A stretch of 34,785 nt of DNA from positions 1 to 34,785 of the forward strand of contig JACQYL010000109.1 of the NCBI GenBank assembly GCA_016208165.1, read 5' to 3'. A program made the position numbers and the translations under genes. The notes under the pieces were generated by a model. That model made no database searches, had not been told where the DNA came from, and was given only the letters and a program-made list of their open reading frames with translations. Of this stretch, positions 1 to 34,785 are shown one piece after another. How positions within the stretch are numbered: position 1 is the stretch's first letter; each line of letters starts with the position of its first letter. The stretch comes from Deltaproteobacteria bacterium (GTDB lineage Bacteria; Desulfobacterota; Desulfarculia; JACQYL01).

Positions 1-135
1 ACTAAGCTTGGGTGAATCCATCACCGGCTGGAGCAAGATATCGATTTATTTAAGAGAATCGCCCAGAAAACGACTGCTACAGCAAGTGCAACTGCAAAAG
101 CAAAGTAACATAGTAAACAGTTCTTAAGTTAGCGC

Positions 136-1600
136 TTATGACCTGCTCCCCAATCGGTGGGTGCATTCGGGACGGTGAAGCAGGATCAGCATGACTTTTG
201 AGTTGGCTATCCCGCCGATGAAATATTCCAGGAAATCCTCCGTTGTTTGGTCGATCCAATGGAGGTCCTCAATGGCCAGGATAAGGACCTTGTTCTTACT
301 GGTTCTGATCAACAGGTTTCTGAGTCCCTCGAAAATCTCTCTCTTTCTCCGTTTCGGTTCGAGTTGGAGATAGCTTTCATCCTCCACCTTGAGCGACATA
401 AGATCCAAGAGCGGGGGCAGTTCATCCGTGAGCTTTTCATCGAGCTGCGTAATCTTTTCTGTCACCCGCTCCCCGATGGTTGTTTCGCGCTCGCCCTCCT
501 CAACGCCAAAATAGGACCTCAATATCTCGAGGACAGGCAGGTAAGGCATGGTTCCGCCGAAGTGGATGCAGCGGCCTTCCAGATAAGTTGATTCTTCTCG
601 GGAAAGCCGGTTCCTGAATTCCCAAAAAAGCCTGGACTTGCCGACCCCCGCCTCCCCCACGATCCCCACCACTTGACCCGAGCCGTTCCGCGCCTTCTCG
701 TACGCCTCCATAAGGGCGGCCATGGAATTTTCCCGGCCCACGAACTTCGTCAACCCCCTTGCCGCAGCCGCCTCGATCCTCGTTGCCGCCACCGACTTTG
801 ATCAGCTCAAATACCTCCTGGGGCTCGGCCTTCCCCTTTACCTCCACCTTGCCAAGGGTTCTCAAGTTGAAGTAATCCTTAACGAAACGGTAGGTGTTAT
901 TGGAGACAAGGACGGTCCCGGGCTCAGCCAGACTCTCCATGCGGGAAGCGAGGTTTGTCGTGTCCCCATCGGCGGTGTAGTCCATGCGGAGGTCGTCTCC
1001 GATGGCGCCCACGATCACTGTCCCTGAGTTGAGGCCCATGCGCATCTTGAACGTGACCCCGTACTCTTTCGCGACCCTCTTTCCGTATTCTTCCATAGCC
1101 TTCTGTATGGAAAGAGCTGCGTGACAGGCCCGGCCGGCATGGTCCTCGTGCGCCACCGGGGCCCCGAAAAGCGCCATCACCCCGTCTCCGGTAAACTGAT
1201 TGATGGTCCCCTCATACTTGTGGACCTCATCCATCAGGATTTTGAAGCACCCGTCCATGATCCGGTGGACGTCTTCAGGGTCCAGCTTTTCGGACATGGC
1301 GGTGAAATTGGCCACATCCGCGAAGAGAACGGTGACCAGCTTCCGCTCCCCCTCCATAGCGCTTTTCGACGTGAGGATCTTCTCCGCCAGATGTTTCGGT
1401 GTCTAGGATCGAGGGGCCCGGTAGTCGACCTGCAAAGCTTCTTTTGGCTTCTCCAGGGCCTGTCCGCACTCGCCGCAGAACTTGTCGCCGGGGAGGTTTT
1501 CGGCGCCGCATTCCGAGCAAATAAGCAGGAGCTTTGCTCCACAATCACGGCAGAATTTCCTGGTTGGAGGATTGTCTGTTTGACAGGATGGACATTTCAT
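136..1600 (-). pseudogene. Broken zinc-ribbon / class III adenylate cyclase / AAA ATPase signalling protein
   Basis: Read on the minus strand from ATG at 1600, the product starts with a double zinc ribbon (CPSC..CRDCG, CSECG..CGECG). An in-frame TAG (1405-1403) then falls where relatives usually have Tyr before a TPKHLAEKIL stretch. After it the same frame gives a complete class III nucleotide cyclase domain (ERKLVTVLFADVANF, TGDGVMALFGAP, GDTTNLASRMESLA). Near 790-800 the reading frame must slip by one base to continue into an AAA/LuxR-like ATPase part with a good Walker A (GEAGVGKS) and the AIEDLHWID Walker B. This part stops at a TAA (138-136), where relatives read Tyr and go on for several hundred residues. 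Beyond the TAA I see no homologous sequence. Nonsense, frameshift and C-terminal loss together make inactivation the best explanation. Intact relatives are roughly 1,000 residues or more; about 490 are recognisable here. Confidence 0.85.
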
Positions 1601-1645
1601 TTTTGTTCTCCCAAAGGACGCGTCAAGTTGCGTTAGGGACGTCAA

Positions 1646-1912
1646 TCGAACCCACTACAAAAGGGTATCAGGCCCGCTCTTGGCTTTTGCCGAGTCTTTT
1701 CCTGACACAGGGGTAAGGCTCGGCTCCCCATGGCAGTGTGTTGTTTCATGTCGCGCCTGACCATTAGAAGCATGCTATTTGTAATGCGGGGATAGCTTAC
1801 CTATTTCCACCGTTCTTTGGCTTTTCTTCCCCCTTTTCGTAGGGCCTAAACGGACGTTGTTTCATTGTTGACTTATGTCGGACGAATGCGTGTCGGAAAT
1901 AATGTTCCATCG
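1646..1912. other. Gene-free stretch between cyclase pseudogene and RAYT
   Basis: I see no open frame with protein character, no tRNA-like fold and no clear promoter here. It is probably degenerate intergenic sequence. Confidence 0.5.
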
Positions 1913-2485
1913 TCAGACCCATTCCGGGGCAGGTTTTAATCCAGTCCCTAAGACAAGAGCCGGATTTTCCCGATCCATTTCCCGTTGTGCAGGGTTATTG
2001 GCGATGTATTCCCGGATGCGGTTCAGTTCCTCGTCATTGCGGATGATGTGTTCGTAATAATTGCGCTGCCATATCTTGATGCCGGGGGTGTCGCGCAGAT
2101 GGTTGATGCGTTTTGTAGATACCGCTTTGAATGCGCCGACCAAACGACCGATGGGTTTGCGTTGTTTTGTAGGGGCGGTTCGCGACCAGGCTTCGCTGTG
2201 CTATGCCGTGGCGCGACCGCCCTTAACAACGTCGGCAATAACGATAATGCCATGCAAATGATTGGGCATGATCATCCGTTCGTCCAATTCCACGTAACCG
2301 TGTTTCGTCGCCAACCATTCCCACGACTCGGCAACCGTTTCGCCGAACTGGTTCAACGTCGTTTTTCCGTTCACGGCGTCCCCGAACAGACATTCCCGGT
2401 CCCAGGCGCAAATGGTCACGAAATAGACCCCGGCCTGTGAATAATCGTATCCGTGCAATCGGATGGATCGGCGGTTATGTTGCAT
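1913..2485 (-). pseudogene. REP-associated tyrosine transposase (RAYT, IS200/Y1 family), interrupted by an amber codon
   Basis: ATG at 2485 opens a RAYT-like protein: an RRSIRLHGYDYSQAGVYFVT start, the HUH metal-binding motif in MPNHLHGIIVI, and the C-terminal Y1 catalytic region (KIWQRNYYEHIIRND) followed by the usual REYIANNP tail. All of it lies in one frame of 191 codons, interrupted once by TAG at 2203-2201. That codon sits in the loop of a REP-like palindrome (2173-2222) embedded in the gene. RAYTs are single-copy domesticated Y1 transposases that act on REP hairpins. Here a REP copy within the gene appears to have cut it in two, so activity is doubtful unless the amber is suppressed. 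A second palindrome lies just 5' of the start codon. The amber might be read through, but I see no evidence for that. Confidence 0.85.
2173..2222. repeat. REP-like imperfect palindrome inside the RAYT gene
   Basis: Arms 2173-2191 (GGGCGGTTCGCGACCAGGC) and 2205-2222 (GCCGTGGCGCGACCGCCC) pair imperfectly around a short loop that holds the in-frame amber codon of the RAYT. It shares the outer TGTAGGGGCGGTTC sequence with the palindrome at 2501-2524, in opposite orientation. Confidence 0.7.
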
Positions 2486-2500
2486 CGATTTCCGTTCCAA

Positions 2501-2520
2501 GGGCGGTTCGTGAACCGCCC
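2501..2520. repeat. REP-like perfect palindrome 5' of RAYT
   Basis: GGGCGGTTC and GAACCGCCC form a perfect 9-bp stem around a 2-base centre (GT), 15 bp upstream of the RAYT start codon at 2485. With the copy at 2173-2222 it forms an inverted pair, the kind of hairpin a RAYT recognises. Confidence 0.75.
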
Positions 2521-2712
2521 CTACAGACCGGCCGTCGTTCATGCTATTATTCTCTGATCAAAAGGGCCACGTCTGCCCCCTGATTTTTGTAAAGGTCTCT
2601 TTTTGATCATTGTTGGAGTCGGCTGCCAACAGCCCGGTACGCTCCCATTTCGCTCCCGATCCAAAAAAATACGCTAACTGCACTGGAGCGGAATGATGCG
2701 CATATCTGCATT

Positions 2713-2740
2713 ACAAAATTATATGCAGCTTTTGTGCCAA
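2713..2740 (-). promoter_or_regulatory. Predicted sigma-54 (-24/-12) promoter
   Basis: On the minus strand TTGGCAC (2740-2734) is followed after five bases by CTGCA (2728-2724). The GG and GC doublets have the strict spacing of RpoN promoters (GG-N10-GC). The transcription start would fall near 2713. It points toward the RAYT, but the next 200 bases hold no convincing gene start. About 45 bases downstream a short GC-containing hairpin runs into seven T residues (about 2669-2663), so a very short transcript is possible. Confidence 0.5.
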
Positions 2741-2802
2741 TTGCAATAACAGATTCATGTCACTTGGATTCTTCCATTTCGGGCCAAGGTGGATACATGG
2801 AG

Positions 2803-2858
2803 ATTGCTCAGAAATTGAGCAATTGCCGAACCCCTGTTGCTCAATAATTGAGCAACAG
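2803..2858. promoter_or_regulatory. Pair of palindromic operators (putative enhancer-binding-protein sites)
   Basis: Two related palindromes occur: ATTGCTCA-N5-TGAGCAAT (2803-2823) and CTGTTGCTCAA-TAA-TTGAGCAACAG (2834-2858). Their centres are 33 bp apart (three helical turns) and lie about 100 and 133 bp upstream of the start predicted for the sigma-54 promoter at 2740-2713. That geometry is typical of paired activator sites for a sigma-54 enhancer-binding protein. The regulator is not in this window. Confidence 0.6.
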
Positions 2859-3099
2859 GCCCTCACACAGGCTTCGCTGCGCTCCCCGCTTCGCTAGGCT
2901 ACGCCGGGCAAAATGCCGGGCAAGCCCCTGACCTCTTCCCCTTCGACAAGCTCAGGATCCTTGACAGAGGGCGAGGGAGTATATGTCCGGATGTTTGGGG
3001 TGGAGAAGGGAAGGTTATGGGATTCGGATCAGACACAAGCTGCGGTATAGCCCCGGACCACCCGCCAAATTCACCATCCTTGCCAATCTTACCTTTCTG
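2859..3099. other. Gene-free stretch with repeat-like fragments
   Basis: No gene is visible. Near 2870 a fragment (AGGCTTCGCTGCGCT) resembles the REP loop at 2190. Near 2940 a CCTTCGACAAGCTCAGGA sequence looks like a widespread intergenic repeat of environmental bacteria. Both suggest a repeat-rich, decaying region. Confidence 0.35.
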
Positions 3100-3569
3100 C
3101 TCAATTCAATGCCTCATCCGATCCTCTTCACCAGCGAGCCTCTTCACCTGTCGGCAAGCCTCTCCATCTTACAGGGCGCGCCTGCAGATCCGGTGTTCTT
3201 TGTCGCGCATTATCCTCAGGACGGGCTGATCGCCTGGAAGACGAGCGTACAACCGGCAGTCGAGGAGGCGGCCCGCCCGATCTCCTGATTCCGGATGTAC
3301 CGTCCGGCGCATGGCAGGTCTACTTCCTCGTGACTCCTTGCAAGGACGTGGGTCCGCGGCAGGCCCACCAGGAGAGGAACCTGGCATGCGACGAGGATTC
3401 CTATTTCAAAGCCGACTTCAATCCTGACCCGCCCGCTTCGGAACGTCCCTTTCTCCTGATGACGGCGGCCGCCCGAAGTTTCTTGCCTCGCTCGGGGACC
3501 CGGCAGCAGATTGCATCTCATCGTTTTTCAACGGCCTGTAACAACCCGGCTTTTTCAACGGGCTGCTAA
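3100..3569 (+). pseudogene. Possible frameshifted remnant of a beta-sandwich secreted protein
   Basis: One frame gives a stretch ending in DPVFFVAHYPQDGLIAWKT (about 3187-3243). A different plus-strand frame starting near 3270 continues with PPDLLIPDVPSGAWQVYFLV, which has the look of the last strands of an extracellular beta-sandwich domain. The two would join by a frameshift around 3265-3275. I cannot assign a family, no start codon with a ribosome site is visible, and the tail is low-complexity. Weak call. Confidence 0.25.
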
Positions 3570-3586
3570 GCACGCCGGGGTTGTTA
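3539..3586. repeat. Inverted repeat (hairpin) 5' of the SYLF gene
   Basis: TAACAACCCGGC (3539-3550) pairs with GCCGGGGTTGTTA (3574-3586) with one bulged base, around a 23-base centre containing TTTTTCAACGGGCTGC. It could be a terminator-like structure for the upstream remnant or a repeat-family member. The TAAC...GTTA ends faintly resemble an integron attC site, but the R boxes do not pair fully. Confidence 0.45.
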
Positions 3587-3696
3587 AACTTGACTCGAAT
3601 CCGCCGATGCTTAACGTTTTGTTAGAAGGCCTGGTTGCATATCCGATCGAACGGATATGATCCAGGGCGTTTGGATGCATACAGAAGGAGATAGCA

Positions 3697-4449
3697 ATGG
3701 ATGCGAATAAATGTAGAACTCGGCGTGGTCATGCGTGGCCTTTGCTGTTGGGAGTATTGTTGTCTGTGACGTTGATTATGTCTCAGGCAGTTCCCGTACG
3801 TGCGAATGACGCGCAGAGCGCCAGTCAATTGGTTGAAAAAGCATGTATGACGATGGACAACTTTATGAGTGACTCAAAGATGGGAGCTTTCAGGGATCTT
3901 CTCAAGCAGGCGAAGGCCGTGGTCATCGCTCCGCAGTTTCTGGAGGGCGCATTCATGGTCGGCGCTTCGGGAGGAAGTGCGGTAGCCATGGTCCGTGATG
4001 ACAAGGACGGCCAGTGGAGCGCTCCCGCTTTTTATCGCATTGGTGGAGCAAGTTTTGGTCTTCAGATCGGCGGGAAGTCTTCCGAACTGGTTCTTTTGGC
4101 CATGACGGAGCGAGGCAAGAATGCACTTTTGGGAAACAGTGTTAAGCTTGGCGTGGACGCCGGCCTTGCGGCAGGCCCGATCGGCATGGGTGCTGAAGCG
4201 GCCACAGCCAACCTCAGTGCGGACATCGTGAGCTTTTCCCGTTCGAGGGGCTTATACGGCGGCATCGCACTGGACGGCGCAGTAATTGCGACACGAGATT
4301 CTCTGAATGAGGCTTATTACAACAAGAAAGTGTCTCCCACGGATATTTTTGTCCGCCGTGAGGTGACGAACCCCCAGACCGCCTGTTTGATCCGGAATCT
4401 TCCGGGATCAGCACAGGACGAAGTGGCCACTGCCGTTGGGGGATATTGA
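3697..4449 (+). CDS. Exported SYLF-domain (Ysc84-type lipid-binding) protein
   Basis: A 250-residue protein starting at ATG 3697 behind a strong AAGGAG site. Residues 12-37 form a Sec signal (hydrophobic LLLGVLLSVTLIMSQAVPVRA), so the mature protein should be periplasmic. The rest is a SYLF domain: KAVVIAPQFLEGAFMVGASGG, a WSAPAFYRIGGASFGLQIGG core, then SRSRGLYGGIALDGAVI and the short NEAYYNK tail. SYLF proteins bind phosphoinositides or other anionic lipids in eukaryotes; bacterial members are poorly understood envelope proteins. Length and domain are complete. It stands alone, with a hairpin 87 bases after its stop. Confidence 0.9.
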   Translation: MDANKCRTRRGHAWPLLLGVLLSVTLIMSQAVPVRANDAQSASQLVEKACMTMDNFMSDSKMGAFRDLLKQAKAVVIAPQFLEGAFMVGASGGSAVAMVRDDKDGQWSAPAFYRIGGASFGLQIGGKSSELVLLAMTERGKNALLGNSVKLGVDAGLAAGPIGMGAEAATANLSADIVSFSRSRGLYGGIALDGAVIATRDSLNEAYYNKKVSPTDIFVRREVTNPQTACLIRNLPGSAQDEVATAVGGY

Positions 4450-4535
4450 ACTGAAGATCGTTGCGTGAAGTCCCTGGATTGGTTGGTTTACCGATTTCCG
4501 GACTCCCGCGACGAAATGTAGACAGGATGAAAGAA

Positions 4536-4562
4536 GCCTTCGTCCCTTACCGGGACGAAGGC
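4536..4562. terminator. Strong hairpin after the SYLF gene
   Basis: GCCTTCGTCCC (4536-4546) and GGGACGAAGGC (4552-4562) form a perfect 11-bp stem with a 5-base loop. There is no T run on the plus strand; on the minus strand the stem is followed by TTCTTTC. Likely a terminator or transcript-end stabiliser for the SYLF transcript. Confidence 0.6.
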
Positions 4563-4743
4563 GGAAAGATCGGAGATGCCGTTACGGATTGGCTTTCTTC
4601 CGGTTTCAAGTTCAACCGGCTTCCAGGGCTATTGAGGTAACCGGGTGTCAGGCGGCGGGAACGATTGACGGTTGCCGTGACATCTGAGGGCGAGTTACGC
4701 ACCTGAGCCTATTGCATATATTATGATGAAAGGGGTGATTGTT

Positions 4744-5001
4744 ATGATGACCTGGAAAGCAATAGTGGCATCGCTCCTTATCATACTCAGTCTTACGGTC
4801 GTCGGCTGCTTCTATTCGCACGATTATGGCTACGGCCATGGATACGGATATGGTTACGGCCATGGATACTACCACGATTTCGGCCATGGATATCGCCACG
4901 GGCGCCATTATTATGGAGATCATGACGGCTATTATGGAGGCTATGACGGACATCATAAGGATAGGGATCATGACCGGGATGACTACAGGCGCCGGCGGTG
5001 A
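4744..5001 (+). CDS. Small Gly/Tyr/His-rich lipoprotein
   Basis: An 85-residue product from ATG 4744, preceded by AAAGGGG; an ATG at 4723 is possible but has no better site. A short hydrophobic signal ends in a lipobox-like VVGC with the lipidated Cys at residue 22. The mature part is made of GYGHGYGYGYGHGYYHD-type repeats and ends in a highly charged DHDRDDYRRRR tail. The His-rich repeats could bind metal ions, but I recognise no family. It is expected to be membrane-anchored on the periplasmic side. Confidence 0.65.
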   Translation: MMTWKAIVASLLIILSLTVVGCFYSHDYGYGHGYGYGYGHGYYHDFGHGYRHGRHYYGDHDGYYGGYDGHHKDRDHDRDDYRRRR

Positions 5002-5279
5002 CGACCGGCCCCTATGGTGAAGCATCTGAAGGGGTCACTCATCGGACCGGGAAGTCTTCCTAATCCCCGCCACACGAAAATGCCCGCCGATGACGCTTTC
5101 TTTGTCGAGTACCGCCATGTGGATATAGAGCGACACAACAGCCAAGAAAAGAATCGTATCCCTGGATTTCTCAGGAACGGACAGCGTAATGGTGTTGCTT
5201 ACGCGACTACATCCGGAACAACATGTGCATAAGCGTCAAAAGCCGACTGGACCCACTGGCATAACTGCCAATGGAGACA

Positions 5280-5333
5280 ATGAGACGCCTCCCGCTTCAC
5301 GTGTTGATTCGCGTGAAACGGAAGGCGTCTCAT
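5280..5333. terminator. Long imperfect hairpin after the peroxidase gene
   Basis: ATGAGACGCCT (5280-5290) pairs perfectly with AGGCGTCTCAT (5323-5333). After single mismatches the stem continues with CCG/CGG and TTCACG/CGTGAA, for about 20 pairs around a 10-base loop. It lies 50 bases past the stop of the minus-strand peroxidase. There is no U tract, so it may stabilise the 3' end rather than terminate by itself. Confidence 0.55.
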
Positions 5334-5383
5334 GCCTGGTCCGAACGTATCGCGGTATTGAATAAAGTCCCTCTACAAACAGC

Positions 5384-6595
5384 CTACGGTCTATAACCGT
5401 CCGTTAGCGTCTGGAGAAATGCGACGAGATCGTCGATCTCCTGGTCAGTCAAACCGAGGCGTCCCAAAGTCCCCGGCATGGCCATCGGATGCCGATGGAC
5501 ATTTTCCGCCACTTCCGACTCAGGCCAATTCGCATCGGGCAGATCCCGGGTGTTGTTGAAAACGATGACTTCCCTCAACGTCTGGTGGTAGCCGTTGTGC
5601 GTATAGGGCGGGGTAACCGCGCAATTTCGGAGGCACGGAATCTTGAACTTGCCGTCTTCCATTGAGGCCTCCTCTTCCGAGTATCCCGCACTACGCAGAC
5701 TGTCTCCCAAACCCCGGTCGATATAGTTGACGCCGTCCGGATTAAGCGAGCGGGGCAGATTGTAATATGGAAGATCGGGATTGCGCGGAGTGCCGAGATT
5801 CTGGTGTCCGAAATTGGTAAAGAGCTTCATCGTTCCTTCTTCATGACAATTGGCGCAGTGCCCTTTTCCCATGGGCTGGAATAGCTGATACCCTCTCGAC
5901 TCGGAATCCGTGAATGCAGCCATTCCTCGTTTTACATAATCGTATTTGGACGTAAACGGACTTACCTCCGGAGATCGCATATAGGCCGCCAAGGCCTGCG
6001 AAATACATTCGTAGGCAAAGTCGACGGAATTGAATACCGAGCGGCCGAAAATATTCTTGAAAAGGGCGGCGTATCGGGACCTGTGAACAGATTGAACCAC
6101 CATTGTCTTGTCACAGTTATGCATCTCAAGCGGATTAAGAAAGGGTTGTTTGGCCTGTGCCTCCAGAGTGCTCGCGCGTCCGTCCCAAAACAAACCTCCC
6201 TTGTATTGGCCTTCCGGAATTGCAACAGTCAGGTTGATGTCATCATAATAACGCGGGGGGCAAAACATCGCGTAAGCGATGGTCTGAGCGTTGCGGTTTC
6301 CGAATCGGGTGCGAACGGCGCCCTTCGAGACCGGAAGGTCAGTGTCCGGGTCGGCGAATCCGACACCCGGATCGTGACAGGACGCGCAGGACTGTCCGGC
6401 CGGTCGGGATAGATTCTTATCAAAAAATATTTCCTCTCCGAGGGTGACAATATCACCCGAAACAACGACATTGCCCTTTGCCGCCGCGGCAGGGACGATG
6501 ATTGAAAGGGATAACATAATCAAGGCGGGAATGACCCCGGCCATGAGGATACGATTTCTTACGTGAAACATGGGACACGTGCGACTGAATACCAT
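5384..6595 (-). CDS. Di-haem cytochrome c peroxidase (CcpA/MauG family)
   Basis: A 403-residue protein. ATG 6595 is chosen because AAAGGAGGTCGAT lies directly before it; the open frame reaches further upstream without a matching start. Residues 1-39 form a Sec signal ending in AAAA. Two c-type haem sites are present: CASCH (70-74) in the N-terminal domain and CANCH (247-251) in the C-terminal domain. The usual LGEEIFFDKNLS start, GLFWDGR segment, PPYTHNGYHQTLREV and the LGLTDQEIDDLVAFLQTL ending are all present. Enzymes of this family reduce hydrogen peroxide in the periplasm with electrons from small cytochromes. In a strict anaerobe this suggests oxidative-stress defence or peroxide respiration. 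The gene is monocistronic. Confidence 0.93.
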   Translation of the reverse strand: MVFSRTCPMFHVRNRILMAGVIPALIMLSLSIIVPAAAAKGNVVVSGDIVTLGEEIFFDKNLSRPAGQSCASCHDPGVGFADPDTDLPVSKGAVRTRFGNRNAQTIAYAMFCPPRYYDDINLTVAIPEGQYKGGLFWDGRASTLEAQAKQPFLNPLEMHNCDKTMVVQSVHRSRYAALFKNIFGRSVFNSVDFAYECISQALAAYMRSPEVSPFTSKYDYVKRGMAAFTDSESRGYQLFQPMGKGHCANCHEEGTMKLFTNFGHQNLGTPRNPDLPYYNLPRSLNPDGVNYIDRGLGDSLRSAGYSEEEASMEDGKFKIPCLRNCAVTPPYTHNGYHQTLREVIVFNNTRDLPDANWPESEVAENVHRHPMAMPGTLGRLGLTDQEIDDLVAFLQTLTDGYRP

Positions 6596-7519
6596 ATCGA
6601 CCTCCTTTTGTTTTACGACTTTTTCAACAGGGCTAAGATGCCTACCTGGCGCCCGAGCGAAAACGGTCTTTGGCGCCGACCTCCTCCTCATCGAAAGAAA
6701 CATACTCCCGGAAATAGCCAACACGTCCCAGCGGCTATCATTGAGACTTACGCCGATCCCAACCAACAACTGGTTTTCGTTCGGACAGTGGATAATCAAC
6801 GGATCATCATTTGACCTCCTTTCGCTCCCGATCTAATGCTTTGACACACAAGGTTCGAACGGCGTTCATCCTTTTAGCTTGTTGGATGTAACTAGTGTAA
6901 GTATGACGAATGCACGATTTTCAAAATACCAGCCGGGTCCGGACCAGGCAACAAGGCGAATCATGTATTCTAGATCGGAAAAGACCTTAGGTTTTGATGG
7001 ATGTATACTTTTTTGAAGTATCCAATTATCAACTTGTCACGAGGATAAGAGGGCGAAACATAATTCTTTCTATACCTAATCATTTCTATACTATTTGAAG
7101 ATTCTGGCTAATCGTCGCCGTGGTGGCGAAGTGCGATCCATTTCTCCTTTATCGGATAGGCGCCGGACGTTTCGCCGGTTAAAGAGATTCAACCGGACTG
7201 CTTGAGGACCTATGAGAGGCTGTTTCCCAGATGGGTAGGAAAGCTCTGGCAGGCGAGCAAAAGCATGGTAATCCGGACAATCCGGAGCTGAGTGGGTACG
7301 GCGTTTTTGGAGGTCCCGAAGCAGGTAGCGAGTTTAGGATTCCGTTAATCGACTTAAAAGCGGCGCAATCTGCTCCACGAAGCGGCGACGTTCCCTTTGG
7401 CGAGGACGATCGGCTCGGGCGCGAAAAGCTACGGCCGGCGTGGTTTGTAATCGGTTGGCCGCGGCCATGACTGCAAGTTAAACGGCGATTCCTTCAACGA
7501 CTATCTCGTAAACGCCGGT
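6596..7519. other. Gene-free leader and spacer upstream of the peroxidase
   Basis: About 920 bases without a supported gene. On the minus strand a good ribosome site (GAAAGGAGGTCAA) precedes ATG ATG ATC CGT TGA at 6810, a four-codon frame that ends at once, so it is either a leader peptide or chance. Further up, minus-strand TTGAAA (near 6931) and TACACT lie 19 bases apart, a poor promoter candidate. The open frame at 7231-7470 has no recognisable protein character. Confidence 0.35.
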
Positions 7520-8602
7520 TTAGAAACTGATAAGCGGTTTGATGATGTTGTCTTCCTTGGTGGCCATCATCTGAAAGGCCACGTCCAACTGATCGAAATG
7601 GAATCGATGGGTGGTGAGTTTGGTGGGATCCACCCGATTCCTCTCGATCAGACGCAGCATGCGCTGCATGCGTTCCTTGCCCCCCGGACAGAGCACGCTT
7701 CGAATGGTCTGTTCCTTCATGCCCATGCCCCAGGCGGTCCTGGGAATGTCCACGGAGTCGCCATCGCTGTGGATACCCAGGTTTACGATGTTCCCTCCGG
7801 GCCGGGTTACTCGTATACACGAATCGAAGGCCATCTGGGAACCGATGGCCTCGATGCACGCATCCACACCGACGCCGTCCGTGATGTCCATGATTTCTTC
7901 TTCAGGATCCACCTCCGTAAAGTTCAGCGCGACGTCGGCGCCGTACCACTTGGAAAGCTCGAGCCGGTTCGGCCTCTTGTCAACGGCAATGATCAGTCCC
8001 GCGCCGAGAAGATGCGCGCCCGCAGTGGCCATAAGGCCGACGGGGCCCTGGGCGAATATGGCCACCGTGCCCCCAATAGGAATACGAGCCGTCTCCGCGC
8101 CCATGAACCCGGTGGACATCATGTCCGAGGCGTAACAAGCGGCCTCGTCGCTCACCGTGTCCGGCAGCGGCGCCAGATTCGCATCGGCGTCGTTCACGTG
8201 AAAGTACTCGGCGAAGGTGCCGTCCTTGATGTTCGAGAACTTCCAGCCGCTGAGGACTCCGCCGCATTGCGACGTATCGCCTCTCTGGCAGGCATGACAA
8301 CGGTAGCAGGGCGTTATGGCGTTGACGGATACGCGGTCACCCAACTGGACAGTACGCACTTCGCTCCCCAGCGCCCAAACGATACCGGCTGCTTCGTGTC
8401 CGATGGTCAGATTGGCGCGTTCACCGATGGATCCGTTCACTGTGTGGCAGTCCGTGGTGCATACCAAACCCGCCGTTGTCTTGATAATCGCATCGTTGGG
8501 CCCGGGCGTGGGCACCGGTTTTTCGAAAAAGCCCACTTCACCGATTCGCTTCATCACGAACGCTTTCATGGTTTTCGGAAGCCGGTACGGAATTTCTCCC
8601 AT
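7520..8602 (-). CDS. Zinc-dependent secondary-alcohol dehydrogenase (MDR superfamily)
   Basis: A 360-residue protein from ATG 8602, 6 bases after the stop of the response regulator gene. It resembles the isopropanol/secondary alcohol dehydrogenases of Thermoanaerobacter and clostridia (GWKFSNIKDGTFAEYFHVND). The catalytic zinc site is visible (VCTTDCHT, then GHEAAG). Unlike the Thermoanaerobacter enzyme it also carries a complete four-Cys structural zinc loop (PCYRCHACQRGDTSQCG). The Rossmann part has AQGPVGLMATAGA. An Asp in IIAVDKRPNR after the second strand suggests NAD+ rather than NADP+. It probably interconverts small alcohols and ketones or aldehydes. Its location as the last gene of a kinase-regulator operon implies that the two-component pair controls this step. 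Confidence 0.9.
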   Translation of the reverse strand: MGEIPYRLPKTMKAFVMKRIGEVGFFEKPVPTPGPNDAIIKTTAGLVCTTDCHTVNGSIGERANLTIGHEAAGIVWALGSEVRTVQLGDRVSVNAITPCYRCHACQRGDTSQCGGVLSGWKFSNIKDGTFAEYFHVNDADANLAPLPDTVSDEAACYASDMMSTGFMGAETARIPIGGTVAIFAQGPVGLMATAGAHLLGAGLIIAVDKRPNRLELSKWYGADVALNFTEVDPEEEIMDITDGVGVDACIEAIGSQMAFDSCIRVTRPGGNIVNLGIHSDGDSVDIPRTAWGMGMKEQTIRSVLCPGGKERMQRMLRLIERNRVDPTKLTTHRFHFDQLDVAFQMMATKEDNIIKPLISF

Positions 8603-8608
8603 AGGGCC

Positions 8609-9298
8609 TTACTCCTGCGATCCACGTATCTCAATGATTCCCAATGCCGCCGCATACTTCACCAGATCGATCACACTGTCCAGCTCGAGTTTCTCCATGA
8701 GCTTTCCCCTGTGATTCTCCACCGTTTTGGGGCTGATGTTCAGCTTGTTTGCGATCTGTTTGCTGGACAGGCCCTGAGCCACCAGGCGCATAATCTCCTG
8801 CTCGCGGGGCGTCAGCCGATCGTATCGTTCGTCCGACACACGAGTTTCTTCATCCACCTGTGCGAGCATGAATTGAACAATTTCATCCAACACCTTGTGG
8901 TCAAAGTAATAATGACCTTCGGAAACCGTGGCCAGGGCTTTCAACAGAATGTCCGGCGTCGAGTCTTTCACGATGAAACCGACGGCCCCTGCCCTGATCG
9001 ATTTGATCACAAAATCGATGTTGGAATACATGCTGATCATGACCACCTTGGTCGAGGGCTGTTTTTCTTTGATGAAGCGCACGCCCTCGATACCGCTCTT
9101 ATCGGGCAGGGCGATGTCCATCAACACCAGATCGGGTTTCATCAGTTCGACCCTCTCGCACGCCTCGAACACCGTGCCGGCTTCCCCGGCCACCGAGAAT
9201 CTTGGGTTCTCTCGGAGGAGTACCTTCAGGCCCTCCCGAAACAGGGTGTGATCGTCCACGAGAAGAATTTGTTTCTTATCCGCCGCATTCGCTTGCAT
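8609..9298 (-). CDS. NarL/FixJ-family response regulator
   Basis: 229 residues. The N-terminal receiver domain has the acidic pair at Asp15-Asp16, the phosphorylation site Asp61 in LVLMDIALPD, and the conserved Lys in GFIVKDS. After a linker comes a LuxR-type helix-turn-helix (about residues 163-225: LTPREQEIMRLVAQGLSSKQIANKLNISPKTVENHRGKL). The start ATG 9298 lies within the end of the kinase gene, a 23-bp overlap that signals translational coupling. It should bind DNA as a dimer when phosphorylated by its partner kinase. The dehydrogenase gene just downstream is a likely member of its regulon. Confidence 0.95.
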   Translation of the reverse strand: MQANAADKKQILLVDDHTLFREGLKVLLRENPRFSVAGEAGTVFEACERVELMKPDLVLMDIALPDKSGIEGVRFIKEKQPSTKVVMISMYSNIDFVIKSIRAGAVGFIVKDSTPDILLKALATVSEGHYYFDHKVLDEIVQFMLAQVDEETRVSDERYDRLTPREQEIMRLVAQGLSSKQIANKLNISPKTVENHRGKLMEKLELDSVIDLVKYAAALGIIEIRGSQE

Positions 9299-10820
9299 AG
9301 GGTCTCTCTTGCTCGTAGGGAATTTCTACGAGGATCCGCGTGCCTACCGGCTCCCGCGATCGTATGATCATTGCTCCATTCAGCACGGCCACCCGTTCCT
9401 TCATGCTCCAAATGCCGAGGCTGCCGTTTCGGGTTCCCGTTTCCATGATGGAGCCCACATCGAAGCCCCGTCCGTTATCTTCGATGCGAAGAATGATCTT
9501 GGGGAAAGAATTCACCAAACGCACGGTGGCCTTTGCAGCCTGGGCGTGCTTGGCAATGTTGTTCAGGCCCTCTTGAACCAGCCTGTAGATGGCGATCTTC
9601 ACATCGAAGTTCAGTTCGAGGGATTCCATGCCCGCTGTTTTGAAGTCGATCTCCAGGTCGTAGAGCTGCGAAAGGTTCTTACACAGGTTGTGAATCGTAT
9701 TGGTGAGTCCCAGTGTGTCCAGGGACGTGGGATGAATGTTGAACACCATTTTTCGCACGTCGCCCATGATATTCTGCAACGAGTCCATAATACGTTTGGC
9801 GTGGTCCTCGCTCTCGCCGGCAGGGGGCGCTATACTTTTCATGAACGCGGCCAGCTGAATGTTCAGAGAGTACAGATTCTGGGCCAGATGGTCATGAAGG
9901 TCCCGCGCAATGCTGCTTCTTTCGACTTCCTGGGACCGGATGAGCTGCTGGGAGAGCATTCGTATGTGCTCCTCGGCCTGTTTCCGAACCGATATATCCC
10001 TCATGTAACTGATGATGCCCATGCTTTTTCCTTTTCCGTCTCGAAGAAAGGCGCTCGATATCAGGAGAGGCACCTTGGCGCCGTTCAACAGCTTCGCTTC
10101 GCACTCATAGTTGGAAACAGGCGCTTGTTTCAGCAGGAACTGGTAAATGTTCTGCAGGCCTTCCACATTATTCCTTATGATTTCCCCTATGAAGCTTCCG
10201 ATGATATCCGACCGATCGAGATGGAACAGCTCCTCGGCCCCTTTGTTGGCAAAGGTGATGCCTCCTTTTTCGTTCGTGACGATGATGGCGTCCATGCAGC
10301 TGTTCAGCAGGCTCTCCAGGTAGTCCCGAATACTGATCATGTCTTTCATGTCGGTAACGTCACGAACGATACCTTCTATGGCTGTTGGGACATCTTGTTC
10401 GTTCCGTAGCACGATCCAGCGGTCGTGGAGCCATCGAATGGAGCCGTCCGAAGAAATGCAACGATATTCGGCTTCGTCACCCTCCTTTTGCCCCAGCATC
10501 GAGGCCTCGATCTTCCTCTGCAGCTTGTGCCTGTCTTCAGGGTGTATCCTCTCGAAGGCCGAATCCGTAGTAACGATATCCTTGCACGGATGTCCGAACA
10601 TCTTTATGAAGGACGGATTCGTATATACATACTTATGAATCGACAGGTTGTAATTGTAGATCCCGTCCTGTGTTCGATTGGAAAGACTGTAGAATCGTTT
10701 TCTGGCTTCTCTCCATGGCTCGGCCATCTGTTTGTAGGACTGGAACACGTTCTCCATCGAACGGAGTCGATCTTCGAGTTCCTGATAGGTCGGCTTTTCT
10801 TCCACAACATTATCCTTCAT
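9276..10820 (-). CDS. Soluble PAS-domain histidine kinase (HisKA_3 type)
   Basis: 514 residues with no membrane segment. A short N-terminal coiled coil (EKPTYQELEDRLRSMENV) is followed by two PAS domains, roughly residues 42-155 (PAS fold with the C-terminal WLHDRW..IVRDVTDMK cap) and 165-285 (DAIIVTNEKGGITFANKGAEELF..GIISYMRDISVRKQAE). Next is a HisKA_3 dimerisation helix with the phosphorylated His in SSIARDLHDHLAQN (about residue 300). The HATPase domain has a VQEGLNNIAKHAQA N box, IEDNGRGFD G1 and GSLGIWSMKERV G2. It is the cognate kinase of the overlapping NarL-type regulator. A cytoplasmic signal, perhaps redox or a small ligand bound by a PAS domain, is likely. Only a weak ribosome site precedes ATG 10820. 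Confidence 0.93.
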   Translation of the reverse strand: MKDNVVEEKPTYQELEDRLRSMENVFQSYKQMAEPWREARKRFYSLSNRTQDGIYNYNLSIHKYVYTNPSFIKMFGHPCKDIVTTDSAFERIHPEDRHKLQRKIEASMLGQKEGDEAEYRCISSDGSIRWLHDRWIVLRNEQDVPTAIEGIVRDVTDMKDMISIRDYLESLLNSCMDAIIVTNEKGGITFANKGAEELFHLDRSDIIGSFIGEIIRNNVEGLQNIYQFLLKQAPVSNYECEAKLLNGAKVPLLISSAFLRDGKGKSMGIISYMRDISVRKQAEEHIRMLSQQLIRSQEVERSSIARDLHDHLAQNLYSLNIQLAAFMKSIAPPAGESEDHAKRIMDSLQNIMGDVRKMVFNIHPTSLDTLGLTNTIHNLCKNLSQLYDLEIDFKTAGMESLELNFDVKIAIYRLVQEGLNNIAKHAQAAKATVRLVNSFPKIILRIEDNGRGFDVGSIMETGTRNGSLGIWSMKERVAVLNGAMIIRSREPVGTRILVEIPYEQERPYASECGG

Positions 10821-11195
10821 GCATCGTTAGAAACGGGACCGGGTCGGACTGCACGCGCCACAACCGCCGAACAGCGCCCCAACCATGGCTTTCCGTGATC
10901 CCGGAACCGCGGACCTCTTCCGCGCTCTTAATGATGCCACAGGCTCCATCGGTTTGAAAGCTCAATCGTGGAATCGCTTCGTGCAAAGGACAACTCGGTT
11001 GACCTCCGAGGCCTCGTGTGAGAAAATCTTCAAATCCAACACCGGACCGGAATCCGGAGTGCGGATGCGACAACAAGACCTATTCCAACGAGCGTACAAC
11101 GATGACGGCCGGCCGGTCCAAGCCCCATGACGGGGCCTGCGTTTCTGAAGATTAGGATCCGAGGACTGGAACCCGGACAGTGGAGACCACAGCGA
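10821..11195. other. Divergent intergenic region
   Basis: 375 bases between the kinase gene (minus) and the methyltransferase gene (plus). It should contain both promoters, but I see no box good enough to place. No RNA gene or repeat is visible. Confidence 0.4.
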
Positions 11196-11753
11196 ATGGC
11201 AGGACATGTTTGTCCCTTTTGGGCAGGATACCTGCTCCTAAGCCCCTTGAGGAGAATGCTCGAAAATCCTTACACCATGCTGGGTCCGTTTGTTGAAGAA
11301 GGCATGACCGTTCTCGAGCCCGGCTGTGGCATGGGCTATTTCACCTTGCCGTTGGCCCGGATGGTCGGTCCCGGAGGTCGGGTGGTCGTGGTGGAGATCG
11401 AGCCCAAAATGCTTTCCGCCGTGGAACGCCGGGCTCGTAAAGCGGGTCTTTTGGACAGGATCGTGCTTTGCCTTGCCAGTGGCGAAGGACCCGGGGTGGA
11501 AGGATTCCTCGAGTCGGTGGATTTTGCCCCCGTCCTCTACATGGCGCATGAAGTGCCCGATCAGGCAGGCTTCTTTTTGGAGCTCTGGAAGGCCATCAAA
11601 TCGGGGGGGAGAATGCTCGTTCTCGAACCCAAGTTTCACGTCACGCCGAACGACTTTGAACGGGCCGTAGCCGCAGCCGAGAGCGCCGGTTTCAGGATCG
11701 AGAAGCGTTTCGACGGAAGATTCACTCGAAACGTCCTGATGGGCAAGCCGTAG
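11196..11753 (+). CDS. Class I SAM-dependent methyltransferase
   Basis: 185 residues from ATG 11196. I prefer this start over 11127 because relatives begin with the M(A/S)GHVCP(W/F)W.GYLL..SPLRR motif, which starts here, and GGAGA lies before it. The SAM-binding motif I is VLEPGCGMGYFTLPLARMVG, followed by the acidic strand end VVVVEIEPKML. The tail (GGRMLVLEPKFHVT, then RNVLMGKP) matches small UbiE-like methyltransferases of anaerobes. The substrate is unknown. It is monocistronic and faces the radical SAM gene tail to tail. Confidence 0.85.
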   Translation: MAGHVCPFWAGYLLLSPLRRMLENPYTMLGPFVEEGMTVLEPGCGMGYFTLPLARMVGPGGRVVVVEIEPKMLSAVERRARKAGLLDRIVLCLASGEGPGVEGFLESVDFAPVLYMAHEVPDQAGFFLELWKAIKSGGRMLVLEPKFHVTPNDFERAVAAAESAGFRIEKRFDGRFTRNVLMGKP

Positions 11754-11788
11754 AGATGACGCGGGCCGGGAGGGCAGTTAAGACACCA

Positions 11789-13204
11789 TCAGGCAAGCCG
11801 TTCCGGTTCTTGCTTCTTGTGCCCGTCGATCCAATATCTTATTGCATTGCGCGGTGAATTCATCCGCAAGAACGCTATGCGACGACGCCAGGGATCGAAA
11901 CGCCTCCGCCGTTGCGCTTCCAACCGTTTGTATGTTCCGTACAATGGAGCGTTCGAACCCGAATCCACATAGTATCCGGTAAGATTCGCCTCGGTCCATT
12001 CGTTGTCTTCAAGGAACCTTCCGCCTCTCCGTTCATACAGCGATGTGGATGGGAAATACAACAAATGCCGGACCGCGTAGAACGTGGGAGAAACGCGCGC
12101 CAGCCAATCCAGCTTGCTTTCGATGTCGGACGCCGTTTCGCCCTCGAACCCGATGAGCATGTTGGCCAGGACCGCCATGCCCGCTTCTTTGATCAGACGG
12201 ATGGCCCGCTCGTTCCCTTCGACGGATCCTCCTTTGTGAACGGCCTTCAGTTGATGCTGAATGGAGGATTCGACGCCAAGCGCAATCAACACGCAACCGG
12301 ACCGTTTCAACTGCTTCAAGATCCCCGGTTCGATATGGTCCGCCCGGGTTTGCACGGCCCACTTTATTTTCTTATGAAGGCCTTCCCGGCGAAAGCTCTC
12401 GCACAGGGTCTCCGTCCGACTGGTGTCCATGAGAAAGTCGCTGTCATGAAAGTAGAATCCTTCCACGGGATAATCCTTGAGTACGCGCTTTATCCACTCG
12501 ACAACGTACTCGGCGCTGTGAAATCGGACACCCCTTCCCTGGGTCCCCCGGACCGCGCAGAAATCGCATCGATGCAAACACCCCCGTGAGCCAATGACCG
12601 ATGCGGAAGAAAGGTAGTGCCCATATACTTTGGTCAGGTTTGGCCGGGTGTAGAACTTCATATCCAGCAGATCCAGTGCGGGAACGGGAAAACGGTCGAG
12701 GTCTTCTGTTTGCTTCGGAGGCGTGTGGACGATTTCACCCGTTTCTTTCCTCCACCATACCCCGGGGATGGCCTCCGGAGCGTCCCCATCCGCTATCTGG
12801 GCCAGAGGTACCTCGCCTTCCCCCTCCACAACGGCCTTAAGGGCCGGGATTCTTCTCAGGGTGAGTTCGGGGAGGGCGGTGGCGTGATGACCGCCCGCCA
12901 CCATAGGACCCTGGAAATGCGCCTCCAGCAGAGAGATGCTGTCCACCGTATCGTACATCATGGGAGAGACGGTGTGGAAACCGATCAGGTCCGGTTTGAA
13001 AGAGCGGTAACGGTCCAGCATGGCCCTGTTGACCGACGGCTTGTCGGGTCCGATCCGGCCCGCCAGAGCCAAGCGGTCAAACACGGAAACCGCGTGACCT
13101 CTTCTTCTGAGCTCGGACGCGACAAATCCCACACCAAGAGGCATCCAGCTCGATTTGGGAAAGGTTCCGGCCCGGGCCAGAGGAGAAATGAGCAGTACTC
13201 TCAA
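11789..13204 (-). CDS. B12-binding-domain radical SAM protein
   Basis: 471 residues from TTG 13204, which has GGAGA placed correctly and gives the usual (M)RVLLISPLA beginning. A GTG at 13237 would add 11 residues without a good site. The N-terminal part is a cobalamin-binding-like Rossmann fold (PLGVGFVASELRRRGHAVSVFD; IGFHTVSPMMYDT). The 4Fe-4S radical SAM motif CLHRCDFC follows, and a TIM-barrel with FYFHDSDFLMD and ALGVESSIQ. This is the class that does methylations, ring rearrangements or unactivated C-C chemistry with SAM, with or without B12. The product cannot be named. It lies 110 bases after the acyl-CoA ligase on the same strand and may be the last gene of that operon. Confidence 0.88.
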   Translation of the reverse strand: MRVLLISPLARAGTFPKSSWMPLGVGFVASELRRRGHAVSVFDRLALAGRIGPDKPSVNRAMLDRYRSFKPDLIGFHTVSPMMYDTVDSISLLEAHFQGPMVAGGHHATALPELTLRRIPALKAVVEGEGEVPLAQIADGDAPEAIPGVWWRKETGEIVHTPPKQTEDLDRFPVPALDLLDMKFYTRPNLTKVYGHYLSSASVIGSRGCLHRCDFCAVRGTQGRGVRFHSAEYVVEWIKRVLKDYPVEGFYFHDSDFLMDTSRTETLCESFRREGLHKKIKWAVQTRADHIEPGILKQLKRSGCVLIALGVESSIQHQLKAVHKGGSVEGNERAIRLIKEAGMAVLANMLIGFEGETASDIESKLDWLARVSPTFYAVRHLLYFPSTSLYERRGGRFLEDNEWTEANLTGYYVDSGSNAPLYGTYKRLEAQRRRRFDPWRRRIAFLRMNSPRNAIRYWIDGHKKQEPERLA

Positions 13205-13314
13205 CGCAAACGTCTCCGGAAATACACCTGTCGCCACGGTACATGACTACAAGAAAAAGCAGCGGAAAAAGCAAGTTCCGCCAGGCGTGCATGTTCAAAG
13301 GTCCACCGGCGCAT

Positions 13315-14961
13315 TCAGGTTGAAAACTTCTCCTTTTCCAACTTCCTGCGCTCTTCTTCCCGGATCTCGCGGCGCAACAGCTTTCCAACCTTAGATTTGG
13401 GAAGCATGTCTCGGAACTCGATGTAGCTCGGCACTTTGTAGGGCGCCAGGCGCTGTCGACACCACGCCATGAGTTCCTGAGCCCCGACTCCCTTGGCGTC
13501 TTCTTTCATTACCACGATGGCTTTCACCCGGTCGCCCACCTTTTCGTCGGGAACTCCTACCACGCAAGCCCCGATGATGCACTCGTGGTCCTGCAGGACC
13601 GCTTCGATTTCGGAAGCGGACACGCGATAACCTTTGTGCTTGAGTATATCGGCCGAGCGCTCGATGTAGTAGATTTGCCCGTCTTTGCCCTCCTCGACAA
13701 AATCCCCGGTGCGGTAATAGACTTCACCGTCGAGATTCACATAGGACATTTCAGTCTCTTCGGGTCTGTTCAGGTATTCCTTCAATGTGTGCCGGGAGGT
13801 TACGATCAGTTCGCCCGGCCGGCCGGGGGGGAGAATCTCCAGAGTCTCCGGATCCACCACTTTGCAGATCCGGGTCGGCAAAGGCGCCCCGATGGAATTG
13901 GGCGGGGGCTCGCCTGCGTCGATCCGGCTATAGGTGACATGGCCGGCCTCCGTGGATCCATATACCTGGTAGATGGGTATGCCGAACTTCTGTTTCCAGC
14001 GGTTGTACACTTCCCGGGGGAGTACGTCTCCACCGCAATAACAGTATGTCAGGCTTTTGAGATCGTAGCGATCGAGACGATCGTTTTCCAGGATCATGCG
14101 ATACAGAGTTGGAACGCCCAGGAACCATCGGACCTTGTAGCGCCGTACAGCCTCCAGAATCGCGTCGATCTGGGGTACCGGCATGAGCACTGTCGTGTTT
14201 CCGAGGTTCAGACCCACGGCCATAAACAGTCCCAAGGCCATGATATGAAACAGCGGGTTAACGGCGATGTAGGTATCGCCGCCTTCCATCGCGCGCCCTC
14301 GGAGCACATGTTCCATGATATCGTTCACGTATGACGTATGACCCCAGTGATTGCCGGGCACTCCCTTCGGGAAACCGGTGGTTCCGCCGGTGTAAAGGAT
14401 GTAGGACAAATCCTTCCTGGGATCGATAATGGTTTCCACTCGTGTGGGCGGAGATGCGATCACATCCTTGAAACTCGAAATCTCAGGGCCTCGGAGCACT
14501 TTACCATGGGGCGCAACATCGAACAGAGCGGCCAGCGCACGTTTGGAAAAGGGCAGCAAATCGAGCAGATTGGTTATTACCACATGCTTCAGAGGACTTC
14601 CTTCAAAAATGTCTCGAACGTATCCAAAGTTCGTATCGTGGCAAATAATGGTCTCCGCCCCCGAGTCGCGGATCATGAAATCGATTTCACGCGAAGTGTA
14701 GATCGGTGAAACGAGAACGACCACGCCGCCCAGCCTCTGCACTGCCAGAAACGCGACGACGAGTTGAACGCAATTGGACAGGTAAATGACCACCCTGTCG
14801 CCTTTGCCCACGCCGAGGCGCGTCAGACCGGCGGCGAACCGCCGGACCAGATCGTCGAGCTTTTCATACGAGAATTTCGTGCCCAGAAAAACAATAGCCG
14901 TGTGGCGCGGATATTTCTGGCAGATCCCGTCGAATCTGGTAAATGTCGTTTCCGTGTGCAA
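13315..14961 (-). CDS. AMP-forming acyl-CoA synthetase (long-chain or aromatic acid ligase)
   Basis: 548 residues of the ANL superfamily. The start is TTG 14961, with AAGGA just before it; an in-frame stop a few codons upstream rules out an earlier start. Motifs: ATP/AMP loop YTGGTTGFPKG, A5-type YQVYGSTEAGHVTYS, YYRTGDF with RSADILKHKGYRVSASEIE, and the C-terminal catalytic Lys in SKVGKLLRREI. It activates a carboxylic acid to its CoA thioester. The gene sits 46 bases behind livF of a Liv-type importer, so the acid imported there is probably its substrate, for example a fatty, branched or aromatic acid. Confidence 0.92.
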   Translation of the reverse strand: MHTETTFTRFDGICQKYPRHTAIVFLGTKFSYEKLDDLVRRFAAGLTRLGVGKGDRVVIYLSNCVQLVVAFLAVQRLGGVVVLVSPIYTSREIDFMIRDSGAETIICHDTNFGYVRDIFEGSPLKHVVITNLLDLLPFSKRALAALFDVAPHGKVLRGPEISSFKDVIASPPTRVETIIDPRKDLSYILYTGGTTGFPKGVPGNHWGHTSYVNDIMEHVLRGRAMEGGDTYIAVNPLFHIMALGLFMAVGLNLGNTTVLMPVPQIDAILEAVRRYKVRWFLGVPTLYRMILENDRLDRYDLKSLTYCYCGGDVLPREVYNRWKQKFGIPIYQVYGSTEAGHVTYSRIDAGEPPPNSIGAPLPTRICKVVDPETLEILPPGRPGELIVTSRHTLKEYLNRPEETEMSYVNLDGEVYYRTGDFVEEGKDGQIYYIERSADILKHKGYRVSASEIEAVLQDHECIIGACVVGVPDEKVGDRVKAIVVMKEDAKGVGAQELMAWCRQRLAPYKVPSYIEFRDMLPKSKVGKLLRREIREEERRKLEKEKFST

Positions 14962-15007
14962 AAGTCCTTCGCCTCTCCAAGACTATCCGTGAATAGAGGC
15001 AAGCATT

Positions 15008-15757
15008 CTATCCAACGCCGAAATAAGCGGACTTTACGTCCGGGTTATCGAGCAGCTCCTCTCTGGAACCTTCCAGAACCGCGGCGCCATTTTCGAGAAT
15101 GTAGCCATAGTGTATGATCGGCATGATGGGACGCGCGTATTGCTCTGCCACGATAATCGACGTCTTTCGATGGTCCCGGATTTCCTTGATCGTTTTAGAC
15201 AGGAGATACTGGATGGCCGGACTCAGGCCTAATAGTGGTTCATCCAAGAGCAGCAGTCTGGGCTGGGCCATTAGGGCGCGGCCGATGGCCAGCATTTGTT
15301 GCTCTCCACCGCTGAGGAAGCCTCCCAGCCGCTTCTTCAAAGGAATCAGGGCCGGAAAGATGCCGAATACGTATTCTAGGGTCTCTTTGGCTTGTTTGCT
15401 CGTGGCGAGATAGGCTCCTATTTTCAGGTTTTCCAGTACCGAGCTTTCCGGGAAAATCCTTCGCCTCTCCGGACAGAGCACAATACCCCGCTTGGCCCGG
15501 TCCGAAGCCTTGGCCTCGATGATGTTCTTTCCCTCGAAGAGAATTTCACCTCGGATGGTAATCCGTTCACCGCCGGCCATTTCTTCCTTCTTCCGGATAT
15601 CGAGCATGATTCCGGACAGGGTATACATGAGGGTGGACTTGCCGGCGCTGTTGGCTCCAAAAATACCCACGATCCGTTCGGGCGCGCAATTCAGGCTGAT
15701 GTTGTTCAGGGCCAGCATGTTCTCGTAGAACACCATGACGCCTCTGGCCTCAAACAT
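15008..15757 (-). CDS. livF: Branched-chain amino acid-type ABC transporter, ATP-binding protein LivF
   Basis: 249 residues. Walker A is GANSAGKST, the signature LSGGEQQMLAIGRAL and Walker B RLLLLDEPLLGLS, all intact, followed by the switch His region (IIVAEQYARP). Start ATG 15757 overlaps the end of livG by 8 bases with GGAGG upstream. It energises the importer from the cytoplasmic face together with LivG. A KEEMAGGERITIRGEILFEG stretch near residue 58 is a little longer than in amino acid transporters. Confidence 0.92.
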   Translation of the reverse strand: MFEARGVMVFYENMLALNNISLNCAPERIVGIFGANSAGKSTLMYTLSGIMLDIRKKEEMAGGERITIRGEILFEGKNIIEAKASDRAKRGIVLCPERRRIFPESSVLENLKIGAYLATSKQAKETLEYVFGIFPALIPLKKRLGGFLSGGEQQMLAIGRALMAQPRLLLLDEPLLGLSPAIQYLLSKTIKEIRDHRKTSIIVAEQYARPIMPIIHYGYILENGAAVLEGSREELLDNPDVKSAYFGVG

Positions 15758-16529
15758 AGCCGAATACCTCCTCCGAGCCGAAGTACGCCTCCTTTACCCG
15801 CTCGTCCTTGACCACTTCTTCCGGTACCCCTTCCAGGAGCTTGAGCCCGAAATTCAGCACCATCACGCGGTTGGCCACCCGAAACAGCTCCCGCAAGCGA
15901 TGTTCGATCATTACCAGACTGATCCCCTCCATCTGCAATCGCTCGATGAGCGGCACCATGCTGGCCATTTCGCTCATGCTAAGACCGGAAAACACTTCGT
16001 CGCAGATGATAATTTCCGGCCTCAAAGCCAGGCAGCGGGCCAACTCGAGTCTTTTCAGGTAGCCGGTGGGCAGCGCGGAGGCCAGTTTGTAGGGCACATA
16101 GGAATCGCGCTCGAACCCGATCTCCTCGAGGATATCCACGGCTACCGTGTCCCGGCTGCCCAGCTTTCCTCCGCCCCGCCACCCGCCTGTACGCCGGGCG
16201 CGAGGAGAAAACAGCGGGATCACGAGATTCTTGTAGGCTGAAAGACTGTAATAGGGACGCATGATCTGAAAAGTGCGGGTTACGCCCATGCCGGCGATTT
16301 TGTGGGGGGGCAGATTCGTGATCCTTTTTCCCTTGAAATACACGTCACCGGAATCGGACTTGACGAATCCGGTGATGCAATTGACCAGTGTGGTCTTTCC
16401 CGAACCGTTGGGGCCGATCACGCCCAGTACGTCGCCCGGATACAATTCAAAACTGACCATTGACAGGGCCTGAACTCCGCCGAAAGCTTTGCTGAGTTCG
16501 TGGGCCCGCAGGATCGGATCCGATGTCAT
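15750..16529 (-). CDS. livG: Branched-chain amino acid-type ABC transporter, ATP-binding protein LivG
   Basis: 259 residues from ATG 16529, which overlaps the TGA of livM as ATGA; ATG 16541 would add four residues. Walker A is GPNGSGKTT. The signature region reads LPTGYLKRLELARCL and Walker B IIICDEVFSGLS. The usual LivG has a Gln or Asp after the signature Gly and DEP in Walker B. The core catalytic Glu is kept, so the protein is probably active but from a divergent subgroup, as found in importers of acids other than amino acids. Confidence 0.9.
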   Translation of the reverse strand: MTSDPILRAHELSKAFGGVQALSMVSFELYPGDVLGVIGPNGSGKTTLVNCITGFVKSDSGDVYFKGKRITNLPPHKIAGMGVTRTFQIMRPYYSLSAYKNLVIPLFSPRARRTGGWRGGGKLGSRDTVAVDILEEIGFERDSYVPYKLASALPTGYLKRLELARCLALRPEIIICDEVFSGLSMSEMASMVPLIERLQMEGISLVMIEHRLRELFRVANRVMVLNFGLKLLEGVPEEVVKDERVKEAYFGSEEVFGYV

Positions 16530-17542
16530 ATGGACACCCATCGTTCGAATTGATGGTATTTCCGGGTGCAGTAGACCATGATGCCTTCGCTTTTGAACAC
16601 GACGAAAGCCATCAAAATCAAGGCGTAAACGGCGATTCTGAGTGTGCCGAAATCCCTCAGCAGCTCGGAGATAGGCACCAGGATCAAGCAGCCAATCACC
16701 GGTCCCACCAGGGTTCCGGCGCCGCCTACCACCGTGGCGGCAATGGGTATGATCGAGAAATCAAGGGCGAACTGGGAAATTCCGGCCCACATGTAGATAT
16801 GGGCCAAACAGGCTCCGGCCAGGCACCCGAGGGCGGAAGTAATGTACACGGCAACGGCCTTGTACGTAGTAATGCTGATGCCCGAGGCCTTGACCGCCTG
16901 GTCGTTGTCCTTGACTCCTCGAAATACCAGTCCGATATCCTCGGTAACCAGCCGTCTCAAAAAGAACAGCAGGATCAAAAGACCGCCCACCAGCAGGTAT
17001 TGTTCCATCCATTTGTTCGCGAATCCATCCACTCCGATAATGCCGTCCGTACCCCCCAGCACGTCCAGGGCTTCGATGACCCTGGCCAAAAGCAGGGGAT
17101 ACATGAGCGTCACAATGGCGAAATATACCCCCCTGAGGGGAAGGCAGGGCCAGAAAAGCACCGTACATACGGCGGCGCCGGCAAGGGTGGCAATGGGTAT
17201 CGTGAGAAAGGGCGGAAGCCCAAGCTCCGTATTCAGCAGGGCCGCCCCGTACCCTCCCACTCCAATGAAAAACGCCCCGCCCAGTGAAACCAAGCCCACA
17301 TAGTGGGCCAAAAAGTCAAAGCCCAGGGCCAGGAGGGCATAGATACAGATAATGGAAACCACGCGCTGCCAGTAGGGAACCGTTATGAAAACGATCGGCA
17401 GAGACAGTAAGCCGACGATCAGGGCCAGTCGTGGAATCAGCAGATAGGAGATTTCCCGCCATCCGGATATGGCGTAGACCCTGTCGGTTCGAACCTTGAT
17501 GCCCCTGTCCAGCCGCTCTTTGCGCAGCCCTTCTTTGCCCAC
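16526..17542 (-). CDS. livM: Branched-chain amino acid-type ABC transporter permease LivM
   Basis: 338 residues from GTG 17542, two bases after the livH stop and behind GAGAGGG; the open frame continues upstream inside livH without meaning. It has several hydrophobic segments (LIPRLALIVGLLSLPIVFITVP, IICIYALLALGFDFLAHYVGL and others) and the LivM hallmark VGLVSLGGAFFIGVGGYGAAL. Near the C-terminus are VVGGAGTLVGPVIGC and the EAA-like loop. It forms the translocation pore with LivH in the inner membrane. Confidence 0.92.
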   Translation of the reverse strand: MGKEGLRKERLDRGIKVRTDRVYAISGWREISYLLIPRLALIVGLLSLPIVFITVPYWQRVVSIICIYALLALGFDFLAHYVGLVSLGGAFFIGVGGYGAALLNTELGLPPFLTIPIATLAGAAVCTVLFWPCLPLRGVYFAIVTLMYPLLLARVIEALDVLGGTDGIIGVDGFANKWMEQYLLVGGLLILLFFLRRLVTEDIGLVFRGVKDNDQAVKASGISITTYKAVAVYITSALGCLAGACLAHIYMWAGISQFALDFSIIPIAATVVGGAGTLVGPVIGCLILVPISELLRDFGTLRIAVYALILMAFVVFKSEGIMVYCTRKYHQFERWVSI

Positions 17543-17544
17543 GT

Positions 17545-18411
17545 TCAGACCCTCTCTTCGAGTTCTTTCTGCCTTCCGAAAAGACCCGAAGGGCGCAGAA
17601 TCAGGGTGATGATAATGGCCAACAGCGCTACGACAACCTGGAATTGCGCCCCGAGGTGAACCACCGTCAGGATCTGGGCGAACCCGATGATGAAAGCGGC
17701 CAGAACCGCTCCTGTCCAGCTTCCCAACCCTCCCACCACGCATACCGCTATGGCCAGAATCAGTACGTTATAACCGGACTCGACCACGATGCTCCCCAGA
17801 GGCAGGAGCACCACGGCCGCGACCCCGGCGAAAAAGGCTCCCAAAGACATGGCTACAACGGCCATACGATCGGAATCGATGCCCAGGGTCATGGCCGCCC
17901 GTTCGTCCTGGGCCATACCTCTGAGCGCGAGACCTATGCCGGCAAAATGGACAAACGCCCACAAACCCGCCACGAGCACGGCCCCCAAGCCGACCACGAT
18001 CAGCCGTTGAAGGTCAACGGAAATTCCGAGTATACTTACGCTTCCTTCCACAAAACTCGGGAGCGTGTAGGTCGCCCCTTTGAGGCCCCCCCACCGGAGC
18101 CCCTCGAGAATGGCGAGCCCGATGGCGTAAGAAGCGATAATCTCCGAAATGGCCATGCCCCTCACCCGCACCAGAATAAACCGGTACATGATCCCGCCCA
18201 CCAGCGCTATAACGATCAGGGAGAGAAAAATAGCGATCGGATAAGGAATGCCGAGGGTATTGAGGAAGATCCAGGCAATGTAGCCTGTAAATACGTACAA
18301 CGCGCCGTGCGCGAAGTTGGGCAACCGGCATATGCCGTACACCAAAGTGAAGCCGAGGGCGATCAAGGTTAGCGATACGCTGTTGATGACGCCGTAAACG
18401 ATAATTTCCAT
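17545..18411 (-). CDS. livH: Branched-chain amino acid-type ABC transporter permease LivH
   Basis: 288 residues, ATG 18411 behind GGCGGAG. Predicted membrane helices begin with GVINSVSLTLIALGFTLVYG, with the family signature RLPNFAHGALYVFTGY and a VVGGLGSWTGAVLAAFIIG motif near the end. It is the second permease of the importer. Its stop is two bases from the livM start, so translation is coupled. The substrate-binding protein gene precedes it by 108 bases. Confidence 0.93.
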   Translation of the reverse strand: MEIIVYGVINSVSLTLIALGFTLVYGICRLPNFAHGALYVFTGYIAWIFLNTLGIPYPIAIFLSLIVIALVGGIMYRFILVRVRGMAISEIIASYAIGLAILEGLRWGGLKGATYTLPSFVEGSVSILGISVDLQRLIVVGLGAVLVAGLWAFVHFAGIGLALRGMAQDERAAMTLGIDSDRMAVVAMSLGAFFAGVAAVVLLPLGSIVVESGYNVLILAIAVCVVGGLGSWTGAVLAAFIIGFAQILTVVHLGAQFQVVVALLAIIITLILRPSGLFGRQKELEERV

Positions 18412-18519
18412 AGCTCCGCCGCTTTCGGCAAACCGGTGGATCGCCGGGGAACAAGAGGCTTCCAGTCCCCGGCGACGCGTTTGACATACCCCTGCTCGCA
18501 GCCTTCGAGTCTGGGACGT

Positions 18520-19797
18520 TTACTTCGTCATCCAGGGCGGGAGCAAAATCTTGCCCGTTGCAATGGATTCAGGGAACACGACCACGCGTTTCCTGTCCTG
18601 CCACTGGAAAATGGTGCCTACCGCTCCTTCTTTGGGATCCGTGGCCGGGATAATCTGATGGGACTTGGGATCGAATCGAATCCGACCATAAACCCCCATC
18701 AAGTCGGTCTGTTCGAGGGCTGTCACCACTTTGTCCGGCTCCAGAGAACCCGCGCGTTCAACGGCGTCTTTGATGGTATATACGGCCATATAGCTCGAAG
18801 AGGTGCCGTATCCCTCGGGCTCAATCCCCCATTTCTTCTCGTAGGCTTTTACGAATTTCTCAGTCCAGGGCGTGGCCTGGCAGGGCGCATTGCCCGCATT
18901 GACCACGTTGGCCAGGCAGTACTCGCCTTTGCCTTCCGTGGCCTCCCAGAATCCCGGCTGTTCCGCTGCGGCGATGATGGAGCCGAACGGCAAGGCCGGC
19001 ACTTTCATATCGTGCCATTGTTTCAAGAGGATAGACGTTTCCGGCATGTCCATCCAGATGAGGATCACCTGTGCGTTTTCCTTCTTTGCTTTGATCAACC
19101 CCATGGAATAATCCGTCGTGCCCGTGGGATATATGGCCGGCTCACCGATAACGGTCCAGCCTTTCCCGGCCATGATCTTGGCGATCAATTCGCCGCCGGC
19201 CCTTCCATGCGCCACGTCCTGAACCATAATAAACAACCGGTTCAGGTTATAGTCCTTCCCGATCTGTTCGAGGCATGGAATGATTTCACCGGTCACCATC
19301 CATTTGGCTTCACCGGAAATACGAAAGCAATACTTGAACTTATCGTAGTTTTCAGCCACCATTGCGTGATATTTCGGAGTAAGGGCTCCGGTGCTGAGGA
19401 TAGATATCTTTTGATATTTGGACAGTAAGCTCATGGCCGCAAGAGCCGCTTCGGAACGAACGGGCCCGCCCACAATGAAATCCGCTTTTTTCTCGAGAAT
19501 GAGTTTTTCCACGGCCAGCAAAGCCTCGCTCACCGGAACCCCCGGTTCCAGGTCCCGTGTGTCGATCACCTCGACTTCAAAGGGTCGTTTCTCGCCGCCG
19601 ACGTCCACCCCGCCCTGGGCATTAATTTCCTCCACGGCCAGTCGGATCGCTCTTTCCGCGTCCCATCCGTATAGAAAGGCCGTGGAAAGGGGACACCCGA
19701 GCACAATGGGTTCCGCCGCCGCAGCCGGCGGCGCGAATGCGGTTATGGAAACACAAAACGCCAACACCGTCACAAGGACAAACCATCCGGTTTTCAT
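18520..19797 (-). CDS. livK: Periplasmic substrate-binding protein of the Liv-type transporter
   Basis: 425 residues from ATG 19797 with AGAGGAGAGA upstream; the open frame extends to 19863 but without a ribosome site. Residues 1-29 form a Sec signal (ending AAAAEP). The mature part has the type I periplasmic-binding fold: IVLGCPLSTAFLYGWDAERAI, the AEEINAQGGVDV-type segment, and a GVYGRIRFDP.SHQ ending. It binds the substrate and delivers it to LivH-LivM. The acyl-CoA ligase downstream suggests an organic acid rather than an amino acid. First gene of the liv operon. Confidence 0.9.
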   Translation of the reverse strand: MKTGWFVLVTVLAFCVSITAFAPPAAAAEPIVLGCPLSTAFLYGWDAERAIRLAVEEINAQGGVDVGGEKRPFEVEVIDTRDLEPGVPVSEALLAVEKLILEKKADFIVGGPVRSEAALAAMSLLSKYQKISILSTGALTPKYHAMVAENYDKFKYCFRISGEAKWMVTGEIIPCLEQIGKDYNLNRLFIMVQDVAHGRAGGELIAKIMAGKGWTVIGEPAIYPTGTTDYSMGLIKAKKENAQVILIWMDMPETSILLKQWHDMKVPALPFGSIIAAAEQPGFWEATEGKGEYCLANVVNAGNAPCQATPWTEKFVKAYEKKWGIEPEGYGTSSSYMAVYTIKDAVERAGSLEPDKVVTALEQTDLMGVYGRIRFDPKSHQIIPATDPKEGAVGTIFQWQDRKRVVVFPESIATGKILLPPWMTK

Positions 19798-20364
19798 GAC
19801 AATCTCTCCTCTTCTGAAGGTTGGGATCTTCATTGGATCGACTGAATACCTGTCGTTTAACATCCTCGTGGGCTTTCTAGCGCCGGGCTCGGGTCACCAA
19901 TGAGGACCATAATGCCCGGATGGGGTTCCATAGGATTTGAAATCCGGAAACCGCTGTCAGGTGAGACGCGCCGAACAACGGCGAACATTCCAAATTGATT
20001 GAATTCAGCTATGAAACATCGGGCCCAGGGAAGTTGCTCTCGTGGAACGGGGCCGCGCATCCAAACGTCAGGCCGAGGGACCGTCTGGTTTCGATCTCTT
20101 GCATTCCAAGCTGCAGATTAGACACAGTGAAGGGATAAATGAGTGAATAGTATTTAGCATATAGAAGAAGGCATGTAAACCGCAAAGGCCTCGTCTCGCC
20201 CATAAGGATGCGACGGCGCATGATCGAAAACGCCGTCATTATCGGGGGAACACCCTGGAACCCGTCTTTGGCGGACTCCCGCGCACTCTCCTCATGAATG
20301 CATACAAAAAATCATCGCAGGGCGGACGCGCTCGAGCCTCGATCTGCATTGCAGACGAGACCCT
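19798..20364. other. Gene-free region upstream of livK
   Basis: About 570 bases between the di-haem protein and livK, both on the minus strand. It should contain the liv promoter, but no box stands out. Open frames here lack protein character. Confidence 0.4.
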
Positions 20365-21807
20365 TCACTCAGAAAACACGGACCAACGATCGATTCGGTC
20401 GCCGTTCTCATGTTGGACAGCCGGATTATCCACGGGAGTCCGCAAACAATACAGGAAGGCGATCACATGATCGGCTCTATCTACAGGAAGGGAAACGAAC
20501 TCGTCCCGCGCGTTCTGAGCTTCACCGCCGTGCAGCAGGATCGCTTCTCTGAGCGTCAGGGCTCGGCCGTCGTGAAGATAAGGAGCCGTGTCGCGCACAC
20601 CCCACAGTCGGGCCGTAATGAACTCCCGGTTTCTTTGGTCATCCACAAGATCAAATGACTCTTTCAGTTGAGATCCCATATCGTGCCGCTTCAGATCGGA
20701 AAACAGAGGCGCCAGAATGCCCCCGTTATCGTTCAGCGTGAACCCGGCGGTCTCCGATAGATCCGATTCATAATACACATTGGCTCCCGGGTCCGTGTCT
20801 ATTTCCGGGTAAGCGTAAGCGAGGGAGCGGCTTTCGGAATTGAGAAAAGGCCTGTGGCAAAAAGCGCAACCGATACGGACAAACGCAGCCAATCCTCTCA
20901 TGGCGCTCATGTCAAGACCTTCCATTACGGGTGACGGGAGATTGGTGTTGAAAATATGTAATACCGAAAGCTCACCCACAAGAATCTCATCCCCGACACC
21001 GTCTCCATCTCCGTCCACCCCTTCCCCCACCTCCTCCACGGGCTCCATGCCGAAATGAAATCGCATGGCCGCCACATCGAAGTCGCGCACTGTAGCAAAT
21101 TCCCCCTTTCTCCCAAAGGGTCGTACCACAAGATCCTCATCCATGCCTTCAACTTCCGACGTATCGAGACCTCCTTGTCCGTCCGCCACAATGCTTCCGA
21201 ACGACACTCCTTTTGTCTCGAGGGGCACTCTAATGGACGGTTTAGAAAAGGCTTCGGCCCTCAGTTGCTGCAAGCGGACGGTCATTTCCTTGGCCACGAG
21301 TTCCACGCCCCCCGAACCAAAAAGAAACGGCGGGTTGATAAGCCGGCCATTGAACTTTCCGGGCTGGGATTCGGCCACATCCACAAAACTCGGCATGAAA
21401 ATGACACTGCCGCCGGCGCCCGCCACGCCCCCAATACCCAATGTGGCCGGAATCGTCGAGTTCCGTGTAATGAAATGGCATTCGAGGCAGGTCTGGGCGT
21501 CCAGTCCGTTCACCCGAAGGAACGTTCCGTTCCCTTGGAGGGAGGGCCGGGCGCCGAACGATCGGGGATCCATCGAAGCATCGTAGGGACCGTCGCCGTA
21601 CCCGTCGAACTTGTTGAAAGGCGTGGTGAACATCCTCCCGCCTGCTTCGATCATCTGGTCGACAGAAAGGCCCGCTTCAATCTGAGCCTGGGTCGTTCGG
21701 TCGGGTCCGAGATTCGGTCCCTCCCCCGTTGACGATTCGGCGGAGTGCGCCATCAAAGGACAGAGGACACATAACATTGCAAGAACACTGATTCCCACTT
21801 TGTACAT
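20365..21807 (-). CDS. Exported di-haem oxidoreductase (putative cytochrome peroxidase)
   Basis: 480 residues from ATG 21807, preceded by AAAGGAAAACGATC. A Sec signal ends near residue 23 (AHSA). Two haem c sites: CLECH (107-111) and CAFCH (314-318). Between them lies VDGDGDGVGDE (about 264-274), an Asp/Gly loop like a calcium-binding site, which fits the family's bound calcium. The end carries RLWGVRDTAPYLHDGRALTLREAILLHGGEA, as in di-haem oxidoreductases related to MauG/CcpA. It acts in the periplasm. The substrate is not known: peroxide is possible, but the long spacing between haems differs from classical peroxidases. It is the second such protein in the window. Confidence 0.85.
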   Translation of the reverse strand: MYKVGISVLAMLCVLCPLMAHSAESSTGEGPNLGPDRTTQAQIEAGLSVDQMIEAGGRMFTTPFNKFDGYGDGPYDASMDPRSFGARPSLQGNGTFLRVNGLDAQTCLECHFITRNSTIPATLGIGGVAGAGGSVIFMPSFVDVAESQPGKFNGRLINPPFLFGSGGVELVAKEMTVRLQQLRAEAFSKPSIRVPLETKGVSFGSIVADGQGGLDTSEVEGMDEDLVVRPFGRKGEFATVRDFDVAAMRFHFGMEPVEEVGEGVDGDGDGVGDEILVGELSVLHIFNTNLPSPVMEGLDMSAMRGLAAFVRIGCAFCHRPFLNSESRSLAYAYPEIDTDPGANVYYESDLSETAGFTLNDNGGILAPLFSDLKRHDMGSQLKESFDLVDDQRNREFITARLWGVRDTAPYLHDGRALTLREAILLHGGEAQNARDEFVSLPVDRADHVIAFLYCLRTPVDNPAVQHENGDRIDRWSVFSE

Positions 21808-22309
21808 GATCGTTTTCCTTTTTTTGCGATTGCCCCAAGGCAATAGGTTATTGCGACCCGCCGAAGCACCGGATGTACCGGAAAGAATCACTCTCTCGAA
21901 TCGTCACAGAGGCATCCGGAACACACGACGTTGTGCGAAGTAAAAACATATTGTACTACGCGGTCAACATGAACGAAAGGCCCTGCTTTTGCTTGTCGCC
22001 TTTTATCCGACGGTTGTATGGCCGAAGAGAAAGAAACGGCCTGTGCCCTTTTGTCGAGAATGCCGGAAAATGCAGGGAAACACTTAAGGAAACATTCGAG
22101 GAATTGCTTGTCTGAAAAGAACGCGTGTCTTTCTGACAGGGTTGGTTGTTGCATTGGCCATCAGCGCTTTCGGATGGAAGGCGGAAGATGCTCCGGCAAA
22201 CAGCTTGGATTCGCACCAGACCACGTGCGGATAGGCGCAATCACTCCTGCAGCCACGCCCTGCTGTTTGGAGGGAAGTCCTTGCGAACTGACAAAAACCC
22301 TTGTACAAG
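21808..22309. other. Gene-free region with a signal-peptide-like fragment
   Basis: No supported gene. On the plus strand at about 22116-22226 a short frame without a start codon reads RVFLTGLVVALAISAFGWKA, like an export signal, and ends at once in TAG (about 22230). It may be the remnant of an exported protein. Confidence 0.3.
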
Positions 22310-22344
22310 CCGTGCATTTCATCGGCTCCCAATGAAACGCACGG
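22310..22344 (-). terminator. Terminator of the cold-shock gene
   Basis: CCGTGCATTTCAT (22310-22322) pairs with ATGAAACGCACGG (22332-22344) with a single mismatch and a 9-base loop. It lies 20 bases after the csp stop. On the minus strand the stem is followed by GGGTTTTTG after about ten bases, so the U run is offset. Confidence 0.6.
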
Positions 22345-22364
22345 CTGTCTTTCCGGACGGTCGA

Positions 22365-22565
22365 TTAAACTACCGTGACATTTACTGCAGCGGGACCCTT
22401 TCGTCCCTGCTCGATGTCAAACGTGACCCGGTCCCCTTCATTGAGAGACTTGAAGCCGGATCCGATGATACCGGAATGATGAACGAATACGTCCGGACCG
22501 TCTTCCTGTTCGATGAATCCATACCCTTTTTGATCGCTGAACCATTTTACAGTCCCATTCGCCAT
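22365..22565 (-). CDS. Cold-shock protein (CspA family)
   Basis: 66 residues, the normal length. The OB-fold RNA-binding motifs [14 protein letters not shown] (RNP1) and DVFVHHSGI (RNP2) are intact. ATG 22565 is preceded by AAAGGAGGAC. It binds single-stranded RNA or DNA and prevents structure at low temperature or stress. The 5' region is AT-rich over about 30 bases, but no long structured leader is obvious. The gene is monocistronic with its own terminator. Confidence 0.96.
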
Positions 22566-23438
22566 AGTAGTGTCCTCCTTTAAATATAATTACCATGGTT
22601 CCAGACTTCAGGTCACCACTCTGACAAATGGCTCTCCCTTAAGAACGAAACCAGCTTACTAACGCATCAGTTCCTTTGCTATTAGCCGATTATAAACCAA
22701 TGTCTTGTCAAAACAGGACATGCACACACAAGAGGCTCGAGAGTGCCTCCTTCCGCATACTCCTACCGGTTCAACACCAGGAAAGACGCTGGAAGGAATG
22801 CAACCACTCGTAATCTTTTGGTATGTCATGCACCACTCGGGTCGACCTTCTGGAACGAATCTGGGATTCGGGGCCGGGGCGCAGGTCGAGCCGGGCAAAC
22901 AAATCCTTCTCCAACTACGCGGTACGTGTCAGCGGCCGCTTAGACCTATCCGAAAGCCGGCCCCTATTTGGCGCCGCTCCCGGGACGCGCGCAACGGACA
23001 ACCGCCGTCCATGCGCCATCCTTGAATGAATCCAATATCTCCTGCATTGGGCTTTCTGGGCGACTATGCCAGGAGGGCCTTTTTCCGGGGTGTTTAGCCG
23101 GCATAAGCTCCGGCCGTTTTGTACGAGGGTTTCCATCTCCGGGGGGTCCGTAGGACCGACGCTGTAAACCACCTGGGCGCGTACATAACCCTGGTCCAAA
23201 TAACGATGATTTGGGGCGAGGCGGACGCACTCTCTCTCTGGGAGTTGTCCCTGTGCTTACTAACATTCTGTCATACATACGCGATTATTTTTTAGCACGG
23301 AAATTATACAAGATAAAGCAGAAAAAGAGCAACATCCCGCTCTTTTTACAAAACGATTTCACCCACTACCATGCCGAGGCGTGATGGAAGAATACGTGCA
23401 ATCCGGCTGGGCCCCCGCTTTCTATCTTCTGACATTTT
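22566..23438. other. Gene-free stretch
   Basis: About 870 bases without a convincing gene; several overlapping open frames exist on both strands, but none has protein character. Near 22690-22725 there is an imperfect palindrome around TGTCTTG-N6-CAGGACA, a possible operator upstream of the cold-shock gene. Probably degenerate sequence. Confidence 0.4.
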
Positions 23439-24113
23439 CTAAGGAATTCGTTTCCGAAATAAATTCTCGCCGGCATCCTTCGAAGATCTGATTATCTTGG
23501 CGGGGTTTCCATAGGCTAGCACGTTGGGCGGGAGGTCGTTCACCACATTCGAAGCGGAACCCACCACAGTATGATGTCCTATCAAAGTGTTGTTGATAAC
23601 TACGCTTCCGGACAAAATGTAGGCATGTGCTCCTATCGACACCCTTCCGGAGCAGCTTACGGCCGGTCCGACAAAAACGTAATCGCCGAGAGCGTTTTCG
23701 TGGCTGATCAGCGAGCTCGGGCATAGGATACAATGGTTGCCTATCGTTACATCCACTCCGATACGTACACCGAACATAATGACGGCGCCCTGCCCTATTT
23801 CCGCATGTCTGGATATGCTTGCGGCGGGGTGTATGGCATCCACAAAATTGAATTTCGGGGATATGGATTCAATGTTTGACACAATCCGGGATCGGATGCG
23901 GCCGTCCGCTATGGCCACTATGCCGCCGAACACGCGCCGGATGGTTTCCTCTTTTTCTTTCTGATCTACTATTACCGGATACCCCAGCAGCGTGTCGGCA
24001 CTGTTCTCGTCGTCGTCGAGCACACCCGCAATACGGTACAAATCCTGATCTTCGATAACGTCAATCACTGTCCTGCCATGGCCACCGGCGCCATATACAA
24101 TAATATCTTCCAT
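23439..24113 (-). CDS. NeuD/PglD-type sugar O- or N-acyltransferase
   Basis: 224 residues, ATG 24113 behind GAGGG. The N-terminal Rossmann-like part starts with IIVYGAGGHGRTVIDVI and binds the nucleotide-sugar substrate. The C-terminal half is a left-handed beta helix with hexapeptide repeats (from about residue 98: ASISRHAEIGQGAVIMFGVRIGV, then GDYVFVGPAVSCSGRVSIGAHAYILSG). The end NVLAYGNPAKII is typical. It would acylate a sugar for surface polysaccharide or glycoprotein, but no glycan genes are nearby, so it is an isolated copy. The specificity cannot be read from sequence. Confidence 0.9.
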   Translation of the reverse strand: MEDIIVYGAGGHGRTVIDVIEDQDLYRIAGVLDDDENSADTLLGYPVIVDQKEKEETIRRVFGGIVAIADGRIRSRIVSNIESISPKFNFVDAIHPAASISRHAEIGQGAVIMFGVRIGVDVTIGNHCILCPSSLISHENALGDYVFVGPAVSCSGRVSIGAHAYILSGSVVINNTLIGHHTVVGSASNVVNDLPPNVLAYGNPAKIIRSSKDAGENLFRKRIP

Positions 24114-25241
24114 CCAAGGGCCCTCACTATATTGTCAAAAGAGAACCATTCGGATCACGGGGCAGCTTCCGTCTCTGTCTTGAAAAAACGCCTTTCAGGG
24201 CGAACGGGCAATACGTGTTCCGTGACTTCCGGCTTTCCCGGAAATCGTCCGCCGATATAGAGGCGTTCCGGTCGAACGGCCGACCTCCAGTGACAAGCCA
24301 AGTATCGCAGCTGGTATCTTGTCTATATCAGAACTGGAAACCTTATAGCCAATGGGAATATGGAAAAGCAACCTTGAACCTGCTTCGAAAGGATCCTACC
24401 GGATGAGTCGTCTTGGGCATAATCGCGCCCCAAAACGCAGGAGCCAACTTCAGATCGGCGAATAAGAGGCGTCACGCACGCTCACATCAGCAAACCTCGA
24501 CTGGTGAAAAGAAAGGGGCGCCCCCGTAGAACGAAATAACGGAGCTTACGTCGAATGCGAGGGCTCCATCGAGCGCATTCGGTGTTCAATAGGTCTCCTT
24601 CGGCAAAGCCGAACGCCGGCGGCTCCCATAAGGACCTGGGCATGACCCGAGGATACTCGAGTGCCCTTCTCAGCCCGCAATCCGGACGATCCCTCCGGCT
24701 CATGGACTTCCGATGAACCATTCGGCGCGCCGGTTCAAACGCCTATTCGCTTCAATGCTCGACACCCCGGATTCGAAGCTTTGCACGTTTCGGGCAACCC
24801 GATCATACAGACATCTGATGTGTGGTTCTAAAACAGCCAAAAACGGTCGTTCAGACACTCTTAAAGTCGTCTTCATCCACCGGTATCACTCGTTCGGGAC
24901 TGATTTCCGCGGCCGTTCTATCGGGTATACCCTTGTGCTTGGCGCCTTGCCGGGGAGTCGAGGCGATTGTAGGTCAGGCATACACCGATATCCCCGCAAA
25001 CGCCACAGAAAAGATCTTGTTTCAAGCGCTCCGCAATCTCTCATTGGATTCCGATTTCACTGCGCTCCTTAAGAACGCACCGAATGAATTGTTTAACCGA
25101 GATCAACGTACAAATGGTATTCGTTGCTTCCCAAGCCTCGTGCATGAATACAGTAGTCCTTATCTTCTTATTAGGGTTTTACCTTATTTCTAAACCATCG
25201 CGGCTTGACTATCCTGAGGACAATTAAGGAGGTAGATTTCT
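24114..25241. other. Gene-free stretch of about 1.1 kb
   Basis: I find no gene I can support. On the minus strand around 24845-24920 a reading frame ends with ISPERVIPVDEDDFK before a stop, like the C-terminus of a lost protein. Plus-strand frames in 24713-25193 have no recognisable character. No tRNA, repeat array or insertion sequence is visible. The stretch is probably decayed. Confidence 0.4.
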
Positions 25242-25532
25242 ATGAGTGACAAATCGCGGGTACTTATCGAGTTCATCGTCAGGCACTTGGTGGATCATCC
25301 GGAACAGGTTATCATTGAAGAAATCGGCAGCGACCTCACAAAGATTGTGCGAATCAAGGTGGGAGGAGGAGATTCGGGCAAGGTCATCGGCAGGCAGGGA
25401 CGAACCGCCGGTGCGCTTCGCACCATCCTCACGGCTTCGGCGGCCAAGGAAAACAAGCGTGCGGTGCTCGAAATCATCGATGGGAAACGACATGAGATGC
25501 AGGGCGCCCTTGTCGCAGCCAACATGCCCTGA
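25242..25532 (+). CDS. khpA: KH-domain RNA-binding protein (KhpA/YlqC family)
   Basis: 96 residues, slightly longer than the 75-80 usual for the family. ATG 25242 has a strong AAGGAGG site. The single KH domain has the expected VGGGDSGKVIGRQGRTAGALR with the GRQG loop, followed by LEIIDGK. KhpA binds RNA, often with KhpB, and influences cell division and translation. In most bacteria it is found between rpsP and rimM; here it stands alone in a gene-poor stretch and so may be a second copy. Confidence 0.9.
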   Translation: MSDKSRVLIEFIVRHLVDHPEQVIIEEIGSDLTKIVRIKVGGGDSGKVIGRQGRTAGALRTILTASAAKENKRAVLEIIDGKRHEMQGALVAANMP

Positions 25533-26313
25533 GTATCGTTGAGCGCCCATAGAAGTTCGGAATAAAGGTTCACGCAGAGCGCTGAACATAGCGGGGGGTG
25601 GGCCTCTCGTCGTCACGAGACCACTCGTCCATCCCAGGTTCTCACACTGTCGGATGTGGGCCCGCTCCTGTTCAACCGTTCCCGCCGGAACGGCGGGGGG
25701 CATTTGTAACAGCTACACAGGCGGTGGACCTTTGGATGAGGACCCCTTTCGTTTTGACTTTAGGGTGTGCAGTCTTCGACACCATGGGGCCCTCGACATC
25801 GTGTCGGTCAGTCGAGCCTTTTGGAACTCCGCGTGGATCAGGGGGTGGCAATGAGGCGTTTCCTCACACCACCCGCCTGAAAACGGCGGGGCACTCGTAA
25901 ACCTGAGCAGTGGGACAACCGCCCAAGGACCTCCACAGGCCGCCGGGATGTTCCAGCGAGAACGCACGATCATCCCCCATTTGACTGGCACGTTCTCGCC
26001 AACCTTTCGATATTGCTTTTCTTACTCTGCCGCAGAGCGAACTGTCGAACTCAGGATGAAGGCCGTGTGAGATGGGCGTTTCCTTCTATTTCCGCGAGAA
26101 GTCAAGTGCCGGAGTAGGGGAGCACAAGTCACCGGAAATCTTCTACCTGAGCGGCTTACGAGTGATAGGACCGGAAATCTGGTGAAAACCGTATTTATCT
26201 GCATCTTTGTCGAGTTTAATTTGGCTTGCACCAAGCAACCTGACAACAGAGGGGGCGCGGTTCGAAGGAAGACGTAACTCCTCAGAGGAAGAGGGAACCG
26301 AAAGGAGGTGTGT
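25533..26313. other. Gene-free stretch with a short direct repeat
   Basis: No supported gene. An AACGGCGGGG.CA.T.GTAA sequence occurs near 25688 and again near 25882, perhaps a repeat element. Stem-forming pieces occur, but none matches an RNA family I know. Confidence 0.35.
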
Positions 26314-26541
26314 ATGGTGAGAATCAAAAGGATAGTAGTGGGGTTGGCTTTTTTGACATTCATCTGCGCCTGCTCTGGTATGAGTACGAGAGAACAACGC
26401 ATATTGAGTGGAGGAGCCATCGGGGCCGGCGCTGGCGCGGGTATATCCGTGTTGACCGGTGGAAGCGTAGCCGCGGGTTCAGCAATTGGCGCTGCTGCAG
26501 GTGCGCTTGGTGGATTCCTTTATGATGAATCAAAGAAGTAA
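26314..26541 (+). CDS. Small glycine-zipper lipoprotein
   Basis: 75 residues from ATG 26314, five bases after AAAGGAGG. A signal peptide ends in a lipobox-like FICAC. The mature part is a glycine zipper: SGGAIGAGAGAGIS, then GSVAAGSAIGAAAGALGG, as in YMGG- or SlyB-type lipoproteins. It is an outer-membrane or periplasmic lipoprotein whose zipper can insert into the membrane. First of four plus-strand genes for exported proteins. Confidence 0.8.
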   Translation: MVRIKRIVVGLAFLTFICACSGMSTREQRILSGGAIGAGAGAGISVLTGGSVAAGSAIGAAAGALGGFLYDESKK

Positions 26542-26582
26542 CGAGAACACAGATGGTGAGACTGTGTGAGGGGGTGAAAGAT

Positions 26583-27197
26583 ATGAAATATTTTACCATA
26601 CTGATTTCTCTGATCTCATTATTCCTGCAGATTCAGTCCGTTCATGGGGCAGTGTATCAAAGCGACCTTGGCTATTCTATCGATGTTCCTGAAGGTTGGA
26701 CTATTTTCAGTAAAGGAAACGCTAGGGAAAAGCCTCAAATTATAGAAGCTGCGATGAACAGGGCGAAAGGCGATGAGGGGCTCAGCGCGATACCTTCCAA
26801 CGTGTTGAACCGGGTCAAAGAATTACTGATGGGGGAGAAAATAGACTATTACCAAAGCGGAGAACCACGATTCACCATTTCAGTGTACAAGGGAACCGGA
26901 GAGCTTCCGGTCTCATCGGACAAGGTCGAAGCGTTCTGCAAATCCTTGGCGGAAGACTTCGACAAGCAAGGCGATAACGGCATAAAGCTCCACGAGTGCA
27001 GTATCAAACAGATTGATGGTCGCCGGGCGGTCTATCTGATCGCGGATGACTATTGGAAGAACAAGAAGTATATCCAATACCAGATCCAAAAGGGCCAGGA
27101 CGAGATCCTCTTTGTTACTGCCAACTCTATGGAAAAGCCCTTTTCCGAAATGAGCAACGAGTTCGATACGATCATACACTCACTCGAAACGGAATGA
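26583..27197 (+). CDS. Exported protein of unknown function, PsbP-like fold possible
   Basis: 204 residues from ATG 26583 behind GAGGGGGTGAAAG. A Sec signal occupies the first 22 residues (FLQIQSVHG). The following QSDLGYSIDVPEGWTIF is the kind of start seen in PsbP/DcrB-type domains of periplasmic proteins. Later segments (RRAVYLIADDYWKNKKYIQYQI, ILFVTANSMEKPFSEM) fit the final strands of such a fold. No catalytic residues can be named. It belongs to the lipoprotein cluster around it. Confidence 0.65.
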   Translation: MKYFTILISLISLFLQIQSVHGAVYQSDLGYSIDVPEGWTIFSKGNAREKPQIIEAAMNRAKGDEGLSAIPSNVLNRVKELLMGEKIDYYQSGEPRFTISVYKGTGELPVSSDKVEAFCKSLAEDFDKQGDNGIKLHECSIKQIDGRRAVYLIADDYWKNKKYIQYQIQKGQDEILFVTANSMEKPFSEMSNEFDTIIHSLETE

Positions 27198-27273
27198 GCA
27201 AATGGAAGCCTATGCCGATGTTCCAGATGGCCCGTAATTCGGGCTCATAATTTGGCTTAGAGAGGAGGAGTAT

Positions 27274-27462
27274 ATGAAACGTTTAGTGAGTCTTCTTGTA
27301 ATGTGCGCTATGGCAATGATGCTGGTGTTTGGCGCCTGTGAGAAAGAGGGCCCGGTGGAAAAATCCGGTAAGGAAGTCGACAAGGCGGTGGAAAAGGCGG
27401 GTGATACGCTCGAAAAGGCCGGAGACAAGGTGGAGGAGGCAACGGAAAACGCAACGAAGTAG
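27274..27462 (+). CDS. Small lipoprotein with amphipathic Lys/Glu helix
   Basis: 62 residues, ATG 27274 with AGAGGAGGAG upstream. The signal ends in a lipobox VFGAC (Cys 22). The mature 40 residues are a highly charged KEVDKAVEKAGDTLEKAGDKVEEA amphipathic helix with heptad repeats, like entericidin or apolipoprotein-like peptides. It would lie on the inner face of a membrane. The function is unknown. Confidence 0.7.
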   Translation: MKRLVSLLVMCAMAMMLVFGACEKEGPVEKSGKEVDKAVEKAGDTLEKAGDKVEEATENATK

Positions 27463-27556
27463 TTCCTCTGAAGAATCACGGAAGGGGTTTTCAAGTATGA
27501 AGGAAGCCCTGGCGGGAATCGCTTTTCATCTAAGACCTCACGGAGGCTTGATTCTT

Positions 27557-28399
27557 ATGAAGGCTTTTGGATGCGGGTATGGATCCCGCCGGCTCATACA
27601 CATCATCTTCGCTTCCATACTTCTGATGACGGCGTTTTCCTGCCAGACGGTCCCTGTTACCGAACGACAGCAACTGCACCTGCTCCCGGAGGGGCAGATC
27701 CTCGAGATGAGCCTCTCGAGTTATCAGCAATTCCTTTCCGAACACAAGGTTGTCCATGGAACCCCTCAAGCGCGCATGGTTGCGGATGTGGGTGGACGGA
27801 TACGAAACGCGGTCGATCGCTACCTCGATCAAAACAATCTCAGTAACCGGGTCGAGGGATATGAGTGGGAGTTCAATCTGGTCGAGGATAAAGCGATGAA
27901 CGCATTCGCCATGCCGGGGGGGAAGGTGGTCGTCTTCACTGGAATCCTGCCCGTCGCGCAGAGCGAAACGGGACTTGCGGTGGTGATGGGGCATGAAATC
28001 GCTCATGTCATTGCCGCCCACGGCAATGAGCGGATGAGTCAGGGACTCCTCGCGCAGATGGGCGGAATGGCTTTGAGTATCGCCCTTGCGGAGAAGCCTG
28101 CTCAGACTCAGCAGCTTTTCATGGCGGCATTCGGAATCGGCGCCCAGGTGGGCTTTCTGCTACCATACAGCAGGATTCAGGAGTCCGAAGCCGACCACCT
28201 GGGTCTGATTTTCATGGCCATGGCTGGATACGATCCACACGCTTCGGTGGACTTCTGGCAGAGAATGAGTGGGGCTCAGGAAGGGGGAAAACCTCCCGAA
28301 TTCCTGAGTACCCACCCCTCCGACAGGACCCGGATCGAGAATCTGAGGAAACTCATCCCGGAAGCCATGGATTACTACACTGCTGCATCGCACCAATAG
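27557..28399 (+). CDS. Lipoprotein M48-family metallopeptidase (BepA/LoiP-like)
   Basis: 280 residues from ATG 27557, with GGAGG ten bases before; ATG 27497 with GGAAGGGG would add 20 residues and is the alternative. A signal peptide ends in an AFSC lipobox (Cys 29). The zinc motif is HEIAH (in VVMGHEIAHVIAAHGNERMSQ), with the third ligand Glu in SRIQESEADHLGLIFMA. The family's AFAMPGGKVVVFTGIL and FLSTHPSDRTRIENL ends are present. Enzymes of this kind degrade misfolded outer-membrane proteins and help assembly in the periplasm. It closes the exported-protein cluster. Confidence 0.93.
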   Translation: MKAFGCGYGSRRLIHIIFASILLMTAFSCQTVPVTERQQLHLLPEGQILEMSLSSYQQFLSEHKVVHGTPQARMVADVGGRIRNAVDRYLDQNNLSNRVEGYEWEFNLVEDKAMNAFAMPGGKVVVFTGILPVAQSETGLAVVMGHEIAHVIAAHGNERMSQGLLAQMGGMALSIALAEKPAQTQQLFMAAFGIGAQVGFLLPYSRIQESEADHLGLIFMAMAGYDPHASVDFWQRMSGAQEGGKPPEFLSTHPSDRTRIENLRKLIPEAMDYYTAASHQ

Positions 28400-28487
28400 G
28401 ATCATGGGCGTGTTGTGATCCCCAAGAGCAACATCCTATGCGGAGTGATCGATAGGGTGAGACAAACAACTATGTGGAGATTCACTC

Positions 28488-29942
28488 ATGGGGGAATCGA
28501 AGCAGATCGAAATCGAGAAGTTGGATGACTGGCGATGGAGAATACCGCCTTCGGGAGATATGCGGGTGGAAGGCAGGATCTATGCCGATGAAAAGATGAT
28601 GGCGGATATCCGAAGCGACCAGTCGCTGCAGCAAGTCGTCAACGTAGCCACTCTTCCGGGCATTGTCGGCCGATCCATGGCCATGCCGGACGTCCACTGG
28701 GGGTATGGGTTTCCCATCGGCGGGGTGGCGGCGTTCGATCTTGGATCAGGAGTGGTATCCCCCGGAGGCGTGGGATACGACATCAACTGAGGGGTGCGTC
28801 TGCTGCGCTCAGGTCTGAGTCGCAAGGAAGTTCAAGAGCACTCGCAGGAACTGGCGGAGGCATTGTTCCGCAACATCCCGGCCGGTGTCGGATCCCGGAG
28901 AAAAGATCTGAAGCTGAACCGCAAGGAACTGAATCGCGTGCTGGCCACCGGTGTCGCATGGACCTTGGAAAACGGATACGGGACGGCTGAAGATCAGTCA
29001 TACATCGAGGCGCATGGCTGCATTCCGAATGCCGATCCGGACAAGATCAGCGATCGCGCGCTGGAGCGGGGCAGCGCCCAACTGGGCACCCTGGGATCCG
29101 GCAATCACTTCGTCGAGGTGGGTTTTGTCGAAGAAATCTACGATTCCAAAGCCGCCTCGGTCATGGGGCTGGAAAAAGATCGGGCAACCGTTCTCATTCA
29201 TACCGGCTCCAGGGGTTTGGGTCATCAGGTATGCGATGACTTCCTTTCCATCATGCTCAAGGCGGCCAAGCGATACGGCATCGATTTGCCGGATCGTCAG
29301 CTATGTTGCGCCCCCGTGGATTCAAAAGAAGGAAAAGATTACCTTGGAGCCATGGCCGGAGCGGCCAATTTCGCCTTCGTCAATCGACAGATGATCATGC
29401 ATTGGACTCGGGAGACCTTCGAGCAGGTATTTCAACAAAAGGCGGACGTTCTTGAATTGGAGTTGGTCTATGACGTCTGCCACAACATGGCCAAGATCGA
29501 GACTCATCGAATCGAAGGCAAAGATAGGACCCTTTGCGTCCACCGGAAGGGGGCCACTCGGGCTTTCCCGCCCGGGCATCCCGATATTCCCGGGAGGTAC
29601 CATTCCATTGGCCAGCCGGTACTGGTTCCCGGAGACATGGGCCGCTACTCTTTCGTGCTGGTAGGAACCGTGGCCGGGTATGGGGAAACTTACGGTTCCG
29701 CATGTCATGGCGCGGGTCGGGTGCTGAGCCGCCATCAGGCCATAAAGACCGCTAAGGGTAGAGCCATTGCCCGAGAGTTGGCGGACAGGGGAATCGTTGT
29801 CAAATGCGCCAGTACCCGTACGTTGGCTGAAGAAATACCGGAGGCCTATAAGGATGTCGATAATGTCGTCAATGTCCTCCATGAAGCTGGAATTAGCAAG
29901 AAAGTGGCCAAACTCGCCCCTATAGCCGTGATCAAAGGATAG
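28488..29942 (+). CDS. rtcB: RNA-splicing ligase RtcB with a selenocysteine (TGA) at the catalytic Cys
   Basis: 484 residues if TGA 28788-28790 is read through as Sec101; GGAGA precedes ATG 28488. The motif before it is [10 protein letters not shown] and after it GVRLLRSG, so the TGA replaces exactly the conserved Cys (Cys98 in the Pyrococcus enzyme) that binds the manganese. The other active-site residues are kept in the right spacing: His207 (GNHFVE), His238 (HTGSRGLGH), His332 (YDVCHN) and the guanylylated His407 (CHGAGR). RtcB joins 2',3'-cyclic phosphate or 3'-phosphate RNA ends to 5'-OH ends using GTP. The archease gene follows two bases after the stop. A bSECIS-like hairpin lies at 28804-28824. 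A plain nonsense mutation is possible, but intact downstream coding for 383 codons argues against it. Confidence 0.9.
28804..28824 (+). promoter_or_regulatory. Bacterial SECIS-like stem-loop after the rtcB TGA
   Basis: UGCG-CUCA (28804-28811), loop GGUC (28812-28815), UGAG (28816-28819), bulged U (28820), CGCA (28821-28824). It forms eight pairs with a GGUC loop 22 bases after the UGA. The central CAGGUCUG equals the apical part of the E. coli fdhF SECIS as I remember it. Here the bulged U lies on the 3' side, whereas it is on the 5' side in fdhF. It would bind SelB carrying Sec-tRNA. Confidence 0.75.
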
Positions 29943-29944
29943 AC

Positions 29945-30361
29945 ATGGAAAGATTTCGCTTTATCGACCATACAGGCGATCTCGGCGTCGAAGTTTTTGG
30001 GGACAGTCTGTCTGCCCTTTTTCAACACGCCGGGGAAGCATTTACCGAGATTATCACCGATGCGGAAACGATCGTCACCCGGGAATCCATACCTATCTCC
30101 CTGAAGGCCGAGCAGATCGAAGATCTGCTGGTCCGTTGGCTCAATGAATTTGTGTTCCTATTCGACACAAAGGGGCTGTTATTCAAGGTCTTCGATATCG
30201 CTTCCATCGATGACCGCCACATCGAGGCGACGGTTCAGGGCGAACCATACGACGATGCCCGCCATCCCTTCAGGACAACCGTCAAGAGCGCGACATATCA
30301 CCAACTCGAAGTGGTTCGGGAGGGAGAATTCTGGAAGGCCCGAATTATTCTCGATCTTTAA
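29945..30361 (+). CDS. Archease, activator of RtcB
   Basis: 138 residues, starting two bases after the rtcB stop. Family motifs: RFIDHTGDLGVEVFG at the start, the LLVRWLNEFVFLFD segment and the AVKSATYHQLEV-like sequence (TVKSATYHQLEV). Archease speeds RtcB guanylylation and lets it act for many turnovers. Translational coupling to rtcB fits this partnership. It runs tail to tail with the minus-strand CODH module. Confidence 0.95.
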   Translation: MERFRFIDHTGDLGVEVFGDSLSALFQHAGEAFTEIITDAETIVTRESIPISLKAEQIEDLLVRWLNEFVFLFDTKGLLFKVFDIASIDDRHIEATVQGEPYDDARHPFRTTVKSATYHQLEVVREGEFWKARIILDL

Positions 30362-30402
30362 GCCGCGGAGTAGAAATCGGTAAGAACACGAAAACCTCGA
30401 TA

Positions 30403-31167
30403 TCAACGAATCTCTTTAAAAAGAGCGGTCGAGGTCTGGTCTCCGGCCGTGTCGCGGCGGCGACACGAAGGGCAGAGGGATGTGCGGGCATGCTGGTCGT
30501 CGGGTGTCATTTGGTGGAGGCGCGTCTGCATGCGAGGTGTGACAAACCGCTTTCCGCAGGACGGGCAGCGGTGCAATTCCTGGCGTGTATGCCATTCCAC
30601 CATTTCCACCGCGTCCGGCGTGACTTTGGAAGTGACGGCGCCGGTGGGACACACCGTGATGCAGGCCTGGCAGGCGATGCATGTCTCCGAGGTGCGGTCA
30701 AAGGGGCTCATGACTTCTCGTTTCGCGCCCCGGAAAGCGAATGAAACGGCTTCCAGGCCCAAGGCTCTGCAGGCCCGGACGCACCGGCCGCAGAGTATGC
30801 ACGTTTCATCCTTTGTGGGCAGATCCGTGCCGGTCACTCCGAGGCTCGAGGCCAACGAACGTATTTCGGGAGCATTGGGCGCGCGGGCCAGGAGCAATTC
30901 AGCCACGAGCCTTCGGCCCTCCCGAACCATGGGGGTGTCCGTGTCCACGACGAGACCGTTCAGAGCGGGCAAAGAGCACGACGAGGTCAGGCCCGGACGA
31001 AACCCTGATTTCACCTCCACCAGACACAGCCGGCAGGCGCCATAGAGTCCCAGACCGGCATGGTGGCACAGGGTGGGGATAAACACGCCCTGCCTGCGGG
31101 CCACGTCCAGCACCGACTCATCCGGAGCGACCTTTACCGTACTTCCATTCATCGTGATTTCCGGCAT
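30403..31167 (-). CDS. NuoG/HoxU-like iron-sulfur subunit of the CODH module
   Basis: 254 residues from ATG 31167, 10 bases after the NuoF stop, with GAGG upstream; the open frame to 31200 is not needed. A 2Fe-2S ferredoxin domain has Cys34, Cys45, Cys48 and Cys64. The His-Cys 4Fe-4S loop of full NuoG is absent (LLARAPNAPEIRSLASSLG). Two 4Fe-4S motifs follow: CILCGRCVRAC and CIACQACITVCP. The C-terminus has an added zinc-ribbon-like pair, CPSC..CPSC (about residues 200-245). The molybdopterin-type domain of NuoG is missing, so it is a HoxU-type electron-wire subunit. It should pass electrons between the flavoprotein and the CODH/ferredoxin partners. Confidence 0.88.
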   Translation of the reverse strand: MPEITMNGSTVKVAPDESVLDVARRQGVFIPTLCHHAGLGLYGACRLCLVEVKSGFRPGLTSSCSLPALNGLVVDTDTPMVREGRRLVAELLLARAPNAPEIRSLASSLGVTGTDLPTKDETCILCGRCVRACRALGLEAVSFAFRGAKREVMSPFDRTSETCIACQACITVCPTGAVTSKVTPDAVEMVEWHTRQELHRCPSCGKRFVTPRMQTRLHQMTPDDQHARTSLCPSCRRRDTAGDQTSTALFKEIR

Positions 31168-31177
31168 CAGGAATCCC

Positions 31178-32903
31178 TCATTGTATACGAACCGCGTCAA
31201 AGGCGCAGACTTCGCGACAGGCGCCGCATTTGATGCATTTGTCCGCGTCCAGTACGTGCGCCTCTTTTTTCAGTCCGGTTATGGCCTCGCTCGGACACTC
31301 CTTGGCGCACAACCCGCACCCGGTGCAGCGTTCGGGATCAATGGAATAGGTCAAAAGCGCGGTGCACACCCCGGCGGGACACCGGCCCCCGCGAACGTGC
31401 GCTTCATATTCGCTCCGAAAATGCTCGATACTCGTCAATACCGGGTTCGGCGCCGTCTGACCGAGACCGCAGAGCGAGGTTCGTTTTATGCCCTCCGACA
31501 ATTGCACCAGACGATCGAGATCCTTTTCCGAGCCTTTGCCCGAGGTCACTCTGTCGAGTATGTCTCCCAGATGCTCGGTTCCCTCTCGGCAAGGCGTACA
31601 TTTACCGCAGGATTCGTGTCGGGTAAAATCCAGGAAATACCGGGCCACATCAACCATGCATGTTTTCTCGGACTCGCGCTCCCCCGCCGATCTCGTTGAC
31701 AATGGTGTTCAAAGTGGTGCCGAGGGGTACTTCCACCAAACCGCTTCGCGCGACATCTCCCACCAGGCAAAAAAGCTTGGTCCCTTTGCTTCCCGAGCTG
31801 CCGTATCGGCTGAACGCTTCCGTTCCCTCGCGGATGATCAGGGGCACATTGGCCCAAGTCTCCACATTGTTGATGCAGGTCGGACGACCGTTGAGCCCGC
31901 ACTCGGCCGGGTACGGCGGGCGCGGATTCGGCTCTGCAATGTGATTTTCCAATGCATTGATCATCGCCGTTTCTTCGCCAGACACAAAGGCCCCGGCGCC
32001 ACGGACCAGGTGCACGTTGAAGCGGAAGTCCGCACCCAGAATATGATCTCCCAACAGGCCCGCTTCTCTTGCCTGTTCCATAGCCGCGCTGAGGCGTTCA
32101 ATGGCCAGCGGGTACTCCGCCCGCACATACAGTATGCCCGTTTCCGCACCCACGGCATAGGCGCCTATCAGCATCCCCTCTAGGATGGCGTGGGGATCAC
32201 CCTCCATGAGGCTGCGATCCATATAGGCCCCGGGGTCACCCTCGTCTCCGTTCATGATAAGGTATCTCGGCGCGCCCGCCGCCCGTCGGGTGATCTCCCA
32301 CTTGAGACCAGTGGGGAAGCCCGCGCCGCCGCGGCCCCTCAACCCGGACCGCTTGATTTCCTCGATGACTTCCTCGGGTGACATCTGTTCCATGACCTGG
32401 AACAGGGCCGCATAGCCGCCCCTTGCAGTATACTCCTCCAGAGAAAGCGGATCGATCTGGCCCAGGTTGCGGCTCACGCGTTTCACCTGGCGGCTGTAGA
32501 AGGGATGCTCGGTAAGCGGTGGGATATCGTCCACCCTTCGGGATTCCCCGACGAGCGGATCCAGGCTGCCGAGAACGTTTTCCGCGGCAAAGCGGCCCGC
32601 ACGGGCTTCAGCCGCCAACTCCACCGCCAAGGCTTCGCTCACCGGCCCGTAGAGCACCCTCCCCTTCTCGGGCAAGTTTACTTCCACCAGAGGCTCGGCG
32701 TCGCAGAACCCCAAGCATCCCGTGCGCACCAATCGAGCGTTGTTTCCGACATCCGCTTGCAGGACGTCGAACAGCCGGCCTGCTCCCGCGGCCAGGCCGC
32801 AACTCGACATTCCCACGCTCAGTCGCGGCAGGGCGGATGTCAGCCTTCGCGTCCCTTCACGGGCCAAATCGGACAAGTCCTTACGGGTTCTGATGCGCAT
32901 CAT
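31178..32903 (-). pseudogene. NuoF/HndC-like NADH-binding flavoprotein, frameshifted and internally deleted
   Basis: Start ATG 32903 (overlapping the NuoE-like gene by 23 bp). The N-terminal 2Fe-2S domain (CGLAAGAG.., CLGFC) and the FMN/NAD domain (GRGGAGFPTGLKWE, NGDEGDPGAYMDRS, AFVSGEETAMINALE) are intact. After VEVPLGTTLNTIVNEIGGGA the frame runs into a stop at 31650. The C-terminal part, from TCMVDVARYFLDFT with SCGKCTPCREGT and two 4Fe-4S motifs (CTGCGLCAKECP, CIKCGACREVC), follows in another frame from about 31677. The 50 or so residues that normally join them (with the KAVQ.GGPSGGC motif) are absent. Joined, the protein would be about 570 residues. If real, the protein cannot be made in one piece; an assembly or sequencing error is the alternative. 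Confidence 0.85.
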
Positions 32904-33384
32904 CGCCCCCACCCGGCCGGCCGCGTTTTATAAGTTTACCGAGATCTTTCATGCGCACGCGCCCGTAGGTCTGTTCATTGATTCGGACCACGGGAGCCAG
33001 ACTGCAACATCCGAGGCACCGCACCTCTTCCACGCTATACGCTCGATCCGGAGTGACGCCCCGCTCGTCCACACCCAGGTCCCGTTCGAGCTTTTGCCGG
33101 ATACGAGGCGCTCCGAGCACGTGGCACGCGGTTCCCATGCAGACCTGGATGTGGCTCTCGCCTTTAGGAACAAGCCGGAAAAAAGCAAAAAACGTCGCCA
33201 CACTGAACAAACGACTCAAAGGAACATCTAGAGCCGTGGCCAGGTCCGCCATCACTCCCTCCTGAAGATGACCGTGCCGGCTCTGGACCTCCTGTAGAGC
33301 CCCGGTGACCATTCCAGGCATGCCCGCCCAACGATCGGCGATCGCCCTTATTTCGCTCTCGACAAAGGCTTCGGACACGTCCAT
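32881..33384 (-). CDS. NuoE-like 2Fe-2S thioredoxin-fold subunit
   Basis: 167 residues, ATG 33384 behind AAGGAG. The N-terminal helical part is followed by a thioredoxin-like 2Fe-2S domain with Cys82, Cys87 (CMGTAC), Cys123 and Cys127 (CLGCC). This is the 24-kDa subunit of NADH dehydrogenase modules of complex I, HndA and electron-bifurcating hydrogenases. It forms a pair with the NuoF-like protein encoded next, with overlapping genes. The gene begins 91 bases after the ferredoxin stop. Confidence 0.92.
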   Translation of the reverse strand: MDVSEAFVESEIRAIADRWAGMPGMVTGALQEVQSRHGHLQEGVMADLATALDVPLSRLFSVATFFAFFRLVPKGESHIQVCMGTACHVLGAPRIRQKLERDLGVDERGVTPDRAYSVEEVRCLGCCSLAPVVRINEQTYGRVRMKDLGKLIKRGRPGGGDDAHQNP

Positions 33385-33475
33385 CCGCTCCTTGTAGACG
33401 AGTTGTCAGGAAGAGGCTCCCGATGTGTCCTCTTCGCATTCGTTCACAGTATCCTTCCGGGAACCCTGTCGATGT

Positions 33476-33994
33476 CTAGTCCGCTTCCTTGTGCAGGTAG
33501 GCGTTCGCCAGCGCGGCCGTGACCGCCCTTCGGCGCGTCCTGCCAAAGGATTCCGTATCCGCGTAAATCAGCGCTTTTGTGGGGCACGAATCCACACAGG
33601 CCGGAACATCCCGATCCGGGCATCGATCGCACTTCACCGCGATTCTGGATTCCGCCCGTTGGCGCATCATCCCGAAAGGACAGGCCTGCACGCATAAAGA
33701 GCAACCGATACATTTCTTGGCGTCATGCAACACGAGGTCTTTGATCTCGTCATGGTACGTCGCCCCGGTAGGGCAGACGTCCACACACGGGGCCTCGTGG
33801 CAGTGCCGACACAGAACCGGCACGTTGAACGAAGCGGCGGGCTCGACAAACAGCCGCTTTCTAGGCTTCTGTTTCTCGGCCAGCGATGAGAAGAGGTTCT
33901 TGCCGGCGGAATGTTCCACCGCGCAGGCCAGTTCACAGGTATGGCAGCCGACGCAGCGATCCAGGCGGATGAAGATCTCCTTGGTCTGGTTCAT
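33476..33994 (-). CDS. CooF-like polyferredoxin (four 4Fe-4S sites) next to CO dehydrogenase
   Basis: 172 residues from ATG 33994, chosen for the AAGGAGGGG site; 33 further upstream codons lie within the coding sequence of cooS. Four cysteine motifs: CVGCHTCELAC near the start, CRHCHEAPCVDVCP, CIGCSLCVQACP and CDRCPDRDVPACVDSCP. This is the CooF or DMSO-reductase-B-type electron carrier that takes electrons from CooS. It begins 20 bases after the cooS stop, so it is in the same transcript. It probably hands electrons to the NuoE/F/G-like subunits downstream. Confidence 0.92.
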   Translation of the reverse strand: MNQTKEIFIRLDRCVGCHTCELACAVEHSAGKNLFSSLAEKQKPRKRLFVEPAASFNVPVLCRHCHEAPCVDVCPTGATYHDEIKDLVLHDAKKCIGCSLCVQACPFGMMRQRAESRIAVKCDRCPDRDVPACVDSCPTKALIYADTESFGRTRRRAVTAALANAYLHKEAD

Positions 33995-34013
33995 GATCCC
34001 CTCCTTGACCGGC

Positions 34014-34785
34014 CTAAAGGCCCAGTCCGGCGCGCCGCTCGTCAATGGCCGACAGCAGCTTCTCCGCGGCTGATATTGGGTCGAGGTCAACAATGAAATA
34101 GCCGCCTGTGAGGCCCCTGACGGTCTTGGTCAATACCTCCGTCACCGCGGGACTGCCCAGGACCGGCACCATGACGCCCACGTGAGTGGGCAACCCGGCG
34201 GCCACGGCATAGGCTCCGATGGACACCGCCTTTTCCGATACCGCCTCAGCCGCGGACGCGACCACGGGAAGTTTGTCCGTGTCCACGCCCAGTCTGTTGG
34301 CCACGGCTACGGCCAGAGCCACGGCCCGGGAATTGTCCACGCAGGAACCCATGTGCAGGACCGGAGGCAGGGGACCGCCTAGATTGTTGGCCTCTCCGAC
34401 AGCCGTGAGTACGGCTTTCAGCCCTTCGCCGCAAAAAGTGGAGACGTTGGCCGGATCCATGAAACCGTGCCGCATCAATGCACCCGCACCGCAGCCCGTG
34501 GCTACAAGGAGCACGTTCTCTTGAAGCAGTCGGCGAGCCATGGTAGTGAAATTCCGATCCTCGGGCACTTTGACGTTGTTGCATCCGGCGAACAGGCATA
34601 CTCCGCGGATATTGCCTTGAACAATGTTATCGATGACCGGTTTGAGCGGGTCTTGCGCATCCACCTTTGACAGGGCGGCTACGATGGCTTCCACCGAGAA
34701 CCCGGCCACCACGGGGGTTTTCAACGCGGGGATGTCGACCGGCCTGTTCTTGCGAGCGGAGAAGTTCTTTATGGCCAGGCGGAGG
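34014..34785 (-). CDS. cooS: Anaerobic carbon monoxide dehydrogenase catalytic subunit (C-terminal part)
   Basis: The gene runs off the right edge of the window; about 256 residues are seen, from RLAIKNFSARKNRPVDIPAL to the end. The family signature VAGFSVEAIVAAL, the CNNVKVPED and GCGAGAL stretches, and LHMGSCVDNSRA are typical of the Ni-Fe C-cluster region. The ending GGYFIVDLDPISAAEKLLSAIDERRAGLGL matches CooS. The enzyme oxidises CO to CO2 or reduces CO2 with ferredoxin, as part of CO use or the Wood-Ljungdahl pathway. With the following CooF-like and NuoEFG-like genes it would link to NAD(H). Nothing can be said about the start. Confidence 0.95.
   Translation of the reverse strand, partial: LRLAIKNFSARKNRPVDIPALKTPVVAGFSVEAIVAALSKVDAQDPLKPVIDNIVQGNIRGVCLFAGCNNVKVPEDRNFTTMARRLLQENVLLVATGCGAGALMRHGFMDPANVSTFCGEGLKAVLTAVGEANNLGGPLPPVLHMGSCVDNSRAVALAVAVANRLGVDTDKLPVVASAAEAVSEKAVSIGAYAVAAGLPTHVGVMVPVLGSPAVTEVLTKTVRGLTGGYFIVDLDPISAAEKLLSAIDERRAGLGL

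Follow-up and report, generated by a model that had tools for sequence, protein, structure and literature searches.

A repeated sigma-54-type control region linked to a RAYT-like transposase family in a deltaproteobacterial genome

What does a sigma-54 promoter with two palindromes upstream of it control when it appears to stand alone? The question is raised by a locus in a window of 34,785 nt (the whole stretch of DNA analysed here) from a Deltaproteobacteria bacterium (GCA_016208165.1, contig JACQYL010000109.1; C109 among the copies named below). The first-pass annotation described an orphan promoter that could drive a small RNA or be the leftover regulatory region of a lost gene. We propose, at a probability of roughly 0.7, that it governs a RAYT-like transposase family present in many copies, and that it is driven by an NtrC-class activator together with sigma-54.

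The two palindromes are exact in the window (TTGCTCAGAAATTGAGCAA at 2804-2822 and TTGCTCAATAATTGAGCAA at 2837-2855), lie 33 bp apart, and have their centres 100 and 133 bp upstream of the predicted transcription start. They precede a promoter with GG at −24 and GC at −12 (Table 1). Positions, spacing and orientation of all three elements agree with the first reading of the locus. No protein site was identified in the spacer between the proximal palindrome and the promoter. Once mismatches are allowed, the window motifs fall within chance (palindromes with up to 3 mismatches, 2 found and 1.13 expected; promoter-like pattern allowing 2 mismatches, 10 observed against 14.8 expected), so that their significance rests on the genome-wide scan.

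Table 1. Features of the locus in window coordinates.
Feature	Position	Strand	Remarks
Palindrome 1, distal operator, consensus TTGCTCAATTATTGAGCAA	2837..2855	−	0.894 mean pairwise column identity, 15 copies
Palindrome 2, proximal operator, consensus TTGCTCAATTTCTGnGCAA	2804..2822	−	0.887 column identity, 15 copies
Spacer, palindrome 2 to promoter	2741..2803	−	partly conserved, 0.658 column identity, 15 copies
Sigma-54 promoter TTGGCACAAAAGCTGCA, −24 GG / −12 GC	2724..2740	−	GG in 14/15, GC in 14/15 copies
Sigma-70-like hexamers TTGCAA-17-TATAAT, overlapping the sigma-54 promoter	2718..2746	−	−10 absent from most other copies
Predicted +1	2713	−	inferred from −12 position
Untranslated leader, 171 nt	2543..2713	−	full-length alignment with four other RAYT copies; three further copies have a shorter leader
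RAYT-like transposase, first part, 113 aa, HxH motif (NHLHG)	2201..2542	−	ends at in-frame TAG 2201-2203
RAYT-like transposase, second part, same frame, tyrosine region (NYYEHIIR)	1913..2143	−	reading frame
REP-like GTAG inverted repeat, arm at RAYT 5′ end	2508..2525	+	inverted-repeat pair I1
REP-like GTAG inverted repeat, arm inside RAYT frame	2168..2185	+	inverted-repeat pair I1

The pattern TTGCTCAN{3,6}TGAGCAA has 9 matches at 7 loci in the 5.69-Mb genome, and the reversed-pattern control has 0. At all seven loci a −24/−12 promoter with matching orientation begins about 116 bp from the first base of palindrome 1; a regular expression found six of these promoters, and the one at C6 (TTGGTAC) was found by eye. 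The check suggested in the first-pass annotation, a search of the genome for palindrome pairs before −24/−12 promoters, thus gives a positive result. A sequence-only profile built from these loci and searched against the same genome gave 49 matches at E ≤ 1, of which 16 have E < 1e-17. These 16 strong copies lie on C109 (the window), C28 (two), C34, C6, C85, C3, C71, C87, C59 (two), C45, C38, C97, C24 and C122. Among the weaker matches are divergent or partial copies at C31, C122:19369, C2, C133, C28:68917 and C88, and the remainder are the same palindromes on the opposite strand plus weak ones. The genome also has a sigma-54 gene (PF04552 match at C131, E 2.3e-62).

We examined conservation in 15 of the 16 strong copies, omitting the truncated C59:3357. 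The palindromes have mean column identities of 0.894 and 0.887 and the promoter 0.791, compared with 0.489 for the stretch separating the palindromes, 0.658 for the one from palindrome 2 to the promoter and 0.537 for the sequence that follows the promoter (palindromes against the spacers at 0.489 and 0.658: Mann-Whitney p 2.5e-7 and 1.4e-7). The same holds in the 7 copies with a RAYT (palindromes 0.90 and 0.92, spacers 0.47 and 0.64; p 2.5e-9 against both) and in the 8 without one (palindromes 0.88 and 0.86, spacers 0.51 and 0.66; p 1.7e-6). Palindrome 2 starts 82 bp from the promoter in 14 of 14 measured copies (C6 left out), the distance between palindromes is 33 bp in 11 copies and 32 bp in 4, and the GG and the GC are each present in 14 of 15. 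The paired dyads are thus held at a constant phase from the promoter, as in an upstream activator site for a bEBP. The operators, the promoter and their spacing are thus shown by conservation, and the description of the locus as a complete enhancer-dependent control region is supported in copies with and without a RAYT; the sigma-54 gene and the looser host sites of the same design described below give it further support. Common descent from one ancestor accounts for part of this conservation; in the account given below, selection would have preserved the operators and the promoter whether or not a transposase gene follows.

The term orphan does not fit this promoter, since the same module precedes RAYT genes or remnants, on the same strand, in 7 of the 16 strong copies (C109, C34, C6, C28:35369, C59:4538, C97 and C122) and at the half copy on C2. 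Because the module precedes RAYT at these other copies, the RAYT downstream, which the first-pass annotation treated as a neighbour, is the likely target of the window promoter as well, and the idea of a region left over from a lost target gene is not supported. The part of that idea that concerns decay is a fair point, as the window RAYT has an in-frame TAG. This stop codon falls in the longer, middle GTAG inverted repeat, and the GTAG inverted repeats (window 2168-2225 and 2508-2525) lie inside the RAYT frame and are translated as protein. Inverted repeats of the GTAG-tagged REP form, GTAGGGGCGG...CCGCCC, are present in the 5′ region of the RAYT. Next to the RAYT is a gene that reads as adenylate cyclase/ATPase-like (window 136-1357, minus strand) and is apparently split by a frame change.

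An intact RAYT-like protein of 200 aa, with both NHLHG and NYYEHIIR, is encoded at C28a. It is similar to NCBIfam REP_Tyr_transpos (NF047646; E 1.9e-12), where its 47.3 bits are under the curated cut-off of 80, and we therefore call it RAYT-like. It scores only 12 bits against Pfam Y1_Tnp; a Y1_Tnp scan of the genome missed the family and matched five other places, and a PDB sequence search gave no match. The protein has 18 tblastn matches in the genome, fragments included. Ten of them, at 9 loci, have no module profile match nearby (C29, C21 in two pieces, C2:31786, C139, C26, C78, C97:18855, C106 and C16), some of which are truncated or reach the end of a contig. Two stop-free copies have lost the first His of HxH (NRLHG in C59a, NRVHG in C122), and together with the in-frame TAG of the window this indicates that much of the family may be dead.

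The sequence between promoter and gene bears on two further readings. A small RNA made from the leader and ended by a T7 hairpin had been suggested in the first-pass annotation, and the seven T residues are indeed at 2663-2669 behind a drawable 3-bp stem, but the folding is no better than that of shuffled sequence (z −0.21) and no terminator-like site was found at 2400-3000. The leaders of C109, C2, C97, C6 and C122 align together at full length, and only two of these five have the T7 (the window and C97), with TTTCTTT in C2, C6 and C122; four RAYT leaders fold with z −1.1. In C34, C28 and C59 the leader is mostly absent, internal DNA being missing, while promoter and gene are still together. 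An Rfam search of the window gave no match. Three leaders of the non-RAYT kind give a weak consensus fold (z −2.7 against shuffled columns), which speaks somewhat for such an RNA, though three sequences are too few to rely on; we consider this reading very improbable. We give equally little credence to a sigma-70 promoter that, with a regulator at the palindromes, would drive the RAYT while the GG and GC are there by chance. The window does match TTGCAA-17-TATAAT at 10 of 12 positions (2746-2718), and TTGCAA or TTGCAT stands at that place in 12 of 15 copies, yet TATAAT is exact in just 1 of the 15 aligned rows (2 of 15 when a single-base gap in the alignment is removed by eye, with TAnnnT then in about 8), against 14 of 15 for each of the sigma-54 dinucleotides.

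Nine strong copies have no RAYT behind them. The copy at C28:69202 is followed by a protein with an ABC-3C domain CTD10 (over the Pfam cut-off) and then by a Lamassu/PDC-M68B-like ATPase that is truncated where the contig ends. Behind C85 are a protein with weak likeness to ZacA and a PLD protein of ZacB type (Zacharias-like), and behind C24 a HicB-like gene (under cut-offs) and HicA (over the cut-off). Two consecutive HicB-HicA-like pairs lie behind the module copy at C24 (L080:303-1728). The AAA-TPR protein behind C38, which has no PADLOC match and only TPR proteins as matches in the PDB, and the SEC-C protein behind C59:3357 are only possibly defence-related. The frame directly behind C71 is an unknown one, and genes for a Cytotoxic-domain protein and an M78 peptidase lie over 1.5 kb further on; C3 leads to a hybrid sensor kinase, C45 to an unknown 156-aa protein, and C87 to no clear gene. 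In three of the nine copies, then, one of the first two genes belongs to a named defence or toxin-antitoxin family; another three are suggestive, and the last three are not. Two RAYT copies also have such neighbours behind them: GmrSD/NsnA, HEPN and DUF3800 genes lie at C122, and an FRG gene at C28a. The non-RAYT leaders of C28b, C85 and C38 have about 160-200 nt of non-coding sequence in common after the promoter. Further on comes another palindromic motif, GTCAAG...AGACTTGAC in type, exact at C28 and similar by eye at C85 and C24.

Ten genes examined on the opposite side of six loci have housekeeping or metabolic roles, with a DUF among them. PADLOC matched 9 of 10 downstream proteins and 0 of 10 upstream proteins, a contrast that is biased because the ten downstream proteins were hand-picked, from C28b, C85, C38, C59b, C122 and C28a; C3, C24, C45, C71 and C87 lie outside this set. 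Ordinary window genes match PADLOC too, 4 of 10 at E ≤ 0.01 (p 0.057 against the downstream proteins), and at E < 1e-15 the counts are 4 of 10 downstream and 2 of 10 in the window (p 0.63), so these comparisons do not establish a statistical enrichment of defence genes.

Sites of the same general design are also present before host genes. Three looser operator-promoter patterns gave 11, 12 and 6 matches (overlapping sets), with 0, 0 and 0 in the reversed controls. The half-site CTCAATTT followed by a −24/−12 promoter occurs, beyond the module copies, at C41, C88, C133, C31, C45:105073 and C82, and two weak profile matches, C33 and C123, have palindromes and a promoter by eye. Others have palindromes and no evident promoter (C34:2747 and C39) or a promoter and no palindromes (C108). 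At C108 (L138:2405-2504) a clear −24/−12 promoter without palindromes accompanies a type IV pilin-like gene (by reading). The C31 site leads to a chemoreceptor (Pfam), the C33 site to a response-regulator frame (by reading), and the C133 site to a FecR/LysM gene 571 nt away and then to CHASE2 and kinase frames (by reading); contig ends lie behind the sites at C82 and C88. Between the divergent genes at C33 (L136), the two operator-like palindromes are inverted relative to each other and separated by about 80 bp.

The C123 site points to a candidate activator. The final codons of an NtrC-family response regulator gene there overlap one palindrome, and the second follows the stop; a good −24/−12 promoter comes next, leading to a 184-aa protein that looks receiver-like and has no NCBIfam match. 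The spacings are wider than in the module. NtrC/AtoC models of NCBIfam match the regulator over nearly its full length, and GAYTGA is found by reading. Because the operators and promoter adjoin its gene, this response regulator is the best candidate and would be the most likely activator, a choice based solely on gene neighbourhood. Near the C133 operon there is a second regulator fragment. Among the matches listed from relatives, the best are 36-45% identical to the C123 regulator, which resembles the level of paralogues in its own genome, and no activator orthologue was identified there.

Following the known sigma-54 mechanism, an NtrC-class enhancer-binding protein would bind the two phased palindromes and, by looping, open the closed RNA polymerase-sigma54 complex at the −24/−12 promoter. 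The RAYT-like transposase would then be transcribed only when the activator is switched on. On the simplest account, a lineage-specific activator controls host sensory genes through sigma-54, and the presence of sites of the same type before such genes suggests that the circuit is the host's own and was captured by the element. The RAYT-like family would have acquired one host control region, and the unit would then have dispersed, presumably spread by the RAYT. In copies without a RAYT the adjoining gene, in several cases a defence or toxin-antitoxin gene, may have been placed under the same activator, a weaker part of the proposal. In a bolder version, a RAYT-spread enhancer-promoter cassette brings incoming defence and toxin-antitoxin genes under a two-component regulon for sensing and motility, and transposition and anti-phage functions are then turned on jointly by one NtrC-class activator; we regard this version as unlikely.

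Two other explanations concern the repeat itself. The family may simply be decaying, a RAYT element having once carried this promoter, spread, and now being in the course of dying, with the defence genes marking junctions of accessory DNA. The broken RAYT genes, the partial modules at C2, C28:68917 and C59:3357 and the upstream repeats common to some copies all agree with this, as does the lack of a clear excess of PADLOC matches downstream over ordinary window genes. It is weakened by the 8 copies without a RAYT, in which operators and promoter are better kept than the spacers, because neutral decay would not favour them; we see it as possible, if somewhat unlikely. Alternatively, the palindromes could be hairpins recognised by the RAYT itself, like REP ends, and the resemblance to sigma-54 regions incidental. 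RAYTs act on hairpins (PMC8266576), and the unit is dispersed beside RAYT genes. The known REP form, GTAG followed by a palindrome, exists separately in the RAYT 5′ region, however, and GTAG stands directly before the palindrome in 0 of 15 copies, the nearest being about 10 nt before palindrome 2 in C59a. Moreover, the −24/−12 bases are kept in 14 of 15 copies, palindrome 2 holds its distance to the promoter, and host loci without a RAYT have the same design. This explanation appears quite improbable to us, and a sigma-54 control region of the RAYT-like family is the account that we favour.

The link between this control region and a RAYT was seen in this genome only, as RAYT relatives (31-55% identity, 19 named records from many phyla) have no module, and the 16 relatives that were checked have no strict sigma-54 site in the up to 700 nt upstream. 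The module was found in 0 of 59 other genomes of the same class, none of them a nearer relative, with the best 50 candidates scored per genome, and among 395 genomes of the phylum in its own genome only, with the best 7 candidates scored per genome; both scans used stricter filters, by which weak matches are lost. One genome of the phylum set (G302) has a weak match to the promoter half and no palindromes. A search of viral contigs with one exact pattern gave 0 matches, and phages and plasmids gave no module match at E 0.1.

This arrangement can be set beside several known systems. Sigma-54-dependent promoters with upstream activator sites for NtrC-class proteins, for example those of the Desulfovibrio vulgaris sigma-54 regulome (PMC4641369), have the same −24/−12 promoter, paired dyads about 100-130 bp upstream and an activator gene beside a target. 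The window operator does not appear in the passages of that study that were compared, and the targets here differ in being a transposase family and accessory genes, with one region repeated about 16 times. The transposase resembles RAYT/TnpA-REP systems with GTAG REPs (PMC2817692, PMC8266576 and PMC8049555) in its HxH and Tyr regions and in the GTAG inverted repeats in the 5′ region of the gene. RAYTs are described in one of these accounts as single-copy, vertically inherited genes (PMC8049555), whereas here there are 18 matches, fragments included, in one genome, together with a conserved sigma-54 control region. Mobile promoters of prokaryotes (Matus-Garcia 2012 and van Passel 2014, as cited in PMC8049555) are likewise short dispersed sequences that bear a promoter; the present module differs in being a complete two-operator enhancer with a sigma-54 promoter that would answer to one activator. 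In RtcR-linked CoCoNuT operons a sigma-54 activator has been proposed to switch on defence genes (PMC11090510). The CARF-type activator gene lies within the operon in that case, whereas here one activator would act in trans on scattered copies. Among the matches listed from the open-access literature, we found no sigma-54-controlled RAYT and no case of defence genes at scattered sites under sigma-54.

Weak or hidden promoters usually keep transposases silent. A transposase family with a complete activator-dependent control region would instead be expressed only on a particular signal, and in dispersing it would seed control by that signal before other genes. The module offers a concrete case for the growth of a regulon by dispersal of a ready-made enhancer, and for a possible route by which sigma-54 might come to control defence genes in trans. 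Recurrence of the on-switch points to mobile DNA as the agent that spread one of the host's own signalling circuits.
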